From the NCBI RefSeq assembly GCF_031085175.1, contig NZ_JAVHUY010000042.1, positions 1 through 64,000 on the forward strand: a stretch of DNA of 64,000 bases. Direction: 5' to 3'. The stretch is from Phytohabitans maris. Lineage in GTDB: Bacteria; Actinomycetota; Actinomycetes; Mycobacteriales; Micromonosporaceae. This document shows, piece by piece, positions 1 to 64,000 of the stretch. How positions within the stretch are numbered: the stretch's first letter is position 1; every line of letters begins with the position of its first letter. The notes beneath the pieces are model-generated. The model ran no database searches, was not told the DNA's origin, and was given only the letters and a program-made list of their open reading frames with translations. A program made the translations under genes and the position numbers.

Positions 1-1188
1 GAGGTGCCGTTCTTCGAGCCTGGCCTGCCCGAGCTGCTGAGCAAGGCCCTGGAGTCGGGCCGGCTGCGGTTCACCACGTCGTATGCCGAGGCGGGTGAGT
101 TCGGCGAGGTGCACTTCGTCTGCGTCGGCACGCCGCAGCGCCCCGGCTCGTACGCCGCCGACATCCAGTACGTCGACGCGGCCGTCAGCGAGCTCGCCCA
201 GCACCTGCGGAGCAAGAGCCTGGTGGTCGGCAAGTCGACCGTGCCGATCGGTACCGCCGCCCGGCTGACCGGCATGGTGCGGCGGCTCGCGCCCGCCGGC
301 GAGGAAGTGGAGCTGGCCTGGAATCCGGAGTTTCTGCGGGAGGGCTTCGCGGTCGACGACACCCTCAGGCCGGACCGGCTGGTCTTCGGCGTGGCGTCGC
401 CGTGGGCCGAGGAGCGGCTGCGGGCCGCCTTCGCGCCGGTGCTGGCGCAGGGGACCCCGGTGGTGGTCACCGACCTGGCGACGGCGGAGCTGGTGAAGGT
501 CGCGGCGAACTCGTTCCTGGCGACGAAGATTTCGTACATCAACGCGATGGCGGAGGTGTGTGAGGGGACCGGCGCGGATGTGCACGATCTGGCGGCGGCG
601 CTCGCCTATGACGATCGGATCGGTGGCCGGTTCCTCAAGCCCGGTCTGGGTTTTGGCGGTGGTTGCCTGCCGAAGGACATCCGGGCGTTCATGCACCGGG
701 CTGAGGAGTTGGGTGTGGGGCAGGCGGTGTCGTTTCTGCGTGAGGTGGACGGGATCAACAAGCGGCGCCGGGCCCGCACCGTCGACCTGGTCCGTGAGCT
801 GGTCGGTGGTGACCTGGTGGGGGTGCGGGTGGCGGCGTTGGGGGCGGCGTTCAAGCCGAACTCGGACGATATCCGGGATGCGCCGGCGTTGGATGTGGCC
901 AGCACGTTGCACGAGGAGGGTGCGGTGGTGCGGGTCTTCGACCCGGTCGCGATGGACAATGCGCGGCGGGTGCATCCGGAGTTGGCTTACGGCGAGGGTG
1001 CGTTGGACGTGGCCCGGGACGCCGACGTGGTGGTGCTGCTGACCGAGTGGGCCGAATTCCGCGAGATCGACCCCGAGGTGATGGGGCGCGCGGTCAGCCA
1101 CCGCCGCATCGTGGACGGCCGGCACGCTCTCGACGCCGGGCAGTGGCGGGCCGCGGGCTGGGAGTACCGGGCCCTCGGCCGCCCCTGA
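1..1188 (+). CDS. UDP-glucose 6-dehydrogenase, 5'-truncated by the window edge
   Basis: Oxidises UDP-glucose to UDP-glucuronate with two NAD+; feeds cell-wall or exopolysaccharide precursors in the cytoplasm. The reading frame is open from the first base; the N-terminal Rossmann GxGxxG (about 40 residues) lies outside the window. Visible family motifs are VCVGTPQ, GKSTVP, the WNPEFLREGFAV stretch, the central AELVKVAANSFLATKISYIN helix and the catalytic-Cys loop GFGGGCLPKD. A C-terminal UDP-binding Rossmann domain follows (GAAFKPNSDDIRDAPAL) and ends ALGRP, typical of actinobacterial Ugd/TuaD proteins. It converges with the next gene with only 9 bp between stops. Family assignment is firm; the specific sugar nucleotide (UDP-Glc versus UDP-ManNAc) is inferred from closest motif resemblance. 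Confidence 0.93.
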   Translation, partial: EVPFFEPGLPELLSKALESGRLRFTTSYAEAGEFGEVHFVCVGTPQRPGSYAADIQYVDAAVSELAQHLRSKSLVVGKSTVPIGTAARLTGMVRRLAPAGEEVELAWNPEFLREGFAVDDTLRPDRLVFGVASPWAEERLRAAFAPVLAQGTPVVVTDLATAELVKVAANSFLATKISYINAMAEVCEGTGADVHDLAAALAYDDRIGGRFLKPGLGFGGGCLPKDIRAFMHRAEELGVGQAVSFLREVDGINKRRRARTVDLVRELVGGDLVGVRVAALGAAFKPNSDDIRDAPALDVASTLHEEGAVVRVFDPVAMDNARRVHPELAYGEGALDVARDADVVVLLTEWAEFREIDPEVMGRAVSHRRIVDGRHALDAGQWRAAGWEYRALGRP

Positions 1189-1197
1189 ACGCCCCGC

Positions 1198-2508
1198 TCA
1201 GGTGGAGAGGGAGGCGGGCCGGAAGAGCCCGTCCGGGTCGTACCGCCGCCACACCTCGGTCACGGCGGTGCCGGTCTCGCCCGGGTAGATCCGCTGGAAC
1301 GCGGCGGGGGTGAGCCGGCTCTCGAAGTTGACGTAGGCCCCGTCCATCCGTTTCGAGACGCCGCGCCAGGTGGCGTCGAGGGCGGCCGGACCGTCCGGCG
1401 GAAACACCGAGGCGACGACGAGCGTGTCCTGGTGCCGGTGCGGGTACGCGGTGGCGTCCGCCGGGACGTCGTTGACCGCACCGCCCACGGAACGGAGCTG
1501 GACGAGCGCGCGGCCGGAGCGGGCCATCGCCATGATCGCGCGAGCGTCCCCTTCGGACATTCCGGCCAGCAGTCCGTTGGTGGTGATGGCGGGCTGCTGA
1601 CCGGTGTTCGGGTGCAGGTGCGCCGTGGGCACGAGCGCGGTGTACGGCATCGTGTCGGTGCGGTGGTCGAGCAGGTCGCCGATCGCAAGGAGCGGCGCGA
1701 CGAGCGTACGGGCCCGCTTGGGGCTGCCGTCGGCGACCACCGCCGTGATCGACATGACCGTCGACGGCCCGTACGGCATCAGCATCACCGCGGTGGAGAG
1801 CTCCCGTGGCGCCTCCGCGAGGTACCGGGCCCAGCGGTGGAGCGTGTCGCCGTCCGGGCCGGCCGCGACGGCGATCTGCGCCACGCCGACGTCCCGTACC
1901 CGGGTCGCCTCGATCTCGAAGGCCACGACGATCCCGATCCCGGCACCGGCGCCGCGTACCGCCCAGAACAGCTCCGGTTCGCGGTCGGCGTCGGCGCGCA
2001 CGACGGTGCCGTCCGCCAGCACCACCTCGACCGCGCGGACGTGGTCGATGGTGAGGCCGTACTGGCGTACCAGCCAGCCGATCCCGCCACCGGTGGCCAG
2101 GCCGCCGGCGCCGACGTTGCCGTGGTCGCCGGAGCTGATCGCCAGCCCGTACGGGGCCAGGGCCTTGGCGACGTTCGCCCACCGGGCGCCGGCCCCGACC
2201 CGGACCAGCCGGGTGCCCGGGTCCAGCACCTCGACCTGGTCGAGCGCGGACAGGTCGACGACCAGGCCGCCGTCGTTCGTACCCGCGCCGGTGAGCCCGT
2301 GACCGCCACTGCGTACCGCCAGCGGCAGCCCCTGCTCGCGGGCGAAGCGGACGGCGGCCACCACCTCTCTCGTGTCCCGCGGCAGCAGGATGGCCGCCGG
2401 CGCGCCCCGCGTCGTGTACGTCGAGCGCAGCGCCGCGTACCGGCGGTCGCCGGGCGTGACGACGTTGCCGCCGAACTCCCGGGGTGGGGTGGAGAGCGCC
2501 GGTTTCAT
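1198..2508 (-). CDS. FAD-linked oxidoreductase, berberine-bridge-enzyme type
   Basis: 436 residues. An N-terminal FAD_binding_4 (PCMH) domain carries the motif LAVRSGGHGLTG; the His at about residue 70 is where BBE-family proteins attach FAD covalently. A substrate domain follows, and a C-terminal BBE segment contains YVNFESRL and RRYDPDGLFRP. The family oxidises sugars, alkaloids or aromatic alcohols with O2; the substrate here is unknown. The start is the ATG whose first bases overlap the stop of the upstream F420-type oxidoreductase (ATGA), so the two are translationally coupled. A much longer upstream reading is only antisense-free GC frame and is rejected. No signal peptide, so probably cytoplasmic. 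Confidence 0.88.
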   Translation of the reverse strand: MKPALSTPPREFGGNVVTPGDRRYAALRSTYTTRGAPAAILLPRDTREVVAAVRFAREQGLPLAVRSGGHGLTGAGTNDGGLVVDLSALDQVEVLDPGTRLVRVGAGARWANVAKALAPYGLAISSGDHGNVGAGGLATGGGIGWLVRQYGLTIDHVRAVEVVLADGTVVRADADREPELFWAVRGAGAGIGIVVAFEIEATRVRDVGVAQIAVAAGPDGDTLHRWARYLAEAPRELSTAVMLMPYGPSTVMSITAVVADGSPKRARTLVAPLLAIGDLLDHRTDTMPYTALVPTAHLHPNTGQQPAITTNGLLAGMSEGDARAIMAMARSGRALVQLRSVGGAVNDVPADATAYPHRHQDTLVVASVFPPDGPAALDATWRGVSKRMDGAYVNFESRLTPAAFQRIYPGETGTAVTEVWRRYDPDGLFRPASLST

Positions 2509-3404
2509 CGCTGCTCCCGCCTCTGCCGCACCTGCTCGCGCACGCCCGGGACCACCTGGTCGACGAAGAGCTTCAGCTGCGCCTCGGCCGCGGTGACCGG
2601 CCAGAAGACGAAGGTGTCGAACCCGAGGTCGACCGCCCAGGTGGTCAGCGTGTCGATCCACGTCCGCGGGTCGCCGACGAGGCCGGTACCGCCCCGGTGG
2701 GATCCGATCGCGCCGATCACGTTGTAGACGCGGCGTACCGCCGCGGGGTCCCGGCCGGCCTCCCGCGCGGCCTTGTCGATGATCCGCTGCCGGGACGGCA
2801 CCTGCGCCGGCGGCACGTAGATGTTGAGCGGGGAGATCCAGCCGTCGCTGTGGCGGCCGGTCACCTCGAGCATGCGCGCCTTCTGGCTGCCCAGCCAGAT
2901 CGGGACCGGCGCCGGCGGCACCGGGCCGGCGGCGTACCCCTCGATGTGGTGTTGTTCGCTGTTCAGCCGCACCCCGCCGCCGGCCAGCGCGCGGCGCATG
3001 ACCTGCAGCGACTCGGCGGTGTAGGCGACCATCTCCGGGCCGGGACGCCGGACGCCGCCCATGGCGGCGATCGCGTCCGCGCTCGCCCCGCCGCCGACGC
3101 CGAGGACCAGCCGGCCCCCGGTGAGGACGCTCAGCGACGCGGCGGCCTTGGCCAGCATCGTGGGCGGGCGCAGTTGCAGGTCGGCGACGTCGGTGAAGAA
3201 GGCGATCCGGTCGGTATCCGCGGACAGGTGGCTGATCATCGTCCACGTGTCGAGGTAGTCAGGTTGGTAAGGGTGGTCCTGGACGGCGAGGTAGTCGAGC
3301 CCGCCGCCCTCCGCGAGCCCGGCCAGCCGTCGCGTCTCGGCCAGCCGGCCGGCGGAGGGGTCGAGGCTCAGCCCGAAGGAGATCGGGTGTCCGTAGTCGG
3401 TCAT
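2505..3404 (-). CDS. LLM-class (luciferase-like) F420/flavin-dependent oxidoreductase
   Basis: 299 residues with the bacterial luciferase-like TIM-barrel pattern: N-terminal ISFGLSLDPSAGR, the AVQDHPYQPDYLDTWT loop, IAFFTDVADLQLRPPTMLAK, the phosphate-binding GGRLVLGVGGGA, and a C-terminal HFxF-like FDTFVFWPV. Actinobacterial members of this group usually use coenzyme F420, sometimes FMN; substrates are varied and cannot be read here. First gene of a two-gene unit; its stop overlaps the start of the FAD oxidoreductase by 4 bp. It is transcribed divergently from an HxlR regulator 64 bp away, the common layout for a redox-responsive repressor and its target. Confidence 0.87.
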   Translation of the reverse strand: MTDYGHPISFGLSLDPSAGRLAETRRLAGLAEGGGLDYLAVQDHPYQPDYLDTWTMISHLSADTDRIAFFTDVADLQLRPPTMLAKAAASLSVLTGGRLVLGVGGGASADAIAAMGGVRRPGPEMVAYTAESLQVMRRALAGGGVRLNSEQHHIEGYAAGPVPPAPVPIWLGSQKARMLEVTGRHSDGWISPLNIYVPPAQVPSRQRIIDKAAREAGRDPAAVRRVYNVIGAIGSHRGGTGLVGDPRTWIDTLTTWAVDLGFDTFVFWPVTAAEAQLKLFVDQVVPGVREQVRQRREQR

Positions 3405-3446
3405 GGGCTCAATGCTCCGGGGCCGGCGTCGCTGGGCAAACCCGAG

Positions 3447-3472
3447 ATGAGTAACTAATCTTTGGTAAGTGA
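3447..3472. promoter_or_regulatory. Candidate HxlR operator/promoter between divergent genes
   Basis: The 64-bp gap between the divergent oxidoreductase and HxlR genes contains one AT-rich island, GTAACTAATCTTTGGTAAGT at 3451-3470, with two GTAAST half-sites about one helical turn apart. HxlR-family proteins often bind GTAA/TTAC-type half-sites near their own promoter. The HxlR start codon overlaps the island's right end, so binding there would block both genes. This is read by eye only. Confidence 0.4.
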
Positions 3473-3885
3473 CTGAACATCCGCCGACTGAACGCCCGCC
3501 CACTGGACATCCGCCGACTGGACATCCGCCCGCGGACCGCCGCCCCGAGCCGCGCATCGACGAGCCGAGCTGCCGCACGTTCCAGGACTCGCTCGACCTG
3601 GTCGGCCGCCGGTGGACCGGCGCGATCCTGCTCGCCGCGGAGCGCGGCGCCCGCCGGTTCCGCGACTACCGGGCCGCCGTGACCGGCATCTCCGACCGGC
3701 TGCTCGCCCAGCGGCTCAAGGAGCTCGAACAGGACGGGCTGCTGGAGCGCACCGTCATCCCCAGCACCCCGGTCCAGATCATGTATGCGCTGAGCCCCGA
3801 GGGCCAGGAGCTGATGTCGGTGCTGCGGCCACTCGTCGACTGGAGCTACCGGCGCCACCTGCGCGCGGCCGGCGCCCCTCGATAA
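3469..3885 (+). CDS. HxlR-family winged-helix transcriptional regulator
   Basis: 138 residues with a GTG start. Residues 1-30 are a Pro/His-rich low-complexity lead encoded by short tandem repeats (GHPPTGHPP). From about residue 33 the HxlR pattern is clear: CRTFQDSLDLVGRRWTGAIL, then FRDYRAAVTGISDRLLAQRLKELEQDGLLERTV and a wing, YALSPEGQEL. The Cys at the domain start is the residue used for redox sensing in several HxlR proteins. The gene is divergent from the F420-/FAD-oxidoreductase pair and probably controls it. The true start may be internal (the repeats are dispensable for the fold); no strong Shine-Dalgarno precedes the GTG. Confidence 0.87.
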   Translation: MTEHPPTERPPTGHPPTGHPPADRRPEPRIDEPSCRTFQDSLDLVGRRWTGAILLAAERGARRFRDYRAAVTGISDRLLAQRLKELEQDGLLERTVIPSTPVQIMYALSPEGQELMSVLRPLVDWSYRRHLRAAGAPR

Positions 3886-4057
3886 AGGCCCCTCGACAAA
3901 GCCGGCGGCGGCCCTCGGCCGGCGGCCGCGGCGGCCGGAGATCTGACAGCCGGCCGGTCAGACCAAGGACAGAACGACCTATCGATCTAAACATCTGCAT
4001 ACATTCCGCTCTGTGGCCCGGTGCTCCCGCCGGGCCGATCAAGAGGGGGGAATGTAC

Positions 4058-5065
4058 ATGCGACTCAGTCCATCGGTGGGCCGGCTGCGTTCGGCGGTCC
4101 TGGTCGGCGGGGCGGTCCTGGGCCTCGCGGTAGCGGGCATGGCCCCGCCCGCGGTGGCCGCGCCCGCCGCGGCGGCCGACCCGCACGCCGCGGTCGCCGA
4201 CGACAAGGCGCCGCCGCGGGGCGGGCACCTGCTGGCCAGTGCCGCCGGCGCGGGCGGGGCCGGCGCCTCGGGTACCGCCGGCACGGGCGTCCTCACGCCC
4301 ACCAAGTCGCCCGTGGTCGCCGGGAAGCCGCCGGCCGGGCACCTCACCGAGTCGGTGATCGGTACGGACAGCCGGGTCCGGGTCAACCCGACCACGACGT
4401 ACCCGACCAGCGCGATCGTGCAGATCGTCCGCACCGCCGGCACCAGCACGTTCGGCTGCACCGGCTGGCTCTACGGCGCGAGCATCGTCGCGACCGCGGG
4501 CCACTGCGTGCACCCCGGCGGCGGGGCGGACGGCGGCGGGGGCAACGGCTTCTACCCGCGCGCCAACTTCACGATCATCCCGGCCCGCAACGGCGGCACC
4601 AACCCGTTCGGCACCTGTACGGCCACGCAGCTGCTGTCGGTCAACGGCTGGACCGCCAGCGGCAACGAGGGCAACGACTACGGCGCGATCCGGCTCAGCT
4701 GCAGCGCCGGCAACAGCACCGGCACGTTCGGCCTGTGGTGGCAGAGCGCCTCGCTGGACGGGGCCGCGACGACGGTCTCCGGCTATCCGTGTGACAAGAC
4801 CTTCGGCGAGCAGTGGCGGCACGCCGGCATGACCGTCACCGTCACGCAGACCCAGCAGGTCTTCTACCAGAACGACACGGCCGGCTGCCAGAGCGGCAGC
4901 CCGGTCTACCAGAACCGGGCGGCCGGCAGCGCGTTCTGCACCGGCCAGTGCGTGATGGCCATCCACGCGTACGGGCTGCACGGGTCGTCGCCGCACTCGA
5001 CGAACAACCACGGCACCCGCATCACCGAGGCGGTCTTCAACAACCTGATCACCTGGCGCGGCTGA
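4058..5065 (+). CDS. Secreted V8-like (S1B) serine endopeptidase
   Basis: 335 residues. A twin-basic N-terminus and hydrophobic core ending around AVAAPAAAAD form a Sec signal peptide, followed by a Gly/Ala/Thr-rich propeptide. The chymotrypsin-like triad is visible: His in VATAGHC (about residue 149), Asp in NDYGAIRL (about 207) and Ser in GCQSGSPV (about 279). The QSGSP context and the absence of a specificity-pocket Asp resemble glutamyl endopeptidases of the V8 group. A strong GAGGGGGG at 4043-4050 sits about 7 nt before the ATG at 4058; an in-frame ATG at 4052 is too close to it. The downstream gene is co-oriented 113 bp away. Confidence 0.9.
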   Translation: MRLSPSVGRLRSAVLVGGAVLGLAVAGMAPPAVAAPAAAADPHAAVADDKAPPRGGHLLASAAGAGGAGASGTAGTGVLTPTKSPVVAGKPPAGHLTESVIGTDSRVRVNPTTTYPTSAIVQIVRTAGTSTFGCTGWLYGASIVATAGHCVHPGGGADGGGGNGFYPRANFTIIPARNGGTNPFGTCTATQLLSVNGWTASGNEGNDYGAIRLSCSAGNSTGTFGLWWQSASLDGAATTVSGYPCDKTFGEQWRHAGMTVTVTQTQQVFYQNDTAGCQSGSPVYQNRAAGSAFCTGQCVMAIHAYGLHGSSPHSTNNHGTRITEAVFNNLITWRG

Positions 5066-5178
5066 CCGGCCGGCCCGCACTCCGGGGTGGCCCGCGCCCA
5101 GCGGGTCGCCCCGGAACCGGTCCGGCCGGCGGCGCGTCGGATCGAAGGTCAGCGCCGGCCACCATGAAGGAGCATCCC

Positions 5179-5574
5179 GTGCGGATCCCACGCCCGTGGA
5201 CGATCGCCCTGCTCGCGGCGGTGCCACTCCTGCTCGGCGCGGCCCTGGTCGTCGCCACCGGCGACCGGCCGGTCTCCGACACCGACCCCACCCCGGCGCC
5301 CGCCGGCTCGCCGGTCATGGGCGCGATCGCCGGCACCGTCACGCGCCCGGACGGCACCCCGGTCGCCGACGCCGGCGTACTCGTCGCGTCGCTGGACGAC
5401 CCGCCCGTGGCCGTACCGGAGATCGGGGTGCGCACCGGCGCCGACGGCCGGTACGAGTGGTGGCTGCGCCCCGGCCCGTACGAGGTGACCGCCGTGGCCG
5501 GCACGGTGAAAGCGGCGGGGACCGCCACCGTGGTCCCCGGCCGGAGCGTCACCCTCGACCTGACGGCGGGCTGA
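5179..5574 (+). CDS. Membrane-anchored carboxypeptidase-regulatory-like (Ig-fold) protein
   Basis: 131 residues. One N-terminal membrane segment (TIALLAAVPLLLGAALVV), a short Pro/Thr spacer, then a single carboxypeptidase-regulatory-like beta-sandwich of about 75 residues: GTVTRPDGTPVADAGVLV, then GADGRYEWWLRPGPYEVTA. Such domains mediate adhesion or act as structural modules outside the membrane. I chose the GTG at 5179 because AAGGAG lies at 5167-5172 with 6-nt spacing; the ATG at 5164 would put that Shine-Dalgarno inside the gene. No catalytic residues are seen and the function is unknown. Confidence 0.75.
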   Translation: MRIPRPWTIALLAAVPLLLGAALVVATGDRPVSDTDPTPAPAGSPVMGAIAGTVTRPDGTPVADAGVLVASLDDPPVAVPEIGVRTGADGRYEWWLRPGPYEVTAVAGTVKAAGTATVVPGRSVTLDLTAG

Positions 5575-5663
5575 GCCGGCCGGCCGGATCGCCTGCGGGT
5601 CAACCGTCCGGTCTGCCCGGACGTCCTGGTGGGCGGTTCACGCCGGGGCGGTCGTTGCGAAGA

Positions 5664-8600
5664 ATGGACGCGATGACCGGCGACCAGATCGAGCGACCGC
5701 GACCCGGGCGCCGGCTCAGCCGCAAGGTGCTGCTGACCGCGGCCAGCCCGGTCCTGGCGGCGCTGGTCGGGGTCCTGACCAACCTGGCCACCAACGGTTG
5801 GAACTGGTGGCTGGTCATCGGCCTGGCGGTGGCCGTGCTGGTCACCGCGGTACTGGCGATCTGGCTCGACGGGCCTCGGTCGCAGCCGGAGCCGGCCGCC
5901 CGGGTGGAGCCGCAGCCCCCGCCGCCCGCTGCCGCCGCACCGGCGATGGCCCGCAAGCCACCGGCCAACACCGTGCCCCGCCCGGACCTCGCCGACGCCG
6001 TGTGGCGGCTGCTGGCCGGGGACGCCGGGCCGGGCGTGGTCAGCCTGGAAGGGCCGGGCGGGTTCGGCAAGACCACGCTGGCGATGCTGCTCTGCGACCG
6101 GCCGGAGGTCGCCGGACGGTTCCCGGGCGGGGTGCTCTGGGCCACCGTCGGCGACGGCACGGCCGGGGCCGGGCTGGCGGCCGAGGTCGGGCGGCTCTGC
6201 GAGGCGCTCTCCGGCGACCGCCCGAGCACCGCCGATCCGGACCTGGCCGGCCAGCGCCTCGGCGACCTGCTCGCCGAGCGGGAGCCGGTGCTCATGGTCG
6301 TCGACGACGTTTGGCGGGCCGACCAGCTCGAACCGTTCCTGCACGGCGGCGCCGGGTGCCGGCGCCTGGTCATCACCCGCAACGCCGCAGTGGCCCCGCC
6401 GGCCGCCGAACGGGTGCACGTGGAGGCGATGACCGAGGCGGAGGCGACCCGGGTGCTGGCCGCCGGCGCGGCGGGGACGGCGCCGCAGACGATGGCCCGC
6501 CTGCTCGCGCTCACCGGTCGCTGGCCGGTCCTGGTGGGGCTCGCGGCCGGCGCGATCGAGGCGTACCAGGCCGACGGCGCGACCGCCGAGGCCGCCGCCG
6601 TCTGGGTCGCCGACCAGCTCGCCCGGCACGGTCCGACCGCGGTCGACGTCGACGACGCCGGCAGCCGCGAACGGGCGGTGGCGGCCACCCTGGGTACCAG
6701 CCTGCGCCTGCTCTCCGACGTGGAGCGGGAGTGCTACGCGGACCTCGCGGTGCTCCCACCCCGGGCGGTGGCCGACGAGGAGGCCCTGGCCCTGCTGTGG
6801 AGCGGCCGGGACGTGACCGGCGCCCAGGTCGCCCTGGTGCACCGCAAGCTGGTCCGGCTGCGGCTGGCCGGCGGGCGCTGGACCGAGCGGGGCGGACCGG
6901 CCCTGCAGTTGCACGACGTGATCGGCGCGTACCTGCGCCACGCCCTGGACGAGGCGGAGCTCGCCGCCCGGCAGCGGCGGTTCGTCGACGCGGCCCGGCG
7001 CCTGCTGCCCTCGTCCACGGTCGGCTGGCGCGGAGCCTGGTGGCAGCTGCCACCCGAGGGCGGGTACCTCTGGGACAACCTGGCGTTCCACCTGAACGCC
7101 GCCGGCTACGACCGGGAGCTGGCCGCGACGGTCTGCGACCCGCGCTGGGTGGAGGCGCGGACCCGGGTCGCGGGTACCGCCGCGGCGGCCGCCGGCGATC
7201 TGGAGCTGGTCGACACGCCCGAGGCCACGGCCCTACGGGAGGCCCTGCGCCGCTCCGGGCACCTGCTCGGCCGGATGGAACCGGCCGCCGCGCTCGGCGC
7301 GACCCTGGCGAGCCGGCTCGGCGCCGTACCCGAGCTGGCCGGCGCCGTCGCGGCGTACGCGGCGCAGCTGCCCCGGCCCCGGCTGGCCAACCGGTGGCCG
7401 CTGCCCGACACCACGCCGACCCGCGCCGACCGGCACTCGGCCGGCGTGGAGCACCTCGCGGTCTCGCCCGACGGGCGGCTGCTCGCCTCGGCCAGCGCCG
7501 ACAACACCGTCCGCCTCTGGTCCACCGTGGACGGCAGCCCGCTGGGCGTCCTCCGTGGACACACCGCGGTCATCCACTGCTGTTCCTTCTCCGCCGACGG
7601 CACGATGCTGGCCAGCTCGTCGGGGGACGGCACGGTGCGGATCTGGGACCCGCTCACCCAGGCGCCCCTGCGCACGATCCGGGGACACGACGGCCGGGTG
7701 CAGGCCGTCCGGTTCACATTGGACGGTGCGATGCTGGTCACCGCCGGGGGAGAGGGCGCGCTGCGGCTGTCCCGCACCGACGACGGCACCCTGGTACGCG
7801 AGCTGGCCGGCCACACCGCCCGGGTGCACAACTGCGCGGTGAGCCCGGACGGCCGTACCGTCGCCTCCGTCGACGCGGCCGGCGCCGTCCGGGCCTGGGA
7901 CGCCGCCACCGGGGCCGCGCTCTTCGCCAACGACGGGCACCGGGGGCGGGTCTGGGGGTGCGCCTTCTCGCCGGACGGGCGGCTGCTGGCGACCAGCGGC
8001 GACGACAGCGAGATCAAGCTGTGGCGGGTGTCCGACGGCGCCCAGGTCGGTGCGCTCGCCGGGCATCAGGGCAAGGTCTACGACCTGGCCTTCAGCGCGG
8101 ACGGGCAGTGGCTGGCCAGCGCCGGCGCGGACCGCACGGTCCGGCTCTGGGACGCCGCCTCCGGCGCCCACCTGCGAACGCTGGACGGGCACGGCTGGGA
8201 GGTGTGGGCCTGCGCCTTCGGCCCCGACGGCCGGCTGTTCAGCGCGGACGGCGAGGCCGACCTGCGCGCCTGGGACCCGCGCACCGGCGGTCAGGTGTTC
8301 GAGATGACCGGCCACTCCGACGCCATCTGGGACTGCGCCTTCGCGCCCGACGGGGAGCTGCTGGCCACCGGCGGCGACGTCGACGCGCGGCTGTGGCGCC
8401 CGTCGACCGGCGAGCTGGAGCGGGTGCTGGAGCATCCCGACTGGGTGTGCGGTGTCCGGTTCTCCCCGGACGGCAAGCTGATCGCCGTCGCCGGCGGATC
8501 CGGGAGCGTGGCCCTCTGGGACGCCGAAGGCGTGACCCACCGGCACGCCCTGGCCGGGCACACGGCCGACCTGTCCCACTGCGACTTCTCGCCGGACGGC

Positions 8601-9155
8601 ACCCGCCTGGCGACCGCCGCCCGCGACGGGACCGCGCGGCTCTGGGACACCTCCACCGGCGAGGTCACGCACGTGCTGGAGTCCGGCGTCTACGAGCTGT
8701 TCTGCTGCGCCTTCAGCCCGGACGGCGGCACCCTCGCGGTCAGCGGCGACGACGGCCTCGTGCAGCTCTGGGACACCGCGACCGGCACCCGCGAACGGGT
8801 CGTCGGCGGGCACACCGAAGACGTCAACTTCTGCGAGTTCTCACCCGACGGCGAGCTGCTGGCCAGCGGCGCCGGGGACGGCAGGCTGCGGCTCTGGCAC
8901 CGGAGCACCGGCGAAGCCACCTGGCTGCCCGGCCACACCGGCGGCATCACCGCCTGCCGCTTCTCGCCGGACGGTACGCTGCTGGCCACCGCGAGCTACG
9001 ACCAGAGCATCCGGGTCTGGCACGTCGCCGAACGCCGCTGCGTCTGCGCGCTCCGGGTCGACTCACCGCTGTACTCGTGCGCCTGGCGCCCCGACGGCAC
9101 CGGGATCGCCGCCGCCGGCCTGCACGGCACCTACCTGTTCGACTATCTGCCCTGA
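5664..9155 (+). CDS. Membrane-anchored NB-ARC STAND NTPase with 14 WD40 repeats
   Basis: 1163 residues. Two adjacent N-terminal transmembrane segments (about 22-41 and 48-67) precede a Pro/Ala-rich linker. The NB-ARC NTPase has P-loop GPGGFGKTT (130-138), Walker B VLMVVDDVW and sensor RLVITRN, followed by winged-helix regions. From about 590 to the C-terminus there are 14 WD40 repeats (FSPDGxLLAT...VRLWD), enough for two seven-bladed propellers. This is the Apaf-1-like layout: propellers sense a ligand, NB-ARC oligomerises, the N-terminal part is the effector. Here the only N-terminal module is the membrane pair, so a membrane-acting output is plausible but unproven. The second ATG at 5673 is an alternative start. 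Confidence 0.85.
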   Translation: MDAMTGDQIERPRPGRRLSRKVLLTAASPVLAALVGVLTNLATNGWNWWLVIGLAVAVLVTAVLAIWLDGPRSQPEPAARVEPQPPPPAAAAPAMARKPPANTVPRPDLADAVWRLLAGDAGPGVVSLEGPGGFGKTTLAMLLCDRPEVAGRFPGGVLWATVGDGTAGAGLAAEVGRLCEALSGDRPSTADPDLAGQRLGDLLAEREPVLMVVDDVWRADQLEPFLHGGAGCRRLVITRNAAVAPPAAERVHVEAMTEAEATRVLAAGAAGTAPQTMARLLALTGRWPVLVGLAAGAIEAYQADGATAEAAAVWVADQLARHGPTAVDVDDAGSRERAVAATLGTSLRLLSDVERECYADLAVLPPRAVADEEALALLWSGRDVTGAQVALVHRKLVRLRLAGGRWTERGGPALQLHDVIGAYLRHALDEAELAARQRRFVDAARRLLPSSTVGWRGAWWQLPPEGGYLWDNLAFHLNAAGYDRELAATVCDPRWVEARTRVAGTAAAAAGDLELVDTPEATALREALRRSGHLLGRMEPAAALGATLASRLGAVPELAGAVAAYAAQLPRPRLANRWPLPDTTPTRADRHSAGVEHLAVSPDGRLLASASADNTVRLWSTVDGSPLGVLRGHTAVIHCCSFSADGTMLASSSGDGTVRIWDPLTQAPLRTIRGHDGRVQAVRFTLDGAMLVTAGGEGALRLSRTDDGTLVRELAGHTARVHNCAVSPDGRTVASVDAAGAVRAWDAATGAALFANDGHRGRVWGCAFSPDGRLLATSGDDSEIKLWRVSDGAQVGALAGHQGKVYDLAFSADGQWLASAGADRTVRLWDAASGAHLRTLDGHGWEVWACAFGPDGRLFSADGEADLRAWDPRTGGQVFEMTGHSDAIWDCAFAPDGELLATGGDVDARLWRPSTGELERVLEHPDWVCGVRFSPDGKLIAVAGGSGSVALWDAEGVTHRHALAGHTADLSHCDFSPDGTRLATAARDGTARLWDTSTGEVTHVLESGVYELFCCAFSPDGGTLAVSGDDGLVQLWDTATGTRERVVGGHTEDVNFCEFSPDGELLASGAGDGRLRLWHRSTGEATWLPGHTGGITACRFSPDGTLLATASYDQSIRVWHVAERRCVCALRVDSPLYSCAWRPDGTGIAAAGLHGTYLFDYLP

Positions 9156-9199
9156 CGCTCCCGGGCTTCCCGGGCTTCCGGACGGACAGATTTACGCGT

Positions 9200-9943
9200 G
9201 TGGTCACCGCCCTCGCCGCCGCGTTGACGGCGGTCGTGGTCACCCAGGCCAGCCCCGCGTCGGCGCACGGCTCCGTCACCGACCCGCCCTCGCGCAACTA
9301 CGGCTGCTGGGAGCGGTGGGGCGACGACCACCTCAACCCCAACATGGCGCAGACCGACCCGATGTGCGCCCAGGCCTGGCAGGCCAACCCCAACACGATG
9401 TGGAACTGGAACGGGCTGTACCAGGCCCAGGTGGACGCGGGCAGCCGCACCGGCCGGCACGTCGTGTACACGATCTGGCAGGCGAGCCACCTCGACCAGC
9501 CGTACTACCTGTGCAGTGACGTGATCTTCGGCGGCGGCACCAACCCGACCACGCCGCCGGTGACGACGCCACCGGTGACCACCCCGCCGGTGACCACGCC
9601 TCCGGCCACCACCCCGCCGGTGACCACGCCCCCGCCGGGCAACGGCGCCTGCACCGCGACGTACACGAAGACCAGCGAGTGGGGCGGCGGCTTCAACGCC
9701 AGCGTCACGGTCCGCGCCGGCAACGCCGCCATCTCCGGGTGGACGGTGAGCTGGACCTGGCCCAACGGCCAGAGCATCACCAGTTCCTGGAACGCGACGA
9801 TAACCGCGAGCGGGTCGTCGATCACCGCCACGAACGCCGCGTACAACGGCGCGCTGGCGGCCAACGCCTCGACCAGCTTCGGCTTCACCGGCAGCTGGAA
9901 CGGCACGAACACCGCACCGACCCTGAGCTGTACGGCCAGATAG
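9200..9943 (+). CDS. Secreted AA10 LPMO-CBM2 with an apparently deleted catalytic core
   Basis: 247 residues. The signal peptide ends SPASA, exposing His1 of HGSVTDPPSRNYGCWERWG, the N-terminal copper-ligand end of a cellulose-type AA10 lytic polysaccharide monooxygenase. The mature catalytic part to LCSDVIF is only about 88 residues, whereas AA10 domains are about 165-200. The N-terminal third (to WNWNGLYQ) runs directly into the C-terminal third (SRTGRHVVYTIWQASHLDQ), so the middle, which should carry the second histidine-brace His, is missing. A TTPPV-repeat linker (9540-9640) and a C-terminal CBM2 (about 150-247) are intact. GTG 9200 is the first start compatible with the signal peptide; its Shine-Dalgarno is weak. 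Probably inactive as an LPMO, possibly still cellulose-binding. Confidence 0.78.
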   Translation: MVTALAAALTAVVVTQASPASAHGSVTDPPSRNYGCWERWGDDHLNPNMAQTDPMCAQAWQANPNTMWNWNGLYQAQVDAGSRTGRHVVYTIWQASHLDQPYYLCSDVIFGGGTNPTTPPVTTPPVTTPPVTTPPATTPPVTTPPPGNGACTATYTKTSEWGGGFNASVTVRAGNAAISGWTVSWTWPNGQSITSSWNATITASGSSITATNAAYNGALAANASTSFGFTGSWNGTNTAPTLSCTAR

Positions 9944-9975
9944 CGGTACGGTCAGGTAGGGGAGACATCCCGCGC

Positions 9976-10004
9976 GGGGGTGGCACCGGTTCGGTGCCAC
10001 CCCC
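9976..10004 (+). terminator. Perfect 12-bp hairpin after the LPMO gene
   Basis: Arms GGGGGTGGCACC (9976-9987) and GGTGCCACCCCC (9993-10004) pair perfectly around a 5-nt loop, 33 bp after the LPMO stop. There is no T-tract, as is usual in high-GC actinobacteria. It probably ends LPMO transcription before the next gene's own promoter. Confidence 0.75.
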
Positions 10005-10072
10005 GTCCACTGTGGCGTCGCCGGTGCTTTTGTCGGCAGGGACGAAACTTCTGTCCGCGGCCCCGGCGACTA

Positions 10073-10130
10073 TTGACGAAGACATCGATGACGGTGCAAT
10101 ATTTCGGAACGATGTCGCGAAAGCGCTCTC
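10073..10130 (+). promoter_or_regulatory. Candidate promoter with LacI-type operator before the ThuA/PQQ gene
   Basis: TTGACG (10073-10078) is followed after 18 nt by CAATAT (10097-10102), a fair -35 and weak -10. Just downstream GAAAGCGCTCTC (10119-10130) is a palindrome with one mismatched pair and a central GC, the classic LacI-family half-site geometry (compare GAAAGCGCTTTC-type sites of actinobacterial sugar regulators). Its position after -10 suits repression. The cognate regulator is not next door; either LacI protein in this window is a candidate. Confidence 0.45.
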
Positions 10131-10231
10131 TCGGCACCGCCGCACGGGCGGCGGGGAGGGCGGTCGGTGTCGTGGCGTGATCGGCGCACGCCTGTCTGCA
10201 AGTCGTACGACAGGAAGCGAGACCACCGATC

Positions 10232-13200
10232 ATGTTTCGAAGATTGGCGTTCTGCGTCGCCATCCTCGTGGCCGCCATGGGGTTCACCGCGGTCCCGGCA
10301 CAGGCCGCGGCCGACTTCAACGTCCTGGTCTTCAGCAAGACCGCCGGCTTCCGGCACGACTCGATCCCCGCCGGCATCGCGGCGATCCAGCAACTCGGCG
10401 CGCAGAACAACTTCACCGTCGAGGCCACCGAGGACGCGGCCCAGTTCACCGCCGCCAACCTGGCCCGCTTCCAGGCGGTCGTCTGGCTCTCCACCACCGC
10501 CGACGTGCTCAACGCCAGCCAGCAGACCGCGTTCGAGAACTACATCCGGGGCGGCGGCGGGTACGTGGGCGTCCACGCCGCGTCCGACACCGAGTACGAC
10601 TGGCCCTGGTACGGCAACCTGGTCGGCGCCTACTTCGCCAGCCACCCCGCCAACCAGAACGCCACGGTCCGGATCGAGGACACCACCCACCCGTCGACCG
10701 CCGGCCTGCCGGTGGCCTGGAACCGGCTCGACGAGTGGTACAACTACCGGACCAACCCGCGCTCGCAGACGCACGTACTGGCCACTTTGGACGAGAGCAC
10801 GTACACCGGTGGCTCGATGGGCGGTGACCACCCGATCGCGTGGTGCCGCGGCTTCGACGGCGGCCGCTCCTGGTACACCGGCATGGGGCACACCATCGAG
10901 AGCTACGCCGAGGCCAACTTCCGCACCCACCTGCTCGGCGGCATCCGGTACGCGGCGCAGGGCACCGGCAACTGCTCGACCGGCCAGCAGCCGCAGCCCG
11001 GCTACGCCCAGGTGACCCTCGCCAAGGGCGTCGGCGAGGTCGGCGAGCCGATGGGCCTCACCGTGCTGCCCAACCGGGGCGTGCTGCACACCTCCCGGGA
11101 CGGCACGATCCGGTACACGGACCCGGCCGGCAACACGAAGGTGGCGCTGACCATCCCGGTGTACAGCCACGACGAGGAGGGGCTGCAGAGCATCAAGGCC
11201 GACCCCAACTTCGCCGCCAACCGGTGGGTCTACGTCTACTACGCCCCGCCGCTCTCCACCCCGCCCGGCGACGCACCGTCGACCGGCACGGCCGCCCAGT
11301 TCGCGCCCTTCAACGGGGTGAACCGGCTGTCCCGGTTCACCGTCAACGCCGACTTCACGCTCGACCCCAACTCGGCGGTCACGGTCCTGGACGTGCCGAC
11401 CAGCCGCGGCATGTGCTGCCACGTCGGCGGCGACATCGACTTCGACGCGGCCGGCAACCTCTACCTGTCCACAGGGGACGACACCAACCCGTTCGACTCC
11501 AGCGGGTACACCCCGATCGACGAGCGCGCCGACCGCAACCCGGCCTTCGACGCGCAGCGCACGTCGGGCAACAGCAACGACCTGCGCGGCAAGGTCCTGC
11601 GCATCAAGCCCAACACCACCGGCGGGTACAGCGTCCCGGCCGGCAACATGTTCGCGCCCGGTACCGCGGGCACCCGGCCCGAGATCTACGCGATGGGCTT
11701 CCGCAACCCGTTCCGGATGGCCGTGGACCGGGCGACCGGCACGGTGTACCTCGGCGACTACGGCCCGGACGCCGGCACCAGCGACCCCAACCGCGGGCCG
11801 GCCGGCACGGTCTCCTTCGAGCGGATCACCCAGCCCGGCTTCTACGGCTGGCCGTACTGCTCGAACTACAACACCCCGTACGTCGACTTCACGTTCCCGT
11901 CCGGCCCCTCGGGTGCCGCGTTCAACTGCACCGGCGGCCCGGTGAACAACTCGCGCAACAACACCGGCATCACCCAGCTCCCGCCCTCCCAGACGGCCTG
12001 GCTGCCGTACGGGGGTGGGCAGGACCCGCCGGCGCTCTGCTGCGGCAGTCTCTCGCCGATGGGCGGCCCGGTCTACAACTACAGCGCCGCGCTCGCCTCG
12101 GACGTGAAGTTTCCGGCGTCGATGAACGGCAGGGTGTTCCTCGGCGAGTTCGGCCGGCGCTGGATCAAGACGGCCACCGTGACCGGCTCCGGCGGGGTGG
12201 GCACGATCGAGCCGTTCCCGGCCTTCACCGGCACCCAGGTGATGGATCTCGAGTTCGGCCCGGACGGCGCGCTGTACGTGCTCGACTACGGCACCGGCTG
12301 GTTCGGCGGCGACGCCAACTCCGCCCTCTACCGCATCGAGTACAACACCGGCAGCGGCCGGGCCCCGGTCGCCTCCGCCGCCGCCACCCCCACGAGCGGC
12401 AACGCGCCGCTGACCGTGCGGTTCAGCTCGGCCGGCTCCAGCGACCCGGACGGCGACGCGATCAGCTACGCGTGGGACTTCACCACGAACGGCAGCACCG
12501 ACTCGACCGCGGCCAACCCGTCGTTCACGTACCCGGCCAACGGCGAGTTCACCGCCACGCTCACGGTGACCGACAGCACCGGCCGCAGCGCGACGGCGAG
12601 CGTGGTGATCGGGGTGGGCCGCCCGACGGTCACCCTCGGCCAGCCGGTCAACGGGCGGGTCTTCGCCTTCGGCGACGCCATCCCGTACCAGGTCACGGTC
12701 AGCGACCCGAACTCGCCGACCGTCGACTGCACCCGGGTACGGGTCAACTACATCCTCGGCCACGACAGCCACGGCCACCCGATCACCAGCGCGACCGGAT
12801 GCTCGGGCACGATACAGACCACTGTGGACGGTGAGCACGACGCCAACGCCAACATCTTCGGCGTCATGGTCGCCGAGTACACCCCGGTCGGCTCGACCAC
12901 GCCGGTGACCTCGCCGCAGGCGGTGCTCCAGCCGCGCACCCGGCAGGCCGAGCACTACGGCGGCCAGCAGAACACCACGATCGTGGCCAAGCCGTCGGCC
13001 CAGGGCGGCAGCGCGGTCGGGTACATCGAGAACGGCGACTGGATCTCGTTCACGCCGTACAACCTGAGCGGGGTCACGTCGTTCACCGCGCGGGTCGCCT
13101 CGGCCGGCGTCGGCGGCACCATCTCGCTGCGGACCGGCTCGGCCAGCGGGCCTGTCGTCGGCACCGCGACGGTCGCGCCGACCGGCGGCTGGGAGACCTG

Positions 13201-13717
13201 GACCGACGTCACCGGCACGATCACGCCACCGTCCGGCACGCAGAACCTGTTCCTGGTCTTCACCGGCGGGGCCGGATCGCTCTTCGACATCGACGCCTTC
13301 ACGTTCGGCGCCGGTACGCCCCCGCAGTCGGGCAACCTCGCGCTGAACAAGCCGGCCACGGCGTCCAGTGTGGAGGCGGCGGCGTACCCGGCGTCGGCCG
13401 CGGTGGACGCCTCGCCGACCACCCGATGGTCCAGCGCCTTCTCCGATCCGCAGTGGATCCAGGTGGACCTCGGTGCCACCTACGGCATCGATCGGGTGCG
13501 GTTGGTGTGGGAGGCGGCGTACGGTTCGGCGTACCAGATCCAGACGTCGGCCAACGGCAGTACGTGGACGACGGTGCGGTCGGTGACCGGTGGCAACGGC
13601 GGTGAGGACGACAACACCGGGTTGGCGGCGTCCGGCCGGTACGTGCGGATCAACGGCACCGCTCGCGGCACCGCCTGGGGGTACTCGCTGTTCACGCTGG
13701 AGGTCTACGGCGGCTGA
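10232..13717 (+). CDS. Secreted ThuA / PQQ-type sugar dehydrogenase multidomain protein
   Basis: 1161 residues with a signal peptide ending PAQAAA. Domains in order: ThuA-like class-I-amidotransferase fold (about 28-250; VLVFSKTAGFRHDSI, GGGGYVGVHAASD, GRSWYTGMGH); glucose/sorbosone-dehydrogenase beta-propeller (about 256-705; GEPMGLTVLPN, CCHVGGDIDFD, SGNSNDLRGKVLRI, FGPDGALYVLDYG); PKD (about 710-790); a variable Ig-like part; CBM6 (about 905-1030, AEHYGG...); C-terminal discoidin/F5-8C (about 1035-1160). The propeller family oxidises sugars with PQQ; ThuA domains occur with 3-keto-sugar metabolism. AGGAAG at 10212-10217 supports the ATG. It lies beside an LPMO gene and could have been an electron source, since PQQ dehydrogenases can reduce LPMOs. 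A distant paralogue lies at 43284. Confidence 0.87.
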   Translation: MFRRLAFCVAILVAAMGFTAVPAQAAADFNVLVFSKTAGFRHDSIPAGIAAIQQLGAQNNFTVEATEDAAQFTAANLARFQAVVWLSTTADVLNASQQTAFENYIRGGGGYVGVHAASDTEYDWPWYGNLVGAYFASHPANQNATVRIEDTTHPSTAGLPVAWNRLDEWYNYRTNPRSQTHVLATLDESTYTGGSMGGDHPIAWCRGFDGGRSWYTGMGHTIESYAEANFRTHLLGGIRYAAQGTGNCSTGQQPQPGYAQVTLAKGVGEVGEPMGLTVLPNRGVLHTSRDGTIRYTDPAGNTKVALTIPVYSHDEEGLQSIKADPNFAANRWVYVYYAPPLSTPPGDAPSTGTAAQFAPFNGVNRLSRFTVNADFTLDPNSAVTVLDVPTSRGMCCHVGGDIDFDAAGNLYLSTGDDTNPFDSSGYTPIDERADRNPAFDAQRTSGNSNDLRGKVLRIKPNTTGGYSVPAGNMFAPGTAGTRPEIYAMGFRNPFRMAVDRATGTVYLGDYGPDAGTSDPNRGPAGTVSFERITQPGFYGWPYCSNYNTPYVDFTFPSGPSGAAFNCTGGPVNNSRNNTGITQLPPSQTAWLPYGGGQDPPALCCGSLSPMGGPVYNYSAALASDVKFPASMNGRVFLGEFGRRWIKTATVTGSGGVGTIEPFPAFTGTQVMDLEFGPDGALYVLDYGTGWFGGDANSALYRIEYNTGSGRAPVASAAATPTSGNAPLTVRFSSAGSSDPDGDAISYAWDFTTNGSTDSTAANPSFTYPANGEFTATLTVTDSTGRSATASVVIGVGRPTVTLGQPVNGRVFAFGDAIPYQVTVSDPNSPTVDCTRVRVNYILGHDSHGHPITSATGCSGTIQTTVDGEHDANANIFGVMVAEYTPVGSTTPVTSPQAVLQPRTRQAEHYGGQQNTTIVAKPSAQGGSAVGYIENGDWISFTPYNLSGVTSFTARVASAGVGGTISLRTGSASGPVVGTATVAPTGGWETWTDVTGTITPPSGTQNLFLVFTGGAGSLFDIDAFTFGAGTPPQSGNLALNKPATASSVEAAAYPASAAVDASPTTRWSSAFSDPQWIQVDLGATYGIDRVRLVWEAAYGSAYQIQTSANGSTWTTVRSVTGGNGGEDDNTGLAASGRYVRINGTARGTAWGYSLFTLEVYGG

Positions 13718-13733
13718 GCCGCCACGTTCGACG

Positions 13734-13762
13734 GACGCCGCCGCCCTGAGGGTGGCGGCGTC
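13734..13762 (+). terminator. 13-bp stem hairpin after the ThuA/PQQ gene
   Basis: GACGCCGCCGCCC (13734-13746) pairs with GGGTGGCGGCGTC (13750-13762) across a TGA loop, with one G-T pair. It lies 17 bp after the stop and 21 bp before the convergent ArsR stop, so it can serve both genes. Confidence 0.75.
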
Positions 13763-13782
13763 CCGCGTGGCGCCGGGAGCCG

Positions 13783-14121
13783 CTACGCCGGTTCGGCGCC
13801 GGCCCGCAGGTCGCCGAGCAGCTCGGCCTGGCTGGTGAGCACCTCGGTGAGGATCCGCCGGGCGACCGCCAGCAGCTCGGCGACCTGGGGGCTGACCAGC
13901 GAGTAGTACACCGCCGACCCGTCCCGCCGGGTGACCACCAGGTTGGCCCGGCGCAGGACGGCCAGCTGCTGCGACAGGTGTGCCGCCTCGATGCCGACCT
14001 CGGGCAGCAGCTCGGAGACCGCGTGCTCGCGGGCCGCCAGCAGCTCCAGCACCCGGATCCGGGCCGGATGCCCCAGCGTCTTGAAGAACTCGGCCTTGAC
14101 CTGGTACAGCGGCGCACTCAC
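13783..14121 (-). CDS. ArsR/SmtB-family winged-helix repressor
   Basis: 112 residues: YQVKAEFFKTLGHPARIRVLELL, recognition helix region IEAAHLSQQLAVLRRANLV, and wing VTRRDGSAVYYSLVSP. The ELCVCDL-type metal site of ArsR/SmtB is replaced by AVSELLPEVG, so it is probably not a metal sensor at that site. GTG start with GGAAGGGG 7 nt upstream. The only palindrome in the 287-bp upstream gap is TTGCCAAATTTAGCAA at 14244-14259, a likely operator. It is divergent from a Roadblock-domain gene, which is its only visible candidate target besides itself. Confidence 0.85.
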   Translation of the reverse strand: MSAPLYQVKAEFFKTLGHPARIRVLELLAAREHAVSELLPEVGIEAAHLSQQLAVLRRANLVVTRRDGSAVYYSLVSPQVAELLAVARRILTEVLTSQAELLGDLRAGAEPA

Positions 14122-14243
14122 AGGACCACCCCTTCCAGAGGGACACGCTACGGGTCCGCTCCCGGGCCAGGGGCACCGCTCGGTGGTGACGCCGCACATT
14201 CTGGCCGGTCGGGGCGGGCGGGCCACCCTTCCGGCCTCACAGA

Positions 14244-14259
14244 TTGCCAAATTTAGCAA
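14244..14259. promoter_or_regulatory. AT-rich 16-bp dyad, likely ArsR operator
   Basis: TTGCCAAATTTAGCAA is symmetric in 7 of 8 base pairs and is one of few AT-rich stretches in the region. Size and symmetry match ArsR-family operators. TAATAA at 14264-14269 just after it may be the -10 of the rightward gene. Nothing else is evident in the rest of the 14122-14408 gap. Confidence 0.55.
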
Positions 14260-14408
14260 CTGGTAATAACGGCATCCTTCCGGGGGTGAACGGATCTCCC
14301 CACCGGGCCGGTCGGCCAGAAGTCGCATCTTCCCGCTGCACCGGGGTTCGGGGCCGTGCCAGGCTGCCAGCCGACCGGGCGCCGCGTCGTGGGCGCCGAC
14401 GGAGAGTG

Positions 14409-14795
14409 ATGGGGCAGGGTGCAATGGCTTCGATAGAGACCACGCTCAAGGACGCGATGGCCATCGAGGGGGCGGTCGGTGTCGCCCTCGTCGACTACTC
14501 CAGCGGCATGACGCTGGGCGCGGCGGGCGGTTCGGCCGAGCTCGACATGGCGGTGGCGGCGGCCGGAAACACCGACGTCGTGCGGGCCCAGATGCGGGCG
14601 ATGGAGCTGCTCGACCTCGACGACACCATCGAGGACATCCTCATCACCCTGGACACGCAGTACCACCTGATCCGCCCGCTGAGCGCCCGGGGCGCCCACG
14701 GGCTCTTCCTCTACCTCGCCCTCAACAAGGCCCGGGCCAACCTCGGCCTCGCGCGCCACCAGCTCCGGCGGATCGAGGCCGCCGTCGAGGTCTGA
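14409..14795 (+). CDS. Roadblock/LC7-like small protein
   Basis: 128 residues from ATG 14409 (123 if the ATG at 14424 is used). The pattern IEGAVGVALVDYSSGMTLG...DDTIEDILITLDTQYHLIRPLS...GLFLYLALNKARANLGLARHQL is the alpha/beta longin-like Roadblock fold. In actinomycetes such proteins often act with small GTPases and histidine kinases in conservons; none is adjacent here, so it is an orphan. GGAGAG at 14401-14406 is too close for the first ATG, while GGGCAGGG suits the second, so the start is uncertain. Cytoplasmic. Confidence 0.7.
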   Translation: MGQGAMASIETTLKDAMAIEGAVGVALVDYSSGMTLGAAGGSAELDMAVAAAGNTDVVRAQMRAMELLDLDDTIEDILITLDTQYHLIRPLSARGAHGLFLYLALNKARANLGLARHQLRRIEAAVEV

Positions 14796-14802
14796 CCGGA
14801 CA

Positions 14803-14826
14803 CCGGCGTGAGAATCTTCACGCCGG
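14803..14826 (+). terminator. 9-bp stem hairpin after the Roadblock gene
   Basis: CCGGCGTGA (14803-14811) pairs with TCACGCCGG (14818-14826) around a 6-nt loop, 7 bp after the stop codon. Confidence 0.65.
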
Positions 14827-15024
14827 CCGCCCCCGGGCCCCGTTCACTAGATCATCTTCGGTCGATCGGCCCGCGCCGGAAATCGTTGCCGCGTCAAGGG
14901 AAGCGGCGCCCGGGGCGCGGCCGGACCGCCGACGCGCCGGTCATGATCAGCTAGCAGGGCACCTGAGCAGCCGTTTTATTGTGAGGAGGGGGTGCGACGA
15001 GGTCGCGTCGAGGAGATGGGGGTT

Positions 15025-15693
15025 GTGCGCGTCGTGAGTGGGTTCGCCACCCGGTCGTGGGAAGGTCTGACCATCCCGGCACCGGGGACATACCAGCTCG
15101 ATCCAGCACACAAGCGGATCGGTTTCCTGGCCCGGCACATGATGGTCAGCCCGGTGCGCGGCGAGTTCGCGGCGGCGACCGCCGAGATCACCGTTGCCGA
15201 CGACCCGCTGGAGTCGTCGGTGACCGCCACCATCGACACGACGAGCATCACCACCGGCAGCGCCGACCGCGACGCGCACCTGAGCAGCGCGGACTTCCTC
15301 GACGTCGCCAACTACCCGACGCTGGAGTACCGCAGCACCGGCATCGGCCGCCTGGAGACCGAGGACCCGATCTTCTTCTGGGCCCGCCTCAAGGGCTACC
15401 GGCAAGGGCTGCGCGACGGTGGCAGCCCGGCCTCCCGGCAGGCCGCCGGCCGGTTCGTGCTCAGCGGCGAACTCACCGTCAAGGCCGTCACCCGCCCGGT
15501 CGACCTGCAGGTCGAGTTCGGCGGCGCCCGCCGTGACCCGTACGGGCAGGAGATCTTCGGCTTCAGCGCCAGCGCCGAGATCAACCGCGAAGACTACGGC
15601 CTGCTCTGGAACGTCGCCCTGGAGACCGGCGGCGTCCTGGTCGGCCGGACCGTCCAGATCGAGATCGCCGGCGAGGCCATCCGCCAACCCTGA
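15025..15693 (+). CDS. YceI-family (lipocalin-like) protein
   Basis: 222 residues from GTG 15025. The YceI beta-barrel signature is present: GTYQLDPAHKRIGFLARHMMVSPVRGEFAAAT, then DPLESSVTATIDTTSITTGSADRDAHLSSADFLDV and PTLEYRSTGI, ending ALETGGVLVGRTVQIEIAGEAI. The family binds polyprenoid or amphiphilic ligands. There is an extra loop of about 25 residues after LETEDPIFFWARL. No signal peptide, as common for actinobacterial members. GAGGAG (15010-15015) lies 9 nt before this GTG; GTG 14992 and ATG 15016 are alternatives. No partner gene is adjacent. Confidence 0.85.
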   Translation: MRVVSGFATRSWEGLTIPAPGTYQLDPAHKRIGFLARHMMVSPVRGEFAAATAEITVADDPLESSVTATIDTTSITTGSADRDAHLSSADFLDVANYPTLEYRSTGIGRLETEDPIFFWARLKGYRQGLRDGGSPASRQAAGRFVLSGELTVKAVTRPVDLQVEFGGARRDPYGQEIFGFSASAEINREDYGLLWNVALETGGVLVGRTVQIEIAGEAIRQP

Positions 15694-16259
15694 CCGCTCT
15701 CTCCCGATTTCCAGCTTATTTGCCGGTCCGCGCGGGTTTGGGGTCGCGCTGCCCGCCGGACCCGAGGCATGTGTGCGCGAAGCTCTGGAGCTGCCCGCAC
15801 AGACGGGGCACTCGCCCCGCAACCCTGACCCGCTCCACTCCGCCGCCCCGCGTGGCGGGCAGCGTCCACTGCCCCCATCCGCTGCCCAGGTCTCGAGCTG
15901 GGCGGGGTTGCCGCAGAAACCTGGTTTCTGCGCGGGTCTTGAGCTGGGCGCACGGGCGGGGCAGCTCGAGAGCTTCCCGCATGCGGCTATGGCGCCGCCC
16001 GCGGGCGGCGCCGTGCGCGGGCCCGCCGGCGGGGTGACCGCGACCGGGCGCGGAGGGTGAGGCCGCGGGAGCAACGGTCCGGACCACGGCGGACGTCGCG
16101 GTAGCTCAAGTCTTTTGAAGGCGCTCGGTGAACGGTGCTGGACCGCCGGCGCTGCCGGTGCGGTGACCGCTTGCCGGTGAGCGCGCCCACAACGGGCATG
16201 AAGGCGCGCGGCGTGGGGTACGGAGAGTGTCACCCTTATGTGACACGAAGGTGATCGGC
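15694..16259. repeat. Composite intergenic repeat (inverted arms, hairpin, dispersed core, copy A)
   Basis: 566 bp without a credible gene. Inverted arms at about 15771-15809 and 15950-15986 share AGCTCTGGAGCTGCCC-like sequence (right arm AGCTCGAGAGCTTCCC, reverse complement). Between them is a perfect hairpin GCAGAAAC-CTG-GTTTCTGC (15913-15931). At 16051-16116 lies copy A of the dispersed element (GGTCCGGACC and CGGACGTCGCGGTAGC, minus orientation). The same order, core then about 100 bp then the AGCTCTGGAGCTGCCCC arm, recurs at 34688-34904. The small dyad GTGTCA-8-TGACAC (16227-16246) just before the next gene may be an operator. Confidence 0.6.
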
Positions 16260-16628
16260 ATGACGATCTCCATACCGGAGCAGGTGACCACGCCGGCCTA
16301 CCGCGAGTACGTGCACTATCTGCGCGGCAAGCTCGTCAAGGCGGAGGCCGGGCTGGCCTCGATGAACGACAGGTACCACCGGGCCAAGGCGAACTTCGAC
16401 CGCACCCAGGCCCGGCGCGGGATCACGCCCGAGACGGACGTGGTCAACTACATCGAGCTCAAGTCGATGAACCCCGAGCTCAAGTTCTGGTACTCCAAAG
16501 TGGAGCACTACCAGCGCGAGGTGGCCGCCTACGGCACGGCGCTGACCGCGTTGGAGGCCGCGCACCGGATGCTCGGCGCGGACGACAACTGGATGGACGA
16601 CGAGGTCCCGATCTCGCCGGCCACCTGA
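16260..16628 (+). CDS. Hypothetical helical protein
   Basis: 122 residues from ATG 16260, preceded by AAGGTGAT with a 5-nt gap; a GTG at 16227 is possible but lies inside a small inverted repeat. The sequence is predicted helical and charged (YVHYLRGKLVKAEAGLASM, YHRAKANFDRTQARRG, FWYSKVEHYQREVAAYGTAL) with no membrane segment, Cys or catalytic motif. I do not recognise the family. Codon use matches its neighbours, so it is likely a real gene. It converges with the SDR gene, stops 4 bp apart. Confidence 0.6.
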   Translation: MTISIPEQVTTPAYREYVHYLRGKLVKAEAGLASMNDRYHRAKANFDRTQARRGITPETDVVNYIELKSMNPELKFWYSKVEHYQREVAAYGTALTALEAAHRMLGADDNWMDDEVPISPAT

Positions 16629-16632
16629 GCCG

Positions 16633-17370
16633 TCAGCGCAGGTACGAGGCGCCGTTGAGGTCGAGGACGGCGCCGCTGGCCCACTCCGCCTCGGGCGAGG
16701 CCAGGTAGCGCACGGCGGCGGCGACCTCGGCCGGCCGGGCCACCCGGTTGAACGGGCTCTGCGCCCGGATCCCGTCCCCGCGCGGCGCCTTGAGGTGCTC
16801 GTTGGTCATGTCGGTCTCCACGAAGCCGGGCGCCACCGCGGTCACCGCGATCCCCTGCGGCCCTAGCGCGAGGGCGAGCGACTGGGTGAGGGCGTTCAGG
16901 CCGGCCTTGCTCGCGCCGTAGGCGGGCTGGTCGGGTTCGCCGCGGAAGGCGCCGCGCGAGGATACGTTGACGATCCGGCCGCCGGCCCGCATGTGCCGCA
17001 CCGCGCACCAGCACACGTTGGCCGGCCCGGCCAGGTTGACCGCGAGGGTGTGCCGCCAGGCCTGCTGCCACTCCTCGTACGAGGTGGCGACGACCGGGTG
17101 CGGCGGAAAGACCGCGGCGTTGTTGACCACGACGTCGAGCCCGCCGAGCGCCTTGGCCGCCTGGTCGACGAAGCGCTTGACCGCGTCCGGGTCGGCGACG
17201 TCCCCGTCGACCACGACGTGGCCCTCGCCGGGAAGGTCGGCCCGGAGCGACTCGGCCAGGTCGGCGGAGGCTCGATGGTGGATCGCGACCCGGTCGCCCT
17301 CCGCGGCGAACGCGCGGACGATGGCGGCGCCGATGCCCCGAGAGCCCCCGGTGACGAGTACAGACCTCAT
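16633..17370 (-). CDS. Short-chain dehydrogenase/reductase, coupled to LacI
   Basis: 245 residues. Classical SDR: cofactor loop TGGSRGIGAAIVR, NNAAVFP, catalytic Ser in VNVSSRGAF, YGASKAGLNAL (YxxxK) and the PGFVETDMT loop; ends LDLNGASYLR. NADP preference is likely from the basic residue after the second Gly. Its ATG overlaps the stop of the LacI regulator (ATGA), so both form one unit. Given the arabinoside genes across the promoter region, a sugar or sugar-lactone oxidoreductase role is plausible (inference); the sequence alone is FabG-like and unspecific. Confidence 0.87.
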   Translation of the reverse strand: MRSVLVTGGSRGIGAAIVRAFAAEGDRVAIHHRASADLAESLRADLPGEGHVVVDGDVADPDAVKRFVDQAAKALGGLDVVVNNAAVFPPHPVVATSYEEWQQAWRHTLAVNLAGPANVCWCAVRHMRAGGRIVNVSSRGAFRGEPDQPAYGASKAGLNALTQSLALALGPQGIAVTAVAPGFVETDMTNEHLKAPRGDGIRAQSPFNRVARPAEVAAAVRYLASPEAEWASGAVLDLNGASYLR

Positions 17371-18410
17371 GTGATCATGCTAGAGGCGCGGCCGGCGGTG
17401 CTCTCCCGCACGATCAGCCGGTGCGGGGCGCGCAGCTCCAGCCCGGGCGGGGGAGTGGGGCTGCCGATCCGCAGCAGCAGCCGTTCGACCGCGGTCGTCG
17501 CGATCATCTCTTTGTCCGGGGAGATGGTGGTGACCGGCGGGTTGGAGTAGCGACCGTCCTCGATGTCGTCGTAGCCGATCACCGCCACGTCCTCCGGCAC
17601 CCGCAGCCCGCGCCCGACCAGCGTGTGGATGGCGCCGAGCGCGACCAGGTCGCTGTAGCAGAACACGGCGTCCGGCGGGTCGTCGCGGTCGAGCAGGTGG
17701 GCCATGGCGCCGGCGCCGTCGACCCGGTTGAAGCGCGGGGTACCGATGACCAGGTCTTCGCGCACCGGCAGGCCGCGCCGCTCGTGCGCCTCGCGGAAGC
17801 CGCGGGTGCGCAGCTGGGCGGCCTCGCCGGTCTCGTACGGCTGGTCGCCGATCGCGGCCAGCCGGGTGCGGCCGAGGTCGAGCAGGTGCTCGGTCGCCTG
17901 CCGGGACGCCGCGATGTCGTCGATGCCCACGTGGTCGAACGTGCCGTCGCTGACCCGCTCGCCGAGGATGACCAGCGGCAGTGCCGGGTCGCGGTCGGCG
18001 AGGGCCTCCTGGGACAGGCCGAGCGGGCTGAAGATGACGCCGTCGAAGAGCAGCCGGCTGGAGCCGTGGTTGATCAGCATCCGCTCGTGCTCGCGGTCGC
18101 CGTCGGTCTGGTCGATCAGCACGTTGTACCCCTGGACGCGGGCAGCGCGGATGATGCCCTGCAGCAGCTCGGAGAAGTACGGGGTGTCCAGGTAGGGCAC
18201 GACCACGGCGATCTGCCCGGAGCGGCCGCGGGCCAGGTTGCGGGCCAGGACGTTGGGGCGGTAGCCGAGCTGGTCGACCGCCTGCTGCACGCGCAGGCGG
18301 GTCCGTTCGGTGACGTTGGCGTACCCGTTGACCACGTTGGACACGGTCCGGCTGGAGACGCCGGCGAGCTCCGCCACGTCCCGGAGGGTCACCTCCCGTC
18401 CACGTCGCAT
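17367..18410 (-). CDS. LacI-family repressor of the arabinoside locus (proposed)
   Basis: 347 residues. HTH VTLRDVAELAGVSSRTVSNVVNG at the N-terminus with hinge YRPNVLARNLARGRSGQI, then a periplasmic-binding-like sugar domain (IGYDDIEDGRYSNPPVTTI). Divergent from the sugar-binding lipoprotein gene; the 311-bp gap holds a perfect TTTGCAGCGCTGCAAA palindrome 83 bp before this start and a second dyad next to the lipoprotein start. Hence probably an autoregulated repressor of the ABC importer and GH51/GH43 operon. The inducer (arabinose or arabino-oligosaccharide) is inferred from target genes. Overlaps the downstream SDR start by 4 bp. Confidence 0.88.
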   Translation of the reverse strand: MRRGREVTLRDVAELAGVSSRTVSNVVNGYANVTERTRLRVQQAVDQLGYRPNVLARNLARGRSGQIAVVVPYLDTPYFSELLQGIIRAARVQGYNVLIDQTDGDREHERMLINHGSSRLLFDGVIFSPLGLSQEALADRDPALPLVILGERVSDGTFDHVGIDDIAASRQATEHLLDLGRTRLAAIGDQPYETGEAAQLRTRGFREAHERRGLPVREDLVIGTPRFNRVDGAGAMAHLLDRDDPPDAVFCYSDLVALGAIHTLVGRGLRVPEDVAVIGYDDIEDGRYSNPPVTTISPDKEMIATTAVERLLLRIGSPTPPPGLELRAPHRLIVRESTAGRASSMIT

Positions 18411-18721
18411 GCGTCTCCCTCTGCCGAAACCCCTCGTCCAGAAGTTTCCGGCACGTTACCCCTTGCCCACCATCGTCGATGCGTGCATGCTGTTTGCAGC
18501 GCTGCAAAAGCGTAGCAGGGCGGGGCGGGTGAAAGCCCATTCCCGCAGCACAGCTGCCGTGGCCCCGGCACCACCGCGGCGAGCCTTACGCGCGTCGCGC
18601 GCGACGGGTGCCGCGTGGCTGTGGAGCGAAGACTCGACGGCCGGCCCTCGGTGTGCCAGCACCGCGGGCCGGCCTACCTGGACACGCGAGTGAAACGTTT
18701 CGAATCCCCGCGGAGGGACCG
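18411..18721. promoter_or_regulatory. Divergent control region with two LacI-type operators
   Basis: Two dyads stand out. TTTGCAGCGCTGCAAA at 18493-18508 is a perfect 16-bp palindrome with central CG-GC symmetry typical of LacI operators. GAAACGTTTC at 18692-18701, extended imperfectly, lies 10 bp before GGAGGG of the importer gene. The first can repress the LacI-SDR unit, the second the importer operon; the two sequences differ, so two regulators may act here. No gene is seen in this gap. Confidence 0.65.
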
Positions 18722-20068
18722 ATGAGTGCCAGGCACCTCAGTGTAGAACGGAGACAGCGCCGACCGATCCGGACGATGATCACCGCCGTGCTCGCCGCGA
18801 CCGCCCTGGTCGCCGCGGGGTGCGGGGGCGGCGACGAGAGCGAAGAGCCGAGCGGGCCGGTCAAGATCAAGGTCTGGGCCTGGTACCCGGCGTTCCAGGG
18901 CGTTGTCGACCACTTCAACCGCACCCACACGGACGTGCAGATCGAGTGGGAGAACGCCGGCGCCGGCCAGGACCAGTACACCAAGCTGCAGACCGCGCTC
19001 AAGGCCGGCAAGGGCGCACCGGACGTGGCGATGCTGGAGTTCCAGGAGCTGCCCACGTTCCAGCTCACCAAGCACCTCGTCGACATGGGCAAGTACGGCG
19101 CCAACGACATCAAGGGCGACTACGTCGACTGGGCCTGGAAGCAGGTCAGCAACGGCGACTCGGTCTACGCGATCCCGGTCGACGCCGGCCCGATGGCGAT
19201 GCTCTACCGGGAAGACATCTTCAAGCAGCACAACCTCGCCGTCCCCAAGACCTGGGCGGAGTACAAGGAGGTCGCGCAGAAGCTCAAGGCCGCCTCGCCG
19301 GGCAGCTTCATCACCGACTTCGGGGCCAACGACGGCGGCTTCATGACCGGGCTCATGTGGCAGGCGGGCGCGCGGCCCTTCGAGTACACGGCCGCCCAGT
19401 CGCCGAACGTCGGGGTCCGGCTCAACAACGACCCGGCCAAGAAGGTGATGGCGTACTGGGAGGACATGGTCGACGGTGGACTCGTCGACACCGTCGCCTA
19501 CGGCACCACCGACCAGTACAGCGGGCTCGGCAGCGGCAAGTACGCGACGTACATCGCGGCCGGCTGGGGCCCGGGCTACCTGGCGAGCGTGGCCAAGACG
19601 ACCTCGGGCAAGTGGCGGGCCGCTCCCATTCCACAGTGGAACGCTGGGGAGAAGGCGCAGGGTGACTGGGGCGGCTCGTCGTTCGCGGTGACCGACCAGA
19701 CCAAGTACCCCAAGCAGGCGACCCAGGTGGCGATGGAGATCTTCGGTGCCGACAAGGACGCCTGGAAGATCGGCATCGACGAGGCGTTCCTCTTCCCGAC
19801 CGCCACGCCGATCCTGGAGTGGGACTACTTCGTCACCAAGGAGTACGAGTTCTTCGGCGGCCAGAAGGTCAACGAGGTCTTCGTCCCGGCGTACAACGGG
19901 ATCGGCGAGTTTCAGTGGAGCCCGTTCAACAGCTACTACTTCAACCAGCTGAGCACCAACCTCAACCAGGCCATCGAGAAGAAGACCTCCTGGACGGCCG
20001 CGCTCGACACCGCACAGCAGAACATCACCACCTACGCCGCGCAGCAGGGCTTCAAGGTCGCGTCATGA
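18722..20068 (+). CDS. Sugar ABC transporter substrate-binding lipoprotein
   Basis: 448 residues. Signal peptide with lipobox LVAAGC, so an outer-leaflet lipoprotein. The mature part is an SBP_bac_1 (CUT1) protein: VKIKVWAWYPAFQGVVDHFN, APDVAMLEFQELP, YAIPVDAGPMAMLYREDIF, WGGSSFAV. It captures oligosaccharides for the two permeases downstream; the neighbouring GH51/GH43 enzymes point to arabino-oligosaccharides. Shine-Dalgarno GGAGGG 4 nt before ATG. Its stop (TGA) overlaps the ATG of a 27-codon mini-cistron, which in turn overlaps the first permease. Confidence 0.92.
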   Translation: MSARHLSVERRQRRPIRTMITAVLAATALVAAGCGGGDESEEPSGPVKIKVWAWYPAFQGVVDHFNRTHTDVQIEWENAGAGQDQYTKLQTALKAGKGAPDVAMLEFQELPTFQLTKHLVDMGKYGANDIKGDYVDWAWKQVSNGDSVYAIPVDAGPMAMLYREDIFKQHNLAVPKTWAEYKEVAQKLKAASPGSFITDFGANDGGFMTGLMWQAGARPFEYTAAQSPNVGVRLNNDPAKKVMAYWEDMVDGGLVDTVAYGTTDQYSGLGSGKYATYIAAGWGPGYLASVAKTTSGKWRAAPIPQWNAGEKAQGDWGGSSFAVTDQTKYPKQATQVAMEIFGADKDAWKIGIDEAFLFPTATPILEWDYFVTKEYEFFGGQKVNEVFVPAYNGIGEFQWSPFNSYYFNQLSTNLNQAIEKKTSWTAALDTAQQNITTYAAQQGFKVAS

Positions 20069-20148
20069 GCGAGCGCAGCGAGCGAATCAACAGGCGCAGC
20101 GTTTCTGGAGCCTCGCGGCCGCCCGCAGCGAAGCGAGGACGGCCGTGA
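20065..20148 (+). CDS. Mini-cistron bridging the binding-protein and permease genes
   Basis: 27 codons, beginning MSERSERI and ending PPAAKRGRP. The ATG overlaps the upstream TGA (ATGA) and its TGA overlaps the GTG of the permease (GTGA), so ribosomes can pass through three genes without leaving. A clearly related element, same beginning (MSERII) and end (PPAAKRGRA), lies at 55229-55303 in the same position between two genes. The DNA contains GCGAGCGCAGCGAGCG and GAAGCGAGGACGG runs that also form short repeats. It may be a dispersed spacer repeat rather than a functional peptide; the conserved frame favours translation. Confidence 0.55.
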   Translation: MSERSERINRRSVSGASRPPAAKRGRP

Positions 20149-21026
20149 GCGTTGTCGCCCGGCGACCGCGGGTGGGCCGGCAGGCCGTGGCGGGGTGGCT
20201 CTTCGTCGCCCCGTTCACGGTCCTGCTCGTCTTCTTCCTGCTGCTGCCCATGCTGTACGCGGCGAAGCTGAGCCTCTACCGGTCCACATTGGTCGAGGGC
20301 GAGGTCTTCGCCTGGCTGGACAACTACCGGCAGGCCCTGGACGACCCCGAGTTTCGCCGGGGCGTGCTGCGGGTGGTCGTCTTCGGGCTCGTGCAGACAC
20401 CGGTGATGATCGGCATCGCGCTGGTCGCGGCGCTGCTCGTCGACGAGGTGACCTCGCGGTTCTCCCGGCTGTTTCGGCTCGCGGCGTTCGTGCCGTACGC
20501 GGTGCCGGTGGTCATCGGAACGCTCATGTGGGGCTTCCTCTACAGCCCCAACACCGGCCCGCTCAGCTCGGTGACCGATGTGGACTTCCTCTCGTCGGGC
20601 ACCGTGCTCTATTCGCTCGGCAACATCGTCACCTGGCAGTGGGCCGGCTACAACATGATCGTGCTGTACGCGGCGCTGCAGGGCGTGCCGCGGGAGGTCT
20701 ACGAGTCGGCCCGGATCGACGGTGCCGGCGCGGTGCAGACCGCGCTGCGCATCAAGACCCCGATGATCTCGGCGGCGATCGTGCTCGTCACGATCTTCAC
20801 GATCATCGGGACGCTGCAGTTCTTCACCGAGCCGCTGATCCTCCAGCCGCTCAACCCGGGTGCCGTGACCAACAGCTACACCCCCAACGTGTACGCCTAC
20901 CACCAGGCCTTCTCGTACCAGCAGTACAACTACTCGGCGGCCATCTCGTTCCTGCTCGGCGCGGTGGTCTTCGTCGGCTCGTACATCTTCCTGTTCGCCA
21001 CTCGCCGAAGGAGCGCGCTGCGGTGA
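20145..21026 (+). CDS. ABC sugar permease, subunit 1 (MalF-like)
   Basis: 293 residues, six predicted membrane segments starting at WLFVAPFTVLLVFFLLLPML. The binding-protein-dependent permease EAA loop is EVYESARIDGAGAVQTALRIKTP-like, near residue 190. It pairs with the next gene to form the importer channel. Start GTG 20145 overlaps the stop of the mini-cistron; its stop overlaps the next GTG (GTGA). No ATPase gene follows, consistent with use of a shared MsiK-type ATPase encoded elsewhere (inference). Confidence 0.92.
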   Translation: MSVVARRPRVGRQAVAGWLFVAPFTVLLVFFLLLPMLYAAKLSLYRSTLVEGEVFAWLDNYRQALDDPEFRRGVLRVVVFGLVQTPVMIGIALVAALLVDEVTSRFSRLFRLAAFVPYAVPVVIGTLMWGFLYSPNTGPLSSVTDVDFLSSGTVLYSLGNIVTWQWAGYNMIVLYAALQGVPREVYESARIDGAGAVQTALRIKTPMISAAIVLVTIFTIIGTLQFFTEPLILQPLNPGAVTNSYTPNVYAYHQAFSYQQYNYSAAISFLLGAVVFVGSYIFLFATRRRSALR

Positions 21027-21943
21027 GCGACACGGTGACCGAACGCTCCACGGTGAGCGAGGCCGTGAGCGAGCGCGCCGCGACGGGCCGGACCGGGCGG
21101 ACCACCGGCGGCCGGATCGCCTCGCACGCGGTGATGGCGCTCATGGCCGCGTACTTCCTGCTGCCGTTCTGGTGGCTGCTCGTCGCCTCCACAAAGGACA
21201 ACGACGGGCTGTTCGGCTCGGCGCCGCTCTGGTTCAGCGGCGACTTCAAGCTCTTCGACAACCTCTCCACGCTCTTCAGCCACGACGGCGGTGTCTACCT
21301 GCGGTGGCTGCGCAACTCGGCACTGTACTCAGTGGTCAGTGGGGTCGGCGCCACCGCGCTCGCCGCGCTCGCCGGGTACGCGTTCGCCAAGCTCCGCTTT
21401 CCCGGCCGCAACCTGCTCTTCGCCGCGCTGCTCGGCCTCATCATGGTGCCGGCGACCGCGCTGGTGCTCCCCACCTACCTGCTGATGAGCGAGGCGGGGC
21501 TGACCGACACGGTGTGGGCGGTGATCCTGCCCTCGCTGCTCAACCCGTTCGGCGTGTACCTGCTGCGGGTCTACGCGCACGACTCGGTGCCGGACGAGAT
21601 GCTCGAGGCGGCCCGCATCGACGGCGCCGGGGAGCTTCGCGTCTTCCGCAGCGTGGCCCTGCCGGCGATGCGGCCGGCGCTGGTCACCGTGCTGCTCTTC
21701 ACGATGGTGGCCACCTGGAACAACTTCTTCCTGCCCCTGGTGATGCTCAGCGACAACGACCTCTTCCCGCTCACCGTGGGGCTGCGCACCTGGTACCAGT
21801 CCGCGACCCTCGGCAACGCCGGTCCGGCACTGTTCAACGTCATCGTCGTGGGCGCGCTGGTCGCGATCGTTCCGCTGATCGTCGCGTTCCTGTTGCTCCA
21901 GCGGTACTGGCGCGGTGGACTCACCATCGGCGCCCTCAAGTGA
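21023..21943 (+). CDS. ABC sugar permease, subunit 2 (MalG-like)
   Basis: 306 residues. A Ser/Thr-rich 30-residue lead is followed by six membrane segments (VMALMAAYFLLPFWWLLVAS...). EAA motif DEMLEAARIDGAGELRVFRS; C-terminus RYWRGGLTIGALK, the usual end of CUT1 MalG-type subunits. GAAGGAG at 21007-21013 gives a 9-nt spacing to GTG 21023, which overlaps the previous stop. Followed 47 bp later by the GH51 gene, so transport and intracellular hydrolysis are in one operon. Confidence 0.92.
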   Translation: MSDTVTERSTVSEAVSERAATGRTGRTTGGRIASHAVMALMAAYFLLPFWWLLVASTKDNDGLFGSAPLWFSGDFKLFDNLSTLFSHDGGVYLRWLRNSALYSVVSGVGATALAALAGYAFAKLRFPGRNLLFAALLGLIMVPATALVLPTYLLMSEAGLTDTVWAVILPSLLNPFGVYLLRVYAHDSVPDEMLEAARIDGAGELRVFRSVALPAMRPALVTVLLFTMVATWNNFFLPLVMLSDNDLFPLTVGLRTWYQSATLGNAGPALFNVIVVGALVAIVPLIVAFLLLQRYWRGGLTIGALK

Positions 21944-21990
21944 ACGCCGTTCCAGACGTTCCTGACCGTGCTCGACCTCGAAGGGATGAC

Positions 21991-23505
21991 ATGCGCACCG
22001 CATCTTGCGTCCTCGACCCGGCCGCGGTGGTGGCCCCGGTCCGCCGCCGCACCTTCGGCTCCTTTGTGGAGCACCTCGGGCGGTGTGTCTACACCGGACT
22101 CTACGAGCCCGGGCACCCGCTCGCCGACGAGGACGGGTTTCGTACCGACGTGCTCGCGCTCACCCGCGAGCTGGGCGTGACGGTGGTGCGCTACCCGGGC
22201 GGCAACTTCGTCTCCGGGTACCGGTGGGAGGACGGCGTCGGACCGCGCGAGCGGCGACCCCGCCGGCGCGACCTGGCCTGGCACTCCATCGAGACCAACG
22301 AGGTGGGCATCGACGAGTTCGCGCGGTGGGCGGGCAAGGCCGAGGTCGAGATCATGTACGCGGTGAACCTCGGCACCCGGGGCGTGCAGGAGGCGCTCGA
22401 CGTGCACGAGTACGTCAACCACCCGGAGGGGACGACCCTTTCCGAGCTGCGGCGGGCCAACGGCGCGGCCAAGCCGTACGGGATCGCGCTCTGGTGCCTC
22501 GGCAACGAGCTCGACGGGCCGTGGCAGACCGGGCACAAGACCGCCACGGAGTACGGGCTGCTCGCCGCCGCGACCGCCCGGGCGCTCCGCTCCGCCGAGC
22601 CGGGCCTGGAGCTGGTCGCCTGTGGCAGCTCAAGCTCAGCCATGCCCACGTTCGGCACCTGGGAGACGACGGTGCTGGAGCACGCCTACGACGTGGTCGA
22701 CTACGTCTCCTGCCACGCGTACTACGAGGAGCACGACGGCGACCTCGGCTCGTTCCTGGCCAGTGCGGTCGACATGGACCACTTCGTGGACAGCATCGTC
22801 GCCACCGCCGACAGCGTGGGCGCGCGGCTGCGCAGCAAGAAGAAGATCAACATCTCGTTCGACGAGTGGAACGTCTGGTACCTGTCCCGCTTCCAGGACC
22901 GCGAGCCGGCCACCGAGTGGGAGGTCGCGCCCCGGCTGATCGAGGACGAGTACAACGTGGCCGACGCGGTCGTGGTCGGCAGCCTGCTCATCTCGCTGCT
23001 GCGGCACAGCGACCGGGTCACCGCCGCCTGCCAGGCCCAGCTCGTCAACGTCATCGCGCCGATCCACACCGAGCCGGGCGGGCCGGCGTGGCGGCAGACC
23101 ATCTTCCACCCGTTCGCGAAGACGGCCGCGCTGGCCCGGGGGAGCGTGCTGCACACCCGGCTCGACGCGCCCACGTACACGACCGCCCGCCACGGCGAGG
23201 TGTCCGTTGTGGACGCGGTCGCGACCCACGACGACGAGAGCGGCGAGGTGGTCGTATTCGCCGTCAACCGTGACCAGAGCGACCCCGTGGAGCTCACCGT
23301 GGACCTGCACCTCTTCGACGGCGATCTGGGCGTCGCCGAGGCGTGGACGCTCGCCGACGACGACGTCCGGGCCACCAACACGGTCGAGGACCCGGACCGG
23401 GTCGTGCCGCACCCCACCCCGCGGGTGTCGCTCGGCGGCGGCACGCTGCGCGTCGTGCTCCCGCCGGTCTCGTGGAGCGCGATCCGGCTGGGACCGGCCC
23501 GATGA
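21991..23505 (+). CDS. Intracellular alpha-L-arabinofuranosidase, GH51
   Basis: 504 residues, no signal peptide. GH51 hallmarks: FGSFVEHLGRCVYTGLYEP near the N-terminus, VVRYPGGNFVSGYRWEDGVG, acid/base Glu in WCLGNELDGPWQ and nucleophile Glu in SFDEWNVWY, then LVNVIAPI and a C-terminal beta-sandwich. It releases L-arabinose from imported arabino-oligosaccharides by a retaining mechanism. GAAGGG precedes the ATG. The stop overlaps the GH43 start (ATGA), so the two enzymes are made in step. Confidence 0.94.
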   Translation: MRTASCVLDPAAVVAPVRRRTFGSFVEHLGRCVYTGLYEPGHPLADEDGFRTDVLALTRELGVTVVRYPGGNFVSGYRWEDGVGPRERRPRRRDLAWHSIETNEVGIDEFARWAGKAEVEIMYAVNLGTRGVQEALDVHEYVNHPEGTTLSELRRANGAAKPYGIALWCLGNELDGPWQTGHKTATEYGLLAAATARALRSAEPGLELVACGSSSSAMPTFGTWETTVLEHAYDVVDYVSCHAYYEEHDGDLGSFLASAVDMDHFVDSIVATADSVGARLRSKKKINISFDEWNVWYLSRFQDREPATEWEVAPRLIEDEYNVADAVVVGSLLISLLRHSDRVTAACQAQLVNVIAPIHTEPGGPAWRQTIFHPFAKTAALARGSVLHTRLDAPTYTTARHGEVSVVDAVATHDDESGEVVVFAVNRDQSDPVELTVDLHLFDGDLGVAEAWTLADDDVRATNTVEDPDRVVPHPTPRVSLGGGTLRVVLPPVSWSAIRLGPAR

Positions 23506-25127
23506 GGCGCCTGCTGGCGGTGCTGGCCGCGCTGGCCGTCGTGCTGCTCCCCGCTCCCGCCGCCGGCGCCGCCCAGGCCTCGCCGGACCCGATCGCGCAC
23601 GACCCCACGCTGCTCAAGCAGGGGCGCTACTACTACGAGATCATCACCGGCGACATCGGCACCCGCACGTACCTGCCGATCCGCCGCTCGAAGGATCTCG
23701 TGCACTGGGAGTTTCTCGGCACGGTCTTCGCCACGCCGCCGCGGTGGGTGGTGGACGAGCTCGGCGTCACGCCCGGCGACTTCTGGGCGCCCGACCTCAA
23801 CTACTTCGACGGCGAGTACCACCTCTACTACGCCGCCTCCTCGTTCGGCACCAACAACTCCGTCATCGGCCTGGCCACCAACGCCACGCTCGACCCGCAG
23901 AGCCCCGACTACGCCTGGGTCGACCGGGGCCTGGTGCTCCGGTCGCGTACCACCGACGACGTCAACGCCATCGACGCCGACGTTGCCTTCGACGAGCGGG
24001 GCGTGCCGTGGCTGTCGTTCGGCTCCTTCTGGGACGGCGTCAAGATGCGCCGCCTCGACCGGGCCACCGGCCTGCTGTCGAGTGTGGACACCATGCTCTA
24101 CCCGCTCGCGTCGCGCGGCGGGGCGGCGGCCGAGGGGCCGTCGATCGTCCGCAAGGGACGGTACTGGTACCTCTTCGCCAGCTTCGACTTCTGCTGCCGC
24201 GGCGTCAACTCCGACTACCAGGTGGTCGTCGGCCGGGCCACCAGCATCCACGGGCCCTATGTGGACCGTGACGGCGTGCCGATGCTCCAGGGCGGCGGCA
24301 CCGTGCTGCTGCGGGGGTACAACGGCTTCCAGGGCACCGGCGGCGGCGACGTGTACGAGGACGCCTTCTACGTACACCACTACTACGACGCGGTCGACGG
24401 GGCGCTGCCCAAGGGCTCGGTGCGGCCGATCTCCTGGCGGGACGGGTGGCCCACGCTCGGCGACCCGCTCAGCGGCAACCGCGGCTTCGGGCGCGGCCCC
24501 GCGTACCTGACGCTGGTCGACCGGGCCACCGGCGCCGTGGTCGCCAACCCCACCTGCGGGTACGAGGGCGCCGACATCCGGCTCGCCGCCCCGGCCGCCG
24601 GCGACACCTGCCAGCAGTGGCGCTTCGAGTACCGGGGCGGCGGCTGGTCGAGCCTGCTCAACCGGCACAGCAACAAGGTCGCCGAGGTCGCCGCCTGCGT
24701 CGACGCGGACGGCGCGCGGGTGGCCCAGTGGGGCTGGCTCGACAACGACTGCCAGAAGCTCCGCGCGCTCCCGACCGACGGCGGCTGGTCCCGGATCGAA
24801 AACCGGATCGCCGGCCGGGTGCTGGACGCGTGCGACGGCACCGTGCGGACGTCCACCTGGCGGGCCGACGCGTGCCAGCAGTTCCGCCTCCAGCCGGTCG
24901 GCGACGTGCTCGTCACCGACCCGGCCAACACCAAGCGGCTCGGCGGCACGTGGCGCTTCGTCCACGTGAGCGACGGCTTCTACCAGATCGTCGACACCCG
25001 GACCGGACACCGCTTCGGCGGCCGGTCGCAGTGGCGCGTCGAGGCCACCGGCGCCGGCACGTTCCGCCTCGTCAGCCGCGACGGCGCCACCACCCGGGAG
25101 GTGCTGCTGCTGGCGCCGGGCGCCTGA
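23502..25127 (+). CDS. Secreted GH43 arabinanase-like enzyme with ricin-type lectin domain
   Basis: 541 residues; signal peptide ending PAAGAAQA. Five-bladed GH43 propeller (about 30-345): general base Asp in IAHDPTLLK, WAPDLNYFDGEYHLYYAAS, pKa-tuning Asp in NAIDADVAFD, and acid Glu in AAEGPSIVRKGRYWYLFAS. This is the endo-1,5-alpha-L-arabinanase pattern. Residues about 360-541 hold three QxW/QxL-type motifs (CQQWRFEY, CQKLRAL, CQQFRLQ) of a beta-trefoil ricin lectin domain. It would cut arabinan outside the cell, supplying the importer and GH51. Overlaps the GH51 stop by 4 bp; last gene of the operon. Confidence 0.9.
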   Translation: MRRLLAVLAALAVVLLPAPAAGAAQASPDPIAHDPTLLKQGRYYYEIITGDIGTRTYLPIRRSKDLVHWEFLGTVFATPPRWVVDELGVTPGDFWAPDLNYFDGEYHLYYAASSFGTNNSVIGLATNATLDPQSPDYAWVDRGLVLRSRTTDDVNAIDADVAFDERGVPWLSFGSFWDGVKMRRLDRATGLLSSVDTMLYPLASRGGAAAEGPSIVRKGRYWYLFASFDFCCRGVNSDYQVVVGRATSIHGPYVDRDGVPMLQGGGTVLLRGYNGFQGTGGGDVYEDAFYVHHYYDAVDGALPKGSVRPISWRDGWPTLGDPLSGNRGFGRGPAYLTLVDRATGAVVANPTCGYEGADIRLAAPAAGDTCQQWRFEYRGGGWSSLLNRHSNKVAEVAACVDADGARVAQWGWLDNDCQKLRALPTDGGWSRIENRIAGRVLDACDGTVRTSTWRADACQQFRLQPVGDVLVTDPANTKRLGGTWRFVHVSDGFYQIVDTRTGHRFGGRSQWRVEATGAGTFRLVSRDGATTREVLLLAPGA

Positions 25128-25210
25128 CCGGCGGGTCGTCCGACGGCCGCCCGGCGCCGAGCGCGTGGCCGCCGCGCCCGGCGGCGACCACGCACGCTGG
25201 TGCCTGAGCG

Positions 25211-26917
25211 TCAGGTCAGTTCGATGTAGTCGAGCTCGGCGTAGCCGGTGCCGCCGGCGAAGGACGGCGCCCCCTTCGCCAGGCGGATCACGTTGTATCC
25301 GGCGCGCAGGTTGACGCTGGTGCTCACCGTCGCGCCGAACTGGCCCCACGCGCCGGTCGGCGGGTAGCTGAGCGTCGACCAGGCGCCGCCGTTGTAGGCC
25401 AGGCCGTGGGTGGCGGTGGCGCCGGTGGCGTTCGCGTAGCCGACGCGCATCGTGTAGGCCCGCGCGGACGGCACGTTCACCACGAAGTCGACGTAGCTGG
25501 CGGTGCGCGGGTCGCCGGTGTTGTCGATCTGGCCGACGTACGCGCCGGCGGAGGCGCTGGAGCTGCCGAAGCGGTTGGCGCGGAAGATGGCCGCGTTCTC
25601 CGCCTCGTACCGCTGCTGGTAGCTGGGGACGCCGCTGGTCGGCTGGATGAGGATGTGGTAGCCGCTGGTCGCGTTCATGTTGGGCACGGTGACGGTCAGC
25701 TCGCCGTTCGTCACGGCGGCGGTCGTGTTGCTGACCGTCGTGGGGGCGGAGACCTGCGTGCTCCGCCCGGAGGCCGGCGTCGACTCGACGAGCACCCGCA
25801 CCTGGCTGCCCAATGAGGACAGTCCGGTGACCCGTACGAAGTTGGTGCCGGACTCGCCGCCGAAGACCACGTTGACGATGCGGCGGGTCGGGTCGTGCGA
25901 GGCGAAGCCGTCGAGGCCGGTCTGCGCGCGCGGCGTGGTGGTCACCATGTTGCCGGACATGTCGCCGTACCACTTGTACAGCCACCAGCTCCCGGTCGGC
26001 TGGTTGCCCGTGGTCAGGCCGTTGACGGTGCCGTACTCGTACCAGAAGGCGCGCTCGGCGTTGTCCACCCCGCCCCGCTCGAACTTGGCGATGTAGCTGG
26101 CCACCGGCCCCGGCTGGTCGATCTCCGTCGGCGTCGCGTACTCGTTGATGGAGATCCGCCGCGGGCTGATGCCGAGCGACGCCTCCAGCGCGCGGTAGTT
26201 GGCGACGTGTGCGGCGATGTTGGCCGAGGTCTGCAGCTCGTGCCAGCAGATGACGTCCGGCAGCGCGTTGTTGTCGCGGGCGTACGTCAGGAACGAGCGC
26301 ATCCACGACTCGTTGTACGTGGCGGTGCTAGGGCCGACGATGGGTGTGAGCGTGTCGCGGGAGCGCACTCGCTGGTAGGTGCGGACCCAGCCGGCGTTGA
26401 AGGCACCGGCGGCCGTGGTGTTCCAGGTGTAGTCGGGCTCGTTCCACAGCTCCCAGCCGGCGATGTTGCTGGTGCCGGTGGCGGCGAGCCGGTCGCCGAC
26501 CTGGGTGTCCACTTTGGCCAGCCAGTCGTTCCAGCTGACCCACTGGTACGGGAAGTTGGGGTAGATGTCGGGCATCCGGATGTACTCGGCGGCGCCGACC
26601 CGGGTCGCCTGCGGCGCGACGAGCAGCGCGTCGCCGCCGGGCGGCTGGCCGTTGGGGCGCTGTCCGACCCGGGGCGCCGGCTGGGTGAGCGTGTTCAGCT
26701 TGAGCGGGAGCAGCATGCTGTCGGCGGGGCGGTTGTTTTCGGCCAGGGCGTAGAGGCCGCCGGCGCCGACGTGGCTGACCGGTCGGAACGGGCTGGCGGC
26801 GTTGACCGTGAGGGTGGAGTTGGCGGCGTGGGCTGTGCCTTCGGTCAGGGCGACGCAGGCGACGGCGGCCGTGACGGCCGTGGCCAGCGCCGCCGCGGAT
26901 ACGCGGGGCGGTCGCAC
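25211..26917 (-). CDS. Secreted GH39-like glycosidase with C-terminal CBM35-like domain
   Basis: 568 residues; signal peptide ending TAHAAN. A clan-A TIM barrel spans about 35-330: acid/base Glu in GWELWNEPDY, nucleophile Glu in ISINEYATP, and aromatic patch GSWWLYKWYGDMSG. A beta-sandwich follows, then a CBM6/CBM35-like module from YEAENAAIF (about 430-568). It resembles GH39-type enzymes acting on arabinosides or arabinogalactan side chains, but substrate is not readable. Second gene after its larger paralogue, 25 bp apart; convergent with the GH43 operon. Together these suggest decoration-removing enzymes for arabinan/arabinogalactan. Confidence 0.8.
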   Translation of the reverse strand: MRPPRVSAAALATAVTAAVACVALTEGTAHAANSTLTVNAASPFRPVSHVGAGGLYALAENNRPADSMLLPLKLNTLTQPAPRVGQRPNGQPPGGDALLVAPQATRVGAAEYIRMPDIYPNFPYQWVSWNDWLAKVDTQVGDRLAATGTSNIAGWELWNEPDYTWNTTAAGAFNAGWVRTYQRVRSRDTLTPIVGPSTATYNESWMRSFLTYARDNNALPDVICWHELQTSANIAAHVANYRALEASLGISPRRISINEYATPTEIDQPGPVASYIAKFERGGVDNAERAFWYEYGTVNGLTTGNQPTGSWWLYKWYGDMSGNMVTTTPRAQTGLDGFASHDPTRRIVNVVFGGESGTNFVRVTGLSSLGSQVRVLVESTPASGRSTQVSAPTTVSNTTAAVTNGELTVTVPNMNATSGYHILIQPTSGVPSYQQRYEAENAAIFRANRFGSSSASAGAYVGQIDNTGDPRTASYVDFVVNVPSARAYTMRVGYANATGATATHGLAYNGGAWSTLSYPPTGAWGQFGATVSTSVNLRAGYNVIRLAKGAPSFAGGTGYAELDYIELT

Positions 26918-26942
26918 GGGGGTGCCTCCTCAGGGGATGGAA

Positions 26943-29900
26943 TCAGCGGCCGTGGGGGAGTGCGGCGCTGAACGGGGCGACCGTGATCCGGTCGATCACG
27001 GGGGCGTACGGGGAGCGGAGCAGGATGCCGGGGAAGGTCTGCGACGCGTACGTCACGCCGTCGAAGTTGGGCAGCTCGGCGGCGGAGAAGCGCACGGTGT
27101 TGGCGCCCCTGGCGAGCCGTACCGGCACGGTCAGCTCCCAGAAGTTGTTGTCGTGGAACGTGTGCGGGAAGAGCACCCGCCGCGCCGCCCCGCCGTTGAC
27201 GGAGATGTCGGCGTGCCGGGCGAGCGGGTCCGGGTTGTAGTGGGTGGCCTCGGACTGCTCGGGGTTGGCGTAGCGGATCCGCATCGCGTACGTGCCGGCG
27301 CGCGGCGCGGTCACCGTGAAGGTGAGCGTGTTGGCGTTGCCGGGCGGGCCGCCGATCCCGGTGACCGCCGCCTGGCCGCTGGCCAGGGTCCTGGTGACGA
27401 CCTCGGCGGTGCCGCCCGGCCGCGCCGCCTCGGCCTGGTAGGCGGTCGCCGGGAGGTGCTTTGTGGACGGTGTGACGGTGAGGCGGTCGACCAGGGCCGG
27501 GCCGGTGACGGTCACCTTGTTGATGCCGCCGGAGAGCGATACCGCCGCGCGCGGAGCCGGCACCTCGACGCCGTTGACCGTCATCGCCGCCTTGCCGCCG
27601 CGCACCGCGAGGTCGAGTGTGGACTCCCCGTCGGTGGCGGAGTAGACCCAGAAGGTGACCGAGCCGCCGCGGCCGACGGCGACCGCGCGATCACGTCCAC
27701 TGTAGATCGTGCGGGCGCCGCGCAGGTCGGCGAGCTCCGCCTCGTACACGGCGGTGGCGGCGGCCGGGTTGGGCAGCGCGAGCGTGATCCGGTCGACGAT
27801 CGCGTCGCCCTTGGTGGCCCGCGTCCCGTCGAGGCTGCGCGCGGCGAGCGTGATCGTGTGCCGCCCGGCGGTCAGCTCCACGGTGGTGTCGGTGTGGTCC
27901 CAGACCACCCACTTGTACCCCAGCGGCAGGAAGAGCTCCCGCTCGGCGGCGCCGTCCACGCTCAGGAACACGTTGGTCGGCCCCTGCTCGCGCACGAGGT
28001 TGAACGTGTTCAACGAGTTGGCGAAGACGCGCAGGTCGTACCGGCCGGTGGTGGGCACGTCCACGGTGAAGTCGAGCCGCCCGTCGCTGCCGGTGCGCAG
28101 GCCGCCGACGTCGAAGCCGCCGGAGGTGTAGAACTTGGAGACGTCGGCGGGCGAGCCCTCCGGGCCGTTGCGGCTGTAGCCACCGCCGGTGTACGTGGCC
28201 TCCTCCGCCTCGAACGAGCCCTCCCACAGCTGCGGCCGTGGCGCGGGGCGGGTGCCGTGCGTGGACGGCGCGAGCACGATCTCGTACGCGGAGGACTCGA
28301 CGAGCCGCGGCAGGTCGCCGCCGCCGAAGTCCAGCACCACCGCGCCGTCCTCGACCGCGACCTCCCGGTCGGCCACCACGCGCGGCGGCGCGGAGTCGCC
28401 GATCTGGCCGGTCCACGGGATCTCCCGGACCAGCGCGCGTACGGTGCGGCCGAAGACGTTCCGCGGTACCCGCTCGAACCGGATGTGCCCCGCCGAGCTG
28501 GCACCGCCGATGATGGCCCGGGCCTGGCGCTTGCCGGGGTCGAGGGTGGCGACGCCCTGGAGCGTGTAGTTCTGCCCGGGGTAGGGCGGGGTCACCGCGA
28601 CGGTGTGGCCGGTCATGCCGCCGTACGCGTTGAAGAGCCACCACTGGCCGTTGCCCCGGTTGGCCTGCACCGCCGAGTCGGAGAGGTTGCCGTCGATGTT
28701 CCAGTACGCGATGTCGGCGTCCACCTTGGACTCTTCGATCGCCGAGATCCACTGGATCATCTGGCCGGGCACCGAGGTGTGGTAGTTGAAGGCGTACTCG
28801 TTGACGTTGACGGGCAGCCGGCGGCCGAGCACCTCGGCCTCCCACTGGCGGTAGCGCTGGACGCTCTGCCGCACCTGCTCGGGGTGGCTCAGCTCGTGCC
28901 AGGTCATCACGTCCGGCACGGTGCCGGCCGCGACGGTGTGCTCCAGGAAGCCCTTCACCTGCGCGTAGAGCACGCTGGTGTTGGGGCCGGCGATGCGCGC
29001 GTCCGGCATCCTGCCCTTGATGAGCGCGTACACGTCGTCCCAGGCGCGGAAGTAGTCGGTGGGGTCGCTTAGCCAGCTGACCCGGTTGTAGCTCCACTCG
29101 CCGGTGCCGAACATGTTTCCCTCGGGCTCGTTGAACGGAACGAACACCACGTGCCCGCGGTACCGGCCGGGGAGCTGGAGCACCTGGTCGACCTGCTTGG
29201 CGATTTTCTGCTTGAACAAGTTCAACTTCTCCTCCGGCGTGCCGCCCGGCCACTGGTACGGGAAGCCGCGGTGGATGTCGGTCATGTAGACGTACACGTC
29301 GCCGCCGGTGCTGTCGGCGAGCGGCCGGACCACCTCGAGCGCGTCGGCGCCGGGGTGCTGCGGGCCGTCCTGCGCCTTGGTCGAGACGGTGCGCAGCCGC
29401 ATGCCCTCGACGAGGTTGTCCGACGGCACGCCCGGTCCGTAGAGGCCGTAGAGCGTGCCGGAGGCGCCGCCGTGGAACGGCCCCGTGTCCGTCCCCAGGT
29501 CGACGACGAGCTCGCCCTCGCGGATCACCGTGACGGTCGCGGTGACCGCCCGGCCGGCGGCGGCACCCTCCACGGTGAACGTGCCGCGCTCCGCGTAGTC
29601 CGCCGGGTCCGGTGTGGACCAGGCGATCGGCACGTCCCGGTCGTACCCGTCGGAGAACTCCGCGCGGACGGCGGCCGGCAGCGGCGGCGCCGTCCCGATG
29701 GTGGTGCGGACGTCGAACGCGTCGCGGGTGAGCCCGGTGGGCGCGGGCGGCTCGGTGCCGGCGATCGCGGCCACCTCCTCTGTGGACAGTGCGGCGGCGA
29801 AGACCTGGAAGTCGTCGACGGCGCCGTCGAAGAGCGGGTCGGGGTAGAAGGAGCGGCCGATGTACCCGGCGCTCGTGGTGGCGGCGTCGAGGAGGTCGGC

Positions 29901-30509
29901 GGCGCTCACGGTGGTGCGGGCGGAGGCGACCGCGGCGCCGTCGAGGTAGGTGGTGACCCGGTCGGCGGTGGTGTCGAGGGTGACGGTGAGCGTCTTCCAG
30001 GCGTTCGCGGGGAGGGCGGCGTACCCGGTCACCTGCGCCTCACCACCCGCGGACGACGAGGTCACCGCCGTGCGCAGGCGACCGTCCCCGTTGTACGGGG
30101 TGGAGAAGAGGTAGCGGCTGGTGTCCTTGCCGAGCGCGTAGACCCACTGCCACGGCGCGGTGGTGCCGTCCCAGCGCAGGCGCACCTGGACGGTGAGGTC
30201 GGTGCGGCCGTCGAGGAGGGCGCGGGGCAGCCGCACGTACGCGCCGGTGGAGGTGGGGGCGCCGCCGGGCAGGTCGATCGCGTGGCCGCCGCCGGGAGTG
30301 TCCACAAGGGAGGCGGTGGCGGGGTTGACGAGCGCGCCGTCCAGGCCGTTGCCGGAGGAGTCGGTGACCGTGCCGGTGGCGAGGTCGGTGGCGTCGAACT
30401 CGTAATGGAGGAGGGGAACGGGTGCGGCGGCGCTCGCCGGTACGGCCGTCGCGGTGGCACCGGTGACCACGGCGAGGGCGAGGGCGGCGGCGGTCTTCGG
30501 CAGCCTCAT
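26943..30509 (-). CDS. Large secreted GH39-like glycosidase: LamG, Ig, TIM barrel, three CBM-like modules
   Basis: 1188 residues; signal peptide ending VPASAAA. Order: LamG/concanavalin-like domain (about 30-245, YEFDATDLATGTVTDSSGNG); bacterial Ig-like Big_4 (about 265-325); clan-A TIM barrel (about 340-600) with acid/base Glu in FVPFNEPEGN, nucleophile Glu in VNVNEYAFNY, and QWWLFNAYGGMTGHTV matching its paralogue downstream; beta-sandwich; then three CBM6/35-like modules beginning near FEAEEATYTG, YEAELADLRG and YQAEAARPGG. Such multi-CBM enzymes bind complex plant polysaccharide. A LacI-type operator lies 10 bp upstream of the start. Heads a two-gene unit. Substrate unknown; arabinose-containing glycan inferred from context. 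Confidence 0.8.
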   Translation of the reverse strand: MRLPKTAAALALAVVTGATATAVPASAAAPVPLLHYEFDATDLATGTVTDSSGNGLDGALVNPATASLVDTPGGGHAIDLPGGAPTSTGAYVRLPRALLDGRTDLTVQVRLRWDGTTAPWQWVYALGKDTSRYLFSTPYNGDGRLRTAVTSSSAGGEAQVTGYAALPANAWKTLTVTLDTTADRVTTYLDGAAVASARTTVSAADLLDAATTSAGYIGRSFYPDPLFDGAVDDFQVFAAALSTEEVAAIAGTEPPAPTGLTRDAFDVRTTIGTAPPLPAAVRAEFSDGYDRDVPIAWSTPDPADYAERGTFTVEGAAAGRAVTATVTVIREGELVVDLGTDTGPFHGGASGTLYGLYGPGVPSDNLVEGMRLRTVSTKAQDGPQHPGADALEVVRPLADSTGGDVYVYMTDIHRGFPYQWPGGTPEEKLNLFKQKIAKQVDQVLQLPGRYRGHVVFVPFNEPEGNMFGTGEWSYNRVSWLSDPTDYFRAWDDVYALIKGRMPDARIAGPNTSVLYAQVKGFLEHTVAAGTVPDVMTWHELSHPEQVRQSVQRYRQWEAEVLGRRLPVNVNEYAFNYHTSVPGQMIQWISAIEESKVDADIAYWNIDGNLSDSAVQANRGNGQWWLFNAYGGMTGHTVAVTPPYPGQNYTLQGVATLDPGKRQARAIIGGASSAGHIRFERVPRNVFGRTVRALVREIPWTGQIGDSAPPRVVADREVAVEDGAVVLDFGGGDLPRLVESSAYEIVLAPSTHGTRPAPRPQLWEGSFEAEEATYTGGGYSRNGPEGSPADVSKFYTSGGFDVGGLRTGSDGRLDFTVDVPTTGRYDLRVFANSLNTFNLVREQGPTNVFLSVDGAAERELFLPLGYKWVVWDHTDTTVELTAGRHTITLAARSLDGTRATKGDAIVDRITLALPNPAAATAVYEAELADLRGARTIYSGRDRAVAVGRGGSVTFWVYSATDGESTLDLAVRGGKAAMTVNGVEVPAPRAAVSLSGGINKVTVTGPALVDRLTVTPSTKHLPATAYQAEAARPGGTAEVVTRTLASGQAAVTGIGGPPGNANTLTFTVTAPRAGTYAMRIRYANPEQSEATHYNPDPLARHADISVNGGAARRVLFPHTFHDNNFWELTVPVRLARGANTVRFSAAELPNFDGVTYASQTFPGILLRSPYAPVIDRITVAPFSAALPHGR

Positions 30510-30519
30510 GGCTCGTCCT

Positions 30520-30535
30520 TTGTGAACGCTAACAA
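30520..30535. promoter_or_regulatory. LacI-type operator before the GH39-like operon
   Basis: TTGTGAACGCTAACAA is symmetric at 6 of 8 pairs around a central CG and resembles the TGTTAGCGCTAACA class of LacI sites used for hemicellulose genes. It lies 10 bp from the GH gene start, between it and the divergent LacI gene at 30766. The rest of the 30510-30765 gap has no gene; it must hold promoters for both directions. Confidence 0.6.
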
Positions 30536-30765
30536 GAGGTTCGGAAAAAGTTGCCGGCGTGCAAGGGGTGGTTTCGCGTAGGTTACGAGGTGCGATGAGA
30601 TCAGTCAACGTCTCTCTTGAGGCAAAGGTTTTCCGTCGTTACGGTGTCGGGTGGGGGTGTCGCGCGCGGCGTCTGGACGGAGACGGGGCGCCGGCCGAGC
30701 GGCCGCTTCGCACCCTCACCGGCGGGGCCGCGCTGGCCACCGCCGGCGGCGAACCAGGAGGCAGA

Positions 30766-31782
30766 GTGGCAGGCAAGCGCTCCCGGGTGGGCATCGTCGA
30801 CGTGGCCCGGCGGGCCGGTGTTTCGGTCGGCACCGTGTCGAAGGCGCTCAACGGCCGGGGTCAGCTGCGCGCCGAGACCCGTGACCGGGTGCGGGTCGCC
30901 GCGCAGGAGCTTGGCTTCGTGCCCAGTGCGGTGGCGGCGAGCCTGCACAGTGGTCGCACGTACACGGTGGGTTTGATCATGACTGACCACCACGGACGTT
31001 TCAGCTTGCCGATCCTGCACGGTGCCGAGGATGCGCTGGGCTGGGACGAGACGCTCGCGTTCGTCTGCGACACCCGGGACGATCCGATCCGCGAGCGGCA
31101 CTATGTGCGTAGCCTGGCCCGCCGCCGGGTCGACGGCATCATCGTGGCCGGCCGCCGCACGGAGCCTCGCCCGCCGCTGGCCGGCGAGGTGACGGTGCCG
31201 GTGGTGTACGCGTTCGCCCGCTCGGCCGAGCCCGCCGACTGCAGCGTGGTGGTCGACGAGGAGGGTGGCGCGGTCCTGGCCGTGCGGCATCTGCTGCGCA
31301 CCGGCCGGCGGCGGATCGCGCATGTGACCGGCCCGCACGGGCACGCGTCGGTGCGCGCCCGGGTCGACGGGACCGTGCGGGCGTTGCGGGAGGCGGGGGT
31401 GGAGTTGGTCGGTGAGCCCTGGTACGGGGGGTGGAGTGAGGTGTGGGGCCGGTTCGCGGCCGCCGCGCTGGTGCGCGAGCATCCCGAGGTGGACGCGATC
31501 TTTTGCGGCAGTGACGCGATCGGTCGGGGCGTGGCGGACGGGTTGCGCGACAGCGGGCGGCGGGTGCCGGAGGACATCGCGTTGGTCGGCGTCGACAACT
31601 GGCTGCCGACCGCGGAGGGTTGCCGGCCGTCGCTGACCAGCGTCGACCTCGACCTCCAGCGGGTGGGGCGCACGGCCGGGGCGCTGCTGCTGGAGGCGAT
31701 CCAGCGCGGCCGCACCGAGCCCGGCACCCACACGGTGCCGTGCCGCCTCGTCGTCCGCGCCTCCTCCGCGCCGCGACAGTGA
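30766..31782 (+). CDS. Second LacI-family regulator
   Basis: 338 residues from GTG 30766, which has AGGAGG (30756-30761) 4 nt upstream; longer readings from 30559 would add a non-conserved Arg-rich lead. HTH VGIVDVARRAGVSVGTVSKALNG, hinge FVPSAVAASLHSGRTYTVG, ligand domain ending IALVGVDNWLPTAEGCRPSLTSVDLDLQRVGRTAG. Divergent from the GH39-like operon and its operator, so probably its repressor. Immediately after the stop is copy D of the dispersed 3' element. Confidence 0.87.
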   Translation: MAGKRSRVGIVDVARRAGVSVGTVSKALNGRGQLRAETRDRVRVAAQELGFVPSAVAASLHSGRTYTVGLIMTDHHGRFSLPILHGAEDALGWDETLAFVCDTRDDPIRERHYVRSLARRRVDGIIVAGRRTEPRPPLAGEVTVPVVYAFARSAEPADCSVVVDEEGGAVLAVRHLLRTGRRRIAHVTGPHGHASVRARVDGTVRALREAGVELVGEPWYGGWSEVWGRFAAAALVREHPEVDAIFCGSDAIGRGVADGLRDSGRRVPEDIALVGVDNWLPTAEGCRPSLTSVDLDLQRVGRTAGALLLEAIQRGRTEPGTHTVPCRLVVRASSAPRQ

Positions 31783-31825
31783 TTTCGAGCTGCCGCGATG
31801 TCCGCGGTGGTCCGGACCGTCGCGC
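31783..31825 (+). repeat. Dispersed 3' element, copy D
   Basis: Begins at the first base after the LacI stop: CGAGCTGCCGCGATGTCCG then CGGTGGTCCGGACCGT. It matches copies at 16051-16116 (A), 34688-34757 (B), 47396-47507 (C) and 54380-54399 (E, core only). Contains the perfect decamer palindrome GGTCCGGACC. The sense orientation downstream of the gene is shared with B, C and E. Confidence 0.7.
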
Positions 31826-31837
31826 GACCGGATCGAA

Positions 31838-31890
31838 GTAGATCTAGAACATCTACGGCTGATATCGCGCCCTAAGTGTTCTAGATCTAC
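31838..31890. terminator. AT-rich 14-bp inverted repeat between convergent genes
   Basis: GTAGATCTAGAACA (31838-31851) and TGTTCTAGATCTAC (31877-31890) pair perfectly around 25 nt. It lies between the LacI stop and the stop of the minus-strand hypothetical gene, so a two-way terminator is the simplest reading. The low GC of the arms is unusual here; a protein-binding site is possible. Confidence 0.55.
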
Positions 31891-31983
31891 ATTCACCAGC
31901 GGGCATCCGATCGCTCGGCGTAACCCTCGGGCCCGCGCAACGGGACGGTCGTCGCGCCGCGCACCTGTCCCGGGAGGGACCTC

Positions 31984-32370
31984 CTAGCGGTAGCGGTCCA
32001 GGTCGATGACGCGCGGGCCGGGCGGCGGCTGCGGGATCTGGCCGGGGACGCGGACGTCGATGGCGATCCCGAGCCGGTCGACGGCCTCGGCCATCATCTC
32101 GCGCAACGGCGCCTCCAGGGTGGCGTCGGCCGCCAAGAGCTCGGCCAGCTTGGCCCGCCAGATGCCGGCCTCGACCTGGGGCGCGTCGAGCCGGGTGCTC
32201 TCCCACAGCCGCAGCCGGGAGTCGACCAGCGCGGCCGCCACCTCGGCACCGAGGCGGGCGGCCAGCTGCCCGTGCAGCCACCGGCCGACCTGGTCGGACC
32301 CGAGCACACGCACCACGACCTGGGCCGCGTCCCACGCCAAACGCTGATGGTTTATCACGCGCGTCGTCAT
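31984..32370 (-). CDS. Hypothetical helical protein
   Basis: 128 residues from ATG 32370. Largely helical, Ala/Leu/Arg-rich: INHQRLAWDAAQVVVRVLG, VGRWLHGQLAARLGAEVAAAL, APQVEAGIWRAKLAEL; tail PGPRVIDLDRYR. No membrane segment or recognisable catalytic motif. I do not recognise the family. An in-frame upstream ATG at 32388 exists but has no better ribosome site. Codon bias matches the genome. It stands alone between the convergent LacI and the MerR-PP2C gene, which is co-oriented 101 bp upstream. Confidence 0.6.
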   Translation of the reverse strand: MTTRVINHQRLAWDAAQVVVRVLGSDQVGRWLHGQLAARLGAEVAAALVDSRLRLWESTRLDAPQVEAGIWRAKLAELLAADATLEAPLREMMAEAVDRLGIAIDVRVPGQIPQPPPGPRVIDLDRYR

Positions 32371-32471
32371 GTCGGACCGCCTGTCCAACTAGGGTGGACA
32401 GAGATTACCACCGGAGCCGTCGACAACGGCGCCTCAGCGACGCGGCAGGGAAGCGGCGCCCGGCTCGTCGG

Positions 32472-33536
32472 TCAGGACGCGGCCGCGACGAGGTCGGCGA
32501 CGACGCAGGCGATGTTGTCCGGGGCGCCGGCCGCGTACGCCTGGTCGACCAGGTGCTGGGCGGCGCGTTCCGGGTCGGTGTCCGGGGCGGCGAGCGTCGA
32601 CTCCAGGGTCGCGCGGTCCAGGTACGCCCAGAGGCCGTCGGAGCAGAGCAGGTAGCGGTCGCCGGCGAGGCCGGTACGCAGCGCCAGGTCGGCCTCGACG
32701 TGGTCGCCGGCGCCGAGCGCGCGCACCAGGAGCGCCCGCTGCGGGTGCGTGGCCGCCTCCTCGCGGCTGAGGGCGCCCCGGTCCACCAGCGCGCGCACGT
32801 ACGTGTGGTCCTGGGTCAGCTGGGCCAGCTCGCCGCCGCGCAGCAGGTACGCCCGGGTGTCGCCGACGTGCACCAGGGCGAGCCGGGAGCCGGCGCGCAG
32901 GATCGCGGTCAGCGTCGTGACCGGCTGGTGGTCGGCGGTCGCGCCCGCGCGTACCGTGCGGTCGACCTCGGCCACCGCGTCCGCGAGCAGCGTGAGCAGC
33001 TCGGCGGCGGGCGCCTCGGCCAGCTCCAGCGGCCGGAGCGCGTCGACGGCGGCGGTGCTGGCGGCCGCTCCGCCCGGGCCGCGCATCCCGTCGGCGACGG
33101 CGAGGAGGCGGTCGCCGGCGTACACGGCGTCCTCGTTAGTGTCCCGCGCGGCGCCGGTCTCGCAGCGTACGGCGTGGCGGATGGCGAGGTTGGACATGGT
33201 CGAGCCCCTTCCGGAGAGGTCGTCGACGAGGAGCGTGGCGAGGCGTCCGCGTACGGCGGTGTCGGTGGTGACCCGCCGCCAGTACGCGCCGATCGCCGCG
33301 GCCGCGGCCGGCGGCTCCAGGCGGCACACGTCCCGGATCTCGGCGAGCGGCATGCCGATCCGGCGCAGCCGCGCGATCAGCCGGGCCCGGTCCAGCTGCG
33401 CCGGCTCGTACAGCCGGTAGCCGGACTCGGGGTCGACCGCGGCCGGCGGCAGCAGGCCCGTTTCGTCGTACAGGCGCAGCGCCTTCGGCGTCAGCCCGCA
33501 CGCGCGGGCGAACGCCCCGATCGTCAGCAGCTCCAC
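32472..33536 (-). CDS. MerR-type DNA-binding domain fused to PP2C-family protein phosphatase
   Basis: 354 residues. Residues 1-70 are a MerR HTH (LTIGAFARACGLTPKALRLYDETGLLPP, GYRLYEPAQLDRARLI) with a short coiled segment. From about 114 a complete PP2C domain follows: RDTNEDAVYA, LLAVADGMRGPGG, LVHVGDTRAYLLRGG, YLLCSDGLW and DNIACVVADL, covering the usual metal-binding Asp residues. It could be a regulator whose output is controlled by, or coupled to, Ser/Thr dephosphorylation. GTG start with AGGAGG 7 nt upstream. The promoter has a MerR-like dyad at 33589-33605, suggesting autoregulation. No kinase gene is adjacent. Confidence 0.87.
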   Translation of the reverse strand: MELLTIGAFARACGLTPKALRLYDETGLLPPAAVDPESGYRLYEPAQLDRARLIARLRRIGMPLAEIRDVCRLEPPAAAAAIGAYWRRVTTDTAVRGRLATLLVDDLSGRGSTMSNLAIRHAVRCETGAARDTNEDAVYAGDRLLAVADGMRGPGGAAASTAAVDALRPLELAEAPAAELLTLLADAVAEVDRTVRAGATADHQPVTTLTAILRAGSRLALVHVGDTRAYLLRGGELAQLTQDHTYVRALVDRGALSREEAATHPQRALLVRALGAGDHVEADLALRTGLAGDRYLLCSDGLWAYLDRATLESTLAAPDTDPERAAQHLVDQAYAAGAPDNIACVVADLVAAAS

Positions 33537-33588
33537 CTGGCCATCCTCCTCGTACCGGCCACCGCGACCGGCACGACCCAGGCTGGGG

Positions 33589-33610
33589 CTTTCCCGAGGG
33601 GAAAGGTCAA
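33589..33610 (-). promoter_or_regulatory. MerR-type operator overlapping a -35 box
   Basis: On the minus strand TTGACC (33610-33605) is a -35-like hexamer, and the dyad CTTTCCC-GAG-GGGAAAG (33589-33605) shares its last base and continues into the spacer. MerR-family operators sit exactly between -35 and -10. The -10 is not obvious, as in many MerR promoters. Distance to the GTG is about 50 bp. Confidence 0.55.
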
Positions 33611-33712
33611 GTCCGGCACCGTTCGCGGGCGGCGCCACGAGAGGGTGGCCGTGAGGTGAACATGCTTCCTCGACGCTCCGCGCTGGCCCGGCGCAGGCCG
33701 TAGCGTGATCGC

Positions 33713-34627
33713 ATGACCGTGAACGAGTCCCTGCTGGAGCGCTTCGGCGGTTACCAGGTGGTCGACGACGACGATGACGACCCCACGCTGGTCAACCACG
33801 AAGGCGAGCCGGTGGACACGTGGCGGGAGGGATACCCGTACGAGGAGCGGATGAGCCGCGCCGACTACGACCGGGACAAGCGGCTGCTGCAGATCGAGCT
33901 GCTCAAGCTGCAAAACTGGGTGAAGGACACCGGCACCCGCCTGGTCGTCCTCTTCGAGGGGCGGGACGCGGCCGGCAAGGGCGGCACCATCAAGCGGTTC
34001 ATGGAGCACCTCAACCCGCGCGGCGCCCGGGTCGTCGCCCTGGAAAAGCCGACCGAGCGGGAGGCCACCCAGTGGTACTTCCAGCGGTACGTGGCGCACC
34101 TGCCGGCGGCGGGCGAGATCGTGCTGTTCGACCGCTCCTGGTACAACCGGGCCGGCGTGGAGCGGGTGATGGGGTACTGCACGCGCACCGAGTACCTGGA
34201 GTTCATGCGGCAGGCGCCCGAGCTGGAGCAGATGCTGGTGCGCTCCGGCCTCCACCTGGTGAAGTTCTGGTTCTCGGTGTCCCGGCGCGAGCAGCAGACC
34301 CGGTTCGTGATCCGGCAGGTCGACCCGGTTCGCCAGTGGAAGCTCTCCCCGACCGACCTGGCCTCCCTCGACCGCTGGGACGACTACACCGAGGCCAAGG
34401 AGGCGATGTTCTTCTACACCGACACCGCCGACGCGCCGTGGACGGTCATCAAGAGCAACGACAAGAAACGGGCCCGGGTGAACGCGATGCGGCACCTGCT
34501 GAACCTGTTCCCGTACGACAACAAGGACGTCGAGCTCGTCAGCGCGCCGGACCCGCGGCTGGTCGGCAACGCGGCGCAGATCTTCGAGAACGACGAGCGC
34601 CCCACCCGCCAGTTCCCCCAGCTCTAG
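33713..34627 (+). CDS. ppk2: Polyphosphate kinase 2 (PPK2)
   Basis: 304 residues. PPK2 core: Walker A FEGRDAAGKGGTIKRF, the lid region LEKPTEREATQWYFQRYVAHLP, Walker B VLFDRSWYNRAGVERVMGY and conserved FWFSVSRREQQTRF. Single-domain length fits class I PPK2, which transfers phosphate between polyP and nucleoside diphosphates. The acidic N-terminus (VVDDDDDDPT) is typical of actinobacterial members. Cytoplasmic. It is followed by the composite repeat region containing copy B. Confidence 0.93.
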   Translation: MTVNESLLERFGGYQVVDDDDDDPTLVNHEGEPVDTWREGYPYEERMSRADYDRDKRLLQIELLKLQNWVKDTGTRLVVLFEGRDAAGKGGTIKRFMEHLNPRGARVVALEKPTEREATQWYFQRYVAHLPAAGEIVLFDRSWYNRAGVERVMGYCTRTEYLEFMRQAPELEQMLVRSGLHLVKFWFSVSRREQQTRFVIRQVDPVRQWKLSPTDLASLDRWDDYTEAKEAMFFYTDTADAPWTVIKSNDKKRARVNAMRHLLNLFPYDNKDVELVSAPDPRLVGNAAQIFENDERPTRQFPQL

Positions 34628-35280
34628 AGACCTTTCGGAGTCGGGGTGCCCTCGGCGGTTGGCGGTCTGGAACGGATCCAGCCCGGAAAGAGATTTTGGG
34701 CTACCGCGACGTCCGTGGTGGTCCGGACCGTTGCTCCCGCAGCCTCACCCTGCGCGGTCGGCGATCTCACCCCGGCCCCTGCGGGGAGCCGGCGGCCGTC
34801 TGGGTGTCTGTGCGTTCACGACACTTCACCACCGCGCCGCCGCCGCTGGGCGGGTGGATGTGTGTGCGGGAAGCTCTGGAGCTGCCCCGTCTGTGCGTGC
34901 GGCTGCACAGCTTTCGCGCACTCGCCGTGGGCGGTGACCGCGATGTCGGCGTGAGCCTCGCCTCCCGGGGTTGGGCTTGTGTCGCGGGGCCGGCAGCGGA
35001 GGCCGGGGATTTCGGCTGGGGTTCGCGGACCGGCCGGGCTGCTGCGGGTGATCGACATCGTGTGGCGGAGTCAGATCGTGGTACTGAGGTGCCCCTGGAG
35101 GGGCACTGGAATACCACGATCGCTGGTGAACGATCCGCGGCCGCGGAGGGTGAGGTCACGGGGTCGCCGAAGCACCCCAGGTACGCCGCGGTCGCGGTGA
35201 CGAGAGGAGAGCGGCCCCCACGAGCGGTCGCAAATACCCGGGCCGGACCTGGCCGGACCTGGCCGGACACCGTCGCGGGC
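34628..35280. repeat. Composite intergenic repeat region (copy B) with strong hairpin
   Basis: 653 bp with no credible gene. 34688-34757 is copy B of the dispersed element (GGGCTACCGCGACGTCCG, GGTCCGGACCGTTGC, CAGCCTCACCCTGCGCGG). At 34861-34904 the arm GCGGGAAGCTCTGGAGCTGC recurs, as in the 15.7-16.1 kb block in the same order. 35074-35121 is a long hairpin: outer arms GATCGTGGTA/TACCACGATC and inner arms GTGCCCCT/AGGGGCAC. A further GCGGAGGGTGAGGTCACGG near 35140-35162 repeats an edge of the element in the opposite orientation. Looks like stacked insertions of a small non-coding repeat. Confidence 0.6.
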
Positions 35281-36096
35281 ATGATGGGGTGCGTGGCTCA
35301 TCTGCACTCGGTGCCGGCGCGCCCCCATCCGCGGCCGTGCGAGACGTTCAGCGGGCGGGCGCACCCGCGGCTGCGGCCGTACGTGCTCGGCTACGCCGGC
35401 TTCCGCTCCGGCGACGGCGCCGCGCTGGCGCACCGGGTCCTGCCGATCAACTCGACCACGATGATCGTGGACTACGCGGCCGGCGGGCGGGTGGTCACCG
35501 GGCCGCGGAGCGCTCCGGCCGTCTTCGAGCGGACCCGGTGGGGGCACGGGGTCTGCGTCGGGCTCACGCCGCTCGGGGCGAGCGCGCTGCTCGGCGTACC
35601 CATGCGGGAGCTCGCCGGCGGGTCCGTCCCGCTGGCCGACCTGCTCGGCCACGACGGCGAGATCCTGGCCGAGCGGCTCGACGCCGCGCCGGACTGGCCG
35701 GCGCGGTTCGCGGTACTCGACGAGCTGTTTTCCGCGCGCCTGGACCGCGACGGCGGGTGGGCGGCGGACGGCCTGGCGCTGCGGGCCTGGGCGCGGCTGC
35801 AGGAGCCGGGCGCGCCCCGGGTGGGCGCGCTGGCCGCGGAGCTGGGGGTGAGCCGGCGCGGCCTGGAGGTGCGGTTTCGGCGGCAGGTCGGGCTCTCGCC
35901 GGCCACGGTCGCCCGGGTGGCCCGCTTCCAGCGGGCGGTGTGGCTGCTCGCCGCCGGCCGCGACCTGCCCGCGACCGCCCAGGACAGCGGGTACGCGGAC
36001 CAGCCGCACTTCAACCGCGAGGTGCGCGCGATGGCCGGGCTGACCCCGGGGCAGCTCTGCGCATTCCTTCAATACCGGGAGCTCGCGCCCCGCTAG
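35281..36096 (+). CDS. AraC-family transcriptional regulator
   Basis: 271 residues. N-terminal sensor part of about 150 residues (RPYVLGYAGFRSG, LPINSTTMIVDYAAG; CVGLTPLGASALLGVPMREL), then the AraC double HTH: VGALAAELGVSRRGLEVRFRRQVGLSPATVARVARFQRAV and ATAQDSGYADQPHFNREVRAMAGLTPGQL. The N-terminal type resembles DUF6597-containing AraC proteins. The start is uncertain among ATG 35281, ATG 35284 and GTG 35293. An SDR gene follows 10 bp after the stop, so they form a unit; the regulator may control it. Confidence 0.86.
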   Translation: MMGCVAHLHSVPARPHPRPCETFSGRAHPRLRPYVLGYAGFRSGDGAALAHRVLPINSTTMIVDYAAGGRVVTGPRSAPAVFERTRWGHGVCVGLTPLGASALLGVPMRELAGGSVPLADLLGHDGEILAERLDAAPDWPARFAVLDELFSARLDRDGGWAADGLALRAWARLQEPGAPRVGALAAELGVSRRGLEVRFRRQVGLSPATVARVARFQRAVWLLAAGRDLPATAQDSGYADQPHFNREVRAMAGLTPGQLCAFLQYRELAPR

Positions 36097-36106
36097 CGTC
36101 CGCCGT

Positions 36107-36826
36107 ATGAGCCTTTCCGGTAAGACGGCACTGGTGACCGGCGGTACCCGGGGGATCGGCCGGGCGGTCGTGCGGCGGCTGGCCCGCGACGGCGCGCGGG
36201 TCGTGTTCACCTACCGGGACAGCGCCGCCGCGGCCGAGGATCTGGCCGGCGAGCTGCCCGCAGCGGTGGCGGTCCGCGCCGACCAGGCGGAGGTCGGCGC
36301 GGTGGCGCAGATGTTCGCGCCGGTGCGGGACGGCCTCGACATCCTCGTCAACAACGCCGCCGTCAACCCGCGGCGGCCGCTCGCCGAACTCACCGCCGCC
36401 GACTTCGACCGGGTGATGACCGTCAACGCCAAGGTTCCGGTACTGGCGATGCGCGAAGCGGCCGCGCTGCTGCGCGACGGCGGCACTATCGTCAACATCT
36501 CCACGCTCAACACCGTGCTGCCGGCGCCCGGGCACGCGCTCTACGGGGCGAGCAAGGCGGTGCTGGAGCAGTTCACCGCCGTGGCCGCCCGCGAGCTGGG
36601 CGGGCGCGGCATCACGGTGAACGCGGTCTCGCCCGGCGCCACCGACACCGATCTGCTGCGCGGCACCAACCCGCCGGAGAACCTGGAGCGGGTACCGGCG
36701 ATGACGGCGCTGGGGCGGCTGGGCACGCCGGACGACATCGCCGCCGTGGTCGCGTTCCTCGCCGGCCCGGACGGCCGCTGGATCACCGGCCAGAACATCC
36801 GCGCTACCGGCGGCTTCCTCCTCTGA
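36107..36826 (+). CDS. Short-chain dehydrogenase/reductase downstream of AraC
   Basis: 239 residues. TGGTRGIGRAVVRRL cofactor loop, ILVNNAAVNP, NISTLN with catalytic Ser, YGASKAVLEQF (YxxxK), PGATDTDLLRG, ending WITGQNIRATGGFLL, a typical FabG-like/3-oxoacyl-reductase tail. Probably NADP-dependent; substrate unknown. Co-transcribed with the AraC regulator. Its last 23 bp overlap the convergent DedA gene, a rare true 3' overlap of two well-supported genes. Confidence 0.88.
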   Translation: MSLSGKTALVTGGTRGIGRAVVRRLARDGARVVFTYRDSAAAAEDLAGELPAAVAVRADQAEVGAVAQMFAPVRDGLDILVNNAAVNPRRPLAELTAADFDRVMTVNAKVPVLAMREAAALLRDGGTIVNISTLNTVLPAPGHALYGASKAVLEQFTAVAARELGGRGITVNAVSPGATDTDLLRGTNPPENLERVPAMTALGRLGTPDDIAAVVAFLAGPDGRWITGQNIRATGGFLL

Positions 36827-37529
36827 ATCGCCGCGTCCGGTAGACCGTGCCGCGCGGCTCCGCGGCGTTCCTCGCCCGCCGCCGGCGCGCGAGGCGGGTG
36901 ACGACGAACCACCCCACGGCCAGCGCGCAGGCGACGATCACGACCTTCTGGAACGCGCCGGCGTACCCCTCCACCGACTGCCAGTTCTCGCCGAGCAGGT
37001 AGCCGGCCATCACGAAGAGCGTGTTCCAGATCAGGCTGCCCGCGGCGGTGTAGAGCAGGAACCGCCCGACCGGCATCCGCTCCACGCCCGCCGGTACCGA
37101 GATCAGGCTCCGGAAGATCGGGATCATCCGCCCGAAGAACACCGCCTTGCCGCCGTGCCGCGCGAACCACGCCTCGGTCCGGTCGACGTCGGCGACCTTC
37201 ACCAGCGGCAGCCGCGCCGCGACCGCCCGGATCCGCTCCCGCCCCAGCGCCACGCCGACGTAGTAGAGGGCGAGCGCCCCGAGCACCGAGCCGAGCGTGG
37301 TCCAGGCGATCGCGCCGGCCAGGCTCATCTCACCCCGGCTCGCGGTGAACCCGGCGAGCGGCAGGATCACCTCGCTGGGGATCGGCGGGAAGAGGTTCTC
37401 CAGCGCCACGGCCAGCCCGGCGCCGGGCCCGCCGAGCCGCTCCACGAGGTCGGTGACCAGCCCGACCAGGCCGCCTTCCGGCGGGTCGGAGCGCCGGGAC
37501 AGGACATCGGTGTACGCCGCCAAAGTCAT
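36804..37529 (-). CDS. DedA-family membrane protein
   Basis: 241 residues with about five hydrophobic segments. DedA/SNARE-associated pattern: ALENLFPPIPSEVILPLAGF, the G-x-x-x-G helix TTLGSVLGALALYYVGVALG, and FFGRMIPIFRSLISVPAGVERMPVGRFLLYTAAGSLIWNTLFV. Family members are thought to flip undecaprenyl phosphate or phospholipids. The C-terminal Arg-rich tail overlaps the SDR gene. No operon partner; the divergent neighbour is an APH-like gene. Confidence 0.9.
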   Translation of the reverse strand: MTLAAYTDVLSRRSDPPEGGLVGLVTDLVERLGGPGAGLAVALENLFPPIPSEVILPLAGFTASRGEMSLAGAIAWTTLGSVLGALALYYVGVALGRERIRAVAARLPLVKVADVDRTEAWFARHGGKAVFFGRMIPIFRSLISVPAGVERMPVGRFLLYTAAGSLIWNTLFVMAGYLLGENWQSVEGYAGAFQKVVIVACALAVGWFVVTRLARRRRARNAAEPRGTVYRTRRFRGGSRR

Positions 37530-37681
37530 GCCTCGACGCTATGAACGGCCATTGCCGGTAACCATGAGGCCGACCTCCGGATCGACTGCGGAAAACCCCA
37601 GTGGCGGCTCGCGGCGGGGTCGCCCGGCGGGCAGTATCGGTGGGTGCGAACCATCGCCCGTGGAGCCGGCAGGGAGGCGAC

Positions 37682-38452
37682 GTGAGCGTCGAGGAGCGGC
37701 TGCCGGGCGGGAGCACCGGCGGCGCCGTCCGGGTCGGCGACACGGTGCGCCGGGCGGCCGGGCGGTGGACGCCGGCCGTGCACGCCCTGCTGCGCCACCT
37801 GGAGTCCGTCGGCTTCGACCGGGCCCCGCGCGCCCTCGGCTTCGACGAGCGGGGGCGGGAGGTGCTCTCGTACCTGCCGGGCGAGGTGGTCGGCGACGCG
37901 CGGCCGTGGCCCACCTGGGTGTACGGCGAGCACGCGCTCCGCGAGGTGGCCGGCTGGCTGCGCGAGTACCACGACGCCGTGGCCGGTTTCGTCCCGCCCG
38001 CCGACGCGGTGTGGCGCGAGGGCGGCACCTGGCGGCCGGGGCTGATCGTCGGGCACAACGACGCGGCGCCGTACAACGCGGCCTGGGCGGACGGGCGGCT
38101 GGCCGGCTTCTTCGACTGGGACTTCGCCTCCCCGGTGACCCGCGAGTACGACCTCGCGTTCACCGCGTTGGCCTGGGTGCCGCTGCACGCCCGCCGGGTC
38201 GTGGGGGAGGAGGGCTTCACCGCCTTCGCCCAGCGCCCGGCCCGGCTGCGGCTGATGCTCGACGCGTACGGGTGGACCGGCCCGCTCGCTCCGTTCATCG
38301 AGACCGTGCGGCGGCGGGTCGCCGACTCGGCCCGGGGCATCCGGCGGATCGCGGCGGACGGCGACCCGGCGTACGTGATGATGCTCGAGCACGGCGTCGA
38401 CACCGACCTGGAGACCGCGGCGGACGAGCTCGCCGACTTCCCGACCGGCTGA
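37682..38452 (+). CDS. Aminoglycoside-phosphotransferase-fold kinase
   Basis: 256 residues from GTG 37682 with GGGAGG about 5 nt upstream. The APH C-lobe is clear: catalytic LIVGHNDAAPYNAAW (HxDxxxxN) and metal-binding FFDWDFASP; the N-lobe is short and degenerate. In actinomycetes these proteins are usually of unknown substrate; an antibiotic-resistance role cannot be claimed from sequence. Cytoplasmic, apparently monocistronic. A shifted longer start near 37601 lacks a ribosome site. Confidence 0.85.
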   Translation: MSVEERLPGGSTGGAVRVGDTVRRAAGRWTPAVHALLRHLESVGFDRAPRALGFDERGREVLSYLPGEVVGDARPWPTWVYGEHALREVAGWLREYHDAVAGFVPPADAVWREGGTWRPGLIVGHNDAAPYNAAWADGRLAGFFDWDFASPVTREYDLAFTALAWVPLHARRVVGEEGFTAFAQRPARLRLMLDAYGWTGPLAPFIETVRRRVADSARGIRRIAADGDPAYVMMLEHGVDTDLETAADELADFPTG

Positions 38453-38984
38453 GCGCCTGCCGAGGCGGCCCCGAGCAGCACGATCGTCCCGGTGCCGGCG
38501 CGCCCGGCCGGCGGGAAGTGCGCGGCTGACCCGCCGAGTCTTTCGCCGTAAAAAACAAAAGTGTGGCTGGTCCTAGCGGAAGATGTAGACATCTCGATGG
38601 CAAGTCCGCTAGGGTCTGACAACGTTAGTCGCATCGAGGTGGCCGGCGGCGCGGTGGCCTCGAGTCCGAGGGTTGTGTCCTTGCCGGGGGAGTGGCACCT
38701 CCTTGACGATGGCATAGCCTGCTGTCGATATTGGCGCGTCGGCGCGCGCCCTGGCCGCACCACGTCAGCCCGGCCCGGGGTCGGCTCTCTCCGGTAGTCA
38801 CCGGCTGGCGCTCAACCGCCGACAAGCTCCACCCCACGACCCAGAAACCCCCCTGCCCGCGTGCGGGCCGGCGGCCGACACCGCCCGGCTCGGCACCGCG
38901 GGTCGGCTGACGCTGCGCGCGTAACGCGATCCGTCCACTGTGCACGTCCGCCGGCAGAAGACTCGCGAAAGGTTGTGTCGGACA
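38453..38984. promoter_or_regulatory. Long leader of the copper/sugar operon with nested dyad
   Basis: 532 bp without a gene. The notable feature is a nested inverted repeat at 38572-38613: outer arms CCTAGCGGA (38572-38580) and TCCGCTAGG (38605-38613), enclosing a perfect palindrome AGATGTAGACATCT (38581-38594). An AT-rich tract GTAAAAAACAAAAG lies at 38549-38562, about 10 bp upstream. It could be an operator pair, or an RNA hairpin. The rest up to the ATG at 38985 is GC-rich with no motif I recognise; no known riboswitch core was found. Confidence 0.5.
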
Positions 38985-41900
38985 ATGCCACTCATCCCTG
39001 TGCGGCGCGGCCGCCGGAGACCACCCCGGGGGCCGAGCCGGCCGCTGACGGTGTTCGCCGCGGTCGCCGTCCTGCTGGTGAGCTCCGTACTGGCCGCCGC
39101 GCCGGTGAGCGCCCGCCCGGTGGACGCCGCGCCCGCCGCGGCACCGGGGCAGCTCCTGGCCCAGACTCTTACGTGGACCGCTGGCGACAGCACCCAGGCC
39201 TACGCCTCCGCGCCCACGACCGCCGTCGCGGGACCGACCACCATCGTCTTCGAAAACAGCCAGGCCACCGGTAACACCACCGGGATGCAGCACACGCTCA
39301 CGTTCGAGACGGGCGACCCCCGGTACAACAGCGACGTCAACGTCAACATCCTGGCCGACCCGTTCGACGCCAACCAGGGCCGGCACACGGCGGACGTGAC
39401 GCTCACCCCGGGCACGTACCGGTACTTCTGCGCGATCCCCGGGCACGGCACGATGACCGGGCTGCTCGTGGTGAGCGGCGGCGGCGAGGACACCACGCCG
39501 CCGACCGTGACCGCGCAGGTGACCGGCGAGCGCAACGACGACGGCGACTACGTCGGCGCCGCGACCGTCACGCTCGACGCCACCGACAGCGGCTCCGGCG
39601 TGTCCAAGGTGGAGTACGCGGTCGACGGCGGGGCGTACGGCACGTACTCCGGCCCGGTGACCGTCAACGCGGTCGGCAACCACACGGTCAGCTACCGCGC
39701 CACCGACGTCGCCGGCAACACCTCGGCGCCGCAGTCGGTGTCGTTCACCGTCGTGGACGAGCCGGACCCGGACACGACCGCCCCCACGGTGACCGCGTCG
39801 GTGACCGGAAACCGGGACGGAAACGGCGCCTACATCGGGACGGCCACGGTGACGCTCTCCGCCACCGACACCGAGTCCGGTGTGGACACCGTCGAGTACT
39901 CGCTGGACGGCGCGGCGTACGCCGAGTACACCGCCCCGCTCAGCGTCACCGCGGTCGGGCAGCACACCGTCAACTACCGGGCCACCGACGTCGCCGGCAA
40001 CACCTCCGCGCCGCAGGCCGTGTCCTTCGCCGTCGTCGACGAGCCCGACCCGGACACCACACCGCCCACGGTGAACGCCCAGATCGCCGGCGAACCCGAC
40101 GGAGAGGGCAACTACATCGGCGGGGCCACGGTGACGCTCTCCGCCAGCGACGCCGAGTCCGGTGTGGACCGCGTCGAGTTCTCGCTGGACGGCCAGCCCT
40201 ACGCGGTTTACAGCGCGCCGGTCGCGGTCAACCAGCCGGGCCAGCACACGGTCAGCTACCGGGCCACCGACAACGCCGGCAACACCTCGGCGCCGCAGTC
40301 GGTGTCGTTCACGGTCGTCGACGACTCGGAGCCGGACACCACCGCGCCGACGGTGACCGCCGCGCTCACCGGACAGCAGGACGGCGACGGCGCGTACGTC
40401 GGCGCCGCCACGGTCACGCTCACCGCCACCGACGCCGAGTCCGGTGTGGAGAGTGTGGAGTACGCGCTGGACGGCGGGGCGTACGCCGCGTACACCGCCC
40501 CGGTCACCGTCAACACGGTGGGCCAGCACACGGTCAGCTACCGCGCGACCGACGCCGCCGGCAACACCTCGACGGCGCAGTCGGTGTCGTTCACGGTCGT
40601 GGCGCCGCAGCAGGACACCGACCCGCCGGCCGTGAGCGCCACGGTCACCGGGCAGCGGGACGCCAACGGCGCGTACGTCGGCGCCGCCACCGTCACGGTC
40701 ACCGCCACCGACGCCGGCTCCGGGGTCGACCGGGTGGAGTACTCGCTGGACGGCGGGGCGTACGCCGCGTACACCGCGCCGGTGACGGTCAACCAGCCGG
40801 GCCAGCACACGGTCGGCTACCGGGCCACCGACAAGGCCGGCAACACGTCGACCGCGCAGTCGGCCTCGTTCAGCGTGGTCGCGCCGCCCGGCGACACCAC
40901 GCCGCCCACCGTGACCGCGGTGGTCTCCGGGCAGCTCGACGGCAGCTGGTCCTATGTGGGCAGTGCCACCGTCACGCTGACCGCGGCCGACACCGGCGGC
41001 TCCGGGCTGCTCCGCCTCGAGTACGCGCTCGACGGGCGGGGCTACATCGTCTACACCGGACCGGTCACGGTGAACACTCCCGGGCAGCACACGATCAGCT
41101 ACCGGGCCACTGACCGGGCCGGCAACGTCTCGACCACCGGCTCGACCGTGTTCAACGTCGTCGAGAGCGGTGCCCCGCCGATGACCTGCCGGGTTGCCGA
41201 CACCCGGGCGACCGTCTGGATCGGCACGAAGAACAGCGGCGTGCCCAACCGCCTGGTCTCCGGCGGCTGCTGGATCAACAACCTGATCGAGGACGAGAAG
41301 CCGTGGGCCACGGCCGCCGACTTCATCGCCCACGTCCAGGAGGTCGCCGAGCACCTGCACCACCGCGGCGTCGTCACCAACCAGCAGCGCAACACGCTGG
41401 TCCGCACCGCCCGCGAGTCGGGCGTCGGCAAGCCGGACGACAAGCAGGGCTACCAGCCGCTGCTGGACCGCACGACCGCCTCGTACAACCTGTGGGAGCA
41501 CGTCGGCGCCGGCGGCTTCCGGCGCAACGCCGACGGGTCGATCACCAGCCAGGCGGTCGACGGGCTCGGCATGCTGTGGTTCCCGGTCCGGGAGTACGGC
41601 GACTTCTCGCTCAAGCTCCAGTGGCGGGACGACGCGCCGGGTGACGGCCGGGTCAACAGCGGCGTCTTCGTCCGCTTCCCGCAGGTGCACCAGCACCCGC
41701 AGGAGCCGCGCCCCGAGTGGGTCGCCATCAAGTACGGCCACGAGCTGCAGATCTTCGACCGAGCCGACGGCGACATGTACAAGAGCGGGTCGGTGTACGG
41801 CTTCGACCGGGTCGACCTGGCCGGCGCGGACGTCACGCCGAAGGGCACCTGGAACGACTACGAGATCCGGGTGGTGGGGCAGCACTACTCGCTGTTCCGC

Positions 41901-42080
41901 AACGGTGTGCTCGTCAACGAGTACGTGAACGCGCCCGGCGCGGTCTTCGACCCGCCGCGGCCGGACGACCCGGGCACCGACGGCCGGCAGCACACCACCG
42001 GCTACATCGGACTGCAGAACCACGGTGCCACCGACATCGTGAGCTTCCGCAACATCCGGATCGCCCCGCTGACGCCGTGA
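38985..42080 (+). CDS. Secreted cupredoxin / six Ig-like repeats / DUF1080 protein
   Basis: 1031 residues. A basic lead and hydrophobic core give a signal peptide (LTVFAAVAVLLVSSVLAAAPVSA-like). About 62-163: plastocyanin-like blue-copper domain with ligands His in GMQHTLTF and Cys/His/Met in YFCAIPGHGTM. About 169-727: six OmpL47-type Ig-like repeats (each DTTPPTVTA...GxxxVEYxLDGG...YRATDxAGNTS). About 735-815: a Cys-containing module shared with the ThuA protein downstream. About 822-1031: DUF1080 (3-keto-disaccharide hydrolase-type jelly roll; GLGMLWFPVREYGDFSLKLQWR, NSGVFVRFP, GYIGLQNHG). Proposed: electron-transfer plus glycan-cleaving scaffold. First gene of a three-gene operon; GAAAGG lies 12 nt before ATG. 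Confidence 0.87.
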   Translation: MPLIPVRRGRRRPPRGPSRPLTVFAAVAVLLVSSVLAAAPVSARPVDAAPAAAPGQLLAQTLTWTAGDSTQAYASAPTTAVAGPTTIVFENSQATGNTTGMQHTLTFETGDPRYNSDVNVNILADPFDANQGRHTADVTLTPGTYRYFCAIPGHGTMTGLLVVSGGGEDTTPPTVTAQVTGERNDDGDYVGAATVTLDATDSGSGVSKVEYAVDGGAYGTYSGPVTVNAVGNHTVSYRATDVAGNTSAPQSVSFTVVDEPDPDTTAPTVTASVTGNRDGNGAYIGTATVTLSATDTESGVDTVEYSLDGAAYAEYTAPLSVTAVGQHTVNYRATDVAGNTSAPQAVSFAVVDEPDPDTTPPTVNAQIAGEPDGEGNYIGGATVTLSASDAESGVDRVEFSLDGQPYAVYSAPVAVNQPGQHTVSYRATDNAGNTSAPQSVSFTVVDDSEPDTTAPTVTAALTGQQDGDGAYVGAATVTLTATDAESGVESVEYALDGGAYAAYTAPVTVNTVGQHTVSYRATDAAGNTSTAQSVSFTVVAPQQDTDPPAVSATVTGQRDANGAYVGAATVTVTATDAGSGVDRVEYSLDGGAYAAYTAPVTVNQPGQHTVGYRATDKAGNTSTAQSASFSVVAPPGDTTPPTVTAVVSGQLDGSWSYVGSATVTLTAADTGGSGLLRLEYALDGRGYIVYTGPVTVNTPGQHTISYRATDRAGNVSTTGSTVFNVVESGAPPMTCRVADTRATVWIGTKNSGVPNRLVSGGCWINNLIEDEKPWATAADFIAHVQEVAEHLHHRGVVTNQQRNTLVRTARESGVGKPDDKQGYQPLLDRTTASYNLWEHVGAGGFRRNADGSITSQAVDGLGMLWFPVREYGDFSLKLQWRDDAPGDGRVNSGVFVRFPQVHQHPQEPRPEWVAIKYGHELQIFDRADGDMYKSGSVYGFDRVDLAGADVTPKGTWNDYEIRVVGQHYSLFRNGVLVNEYVNAPGAVFDPPRPDDPGTDGRQHTTGYIGLQNHGATDIVSFRNIRIAPLTP
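39490..41160 (+). repeat. Six tandem Ig-domain coding repeats
   Basis: Six in-frame units of about 280-290 bp, each starting near GACACCAC-GCCGCC codons for DTTPPTV and ending VVDEPDP or similar. Repeats 4 and 5 are most alike (GGAYAAYTAPVTVN in both). DNA similarity is high enough that unequal crossing-over could change copy number. Confidence 0.85.
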
Positions 42081-42094
42081 GATTGGGAGCCAAA

Positions 42095-43267
42095 GTGAAC
42101 GCGAGAAGGGGACTCGTCCTCGCGGTACTGCTGGTGACGCTCGCGGTCGCGGGCGGGCTGGCCCGTGCCGGTGGGAGCGGCCCGGGATCCGCTGCCGGTG
42201 CCGGCACGAGTGGGGTGGCCGCCGTCAACGCGGCGGCGGCCGCCCCCGCCGGGGCCGAGCGGCCCGGTGGCTGCACCGCCATCGACCGCCGGATGAGCCT
42301 GTACGCGGTGGAGCTGCCGAAGGACCCGGTCACCAACCAGGTCCGGCTCGGCTACGGCCTCACCCCGGAGACGGCCTCGTACCCGGGGCCGCTGATCGAG
42401 ATGATCGAGGGGCAGTGCCTCGCGATCACCCTCTACAACCAGGTGCCGGCGGCGACGCTGGAGGCGCTGCGCACCGACCCCAACCACCCGGTCGGCGTGT
42501 CGCTGCACACGCACGGGGTCAAGTACACCCAGCTGTCCGACGGCACCGTGCACAGCAACTCGTTCGTGCCGCCGGGCGGGTCGCGCACCTACATCTGGTA
42601 CGCCCAGCCGCGCAACACGACCACCGGCGCCCAGGGCACGGCCGGCTACTGGTGGTACCACGACCACGTGGTCGGCGGGCCGCACGGCACGGTGGGCATC
42701 CGCTCCGGCCTCTTCGGCGGGGTCGTCGTGCGCCGGCAGGGCGACCCCCGGCCGGACCGCACGTACGTGCTGGCCTTCGGCGACCGGCAGACCATCAACC
42801 TGCGGCGCAGCAGCGAGGCCGACACCTGTGACGAGGAGAACCCGGTGCCGGGCCCGACCTGCGTGGTCGCGCAGGTCGGGGAGAAGGTCGAGTTCCTCGT
42901 CATCGGCATCGGCGACGACATGCACACGTTCCACGTGCACGGCCACTCCTGGGCGGACACCCGCACCGGCGTGGTCGAGGGGAGCGCCGCGATCGTCAAC
43001 TCGGTACCGATCATCGACAACAAGACCGTCGGCCCCGGCGACACGTTCGGCGCCCGGGTGATCGCCGGCGAGTCGGTCGGTCCCGGCCACTGGATGCTCC
43101 ACTGCCACATGCAGTTCCACTCCGACCTCGGCATGTCCACGACGTTCCACGTCCTGGACGAGAACGGCGCGATGACAGCGCACGCCGGCCACGCACCGGG
43201 AAACCCGGTCCAGGCCGCACCGGCAGACGGCGGCCAGGCACCGGCCGCCCACGGAAACCACGGTTGA
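42095..43267 (+). CDS. Secreted two-domain multicopper oxidase
   Basis: 390 residues; signal peptide (LVLAVLLVTLAVAGGLARA). All copper motifs are present: SLHTHGVKYT, WWYHDHVVGG, TFHVHGHSW and HWMLHCHMQFHSDLGM (T1 Cys, His and axial Met). Only two cupredoxin domains, as in small laccases (SLAC type), which work as trimers. His-rich C-terminal tail (AHAGHAPGN...HGNHG) may bind extra copper. GTG start with GGGAGC 5 nt upstream; 14 bp after the cupredoxin gene. Likely accepts electrons from the cupredoxin or oxidised-sugar chemistry and reduces O2 (inference). Confidence 0.92.
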   Translation: MNARRGLVLAVLLVTLAVAGGLARAGGSGPGSAAGAGTSGVAAVNAAAAAPAGAERPGGCTAIDRRMSLYAVELPKDPVTNQVRLGYGLTPETASYPGPLIEMIEGQCLAITLYNQVPAATLEALRTDPNHPVGVSLHTHGVKYTQLSDGTVHSNSFVPPGGSRTYIWYAQPRNTTTGAQGTAGYWWYHDHVVGGPHGTVGIRSGLFGGVVVRRQGDPRPDRTYVLAFGDRQTINLRRSSEADTCDEENPVPGPTCVVAQVGEKVEFLVIGIGDDMHTFHVHGHSWADTRTGVVEGSAAIVNSVPIIDNKTVGPGDTFGARVIAGESVGPGHWMLHCHMQFHSDLGMSTTFHVLDENGAMTAHAGHAPGNPVQAAPADGGQAPAAHGNHG

Positions 43268-43283
43268 TCCCGGAGGAGACGAG

Positions 43284-46200
43284 ATGAGACCCATCTGGAG
43301 GCGCGCGGCAGCGCTCGCCTCGGCCGCCACGCTGGCGCTCGGCGTGCTGTCCGTGCCGTCCGTCGCGTCCGCGGCGCCCGCACCGGTCGACCTGCCGCCC
43401 ACCTGGGGCAAGAACGCGGTCAACGTGCTGGTGTTCCACGGGCCCGTCGCGGAGCAGGACGACCCCGTCACCCGCGCCGTCGCCGCGATCCGCAAGCTGG
43501 GCCGGGAGAACGGCTTCTACGTGCACGACTCCGCCGACCCGGCGGTCTTCAACCCCACCAACCTCGCCCGGTACCGCAGCGTCGTCTTCCTCTCCGCCAA
43601 CGGCGTGACGCTCGACGACACGCAGGAGGCGGCGTTCCAGGCGTACGTCAAGGGCGGCGGCGGCTTCGTCGGCGTACACGACGCGGCCCGCGCACAGCCG
43701 AGCTCGGAGTGGTTCACCGGCCTGATCGGCACCCGGCCGGCGGCGAGCCTGCCGAACGCCGAGCGGGTCGTGGAGTCCTCGGCCAGCGCCAACAACCCGC
43801 CGAACGAGACCGTGACACAGGTCTTCGACGGCCTGACCAGTACCAAGTGGCTGGCCTTCGCCCGCAGCGGCTGGCTCGCCGGCAAGCTCGCCGCGCCGGT
43901 CGTCGTCTCCCGGTACGCGCTCACCTCGGCGAACGACTTCGCCGGCCGGGACCCGCGGGACTGGCAGCTGCAGGGCTCCACCGACGGGCAGAGCTGGACC
44001 ACATTGGACACCCGTACCGGCGAGACGTTCGCGGGCCGGTTCGAGACCAAGCAGTACACGTTCACCAACACCACGGCGTACCAGCACTACCGGCTGAACA
44101 TCACCGCGAACAGCGGCGAGTCGGCGACCCAGCTCGCCGAGCTGTGGCTGATCGGCCCGGACGCCGGCCCGCCGCCGGAGTCGACCGTGCAGCAGGCGAC
44201 GGTCAGCGTCACCGACCGGCAGCACCCGGCCAACAAGGGCCTGCCGCTCACGGTCAAGCGCGCCGACCAGTGGATCAACTGGAACCCGAGCCCGGTCGGG
44301 CGCGTGCACACCATCGCCCAGGTGCAGGAGCACACGTACAACGCGGGGCTGAGCGGCAACGGTGCGTTCCACCCCGTCTCGTGGTGCCGTGACTACGACG
44401 GCGGCCGCTCCTTCTACACCGGCATGGGGCGCACCGAGGCGAGCTACACCAGCGACGCCCAGTTCCAGGGGCACCTGCTCGGCGCGATCCAGTGGACCGC
44501 CGGCCTGGTGCGCGGCGACTGCCAGGCGACCATCGCCAGCAACTACCGCACCGAGCGGCTGACCACCACCAACACCGCCGGGCAGCTCGACCAGATCGGT
44601 GAGCCGCACGGCCTGACCATCGCCCCGAACGGGCGGGTCTTCTACGTCGGCAAGGCCGCCTGCCCGAGCGGGCCGATCGTCGACTGGAACGACCCGAACG
44701 TGGGCAAGGGCTGCGGCACCATCCACCAGTGGGACCCGCAGACCAAGCAGGTCAAGCTCCTGACCACGCTCGAGGTCATGGGCAACCGGGGCAGCGGCAG
44801 CGAGCTGGTCAAGAACGAGGAGGGCCTGCTCGGCATCACGCTCGACCCGACGTTCGCCGAGAACGGCTGGATGTACGTGTACTGGATGCCGCACGCCTCC
44901 ATCGACCGGGAGAAGCGGATCGGCAAGCGCACCGTCTCGCGGTTCACGTACAACGCGGCCGCGTCGACGATCGACCTGAGCAGCCGCAAGGACCTGCTCT
45001 CCTGGGACGTGCAGATCCACAGCTGCTGCCACGCCGGTGGCGGCATGACCTTCGACGAGTCCGGCAACCTCTACATCGGCAGCGGTGACAGCAACTCCTC
45101 CGGCGGCTCGGACGGCTACTCCGGCAACAACTGGACCCAGGAGTTCGCCGGCACCTCGTTCCAGGACGCCCGCCGCACCGCCGGCAACACGAACGACCTC
45201 AACGGCAAGATCATCCGGATCCACCCGGAGGCCGACGGGACGTACACGATCCCCGAGGGCAACCTCTTCACCGGCCAGGAGGAGGGCGGCGGCAAGACCC
45301 GCCCGGAGATCTACGTGATGGGCGTGCGCAACATCGCCCGGATCGCCTGGGACCCGGTGAACGACTGGCTGACCGCCGCCTGGGTCGGACCGGACGCGGG
45401 CGCGCCGAGCCCGGAGCTGGGCCCGGCGAAGTACGAGACCGCGACCATCATCACGTCGGCGGGCAACCACGGCTGGCCGTACTGCATGGGCAACCGGCAG
45501 CCGTACCGCGACCGGTCGAACACCGACGCCACGGTGCTGACCGGCTGGTACGACTGCGACAACCCGAAGAACGAGTCGCCGCGCAACACCGGTCTGGTCA
45601 ACCTGCCGCCGATCCGCGACAACATGATCTGGTACTCGCCGCAGGGCGGTGGCCCGGTCTTCCCGGAGCGGAGCGACGGCAGCGGCATCCCGACCTACGT
45701 GCAGTCGCAGTCCACGTACACCATGCCGTACCTGACCGGTGGCGGGCAGGCGGTCATGGACGGCCCGACCTACCACCGCTCCAATGTGGACACGAACAGC
45801 GGCGTTGCGTGGCCGGCGTACTGGGACGACAAGTGGTTCATCGGTGACCAGTCCAACGGCAACAACCGCGTCGCCATCACGGTCAACCCGGACACGGTCG
45901 CCCAGGCCGGCGCACCGGCGTTCGCCGAGGACCTGAAGCCGTACATCGTGCCCGGCAACGCGGACAACCAGCTCGACTCCTGGATGGACGCCAAGTTCGG
46001 GCCGGACGGCGCGCTGTACCTGCTCGACTACGCGGACGGCTTCTTCAGCCTGCACGCCCGCCAGAAGCTGAACCGCGTCGTGTACCAGGGCGGTCCGGCC
46101 ACCCCGCACCCGAGCCTGGCGACGGCGCGCTCGGTGGCGCAGGCCCAGCCGCGGACGGTCTCGTTCTCGGCCGCGAAGGCCGGCGGCGTGGCCTGGGAGT

Positions 46201-47249
46201 GGGACTTCGGTGACGGCACCAACAAGTCGACGGCGCCGCACCCGACCCACACCTACAAGCGGTACGGCACGTTCGAGGCGACGCTGAAGGTCACGTACGC
46301 CGACGGCCAGGTCGTCACCGCCAAGATCCCGGTGAACGCCGGGTGTGCCGCGCCGGACGCCCGGTCGACGGTCCAGCTCCTCGAGATCGAGACAGGTGTC
46401 GCCAACCGGGTCGCCGGCGGCGGCTGCACGATCAACGACCTGATCGACGACGAGGGCAACTGGCCCAACCACAACGAGTTCGTCAACCACCTCGACGAGG
46501 TGCTGGCCGAGCTTACCGCGGCGCACGTGATCGACAACCGCGAGTCCGGCGTGATCCGCCGGGCCGGGGCGCAGTCGGCGATCGGGTCGATCCCCGGGTA
46601 CAAGAGCATCTTCGACGGCACGGCGTACTCGCTCTCCGGATGGCGCCAGGCCCCCAGCGGGTCGTTCCAGGTGCGGCCGGACGGCACGATGCGCACCCAG
46701 GGCGGTCTCGGCATGCTCTGGTACGCCGACCAGCAGTTCGCCGACTACTCGATCAGGTTGCAGTTCCGGGACGTGTCGCCGGAGGGCACGCGCGCCAACA
46801 GCGGTGTGTTCGTCCGCTTCCCGGACCCGCGCACACCGCTGGCGCAACGGCCCCCGGGCAGCTGCGGCACGGTCGGTTCGGCGGCCTCCTCACCCGCCTG
46901 GGTGGCGATCTTCTGCGGGCACGAGATCCAGCTGTACGACGGCGACACGGGTGAGCCGCAGAAGACCGGGTCGGTGTACAACTTCGACCCGAACAACCTG
47001 GCCCAGTCCGGCGCCAGCGCGAAGAACGTCTGGAACGACTACGAGATCAAGGTGGAGGGCCAGCACTACACGATCATCCGGAACGGTGTCGTGATCAACG
47101 AGTTCGACAACACGCCCGGCAAGCAGTCGTCCCGCGCGGGCGACCCGCCGACGGACCTGCGGCAGTTCCTCAGCGGGTTCATCGGGCTGCAGAACCACGG
47201 CACCAACGACCTGATGGAGTTCCGCAACGTGCGCGTGCGCGAGCTCTAG
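43284..47249 (+). CDS. Secreted ThuA (split by F5/8C) / PQQ-type sugar dehydrogenase / PKD / DUF1080 protein
   Basis: 1321 residues; signal peptide ending SVASAAPA. The ThuA domain is split: first half about 45-160 (VLVFHGPVAEQ, GGGGFVGVHDAA), then an inserted F5/8C discoidin-like domain (about 165-295, NETVTQVFDGLTSTKWLAF...), then the second half about 300-410 (RSFYTGMGRTEASY). Next: glucose/sorbosone dehydrogenase propeller (about 430-930; EPHGLTIAPNGRVFY, CCHAGGGMTFDESGN, FGPDGALYLLDYA), PKD (about 945-1015), a Cys module (about 1020-1095) and DUF1080 (about 1105-1320). PQQ or another cofactor is expected. 16 bp after the multicopper oxidase. Shares the last two modules with the operon's first protein. 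Confidence 0.88.
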   Translation: MRPIWRRAAALASAATLALGVLSVPSVASAAPAPVDLPPTWGKNAVNVLVFHGPVAEQDDPVTRAVAAIRKLGRENGFYVHDSADPAVFNPTNLARYRSVVFLSANGVTLDDTQEAAFQAYVKGGGGFVGVHDAARAQPSSEWFTGLIGTRPAASLPNAERVVESSASANNPPNETVTQVFDGLTSTKWLAFARSGWLAGKLAAPVVVSRYALTSANDFAGRDPRDWQLQGSTDGQSWTTLDTRTGETFAGRFETKQYTFTNTTAYQHYRLNITANSGESATQLAELWLIGPDAGPPPESTVQQATVSVTDRQHPANKGLPLTVKRADQWINWNPSPVGRVHTIAQVQEHTYNAGLSGNGAFHPVSWCRDYDGGRSFYTGMGRTEASYTSDAQFQGHLLGAIQWTAGLVRGDCQATIASNYRTERLTTTNTAGQLDQIGEPHGLTIAPNGRVFYVGKAACPSGPIVDWNDPNVGKGCGTIHQWDPQTKQVKLLTTLEVMGNRGSGSELVKNEEGLLGITLDPTFAENGWMYVYWMPHASIDREKRIGKRTVSRFTYNAAASTIDLSSRKDLLSWDVQIHSCCHAGGGMTFDESGNLYIGSGDSNSSGGSDGYSGNNWTQEFAGTSFQDARRTAGNTNDLNGKIIRIHPEADGTYTIPEGNLFTGQEEGGGKTRPEIYVMGVRNIARIAWDPVNDWLTAAWVGPDAGAPSPELGPAKYETATIITSAGNHGWPYCMGNRQPYRDRSNTDATVLTGWYDCDNPKNESPRNTGLVNLPPIRDNMIWYSPQGGGPVFPERSDGSGIPTYVQSQSTYTMPYLTGGGQAVMDGPTYHRSNVDTNSGVAWPAYWDDKWFIGDQSNGNNRVAITVNPDTVAQAGAPAFAEDLKPYIVPGNADNQLDSWMDAKFGPDGALYLLDYADGFFSLHARQKLNRVVYQGGPATPHPSLATARSVAQAQPRTVSFSAAKAGGVAWEWDFGDGTNKSTAPHPTHTYKRYGTFEATLKVTYADGQVVTAKIPVNAGCAAPDARSTVQLLEIETGVANRVAGGGCTINDLIDDEGNWPNHNEFVNHLDEVLAELTAAHVIDNRESGVIRRAGAQSAIGSIPGYKSIFDGTAYSLSGWRQAPSGSFQVRPDGTMRTQGGLGMLWYADQQFADYSIRLQFRDVSPEGTRANSGVFVRFPDPRTPLAQRPPGSCGTVGSAASSPAWVAIFCGHEIQLYDGDTGEPQKTGSVYNFDPNNLAQSGASAKNVWNDYEIKVEGQHYTIIRNGVVINEFDNTPGKQSSRAGDPPTDLRQFLSGFIGLQNHGTNDLMEFRNVRVREL

Positions 47250-47515
47250 TACCGGGGTTCTGGGGTCGGGGGGCCCCCGCCCCCCCCCCCCGGGGGGGGG
47301 GGCGGGGGGGGGGGGGGCGGGGGGCCGGGGGGGGGGGGGCCCCCCCCCCCCCCCCCGGGGGGGGCGGGGCCCCCGTCGTCTGTGGACCGCGGCCAGTGAG
47401 GCCGCGGGAACGCACCCAAGAAGACGCTCCGCTGCGCTCCACGTTTCCCCGGGGCCCCCGCGCAACGGTCCGGACCACCGCGGACGTCGCGGTAGCCCAA
47501 GTCTTTCTTGTGCCT
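47250..47515. other. G/C homopolymer tract and dispersed element copy C between convergent genes
   Basis: 47263-47376 is almost only long runs of G or C, up to about 18 in a row, a pattern suggesting sequencing or assembly error or an extreme hairpin. 47396-47507 is copy C of the dispersed element: GTGAGGCCGCGGGA, about 50 bp of unrelated sequence, then GCAACGGTCCGGACC and ACCGCGGACGTCGCGGTAGC, reading into the metallophosphoesterase 3' end (9 bp from its stop). Confidence 0.7.
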
Positions 47516-48712
47516 CTAGTCCGCTTGCTTCTGATTCGCTCGGAGGGTGAGCAGCGTGATCTCGCTGCGGGCGAATATCCGCAGCGGCGGGCCCCAGAAG
47601 CCGGCGCCGTTGCTCGTGTACAGCTGGGTGCGCGCGCCGTGCCGGGAGAGCCCGCCGACGGTCGGCTGGTCGAGCCGCACCAGGTAGTGGAACGGCCAGA
47701 TCTGCCCGCCGTGCGTGTGCCCGGACAGCTGCAGGTCGACGCCGTGCGCGACGGCCGCGGCGACCTGCTTCGGCTGGTGGGCCAGGAGCAGCACGGGCAG
47801 CCGCGGGTCGGCCCCGGCGAGCGCGGCCGCGTGGTCCGCGCGGTGCCCGGCCAGCCCGGAACCGGCCGCGGTCCGGTCGTCGACCCCGGCCACCACGAGC
47901 CGGTCGCCGCCCCGCTCGACCACGAGGTGCCGGTTGTGCAGCGCCTCCCAGCCCAGCTCCCGCATGTGACCGAGCCACGCCTCGGCCTCGCCGAAGTACT
48001 CGTGGTTGCCGGTCACGTACGCCCGGGCCAGCCGCGCCCGCACCGCGCCGAGCGGCGCCGCCTGCTCCCGCCGCTGGTCGACACCGCCGTCCGCGATGTC
48101 GCCGGTGTGGCAGACCACGTCGGCGTCCAGCCCGTTGACGACCTCGGTCACCCGGTGCGACCAGCGCGCCCGGTCGATCGGCCCGTAGTGGGTGTCGGTG
48201 AGCAGCACGACCCGCAGCCCGTCCAGCCCGGCGCCGAGCCGGGGGATCGCGACCTCGACCCGCTTGACCCGCGGCACCCGCATCGCCTCGACGTAACCCC
48301 AGGCCACGAGCACGGCCGAGACGCCGAGGACCGCGCCGGTCACCGCCCGCGACCGCGCCGGGTCCGCGACACCGGCGGCCGCGAGGGCGAGGCGCAGCAC
48401 GTTGCCGGCGACGGCCCAGACGAAGAGCACCCAGACGACTCCGAGCAGCGTGTCGCCCGCCACGGCCGCCGCGTCGAGGCGGCGCGGTCCGTGGCCGAGG
48501 ACCATGAGCGCCGGGAACGCCAGCAGCGCCACCGCGAACAGCGTCGTGCCGGCCACGGCGACCCCGGTCGGCCAGGCCGCGCCCGAGGCGACGAGGGTCC
48601 ACCAGGGGACGCCGAAGAGCAGGAGCAGGATCGCGGTCAGGATCGCCCCGAACCGGAGGGCACGCGCCCACCGCCGGGCAGGTGCCGCCTCCACCGCCTC
48701 ACTGACCGCCAC
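47516..48712 (-). CDS. Membrane metallophosphoesterase (YkuE/YaeI-like)
   Basis: 398 residues. Four N-terminal membrane segments (about 18-150), then a calcineurin-like phosphoesterase: LLTDTHYGP (DxH), CHTGDIADGG (GDxxD), YVTGNHEYFG (GNHE), LLLAHQPK and LSGHTHGGQIWPF. Such proteins act on phospholipid or nucleotide phosphates at the outer face of the membrane. GTG start with GAGGAG 8 nt upstream. The 3' end touches copy C of the dispersed element. Confidence 0.92.
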   Translation of the reverse strand: MAVSEAVEAAPARRWARALRFGAILTAILLLLFGVPWWTLVASGAAWPTGVAVAGTTLFAVALLAFPALMVLGHGPRRLDAAAVAGDTLLGVVWVLFVWAVAGNVLRLALAAAGVADPARSRAVTGAVLGVSAVLVAWGYVEAMRVPRVKRVEVAIPRLGAGLDGLRVVLLTDTHYGPIDRARWSHRVTEVVNGLDADVVCHTGDIADGGVDQRREQAAPLGAVRARLARAYVTGNHEYFGEAEAWLGHMRELGWEALHNRHLVVERGGDRLVVAGVDDRTAAGSGLAGHRADHAAALAGADPRLPVLLLAHQPKQVAAAVAHGVDLQLSGHTHGGQIWPFHYLVRLDQPTVGGLSRHGARTQLYTSNGAGFWGPPLRIFARSEITLLTLRANQKQAD

Positions 48713-49055
48713 GCGTGTACTCCTCGGTCGCCGGTCGTCCGTCGTCAGTGCAGCATGACACCGGTACGGCGGCCCCGACCAACGCCGCGACGGCGGTGGC
48801 TCTCAGCCCAGACTCAGGAAGTGGCAGACCGCGGCGTCGTGGATCGGCGTGACCGCGCGTGCCGCTCCTCACGGTGACCGCGCTCACGGTCGCCGTGGTG
48901 CTGCGGTGGCGGTGGCCGTGGTGGCGGTGGCCGTGCGGTACGCCGTGCCCTTGCTCCAGCGCGACCCGGACGGCGCGGCGACCGGCTCGGCCTCGCCGCC
49001 GCGGTGGCCTGCGTGCTCGGCCGGACCGCGGTCGGCGACCCGCACGGGGGTGCCG
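48713..49055. other. 343-bp gap with no convincing gene
   Basis: Contains GTGGCGGTGG-type low-complexity repeats (48898-48940). Frames through it are Arg/Ala-rich shadows without start signals or family motifs. A minus-strand stretch ending CHFLSLG just before a TGA near 48805 could be a gene remnant, but nothing is recognisable. Confidence 0.5.
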
Positions 49056-49451
49056 CTACGGGCGGTGCCGTCCGAACACCAGGCAGAACGGGTGGCCCAC
49101 CGGGTCCGCGAAGACGCGGTAGCGGCCCTCCAACTCGCCCGGCAGCCGCTTCGCGCCGAGGGCCAGCACCGCCCGCTCCGCCGCGTCCACGTCGTCGACG
49201 CGGATGTCCAGGTGCAGCTGCTGCGGCCGCCGCGGATCGCCCCAGACCGGCGCGGTCCAATGCGGGACACGTTGAAACGCCAGCTGGCGGGCACCCGGTT
49301 CGGCGCCGATGACGACCCAGTCGTCGCTCTCCTCGTTGACGCGCATGCCCAGGACCGCGGCGTAGAAGGCGGCGAGCGCGCGGGGATCTGGACAGTCGAG
49401 CACCGTCTTCTCCAAACGACCGATCACCACCCGATACTGGCACTCCTCCAT
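49056..49451 (-). CDS. VOC-superfamily (glyoxalase-like) protein
   Basis: 131 residues. Paired beta-alpha-beta-beta-beta modules: LEKTVLDCPDPRALAAFYAAVLGM, WVVIGAEPGARQLAFQRVP, then QQLHLDIRVDDVDAAERAVLALGAKRL and YRVFADPVGHPFCLVFG. This is the Glyoxalase_6-type pattern common in actinomycetes; substrate unknown and the metal site is not certain. GTG 49430 with GGAGGAG upstream is an alternative, shorter start. Downstream gap shows nothing clear. Confidence 0.85.
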   Translation of the reverse strand: MEECQYRVVIGRLEKTVLDCPDPRALAAFYAAVLGMRVNEESDDWVVIGAEPGARQLAFQRVPHWTAPVWGDPRRPQQLHLDIRVDDVDAAERAVLALGAKRLPGELEGRYRVFADPVGHPFCLVFGRHRP

Positions 49452-49919
49452 CCCGCACCGCCTCGCCCAGCGGGTGCCGCATCGCATGGGGGCGACGCGT
49501 CGCTGGCCTGCTCGGCCACCTGCCAACCCACTGGCTATCCACATCGGACAGCGACCCGAGCAAGGAACGCACGCGCATGCCGGCGCGGCTCCACCCTGCG
49601 GAATTGGCCCGCGAACCCGGTGTCGAACTCGGCCAGCCACTCCTGAACGGCTAGTCTCTGCCGGGCGGCTTCCGCGTGATCTCGGCGGCGCCGGCTATGT
49701 CGAGGACACGGCGTGGCCCGCCTGCTCCGACCTGCGCGACGTGGCCGCCGACCCGAACGCACCCGCCGTGGTCGCCGGGTTGTCTCCACAAGCCCATCGA
49801 TGGCGCCCCGGCGCCCACCGCGCCTGGCGCCACGCCGACCAGTCCGACCGGCCCGCGGCATCGTCGGCGACCATCTACCCAAACGAATCCCCGGGCTGTC
49901 GCACGAGGAGTCGGTCACC
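49452..49919. other. Degenerate region with probable gene fragments
   Basis: 468 bp. Plus-strand frames hold protein-like pieces in different phases: one near 49577-49650 ending VELGQPLLNG, and one near 49670-49800 (GYVEDTAWPACSDLRDVAADPN). They may be a frameshifted remnant. It lies at the edge of the mobile-element scar, consistent with decay. No full gene can be called. Confidence 0.4.
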
Positions 49920-50471
49920 ATGACATTGGAAGAGTCCGAAGCTCATCAAGCGGTCGAGCACCAAGACCTGCCCCGGCCGCGTGACCTCCTCGACGCCGGC
50001 CACGACGTCGAAGACGACTGCGGCGACGGGTGGACCCTGCTGCGCCATGCCATCGACGTAGAGCACGAGGGGCACGTCCAGACCGGCGAACCGCTACACG
50101 CCGACGTCACGGCGTTCCTGCTCGCTCGGGGCGCCGACCCGATGCGCCGCTGCAACGGCGTGCCGGTCGTAGAGGAAGCCGCGATGCGCGGGCACTGGCT
50201 CGCCGTGGACCGGATGCGGACGGACGCGACTACCGCCTTCGCCCCGTCCGCACGTGACATCGACAATCCATTCACCAAAGCAAGACCGCAAACCCACGCC
50301 TCGCCCCGCCAATGGCCTGGTCTGTCACGTCCGGTGGTGGTAGAGGTTGCGGCGGGGACGTTGTCGCTGGTCGACGTAGGAGGGTGGGATGAACTCGGGC
50401 CGTGCGTCAGTGGCGAGTTGGACGGTCCAGTGTCCACGGTGGACGACACGGTGGTGGTAGCCGCAGAGTAG
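49920..50471 (+). pseudogene. Ankyrin-repeat protein gene, 3' end replaced at an HNH element
   Basis: ATG 49920 with GAGGAG 9 nt upstream. About the first 100 residues look like a small ankyrin protein: LEESEAHQAVEHQDLPRPRDLLDAGHDVED, DGWTLLRHAIDVEHEG and VTAFLLARGADPMRRCNGVPVVEEAAMRGHWLAV. After about 50215 the reading no longer resembles ankyrin repeats, and from about 50325 it runs antisense through the DUF222/HNH gene to 50471. I infer that the original C-terminus was lost when the HNH unit arrived. A translated fusion is possible but unlikely to be functional. Confidence 0.6.
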
Positions 50472-51575
50472 GACGCTGTTGTCCAGGGTGGTGGGTCCGC
50501 CGTCGACCCAGGGGCGGATGTGGTGTGCGTGGCACCAGCGGGGTGGTCGGTCACAGCCGGGGAAGGCGCAGCCGCGGTCGCGTAGTTCCAGCGCGCGGCG
50601 TAGTGGTCCGGTGATCAGCCGGCGGGTGCGGCCCAGGTCGAGGATTTGCCCGTCGCCGCCGAGCACGGCGGGGAGGATGTGGGCGTCGCAGGCGAGCCGG
50701 CGGACCTGTTCGGGGCTGAGCTGTCCGCCGGTGTCCAGGGTGCCGACACCGAGTTGTTGGTGGAGTAGGTCGTAGGGGACGGTGACCACCACGTGCGGCC
50801 GCTGCCCGCCGTTGTCGGGCAACGAGTCGGTGCGGGTGGCCAGGTCGCAGACCTCGACCAGGGCGTCGGCGCGGCGTTGGGCGGGGGTGCGGGGCTCATG
50901 GTCGTGGCGGGGTGCGCACAACGGGTCCAGGGCGGCGTTGACGGTGGCGGCGGCGGTTTCGTCGAGCCAGCCGGTGAGTCGGACCCGACCGTCACCTTGG
51001 CGGGTCAGGTGCAGCGCGCGGGTTTGCTGGGCTCGGGCTTCCAGGCGTTGTAGGGCGGCGGCGTCTGCGGCGTCGGCTATTTCGGGTGCGACGTGGAAGA
51101 GGATCCGCTGCCCGGCTTTGCGCAGGATGGTGGGCTCGTAGCGGCTGGCCTGCCCGATCAGCACCGCCTCGGCCTCGTCGACCAACGGCGGGCCGAGGTC
51201 GGCGGGCAGATCCGCCAGCGCGGCGGCTACCACAGTGGCCTGCTCCACGTTGACCGCGGCGCAGGCGAGGGCGGTGTCGAGGGCGGGGCGTTGGTCGAGG
51301 GCGTGGGCCAGGTCGACGAGGCGTTTGGCGGCGTGGATGCTGATCCGCAGATGCTCACGCAGCCACTGGACGGTGCCCGACGCGTGCTGGGCGACGGGTA
51401 GGCCACGGCCGTCGATTTCCCGAACCAGATGCACCTGCACCGCGGCAACGGTCGCGGTGATTTGGTGGATGGTGTCCAGAGAATCGACTAGCGCGGTGTC
51501 GGAAAGCGGCCAGGTCGGCGCGTCGGCGCATTTACCGGCGAGCGTTTGAAGCTCTGCCAACACGTCGACCAACAC
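50325..51575 (-). CDS. DUF222/HNH endonuclease-domain protein (13E12-repeat type)
   Basis: 416 residues. DUF222 helical region (LDTIHQITATVAAVQVHLVREIDGRGLP, WLREHLRISIHAAKRLVDLA, LTGWLDETAAATVNAALDPL), then the HNH core CAFPGCDRPPRWCHAHHIRPWVDGG and NSVLLCGYHHRVVH, with two CxxC/H zinc-type pairs. These multi-copy actinobacterial genes behave as mobile repeats. GTG start; no clear inverted ends. Its 3' end overlaps the truncated ankyrin gene and a broken transposase lies 0.3 kb away on the other side. Confidence 0.88.
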   Translation of the reverse strand: MLVDVLAELQTLAGKCADAPTWPLSDTALVDSLDTIHQITATVAAVQVHLVREIDGRGLPVAQHASGTVQWLREHLRISIHAAKRLVDLAHALDQRPALDTALACAAVNVEQATVVAAALADLPADLGPPLVDEAEAVLIGQASRYEPTILRKAGQRILFHVAPEIADAADAAALQRLEARAQQTRALHLTRQGDGRVRLTGWLDETAAATVNAALDPLCAPRHDHEPRTPAQRRADALVEVCDLATRTDSLPDNGGQRPHVVVTVPYDLLHQQLGVGTLDTGGQLSPEQVRRLACDAHILPAVLGGDGQILDLGRTRRLITGPLRRALELRDRGCAFPGCDRPPRWCHAHHIRPWVDGGPTTLDNSVLLCGYHHRVVHRGHWTVQLATDARPEFIPPSYVDQRQRPRRNLYHHRT

Positions 51576-51888
51576 TCATTGATTCTCCCTCACCCACACC
51601 CAAGACCACCAGTCATATTCGTCGATCAAGGGAAATTGGTTACGCCTTTCGCTCATAAAATGAATGGGGCCGAGTGTCACGTGTGGGATGAACGCCAACT
51701 ATGCGCGGAAGCAGAAAAACAATACCAGGAGCTGTAAGCGGCCCGAGAAACAAGGAGCCATTTCCAACCTGATCTGGGGCGGTGATCAGGGTGGGTGGTG
51801 GTGGCGTGTCGATCGTCTACATGAGACGAGTCTCCCGGTAGGACTGCGGGTTGTCGAAGCCTGCATTTCCGCGTCCCAAGGAGCCTCG
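51576..51888. other. AT-richer gap between HNH and transposase genes
   Basis: 313 bp, visibly lower in GC than the rest (for example ATTCGTCGATCAAGGGAAAT near 51617 and AGAAAAACAATACC near 51713). It reads open on the plus strand from 51664 but without family motifs or a ribosome site. Probably the upstream flank of the insertion sequence; I see no inverted terminal repeat pair. Confidence 0.45.
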
Positions 51889-52542
51889 GTGACCTATCCT
51901 GGCACGCTGTCGTTGTCCCGCGCGCATCTGACCCACCTCGCGGACCTGATTCGTGGCCATCGGGTCCGGATCGGTAGCCGGTGGCGCGGGCTCACGCCGG
52001 GCCGGCAGGCGTTGCTGGTGCTGGCTCACCTGCGTAACGGCGACACGTACACCCGGCTCGCGGCCGGGTTCGAGGTCGGCCTGGCCACCGTGTACCGGTA
52101 CGTGCGGGAGGCGACCGACCTACTCGCCGCGCGGGCACCGAGCTTGACGGCGGCGCTGTGGCGGCTGGCCGGCAACGGCCACCGCCTCGGCGTCCTGGAC
52201 GGCACGGTGGTACGCATCGACCGACTGCGCGGTGATCTGGACCGGCTGTACTACTCCGGCAAGCACCATCATCACGGCGTCAACCTGCAAGGACTGGTCG
52301 ATCCGCGCCGCGGGGGCCTGGTGTGGATCTCTGGCGGACTGCCTGGCTCCACCCGCGACCTGACCGCCGCCCGCACCCACGATGTGATCACCACCGCGCG
52401 ATGGGCGGACGTGGAGCTGCTGGCTGACAAGGGCTACCAAGGTCCGCAGCTGCCCGAAACACGTCGGCACCCTCGCCAAGGCCGTCCTCACCCTCGAACT
52501 CGGACCCGACTCATGAGGTTGAAAAAGACTCAAGAAACCTGA
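51889..52542 (+). pseudogene. IS5-group DDE transposase, internally deleted
   Basis: GTG 51889 with AAGGAG 5 nt upstream. N-terminal HTH_Tnp_4-type region (LRNGDTYTRLAAGFEVGLATVYRYVREATDLLA), first catalytic Asp in GVLDGTVVRIDR, second in LLADKGYQG, as in DDE_Tnp_4 proteins. After GYQGPQLPE the frame becomes an unrelated Arg/Pro run. Another frame there reads KHVGTLAKAVLTLEL before a stop, resembling the C-terminal helix of this family. So roughly 100 codons, including the third acidic residue, are gone. Not active. Confidence 0.75.
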
Positions 52543-52636
52543 GAAAATCAAGAACTGGATGGCGGAAGGCCGACACCGCCAAAGACATCAACACGTGCGG
52601 GCCAGCGGCGCGGGAGAGGCGCGAGGGCCGGGCGGC

Positions 52637-53437
52637 TCAGCGGAGCGTGATGACGTTGCCGGTGATGAGGCGGGCGGCGTCGGAGGCCAGGTACGCGACC
52701 ACCTCGGCGACCTCCGCCGCCGTCGCCACGTGCAACAGGCGAGGGCTCGCCGCCACCACCTCGCGCACCGTGTCGGTGACCCAGCCGGTATCCGTGACCG
52801 GTGGATGGACCATGTTGGCGGTGATGCCCAGCGGCGCCAGCTCGACCGCCGCGGACATCGTGTAGTTGGTCTGGGCGGCCTTGGCCGCCCCGTACGAGAC
52901 CTCCTCCGGAAAGCCCAGCTCGCCCCCGGAGGTCAGGCCCACGATGCGGCCCCACGTGGCGCCGCGGGCGGCGTGGCGGCGGGCCAGCTCGCCGATCAGC
53001 AGGGCCGGCGCCATCGCGTCCACCGCGAACTGCTGCGACCACGTCCGCTCGCTCACCGGCCGCAGCGCCCGTCCGTGGTGGTCGGTCTCGGCGGGCGTGA
53101 AGGTGTCCTGGACCCAGCCCGTGGCGTTGTTGACGAGGATGTCGACCGGGCCGAGCCGTTCCTCGGCGGTGTCGAAGAGGCGGGCGGGGGCCGTGGGGTC
53201 GGTGAGGTCGGCCGCGACGGCGACGGCGCGGCCGCCGGCGGCCTCGATGCCGGCGACGACGTGGTCGGCGCCGCGCAGGCGGCTGTCGCGGTAGGCCTGC
53301 GGGACCGCGGGGTCGTGGGCGTCGCGGACCGGCCAGTACGCGCACAGCACCGCCGCGCCGGCGGACGCCAGGGCGGTGGCGGTCGCCGCGCCGATACCGT
53401 GGTTCGCACCCGTGACGATGGCGACGTGTCCGCTCAT
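52637..53437 (-). CDS. Short-chain dehydrogenase/reductase
   Basis: 266 residues. [20 protein letters not shown] (NADP-type loop), [25 protein letters not shown] with Ser, [16 protein letters not shown] (YxxxK), end [10 protein letters not shown]. An insertion of about 25 residues after the second strand ([19 protein letters not shown]) distinguishes it from FabG. Substrate unknown. Monocistronic; divergent from DivIVA. The IS remnant ends about 100 bp downstream of its stop. Confidence 0.87.
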
Positions 53438-53672
53438 AGCCGGGCAGTCTGGCGGCGGGCCGGCCGTCGCAGCAACGGAGTTTCCGCCGGCCAGCGCGGG
53501 ATGGGCGGCCGGGTCCGCGCGCATCGACGGCGGTGCGGGTGCGGCGGCGGGATACATCACGCCGAGGGGGTCGGCGCGCGCCCAGCGGGAGTTGGTACTG
53601 TCGGTGCGAGCTGGCCGTCGCGGCGCTTGGCCCGGTCGCCGCACGGGCTGCGACCGACTACGAGGAGTTTCG

Positions 53673-54380
53673 ATGCCGCTCACGCCGGCCGATGTGCACA
53701 ACGTCGCCTTCAAAAAGCCACCGCTCGGCCAGCGGGGCTTCGACGAGGAAGAGGTCGACGCCTTCCTCGACGAGGTCGAGCAGGAGCTGATCCGCCTCAT
53801 CGAGGAAAACAACGACCTGCGCGCCCAGCTGGAGCGCTCCGGTGGTGGCCGCCTCGACCCCGCGCCCGACCGCTGGCTCGACGCCGAGCTCGACGAGGTG
53901 CGCGTCCAGCTCGACCGCGCCCAGCGCGACCGGGCGGCCGCCGAGCAGGCCGCGCGGTCCACGCAGATGGAGCTGGAGCGGGCGCGTTCGCAGGGGGCGC
54001 CGATGGGTGGCGGCGGCGACAGCGACCAGCTCGCCCGCGTGCTGATGATGGCCCAGCGCACCGCCGACGACCACCTCGGCGACGCCCGCCGCGAGGCGGA
54101 GAGCGTGCTCTCCGACGCCCGCACCCGCGCGGCCGACGTCACCAGCGAGGCCCGCGCCGCAGCCGACGCCCTCGAGCGCGACGCGCGCCAGCGGCACCAG
54201 GAGGCGATGGGCGGCCTGGACGCCAAGCGCACCGCCACGTTGCGGCACATCGAGGAGCTGCAGCAGTTCGAGCGGCAGTACCGCGGCCGCCTCACCGCCT
54301 ACATCGAGAGCCAGATGCGCGACCTCGGCGGCGGAGAGAAGGCGGCCCTCCCGGCCGCGGACGGCGCCCTCGACATCTAG
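53673..54380 (+). CDS. DivIVA/Wag31-like polar growth protein
   Basis: 235 residues. The DivIVA N-terminal lipid-binding domain is clear: [38 protein letters not shown] long coiled coil follows ([16 protein letters not shown], then about 85-215 rich in heptads), split by a Gly/Ser linker near 115. It marks curved membrane and recruits wall-synthesis machinery at poles or septa. GAGGAG 5 nt before ATG. It is not in a division cluster here, so it may be a second DivIVA-type protein. Copy E of the dispersed element begins at its stop. Confidence 0.9.
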
Positions 54381-54399
54381 CTACCGCGACGTCCGCGGC
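54380..54399 (+). repeat. Dispersed 3' element, copy E (core only)
   Basis: AGCTACCGCGACGTCCGCGG starts at the last base of the DivIVA stop codon and matches the core of copies A-D. The GGTCCGGACC half is absent. Confidence 0.6.
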
Positions 54400-54414
54400 C
54401 CCACCCAGCCGCGG

Positions 54415-54476
54415 TTGATCAGGGAGTCCATGGAGTGGCGCGCCGGCGACACGCCCCACGAACTCCCTGATCAACG
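54415..54476. terminator. 14-bp stem hairpin between convergent DivIVA and SDR genes
   Basis: GTTGATCAGGGAGT (54415-54428) pairs perfectly with ACTCCCTGATCAAC (54463-54476); the 34-nt loop can fold further (GTGGCGCG / CGACACGCC region). It lies 15 bp before the SDR stop, serving both directions. I recall similar GTTGATCA(A/G)GGAGT hairpins at gene ends in Micromonosporaceae genomes. Confidence 0.75.
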
Positions 54477-54491
54477 CGCGATGGGGTGTGT

Positions 54492-55232
54492 TCAGACGAT
54501 GCCGCCGTTGGCGCGGAGGACCTGGCCGTTGACCCAGCGGGCGGCCGGGCCGGCCAGAAACGCGACGATCTCGGCGATGTCCTCGGGCGTACCGAGCCGT
54601 TGCAGCGGCGGGCGGGCGGCCAGGAGCGCGATGGTCTCCTCGTCCTTGCCGTCGAAGAACAGGTCGGTGGCGGTGGGTCCGGGCGCGACCGCGTTCACGG
54701 TGACGTCCCGGCCGCGCAGCTCGCGGGCGAGGATCAGCGTGATCGCCTCGACCGCCGCCTTGCTGGCCGTGTAGGCGCCGAGCCCTTCCGGGGCAAGCCC
54801 CACGTCCGAGGAGGAGAAGTTGACGATCGCGCCGCCGGGGCGTACCCGCCGCGCGGCCTGCTGGTTGACCACGAACGTGCCGCGGATGTTGACCCGGTGC
54901 AGTTCGTCCAGTTCGGACAGATCCAGCTCGGCGATCGACCCCGTACCGGTCCGGGCGGCCGCGTGCACCACCACGTCCACGCCGCCGAACTCCCGTTCCG
55001 CGCGGTCGAACAGAGCCGCCACGGCGGTCTCGTCGGCGACGTCGGCCCGTACCGCGATGGCCCTGCGGCCGGCCTCGACGATCTCCTTGACGGTCACCGC
55101 GGCCTGGTCCGCGTCGGTGGCGTAGCCCACGACGACGGCGAAGCCTTCGGCGGCGAGCCAGCGCACGACCTGCCGCCCGATGCCGCGGGAGCCGCCGGTG
55201 ACGACGGCAACCCGCGGATCAGCAACGTTCAT
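54492..55232 (-). CDS. Short-chain dehydrogenase/reductase at the end of the LPMO-DUF305 unit
   Basis: 246 residues. VAVVTGGSRGIGRQVVRWLA, VVVHAAARTGTG, IVNFSSSDVG, YTASKAAVEAITLILARELRG and PGPTATDLFFDGK, end WVNGQVLRANGGIV. This is the FabG/glucose-dehydrogenase-like NADP type. The ATG overlaps the stop of a 24-codon mini-cistron that links it to the DUF305 gene, so it may be translated with that unit. Substrate unknown. Confidence 0.88.
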   Translation of the reverse strand: MNVADPRVAVVTGGSRGIGRQVVRWLAAEGFAVVVGYATDADQAAVTVKEIVEAGRRAIAVRADVADETAVAALFDRAEREFGGVDVVVHAAARTGTGSIAELDLSELDELHRVNIRGTFVVNQQAARRVRPGGAIVNFSSSDVGLAPEGLGAYTASKAAVEAITLILARELRGRDVTVNAVAPGPTATDLFFDGKDEETIALLAARPPLQRLGTPEDIAEIVAFLAGPAARWVNGQVLRANGGIV

Positions 55233-55303
55233 GCCCGTCCTCGCTTCGCCGCGGGCGGGCATGAGGCGCCAAGCGCGCTGTGCGCGATGATTCGCTCGCT
55301 CAT
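55229..55303 (-). CDS. Mini-cistron bridging DUF305 and SDR genes
   Basis: 24 codons beginning MSERIIAH and ending PPAAKRGRA. It starts 2 bp after the DUF305 TAG and its TGA overlaps the SDR ATG (ATGA). It is the same kind of element as 20065-20148, sharing both peptide ends and the DNA string GCGAAGCGAGGACGG. Two copies in unrelated operons, both between genes and both in frame, argue for a repeat family with a translational role. Confidence 0.55.
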   Translation of the reverse strand: MSERIIAHSALGASCPPAAKRGRA

Positions 55304-55305
55304 GG

Positions 55306-55899
55306 CTAGCCTCCGATCAGGCGGAGCATCTGAGCCACCTGGTCGGCGCGGGACTCCTTGATCCGCTTGGCCAGGTCCTTCGTCTGCGGGTTCACCCCGT
55401 CGGCGGCGAGGTTGGTCAGCTCGACCGCGCTGTTCTGGTGGCCGGTCAGGAGGTTGAGGAAGGTGGCCTCGAAGTCCGCGTCGGAGGCGTTCCGGAGGGC
55501 CTCGATCTGCTCCGGGCCGGTGGCCGGAAGGCCGCCGTGGCTGGCGTGCGCGGACATGTCCTGGCTCGCCTCGGTGGCCTCCTTCCAACCGGTCAGCCAC
55601 GACTGCATGATCTTGACTTCCTCCCGCTGGGTGGTGTCGATCGCGGCGGCGAGGAGGCGGACCTCCTCGCTCACCGTGCGGTCGGCGGCGAGGCCGGTCA
55701 GCTCCAGCCCCTGCCCGTCGTGGGCGACCATCATCTGCAGGAACATCACGTCCGCCGCGTTGTGCTCCGCGTCGGCGGCCGGGAGGGTGTCGGCCGCCTG
55801 AGCGGCGTCGGCCGGCGCGGCGGGCGGCGGCGACGGCTCCGTCGAGCAGCCGGTCGCGAGCAGGAGCGCGGTGGCGGCGGCGAAGAGGACGCGTCGCAT
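55306..55899 (-). CDS. DUF305 lipoprotein, possible copper carrier
   Basis: 197 residues. Lipobox LLLATGC puts it on the outer membrane face. Two DUF305 repeats: HNAADVMFLQMMVAHDGQGLEL and NLLTGHQNSAVELTNLA, plus a Met/His segment DMSAHASHGG. Family members include the CopM copper-binding protein; His/Met pairs here fit Cu(I)/Cu(II) binding, although the usual HH pairs are reduced to single His. The gene follows the LPMO gene with a single base between stop and start. A link to copper loading of the LPMO is attractive but unproven. Confidence 0.85.
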   Translation of the reverse strand: MRRVLFAAATALLLATGCSTEPSPPPAAPADAAQAADTLPAADAEHNAADVMFLQMMVAHDGQGLELTGLAADRTVSEEVRLLAAAIDTTQREEVKIMQSWLTGWKEATEASQDMSAHASHGGLPATGPEQIEALRNASDADFEATFLNLLTGHQNSAVELTNLAADGVNPQTKDLAKRIKESRADQVAQMLRLIGG

Positions 55900-55900
55900 C

Positions 55901-56662
55901 TCAGACCGGCAGCCAGAGGGCGAGCGTGAAGATCGACGGCTCCCAGCCGGAGAGCGAGGTGTGCGCCTGGCGGCAGCGGTACCGCTTGCCCTGGAACGTG
56001 ACCTCGTCCCCGATCTTGTACGAGGTGCCGGTCGCCCAGGTACCGCCCGCGTTCCCGGCCGGCGGCGGGGTGGTCGCCGGGGGGCGGGTGGTCGGCGCCG
56101 TGGACGGGGGAGCGGTGGTGGCCGGGGGCGGGTCCTGCGGGGTACCGCCGCCGCCCACGTTGAGGTCGATGCAGCTGTAGAAGGCGTTCGCGGTGTCGCC
56201 GATGTTCCAGATGGCCAGCACCGTGCGGCGGCCGGGGAAGCGGGAGAGGTCGACCTGGTGCGACACGACCGCGTCCGGCTGCTGGTTGCCGCCGTCGACC
56301 ACCGCCACGCGGGTGCCGCCGACGAAGTACTCCCAGTTCGCGGTGCGGTGGCGGGCGGTGAAGACCCACGTGAACGTCACCGACGAGCCGACCGCGCGGG
56401 CCGGCCAGTTGCGGCTTTCGTCGTTGAGCACGGCGAACTGGGACAGGCCGCCGTCGCAGCTGCGCAGCCCCTTCGGGCCCTCCACGCTCTGCGGCTCGAA
56501 CTGGATCTGTCCACAGTCGGCGACGGCGCGTGACGCGCAGAGCGCCTGGCGGCTGGGTGGGGCGGAGACGTACCCGTGGGCGGAGGCGGCGGTACCGGTC
56601 GCGACCAGGCCCGCGGCGGCGGTGCCGGCGATTACCAGGGGATATACGAGAACCTTACGCAT
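55901..56662 (-). CDS. Secreted chitin-type AA10 LPMO with CBM5/12
   Basis: 253 residues; signal peptide ending GTAASA before His1 of HGYVSAPPSRQALCAS. The histidine brace is completed by the His of the conserved WVFTARHRTANWEYF-like segment (TFTWVFTARHRT). Full-length AA10 domain (about 28-175, ending AFYSCIDLNV), a Pro/Thr linker, and a C-terminal CBM5/12 (WATGTSYKIGDEVTFQGKRYRCRQAH split here: WATGTSYKIGDEV, YRCRQAHTSLSGWEP). This resembles ChbB/CbpD-type chitin-active LPMOs that cleave crystalline chitin oxidatively. Upstream are three 11-bp direct repeats, suggesting control by the adjacent two-component system; DUF305 follows at +1 bp. Confidence 0.92.
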   Translation of the reverse strand: MRKVLVYPLVIAGTAAAGLVATGTAASAHGYVSAPPSRQALCASRAVADCGQIQFEPQSVEGPKGLRSCDGGLSQFAVLNDESRNWPARAVGSSVTFTWVFTARHRTANWEYFVGGTRVAVVDGGNQQPDAVVSHQVDLSRFPGRRTVLAIWNIGDTANAFYSCIDLNVGGGGTPQDPPPATTAPPSTAPTTRPPATTPPPAGNAGGTWATGTSYKIGDEVTFQGKRYRCRQAHTSLSGWEPSIFTLALWLPV

Positions 56663-56682
56663 GCCCAGGGACGCTACGAACC

Positions 56683-56715
56683 GTGACCATAAACAGACCT
56701 TAAACGTCAAATAAA
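56683..56715 (-). promoter_or_regulatory. Three contiguous 11-bp direct repeats (OmpR/PhoP-type box) before the LPMO
   Basis: Plus-strand units: GTGACCATAAA (56683-56693), CAGACCTTAAA (56694-56704), CGTCAAATAAA (56705-56715). All end in TAAA, and the first two share GACCWTAAA. On the coding strand they read TTTATGGTCAC, TTTAAGGTCTG and TTTATTTGACG. Contiguous 11-bp units are the footprint of OmpR-family regulators, one of which is encoded two genes upstream. The array starts 21 bp before the LPMO ATG, in place of a normal -10/-35. Confidence 0.65.
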
Positions 56716-56753
56716 TCCAGCCGTGGAGTCGAGCGTCAGGAGAGGTCCACAGG

Positions 56754-58028
56754 TCATGGGGGAGCGGTCGGGAGGAGCAGGGCGACCCGCGCGCCGCCGA
56801 GGCGGCCGCGGCCGATGTCCAGGCGGCCGCCCATCGAGTGGGCGATGCGTTGCGCGATGTCCAGGCCCAGGCCCGTGGAGCCGCTGCCGCTCACGCCGCG
56901 CCGCACCGCCGTGGCCGGATCGGGGATGCCGGGGCCGGCGTCGTCCACCACCAGCCCCTCGGGGGAGACGCCGACCAGGAACGCGGTCCCTTCCGGAGTG
57001 TGCGCGAACACGTTGCCCAGCAACGCGTCGATCGCCAGGATCAGCTCGCCGCGGGGGAGCGGCACCGGCACCGGATGGTCGCCACCGACCACTGTGGTCG
57101 GTCGTCCCTGGTCCTCGGCGAGTACCGACCAGAATGCCAGCCGGTCGGCCAGCACCTCGACCAGGTCGGTGGAGTGGCTGGCCCGGGTACCCGAGCTGAG
57201 CCGCGCGCCGGTGATGATGGCCTCCAGCTCGTCGTCGAGCAGGTCGAACGCCTGCGCCATCCGGTCCGCCACCGGCCCGCGCGGCAGCGCCTCGGCGTCC
57301 AGGCGGAGCGCGGTCAGCGGGGTACGCAGCCGGTGCGAGAGGTCGGCGGCGAGCTCGCGTTCGTTGTCGATGAGCTGGCGCATGTTGTCGGCCATCGTGT
57401 TGAACGAGCGGGCCGCGTCGGTCAGCTCCGGCGGCCCGGCCGGCTCCACCCGTACGCTGAGGTCGCCGCCGCCGAGCCGGCGCGCACCGGCCGCCAGCTC
57501 GCGGGTGGCCCGTACCAGGCGGGCGCCGAGCCGGTCGGCGACAAGCGTGGAGCCCGCCACCAGCACGACGGCGAGCCCGGCCAGCGCCAGCCAGGCTGGC
57601 CAGACGCCGCGCTGGATCTGCTCGTCGGGCACGAACACCTCGATCACCGCCGTCCTCCCTCCATCGAGGACACTCGGCTGGAGGTAGGCCAGGCCACCGT
57701 CGTACTCCACGATGGACGGCCGCCGGGAACGCGAGGCCGCGGCGACGTCGGAGGCCGCGGCGCGCGGCGATCCGATCGCACCGAGGTCCGGCAGGTGTAC
57801 CGCGAGCCGCCCGTCGCTGCCCGCGGCGGTGCTCGCCACCGCCTGGTCGAGCAGGGCCGGATCGGTGTCGACGGCGAGCGCGACCACGATCGCGGTGGCC
57901 TGCTGCCGCGCGTCGCCGACCGCCCGGTCGTGCGCGATCTGCCGGGTCAGGATGGCGAGCGGCACCAGGAACGCCAGCGCCACCATCGACGTGATGGCCA
58001 GCGCGAGCCGGGTGAGGGTGAGCCTCAT
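56754..58028 (-). CDS. Sensor histidine kinase
   Basis: 424 residues. TM1 about 7-29, extracellular domain of about 130 residues, TM2 about 160-182 (WPAWLALAGLAVVLVAGSTLV), HAMP, HisKA with phosphoacceptor ADLSHRLRTPLTALRLDAE, and HATPase with N box DALLGNVFAHT and G boxes VVDDAGPGIPD and GSGSTGLGLDIAQRIAHSMGG. The start ATG overlaps the response-regulator stop (ATGA). Signal unknown; the downstream LPMO and its direct repeats suggest chitin or copper response (inference). Confidence 0.93.
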   Translation of the reverse strand: MRLTLTRLALAITSMVALAFLVPLAILTRQIAHDRAVGDARQQATAIVVALAVDTDPALLDQAVASTAAGSDGRLAVHLPDLGAIGSPRAAASDVAAASRSRRPSIVEYDGGLAYLQPSVLDGGRTAVIEVFVPDEQIQRGVWPAWLALAGLAVVLVAGSTLVADRLGARLVRATRELAAGARRLGGGDLSVRVEPAGPPELTDAARSFNTMADNMRQLIDNERELAADLSHRLRTPLTALRLDAEALPRGPVADRMAQAFDLLDDELEAIITGARLSSGTRASHSTDLVEVLADRLAFWSVLAEDQGRPTTVVGGDHPVPVPLPRGELILAIDALLGNVFAHTPEGTAFLVGVSPEGLVVDDAGPGIPDPATAVRRGVSGSGSTGLGLDIAQRIAHSMGGRLDIGRGRLGGARVALLLPTAPP

Positions 58029-58708
58029 TCGGGCTCCACCAGCTTTACGCCGACGCCCCGCACCGTGTGCAGGTACCGGGGCCGGGCGGCCGTCTCGCCG
58101 AGCTTGCGGCGCAGCCACGAGATGTGTACGTCGATGGTCTGCTCCTCGCCGATCCGGTCCTGCTGCCACACCTGGCGCAGCAGCTCCCGCCGGCTGACCA
58201 CCCGGCCGACCCGCCCGGCCAGGTACGCGAGCACGTCGAACTCCCGCCGGGTGAGCCGGATCGGCGCCCCGTCCAGCCGCACCTCCCGTCGCTGCGGGTC
58301 GATGACCAGCGAACCCACGGTGATGCTCGGCGTCTCCTCCGGCACCGGCCGCCCGCGCCGCTGCACCGCCGCGATCCGGGCCAGCAGGTGGCCGCTGGAG
58401 AACGGTTTGGTCACGTAGTCGTCGGCGCCCGCGTTGAGCAGGTTGATGATGTCCACCTCGGAGCGGCGGGCGGTGGCCACGATCACCGGTACGTCCGAGA
58501 CGCTCCGCATCATCCGCAGCGCGTCGGCGCCGTCGATGTCCGGCAGCCCCAGGTCGAGGATCACCAGGTCGGGCCGGTCGTCGGCGACGATGCGCAGGGC
58601 GTCTACCGCCTGCGCCGCACCGCGTACGACGTGACCGGCGTCGACCAGCGCGCGGGTGAGCGCCGCCGAGACGATGCGGTCGTCTTCGACCAGCAGGATC
58701 ATCGCCAT
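58025..58708 (-). CDS. OmpR-family response regulator
   Basis: 227 residues. Receiver domain with acidic pair LVEDDRIV, phosphoacceptor Asp in LVILDLGLPDIDG, Thr in VATARR and Lys in YVTKPFSSGHL; C-terminal winged helix VRLDGAPIRLTRREFDVLAYLA, VHISWLRRKLGE, YLHTVRGVGVKLV. First gene of the minus-strand unit. Start at ATG 58708; an ATG at 58720 is possible. Likely binds 11-bp direct repeats such as those at 56683-56715. Confidence 0.94.
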   Translation of the reverse strand: MAMILLVEDDRIVSAALTRALVDAGHVVRGAAQAVDALRIVADDRPDLVILDLGLPDIDGADALRMMRSVSDVPVIVATARRSEVDIINLLNAGADDYVTKPFSSGHLLARIAAVQRRGRPVPEETPSITVGSLVIDPQRREVRLDGAPIRLTRREFDVLAYLAGRVGRVVSRRELLRQVWQQDRIGEEQTIDVHISWLRRKLGETAARPRYLHTVRGVGVKLVEPE

Positions 58709-58761
58709 GCGGTTCACCATATGGGCTCGGCGCGCTTCGCTCGCCGGCGGCGGGCGAGGCG

Positions 58762-58884
58762 CGCTGCTTACGGGCGGCGTCCCAGACGCGCCGCTCGCCG
58801 GCGACGGGCGCCAGGTGGCACCCCGCTGCTTACCGGCGGCGTCCGAGACGGGCCGCTCGCCGGCGGCGGGCGCCGGGTGGCACC
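58762..58884. repeat. Two 61-bp tandem repeats in a divergent promoter region
   Basis: Units 58762-58822 and 58824-58884 (CGCTGCTTACGGGCGGCGTC... and CGCTGCTTACCGGCGGCGTC...) differ at about 6 positions and end GGTGGCACC. Each contains CGCTCGCCGGCG inverted parts. They fill most of the gap between the response regulator and the divergent secreted-protein gene. Confidence 0.75.
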
Positions 58885-58898
58885 GGGTCGGTGGTTCA

Positions 58899-59444
58899 AT
58901 GGCCGGCATGCGGCTGCGCGGTTGGGTCCCGGTGCTCGGATGGTGCGCGGCCACCCTCGCCAGCATCGGGGTGGCGACGGTGGCGCTCCAGCCGGTGCTG
59001 CGCACGGCCACACCCGACCTGGCCTCGGCGCCGCTGGACCGCGCGGCCGCCGCCCCGCCCGCCGTCACGACGCCATCCGCGGTGTCCCCGCCGGCTTCGC
59101 CCTCGCCGTCCCCTTCGCCGTCACCCTCCAGGTCGCGGCCGTCGCCGTCCCCCACGCCCACCCCCGCGACGGTCGTCGACGGGTGGACGGTGACGACCGG
59201 TGACGACGGGCAGACGACGTACACGCGCTCGTTCCGCGTCGGCGGTGGCCAGGCGGTGATCCGCATGACGCCCGGCCGCGTCCAGCTGGTCACCGCCACG
59301 CCCAACCCCGGCTTCACGGTCGACACCGTGCAGAACGAGCCGGGCAACCTGGCGATCCAGTTCACCGAGCCCAACCACTACTTCGTCATCCACGCGGTCT
59401 GGCAGGGCAAACCGGTGGCCCAGGTCAGTGAGGTCGGTGGCTGA
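58899..59444 (+). CDS. Secreted or anchored Pro/Ser-rich small protein
   Basis: 181 residues (178 from ATG 58908). N-terminal hydrophobic segment WVPVLGWCAATLASIGVATVAL, then a Pro/Ser repeat stalk (SPSPSPSPSPS region near 68-88), then a compact beta-rich domain of about 85 residues (VVDGWTVTTGDDGQTTYTRSF, VRFT-like LAIQFTEPNHYFVIHAVWQG). I do not recognise the domain. Genes like this often sit divergent from response-regulator/kinase pairs and may be their target. The 3' end is partly duplicated downstream (59461-59497). Confidence 0.7.
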   Translation: MAGMRLRGWVPVLGWCAATLASIGVATVALQPVLRTATPDLASAPLDRAAAAPPAVTTPSAVSPPASPSPSPSPSPSRSRPSPSPTPTPATVVDGWTVTTGDDGQTTYTRSFRVGGGQAVIRMTPGRVQLVTATPNPGFTVDTVQNEPGNLAIQFTEPNHYFVIHAVWQGKPVAQVSEVGG

Positions 59445-59475
59445 GCGGGCGGCGCAGGCCGGCAGGGCAAGCCGG

Positions 59476-60360
59476 TCAGTGAGGTCGGCGGCTGAGCAGG
59501 GCGCGCAGGTGGCGCAGGGTCTCCTCGGGTGCCTCCTCGGGCAGGAAGTGTCCGGCGTCGACCGGGGCGCCGTCCAGGTCCGGGGCCCAGGCCGACCAGA
59601 TGGCGAGCGGGTCGTACAGGCGGGCCACCATGCCCTCGGCACCCCAGAGCACGAGGGTCGGGCACTCGACGCGGCGCTTGCCCCGGTCGGCCTCGTCGTC
59701 GGCGACGCCGAGGGTGGAGGCGGCGCGGTACTCCTCGCAGATCGCGTGGACGGTCCCCGGGTCCGTGAACGGCTCGACGTACGCCGCCCGCACCTCGTCG
59801 GAGAACACCCCCGGCCGGGCCGTCCAGGTGTCGAGCATGTAGTCGACCAGCACGTGCGGCGCGGCGCCGATCAGCCGTTCCGGCACCGGCTCCGGCGCGG
59901 ACAGGAACGACCAGACCCAGTAGGCGTGGCTGAACTCGCCGTCCGCGCGGGCGAACGCGTCGCCGGTCGGCACGATGTCGAGCACCGCGAGGTGGCTGGC
60001 GACGCCGGGGTTGTCCAGCGCCAGCCGGTACGCGCACCGGGCGCCCCGGTCGTGCCCGACGACCGCGAACCGTTCGAAGCCCAGCGCGCCCATCGCCTCC
60101 ACCTGGTCGGCGGCGATCGCCCGCATCGCGTACGGCCCGTGGCCGGCGGCGCTGGGCGGCTTCCCGCTCGCGCCGTACCCGCGCAGGTCCGTCGCGACGA
60201 CGGTGTGGTCCTCGGCGAGCGCCGGCGCCACCGCGTGCCACATCAGGTGCGTCTCCGGTATGCCGTGCAGGAGCAGGACCGGCGGCCCGGACCCACCCTT
60301 CACCCCGTGGATCGACGTCCCCGACACCGGGACCGTGAACTCCTCGAAACCCTCGAACAC
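59476..60360 (-). CDS. Alpha/beta hydrolase, fluoroacetate-dehalogenase-like
   Basis: 294 residues, GTG start. LLLHGIPETHLMWH oxyanion loop, ATDLRGYGASGKP, nucleophile Asp in VVGHDRGARCAYRLALD, WSFLSAPEPVPERLI, acid Asp region and general-base His in DAGHFLPEEAPEETL. An Asp nucleophile with the following Arg pair is the haloalkane/fluoroacetate dehalogenase and epoxide-hydrolase type. The cap sequence resembles fluoroacetate dehalogenases closely, but many such proteins have other substrates. Cytoplasmic, single gene. Confidence 0.87.
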   Translation of the reverse strand: MFEGFEEFTVPVSGTSIHGVKGGSGPPVLLLHGIPETHLMWHAVAPALAEDHTVVATDLRGYGASGKPPSAAGHGPYAMRAIAADQVEAMGALGFERFAVVGHDRGARCAYRLALDNPGVASHLAVLDIVPTGDAFARADGEFSHAYWVWSFLSAPEPVPERLIGAAPHVLVDYMLDTWTARPGVFSDEVRAAYVEPFTDPGTVHAICEEYRAASTLGVADDEADRGKRRVECPTLVLWGAEGMVARLYDPLAIWSAWAPDLDGAPVDAGHFLPEEAPEETLRHLRALLSRRPH

Positions 60361-60423
60361 CCGATCTGAGTACCCGGCGCCGCGGCGATGACACGTGCGG
60401 GGCGCCGCGCTAGCGTTCCCCGG

Positions 60424-60945
60424 ATGGAGGGTGTGCCGGACGGCGAGCGGGTGGCCGCGTCGCTGGCGGAGTGGGTGGCCGGGCTGACCTTCGCCGACCT
60501 GGACGCGGACGAGGTCACCGCCCTGCTGGTCGACGCCGTGGTGGCGTGGGCCGAGGGGCAGGGCTGGCGCGCGTACCGGCGGGCGCCGAGCGTCATGCCG
60601 CTGCCGCCGCCCTACGCGCACCGGCACTCCTGGATCGACGTCGGGTGCGCCCGGCCCGAGGGGCCGCCGATCGCCGTCGAGCTGGACCGCACCGACCGGC
60701 AGCGGACCGTCGACAAGCTCCGCGCCGAGGCGGAGGCCGGCCGGGTGGCGATCTGGCTGCGCTGGGGCGCCGGGCCGTTCGCGGCGCCGCCGGCCCCGGT
60801 CCACCTGGTGACCTGCCCGGTGACGGTCCGCCGCGGTGCGGCGCACCGGTACACCCGGCAGCCCCCGCGCCAACTGCCTCCGCCCGCCCACACAACCCCG
60901 GTGACGACCGCCGAACAGCCCACCCTCTTCACCGGCCGCTCATGA
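60424..60945 (+). CDS. Hypothetical protein, possible PD-(D/E)XK-like fold
   Basis: 173 residues from ATG 60424. Helical N-terminus (ASLAEWVAGLTFADLDADEVTALLVDAVVAWAEGQG split), then SWIDVGCARPEGPPIAVELDRTDRQRTVDKL, with Asp, Glu-x-Asp and Lys spaced as in restriction-endonuclease-like folds; C-terminal tail is Pro/Thr-rich. No neighbour supports a function. I do not recognise the family. The TGA stop is the first three bases of a long hairpin arm. Confidence 0.6.
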   Translation: MEGVPDGERVAASLAEWVAGLTFADLDADEVTALLVDAVVAWAEGQGWRAYRRAPSVMPLPPPYAHRHSWIDVGCARPEGPPIAVELDRTDRQRTVDKLRAEAEAGRVAIWLRWGAGPFAAPPAPVHLVTCPVTVRRGAAHRYTRQPPRQLPPPAHTTPVTTAEQPTLFTGRS

Positions 60946-60994
60946 TCGAAGCTCCCCTCACGTCGCTAGAACGACATGAAGGGAGCTTCGATCA
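60943..60994. terminator. 14-bp stem hairpin between convergent genes, containing a stop codon
   Basis: TGATCGAAGCTCCC (60943-60956) pairs perfectly with GGGAGCTTCGATCA (60981-60994); the 24-nt loop itself nearly pairs (CACGTCG/CGACATG). The hypothetical gene's TGA is at the base of the left arm and the allophanate hydrolase stop is 22 bp beyond the right arm. Confidence 0.8.
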
Positions 60995-61015
60995 CGCTGG
61001 CCCGGCAACGCGGGC

Positions 61016-62653
61016 TCAGCGCCGGGCGGCGAGGGCGGCGCGCCAGCCGCCGGCGGCGGTCACGTCCGTGGCGTCGCGGACGCCGTGCTCCGCGGCCAGG
61101 AAGCCGGCCACCGACGTGCCGTCGTCCAGCCCGAGCTGCCCCAGCCCCAGCGGCGCCGGCACCGTGTCCAGCAGGGCGCCCACCGCCTGGTGCGGCACCC
61201 GCCACACCTCGACCGCGATCCCCTCGGCCGGCCCGTCGCCGGTGCGCACCAGGGCCGGCCGGGGCACGCCGGGCAGGTTCAGCCGAAAGAGCCGGTAGCC
61301 GGGCGCGGTCCGGGCCCGGAACGCCAGCCGGCCGCCGGCGGAGACCAGCTCGCGGTTCAGCGGCAGGCCGGACAGGTGGGCGCCGGCCACCGCGAGCAGC
61401 GTCGTGCCGGGCGCGGCCGGCGGTGCCGGGACGGGCTCGCCGCACCAGGCCGCGGCGAGATCCAGCAGCGGCGCGTCGGCGAAGGCCGGGGCGACGAACT
61501 GCACGCCGAACGGCAGCCCGTCCGCCCGCTCGCCGGCCGGCACCGCGACCGCGCAGAGGTCCAGCGGGTTCGCGAACGTCGTGAACGTCCCCACCCGCGC
61601 GTTCACCCCGACCGGGTCGGCCGCCACGTCGGCGAGGCGGGGGTGGCCGGGCGTGGTAGGGAGCATCAGCGCGTCGACGTCCGCCCACACCGCCTCGGTC
61701 TGCCGGCGCAGCGCCGCCAGGCGCTCGAACCCGGCGAAGACCGCCGGCCCGGCGATGTCCCGGCCGCGCAGCACGATGCCGCGCACGGTGGGGTCGAGGT
61801 GCGGGCCGTCCGGCTCCAGGTAGCGGCCGACCGCCGCGTACCGCGCGGCCAGCCACGGACCTTCGTACAACAGCCGGCCCGCGTCCAGGAACGGTCCGAC
61901 GTCCACCGGCACCACATGCGCGGCGACGCCGCGGAGCCGGTCCAGCGCCGCCCGCCAGGCCTCCTGGTGCGGTGGGTCCAGCTCCGGTCCGGCATCTGGT
62001 ACGGCGATCACGCGCATCCGGGCGGCCACCGCGGCCGGCGGCCGGGGCGGTGTCGGGCGGGACCGGGGGTCGTCCGGATCCGCCCAGGTCAGGGCGGCGA
62101 TCGCGGGGCGGGCCGCGGCGACCGTGCGGGTGAGCGTGGTGACGCAGTCGAGGTCGGCGACCGCGGGCATCACGCCGGCGTTCGAGACGAGCCCGCGGGT
62201 GGGCTTGACCCCCACGAGCCCGTTGAACGCGGCCGGTACCCGCCCGGAGCCGGCCGTGTCCGTGGCGAGCGCGAGCGGTACCGCCCCGCTGGCCACCGCG
62301 ACCGCGCTCCCCGAACTGCTGCCGCCGCAGACGTGCGCGGGGCTGGCGACGCTGTGGCACGCGCCGTACGGGCTGCGCGTGCCCACCAGCCCGGTCGCGA
62401 ACTGGTCCAGGTTGGTCTTCCCCACCGGCACCGCCCCGGCTTCCAGGAGCAGCCGCACCGCCGTCGCCGAGGACCCGGCCGGCTTGCCGGCGAGCGCGGG
62501 GCAGGCGGCCGTGGTGGGGTGGCCGGCCAGGTCGATGTTGTCCTTGATCGCGAAGCGGACCCCGGCCAGCGGCCCCTCCGGGTCGGCCCGGGCGGCCAGC
62601 TCCTCCACTTCGGACGGATCGAGCCGGAGTGTCCACAGTGGCTGCTCGCTCAT
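61016..62653 (-). CDS. atzF: Allophanate hydrolase
   Basis: 545 residues. Amidase-signature domain (about 1-420): Lys in FAIKDNIDLAGHPTT, cis-Ser in CGGSSSGSAVAVASG and nucleophile Ser in TDTAGSGRVPAAFN, the allophanate-type variant of the usual GSIR motif. C-terminal allophanate_hydrolase_C domain (about 430-545; LLAVAGAHLSGLPLN, YRLFRLNLPGVPRPALVR). It splits allophanate to ammonia and CO2 in urea or s-triazine breakdown. The start overlaps the BMP lipoprotein stop (ATGA). No urea carboxylase is in the window, so the allophanate source is unknown. Confidence 0.9.
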   Translation of the reverse strand: MSEQPLWTLRLDPSEVEELAARADPEGPLAGVRFAIKDNIDLAGHPTTAACPALAGKPAGSSATAVRLLLEAGAVPVGKTNLDQFATGLVGTRSPYGACHSVASPAHVCGGSSSGSAVAVASGAVPLALATDTAGSGRVPAAFNGLVGVKPTRGLVSNAGVMPAVADLDCVTTLTRTVAAARPAIAALTWADPDDPRSRPTPPRPPAAVAARMRVIAVPDAGPELDPPHQEAWRAALDRLRGVAAHVVPVDVGPFLDAGRLLYEGPWLAARYAAVGRYLEPDGPHLDPTVRGIVLRGRDIAGPAVFAGFERLAALRRQTEAVWADVDALMLPTTPGHPRLADVAADPVGVNARVGTFTTFANPLDLCAVAVPAGERADGLPFGVQFVAPAFADAPLLDLAAAWCGEPVPAPPAAPGTTLLAVAGAHLSGLPLNRELVSAGGRLAFRARTAPGYRLFRLNLPGVPRPALVRTGDGPAEGIAVEVWRVPHQAVGALLDTVPAPLGLGQLGLDDGTSVAGFLAAEHGVRDATDVTAAGGWRAALAARR

Positions 62654-63780
62654 GACGCCGGGATCTTGCCGACGACGCCGCCGACGAAGTAGTCGATCGA
62701 CTCGATGGTCTTGTAGTCGGGCACCGTGCCGGCCGGCACCCGCACCGTGCCGGCCTGGTCGACGACCGGCCCGAGGAACGGCGACCCGTCCTTGCTGATC
62801 CTCGCCTTCGCGTCGTCGACGAGCTTCTTCGTCGCGCCGTCCACAGTGGGACCGTACGGCGACTGGACGAACGGGTTGTCGCCGGTCTTGAGGCCGACCC
62901 GGAAGTTCGCGTTGTACGGCGAGCCGGTGAACTGCCCGGCCACGACCGTCTGGATCATCTTGGTGTAGAGCGGGCCCCAGTCCCACTCGGAGCCGGTCAG
63001 CCACCCCTTCGGGGCGAGCGGGCTCGCGTCGGCGTGGTACCCGACGGTGTACGCGCCGGCCGCCTCGGTGGCCCGGATGACGGTGGCCGTGCAGTCCTGG
63101 TGCTGGCTGATCACGTCGACGCCCTGGGAGAGCAGGCTCTTGGCCGCCTCGGCCTGCTTGGCGGGGTCGCACCAGTTGGAGGTGTTCACCACGTACGTCT
63201 TCGCGGCCGGGTTGACCGACGCCGCCCCGAGCTGGAACGCGTTGATGTTGTCCAGCGTCTGCGAGATCGGGAACGCGTACACGTACCCGAGCTTATTGCT
63301 CCTGGTGGCCTTGCCCGCGACGATGCCGGCGAGGTAGACCGGCTCGTAGACCGTGCCGAAGTACGTGCCGAAGTTTGGTGGCATGGGCCCGTCGACGATG
63401 TTGCCCTGCTGCAGGACGACCACGTCGGGGTTGGCCGCGGCGACCTTGAGCGCCGGGTCGCGGTGGCCGTACGAGGTGGCGAATATGATCTTCGCGCCCT
63501 TGCGGACCATGCCCTCCATCACGCGCGCGGCGTTGTCGTCCTCGGGCACGTTCTCGGCGGTCAGCACCTCCAGGTCTGGGTACGCCTTGGCCACCGCCTG
63601 GCTCCCCTCGTACGCGGCCTGGTTGTACCCGTAGTCGTCCTTGGGCCCGACGAAGATGAAGCCGATCTTCGTGCCGCCGGTGCCGGGCGCGCTTTCGGAG
63701 GTCTTGCTCGACGAGGTGGTGTTGGTGGCGCAGGCGGTCAGGAGCACGGCGCACGCCGTGACCGCGACGAGTCTTTTCAC
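62650..63780 (-). CDS. BMP-family ABC transporter substrate-binding lipoprotein
   Basis: 376 residues from GTG 63780 (GAGG 9 nt upstream; a GTG at 63789 touches the Shine-Dalgarno and is rejected). Lipobox VLLTACAT. Bmp/Med pattern: IGFIFVGPKDDYGYNQAAYEG, KIIFATSYGHRDPALKVAA, NFGTYFGTVYEPVYLAGIVAG, NTSNWCDPAKQAEAA and SQHQDCTA. Bmp proteins bind purine nucleosides or related N-rich solutes; the allophanate hydrolase downstream suggests a nitrogen source such as a purine, ureide or urea derivative. Follows the permease gene at 12 bp. Confidence 0.92.
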   Translation of the reverse strand: MKRLVAVTACAVLLTACATNTTSSSKTSESAPGTGGTKIGFIFVGPKDDYGYNQAAYEGSQAVAKAYPDLEVLTAENVPEDDNAARVMEGMVRKGAKIIFATSYGHRDPALKVAAANPDVVVLQQGNIVDGPMPPNFGTYFGTVYEPVYLAGIVAGKATRSNKLGYVYAFPISQTLDNINAFQLGAASVNPAAKTYVVNTSNWCDPAKQAEAAKSLLSQGVDVISQHQDCTATVIRATEAAGAYTVGYHADASPLAPKGWLTGSEWDWGPLYTKMIQTVVAGQFTGSPYNANFRVGLKTGDNPFVQSPYGPTVDGATKKLVDDAKARISKDGSPFLGPVVDQAGTVRVPAGTVPDYKTIESIDYFVGGVVGKIPAS

Positions 63781-63792
63781 GATCGGCACCTC

Positions 63793-63999
63793 TTATCGGG
63801 TCGGGGTCAGCTGGAACACTCGCGATAGGTCTTCTGGGGCCGCTCCGGTCTGGCGGCGGCCCAGCACGATCAGCGCGGCGATCGTGACCAGGTACGGCAG
63901 GGCGTCGAGGGCGAACTGGTTGAAGCCGTAGCCGCGGGCCTGCAGTGCGGGGGAGAGGGCGAGCGCCGCGCCGAAGAGGTACGCGCCGCCGACCGCGCG
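63793..63999 (-). CDS. ABC transporter permease, C-terminal part (window edge)
   Basis: Last 68 residues only: GAYLFGAALALSPALQARG, FNQFALDALPYLVTIAALIVLGRR, tail RVFQLTPTR. This is the BPD_transp_2 type (NupQ/YufQ-like) that partners Bmp proteins. The TAA stop lies 12 bp before the BMP lipoprotein GTG. The rest of the gene, and probably an ATPase, lie beyond the window. Confidence 0.82.
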   Translation of the reverse strand, partial: RAVGGAYLFGAALALSPALQARGYGFNQFALDALPYLVTIAALIVLGRRQTGAAPEDLSRVFQLTPTR

Positions 64000-64000
64000 C

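Follow-up and report, generated by a model that had tools for sequence, protein, structure and literature searches.

An LPMO gene and the gene of a predicted DUF305 lipoprotein form a recurrent pair in actinobacteria: a possible partnership in copper handling

Results

Organization of the locus

The window (the whole stretch of 64,000 nucleotides of Phytohabitans maris DNA that was analysed) carries on its minus strand a cassette made up of a two-component system, an AA10 LPMO gene and a DUF305 gene. The genes and features on which this work is based are the following:

58025-58708, minus strand: response regulator of the OmpR family (Response_reg and Trans_reg_C; Pfam), first gene of the cassette
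56754-58028, minus strand: sensor histidine kinase (HAMP, HisKA, HATPase_c; Pfam), whose start overlaps the 3' end of the regulator gene
56687-56703, minus strand: direct repeat TTAAGG-N5-TTATGG with an 11-bp period, candidate operator of the LPMO-DUF305 unit as read from the sequence
55901-56662, minus strand: AA10 LPMO with a compact catalytic domain and a C-terminal CBM5/12 (Pfam, 5AA7 alignment)
56162-56578, minus strand: LPMO_10 catalytic domain, residues 29-167 (Pfam)
55913-56041, minus strand: CBM5/12 module, residues 208-250 (Pfam)
55306-55899, minus strand: predicted DUF305 lipoprotein of the LPMO-linked branch (Pfam, alignments, tree, model)
55846-55848, minus strand: lipobox cysteine Cys18, LATGC in the window protein (branch alignment)
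55525-55548, minus strand: branch signature H118-A-S-H121-G-G-L-P125 (branch alignment)
55435-55440, minus strand: H154-Q155, replacing the second HH of canonical DUF305 (branch alignment)

The LPMO gene ends with a TGA at 55903-55901, which is followed by a single G at 55900 and by the DUF305 ATG at 55899-55897 (minus strand). An earlier note on this DNA had given a distance of one base from the LPMO stop codon to the DUF305 start codon, and the minus-strand ORF coordinates bear this out. The same note had called the two genes fused in translation; they are in fact two separate ORFs in different frames, and what can be kept of that description is a probable coupling. The DUF305 ORF encodes 197 aa and terminates at 55306, and the next minus-strand gene after it encodes a short-chain dehydrogenase. 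The start codons of the regulator and kinase genes were chosen by us. A scan of 55100-59000 for sigma-70 promoters and terminators gave no match.

The LPMO scored 79.5 bits with LPMO_10 (Pfam cut-off 23), which makes it an AA10 protein, and 58.2 bits with CBM_5_12 (cut-off 26.2). Its N-terminus resembles a signal peptide, which is predicted to end before His29, the residue at which LPMO_10 begins. In the alignment His29 takes the position of the first residue of 5AA7, and the second histidine of the brace, in taRHrt, aligned with that of taPHnt in the same chain. By sequence, 5AA7 was the nearest solved structure (E 1.4e-42); it was deposited under the name CHITINASE and we take it to be the chitin-active JdLPMO10A. 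The classification as a chitin-type AA10 LPMO made in the earlier note is consistent with this relationship, the activity being a prediction. A second LPMO_10 gene of the window (9266-9523, plus strand) matched only profile positions 1-51 and 151-183 within one open frame, and thus lacks some 100 catalytic-domain residues, probably including the second histidine of the brace.

Repeated pairing in the genome, its relatives and the class

The genome to which the window belongs contains seven DUF305 matches and eight LPMO_10 places (from nine matches, two of which are pieces of one gene), among which there were three LPMO-DUF305 neighbour pairs: that of the window (C37), another tandem pair (C56) and a divergent one (C6). 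Since random placement would give about 0.01 pair (an estimate that assumes about 9,000 genes), this pairing is more than chance. We extended the survey to 61 genomes (this one and 60 relatives), where the searches yielded 93 DUF305 hits at E <= 1e-12 and 52 compact-LPMO hits at E <= 1e-20. A DUF305 gene was located within 5 kb of 34 of the 45 compact LPMOs at E <= 1.1e-45, and of none of the seven weaker ones. The 34 paired LPMOs, which include one in genome G011 separated from its DUF305 by another LPMO, involve 33 different DUF305 genes. Twenty-nine of the pairs are in tandem with the LPMO first and five are divergent; the latter, all of them in the genus of the window, seem to represent a single orthologous group, which indicates that the link outlived an inversion. 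In our reading of the sequences, the three pairs of this genome match three groups kept across congeners. The remaining 11 of the 45 compact LPMOs had no DUF305 neighbour, and when the surroundings of eight of them (among these the only compact LPMO of the congener G001) were rechecked within 1.5 kb at E <= 1, no DUF305 was detected. One further DUF305 (G033:C28) lies beside an LPMO of a different subtype. The repeated pairs in this genome and its relatives rule out an adjacency due to chance or peculiar to one genome.

For the class, one genome per species was scanned with alignment A1 as query, the scan being keyed on a single peptide pattern (DVMFLQM), and the best 80 of 325 DUF305 relatives were kept. 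In 77 of these best 80 of 325 an LPMO gene was directly upstream on the same strand, a proportion that, given the single-pattern scan and the selection, describes the LPMO-linked branch and not all DUF305s. Two of the three misses are contig ends (L126 and L172) and the third (L156) is a real absence. The 77 loci belong to five actinobacterial families, namely Micromonosporaceae (52), Pseudonocardiaceae (12), Thermomonosporaceae (9), Streptosporangiaceae (3) and Nocardiaceae (1). Counting the adjacency across actinobacteria was the check suggested in the earlier note, and among these closest relatives it extends well beyond one genome, so that the refuting outcome which the note had named, an adjacency confined to this genome, did not arise. 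In four loci (L122, L153, L174 and L181; the first and third were checked with Pfam) the DUF305 partner is an LPMO of the larger type, so the partner may be of another subtype and the link is to LPMOs rather than to one gene.

Of the 75 pairs that could be measured, 40 have overlapping LPMO and DUF305 genes (usually by 4 or 16 bases), and the others were spaced within 50 (6 pairs), at 51-120 (26) or at 121-250 bases (3), with start codons chosen by script. With such spacing, the two genes may be translationally coupled. According to a crude gene caller, which recovered the two genes of the pair in only 70 and 62 of the 80 loci, the next gene cluster besides the pair reached at most 34 of 80 loci, and generic synteny was discarded on this basis as the cause of the pairing.

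Several other features of these loci were recorded. Tandem LPMO genes precede a single DUF305 gene in L132 (three) and L114 (two), and a PQQ_2 beta-propeller gene is directly downstream of DUF305 in 16 of 80 loci (for example L136, 5616-6756). A scan yielded no viral relatives. Saccharothrix yanglingensis Hhs.015 bears an LPMO-linked DUF305 (L170, 5070-5522), and the plant elicitor BAR11 from this strain is described as a DUF305 protein in PMC5900052. In open-access PMC literature we found no report of the LPMO-DUF305 pair; PMC5813959, a candidate for a paper dealing with both, was set aside because the term it contains is DUF3050.

LPMO types with a DUF305 partner

To characterize the partner enzymes, we compared 56 compact-LPMO rows drawn from L075-L100, L221-L247, L004 and L005 (L093 contributes two rows, and L004 and L005 had been retrieved via their DUF305), taking as single-domain those with no more than 14 residues between the AFYxC motif and the end of the ORF. 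A DUF305 gene was present within 1.5 kb of 24 of 39 modular LPMOs and of none of 17 single-domain compact ones (Fisher 6e-6 for 24, 15, 0 and 17, in rows that are not independent by descent). As the pairing in this set is limited to LPMOs with an extra C-terminal module, the partner goes with modular, probably chitin-targeted enzymes, and from the lack of pairing in all 17 single-domain compact LPMOs it follows that this type of enzyme has no need of DUF305.

A separate DUF305 branch

The window protein scored 115.5 bits with PF03713 (Pfam cut-off 27) and is thus a member of DUF305. The earlier note had considered it a lipoprotein, and a lipobox-like signal is indeed present, both by eye and by pattern (Cys18 after LATG), and each of the 92 branch members in the alignment has the equivalent cysteine; lipidation is predicted on these grounds. 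In a tree of 138 proteins (with L187/L002 and L153/L193 as duplicate rows), the LPMO-adjacent proteins among the tree rows listed were all on one side of a branch of length 0.62 with support 100/100, and 38 canonical DUF305s among those rows were on the opposite side. Five proteins without LPMO (L126, L156, L172, L197 and L007) were nevertheless placed on the LPMO side. Judged from their sequences, the LPMO-linked DUF305s are a branch of their own.

Among 30 loci listed from 296 genomes of the class, an LPMO was found in L190-L196 and was absent from L197, and no LPMO was detected within 1.5 kb of any of the 22 canonical DUF305 loci (L198-L219). Both L156 and L197 are branch members with readable flanks that have no LPMO. 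In turn, in L185 and L186 an LPMO ORF and a canonical DUF305 ORF are about 1.6 kb apart, and a canonical DUF305 lies about 2.0-2.3 kb from an LPMO (between matches) in six genomes, i.e. five congeners and G025. Canonical neighbours of the L185/L186 type were not scored as pairs and weigh against a clean split between the branches. In L185 (3410-5785), the canonical HH-type DUF305 gene is divergent from a 545-aa ORF, beyond which the LPMO is found.

In the branch alignment, H118 was conserved in 92 of 92 members and H121 in 91, and the set of H118, H121, H154, M52 and M56 was kept at 88-92 of 92 for each residue. D50 and E94 are also kept, and these are common to canonical members. Two positions set the branch apart: Q155 (90/92, versus H in 13/14 canonical proteins) and R184 (89/92, versus Q in 13/14). 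When 99 linked and 37 canonical proteins were compared (L007 and L187 excluded), two HHxxA motifs were present in 36 of the 37 canonical proteins and in none of the 99 linked ones, and the mean number of methionines was 7.3 in linked versus 12.6 in canonical proteins. Total histidine did not rise in the linked set (mean 5.75 versus 6.16), and HxxHG[GA], present in 97 of 99 linked proteins, was not exclusive to them, since 7 of 37 canonical ones have it too. The canonical HH motifs read HD and HQ in the window protein. These patterns suggest that the LPMO-linked branch has swapped the CopM-type HH and methionine sites for a fixed histidine set, HxxHGG plus GHQ.

Relationship to CopM and predicted fold

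With the NCBIfam CopM model (NF049983, cut-off 90), the window protein scored 40.9 bits and three linked relatives 41.8, 56.9 and 46.2, all below the cut-off, whereas three canonical proteins were above it (97.5, 104 and 101.7). According to PMC4335983, both DUF305 parts of CopM carry a conserved HH motif, in place of which the window protein has HD and HQ. Plain CopM membership was excluded by the cut-off and by the loss of these motifs. An AlphaFold2 model of the window protein built from 81 sequences reached a pLDDT of 91.6, its weak part being the HxxHGG loop with H118 and H121 (pLDDT near 55). Foldseek and VIA-align put the model among DUF305 structures, together with the apo, Cu(I), Cu(II) and Ag forms of CopM. 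Other DUF305s ranked highest (Z 19.7-20.3), CopM entries had Z 18.1-18.8 and rmsd 1.6-2.3 (Z 18.7-18.8 for the Cu(I) and Cu(II) forms), and the next family, Dps, had 16.4. The modelled protein thus has the helical fold of CopM, but a common fold, here a predicted one, does not equal a common function. The His/Met pairs that the earlier note regarded as suitable for copper are precisely the degraded ones (HH to HD and HQ). With the cut-off missed and the HH motifs gone, the existence of CopM within DUF305, to which the note appealed, does not by itself make the window protein a copper binder.

Two-component system and direct repeat

A related kinase and regulator were directly upstream of the pair in 33 of the 77 loci as well as in the window, and a related system was downstream of the pair in four Actinomadura loci. 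Near the other two pairs of the genome, no match to the upstream type of system was found within 7-kb stretches. A histidine in the sensor part of the kinase (H78) was invariant in 34 of 34 sequences. Just before the LPMO start, TTAAGG-N5-TTA[TGC]G was present in 32 of 34 cases (the 33 loci and the window), a descriptive count, as the motif was derived from the same sequences; the exceptions were L116, without the motif, and L125, which reads N. In these sequences, which amount to 811 kb when both strands are counted, there were 33 copies, 32 of them at an LPMO start, and the window contains a single one. The repeat was also found in 7 of the 44 LPMO loci without an upstream system, all of them from Actinomadura, and these give it more independent support. 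Over the whole genome, the exact form TTAAGG-N5-TTANGG occurred in two places, including that of the window; with up to one mismatch the pattern occurred in 7 places versus 8 for a reversed control and is thus not enriched. The second exact operator-like site (G000:C28:1471-1487, TTAAGGATCTCTTAAGG) is near an ORF that we read as ECF-sigma-like. Another candidate, GTTTA-N6-GTTTA, was rejected as a common repeat: among two-component loci it was confined to the window and two Phytohabitans loci, and a looser form matched 6 other loci. A direct repeat with an 11-bp period is compatible with a regulator of the OmpR type, and the one described here is a possible operator of the response regulator at the LPMO-DUF305 unit, as far as sequence can indicate.

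Discussion

The LPMO and its DUF305 neighbour almost certainly form a functional partnership. A copper setting of DUF305 elsewhere, together with a constant copper-enzyme neighbour, points to copper as the likely business of the pair, and we consider copper handling of some kind by the DUF305 partner probable. We infer that this protein is tethered to the membrane and serves the LPMO as its own copper partner, with loading as the most likely function and guarding as a possible one. Delivery of copper to the apo-LPMO as its main job is the reading that we favour, at a probability of about 0.45. A dedicated LPMO copper donor was the idea of the earlier note, which the present results support in part while correcting its chemistry. 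In this scheme, of which copper binding, delivery, lipidation, translational coupling and regulation of the pair are inferred elements, the chitin-targeted LPMO would pass the outer face of the membrane once exported. There, the lipid-anchored four-helix DUF305 protein would hold copper in a re-made putative site (the HxxHGG loop plus GHQ) and hand it to the N-terminal His brace before the enzyme diffuses away towards chitin. In part of the family, including the window, the adjacent two-component system would turn the pair on through the direct-repeat operator. No SCO1/SenC match was found in the genome (G000) at E <= 0.001, which leaves room for another copper donor, though one PCuAC match is present. 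LPMOs acquire copper unaided in the test tube, and this counts against the need for a donor.

The strongest rival to delivery is a copper guard, that is, a lipoprotein that would catch copper from a damaged LPMO or cap its reduced copper site against oxidative self-damage. There is a precedent in cis, since the copper-binding CBM2 of actinobacterial cellulose-active LPMOs has such a guarding role (PMC12703677), and a guard would agree both with the restriction of the pairing to modular LPMOs (24/39 modular, 0/17 single-domain) and with a membrane anchor that would shield the cell. However, an LPMO that departs to chitin leaves any membrane-bound protein behind, and the linked DUF305s are poorer in methionine, which commonly serves as Cu(I) ligand. 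For a lipoprotein located where the enzyme is exported, and then left by it, loading is a better match than guarding, and we regard the guard as unlikely. The systematic loss of HH and Met with no rise in total His could also mean that the fold has lost copper binding altogether and that a metal-free partner acts on the LPMO while it is being exported, by holding, folding or inhibiting it, R184 (89/92, canonical Q 13/14) then marking a new surface. This we find improbable, because the conserved H118, H121, H154, M52 and M56 are more readily explained by a metal or active site than by a simple docking face.

It is much harder to sustain that the lipoprotein signals the state of copper or of the LPMO to the adjacent histidine kinase. 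The upstream system of 33/77 loci and the window, its conserved direct repeat and the invariant H78 in the sensor part of the kinase (34/34) would accord with such an input, but the system is absent from 44/77 loci and had no match in the 7-kb stretches near the other two pairs of the genome. Finally, that the genes are neighbours by descent only, with no joint function, is barely credible. Loci of related species are syntenic, and the compact LPMO of congener G001 has no adjoining DUF305; against this, three paralogous pairs were kept in the genus, one in inverted orientation, no other gene cluster went beyond 34/80 loci with the crude gene caller, and the pair spans five families.

To our knowledge, the Sco and PCuAC donors of Streptomyces have folds unrelated to DUF305 and no LPMO partner gene. 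Their likeness to the favoured delivery reading is in function, as they deliver copper to secreted copper enzymes, Sco supplying GlxA (PMC9040799); that paper calls the copper acquisition of LpmP, a Streptomyces LPMO, unknown. Among DUF305 proteins, CopM of Synechocystis (copMRS operon) shares domain, fold, export and a gene beside a two-component system, and is described in PMC4335983 as a periplasmic, Met-rich, Cu(I)-binding copper-resistance protein with HH motifs, encoded with its two-component system. Unlike CopM, the window protein is a predicted lipoprotein that has HD/HQ plus HxxHGG and adjoins an LPMO. In Myxococcus xanthus, the curA operon (CorSR, CuoA, CopA) joins the gene of a DUF305 lipoprotein to those of a two-component system, a PQQ_2 lipoprotein, a multicopper oxidase and CopA (PMC3707914), and the PQQ_2 gene downstream of the pair in 16/80 loci parallels that PQQ_2 lipoprotein. 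The operon differs in serving copper tolerance with a multicopper oxidase and a P-type ATPase, and no LPMO figures in the table consulted. As to the copper-binding CBM2, PMC12703677 also suggests copper delivery, so that it resembles the present case as an extra copper-handling part, guard and possible donor, tied to an actinobacterial AA10 LPMO. That module is fused in cis to cellulose-active enzymes, whereas here a separate helical lipoprotein goes with chitin-type LPMOs.

With a chance that we put somewhat short of even, the pair could represent the first dedicated LPMO copper-handling system, in which a DUF305 branch with a new His set would load or guard one LPMO at the membrane, partly under its own two-component system and a direct-repeat operator that is near-unique in this genome. 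If so, the DUF305 lipoprotein would be the in-trans counterpart of the copper-binding CBM2, and one branch of a domain of unknown function would be given a role. The pair, kept over five families, makes LPMO copper supply a two-protein experiment, and would offer biotechnology a co-expression partner for better copper-loaded LPMOs. Many soil actinobacteria have, next to the gene of a copper enzyme thought to attack chitin, that of a small, presumably membrane-anchored relative of a known copper-binding protein, through which the enzyme may obtain or retain its copper, and the sensor and candidate operator beside the pair would make it possible to ask which signal starts oxidative chitin attack.
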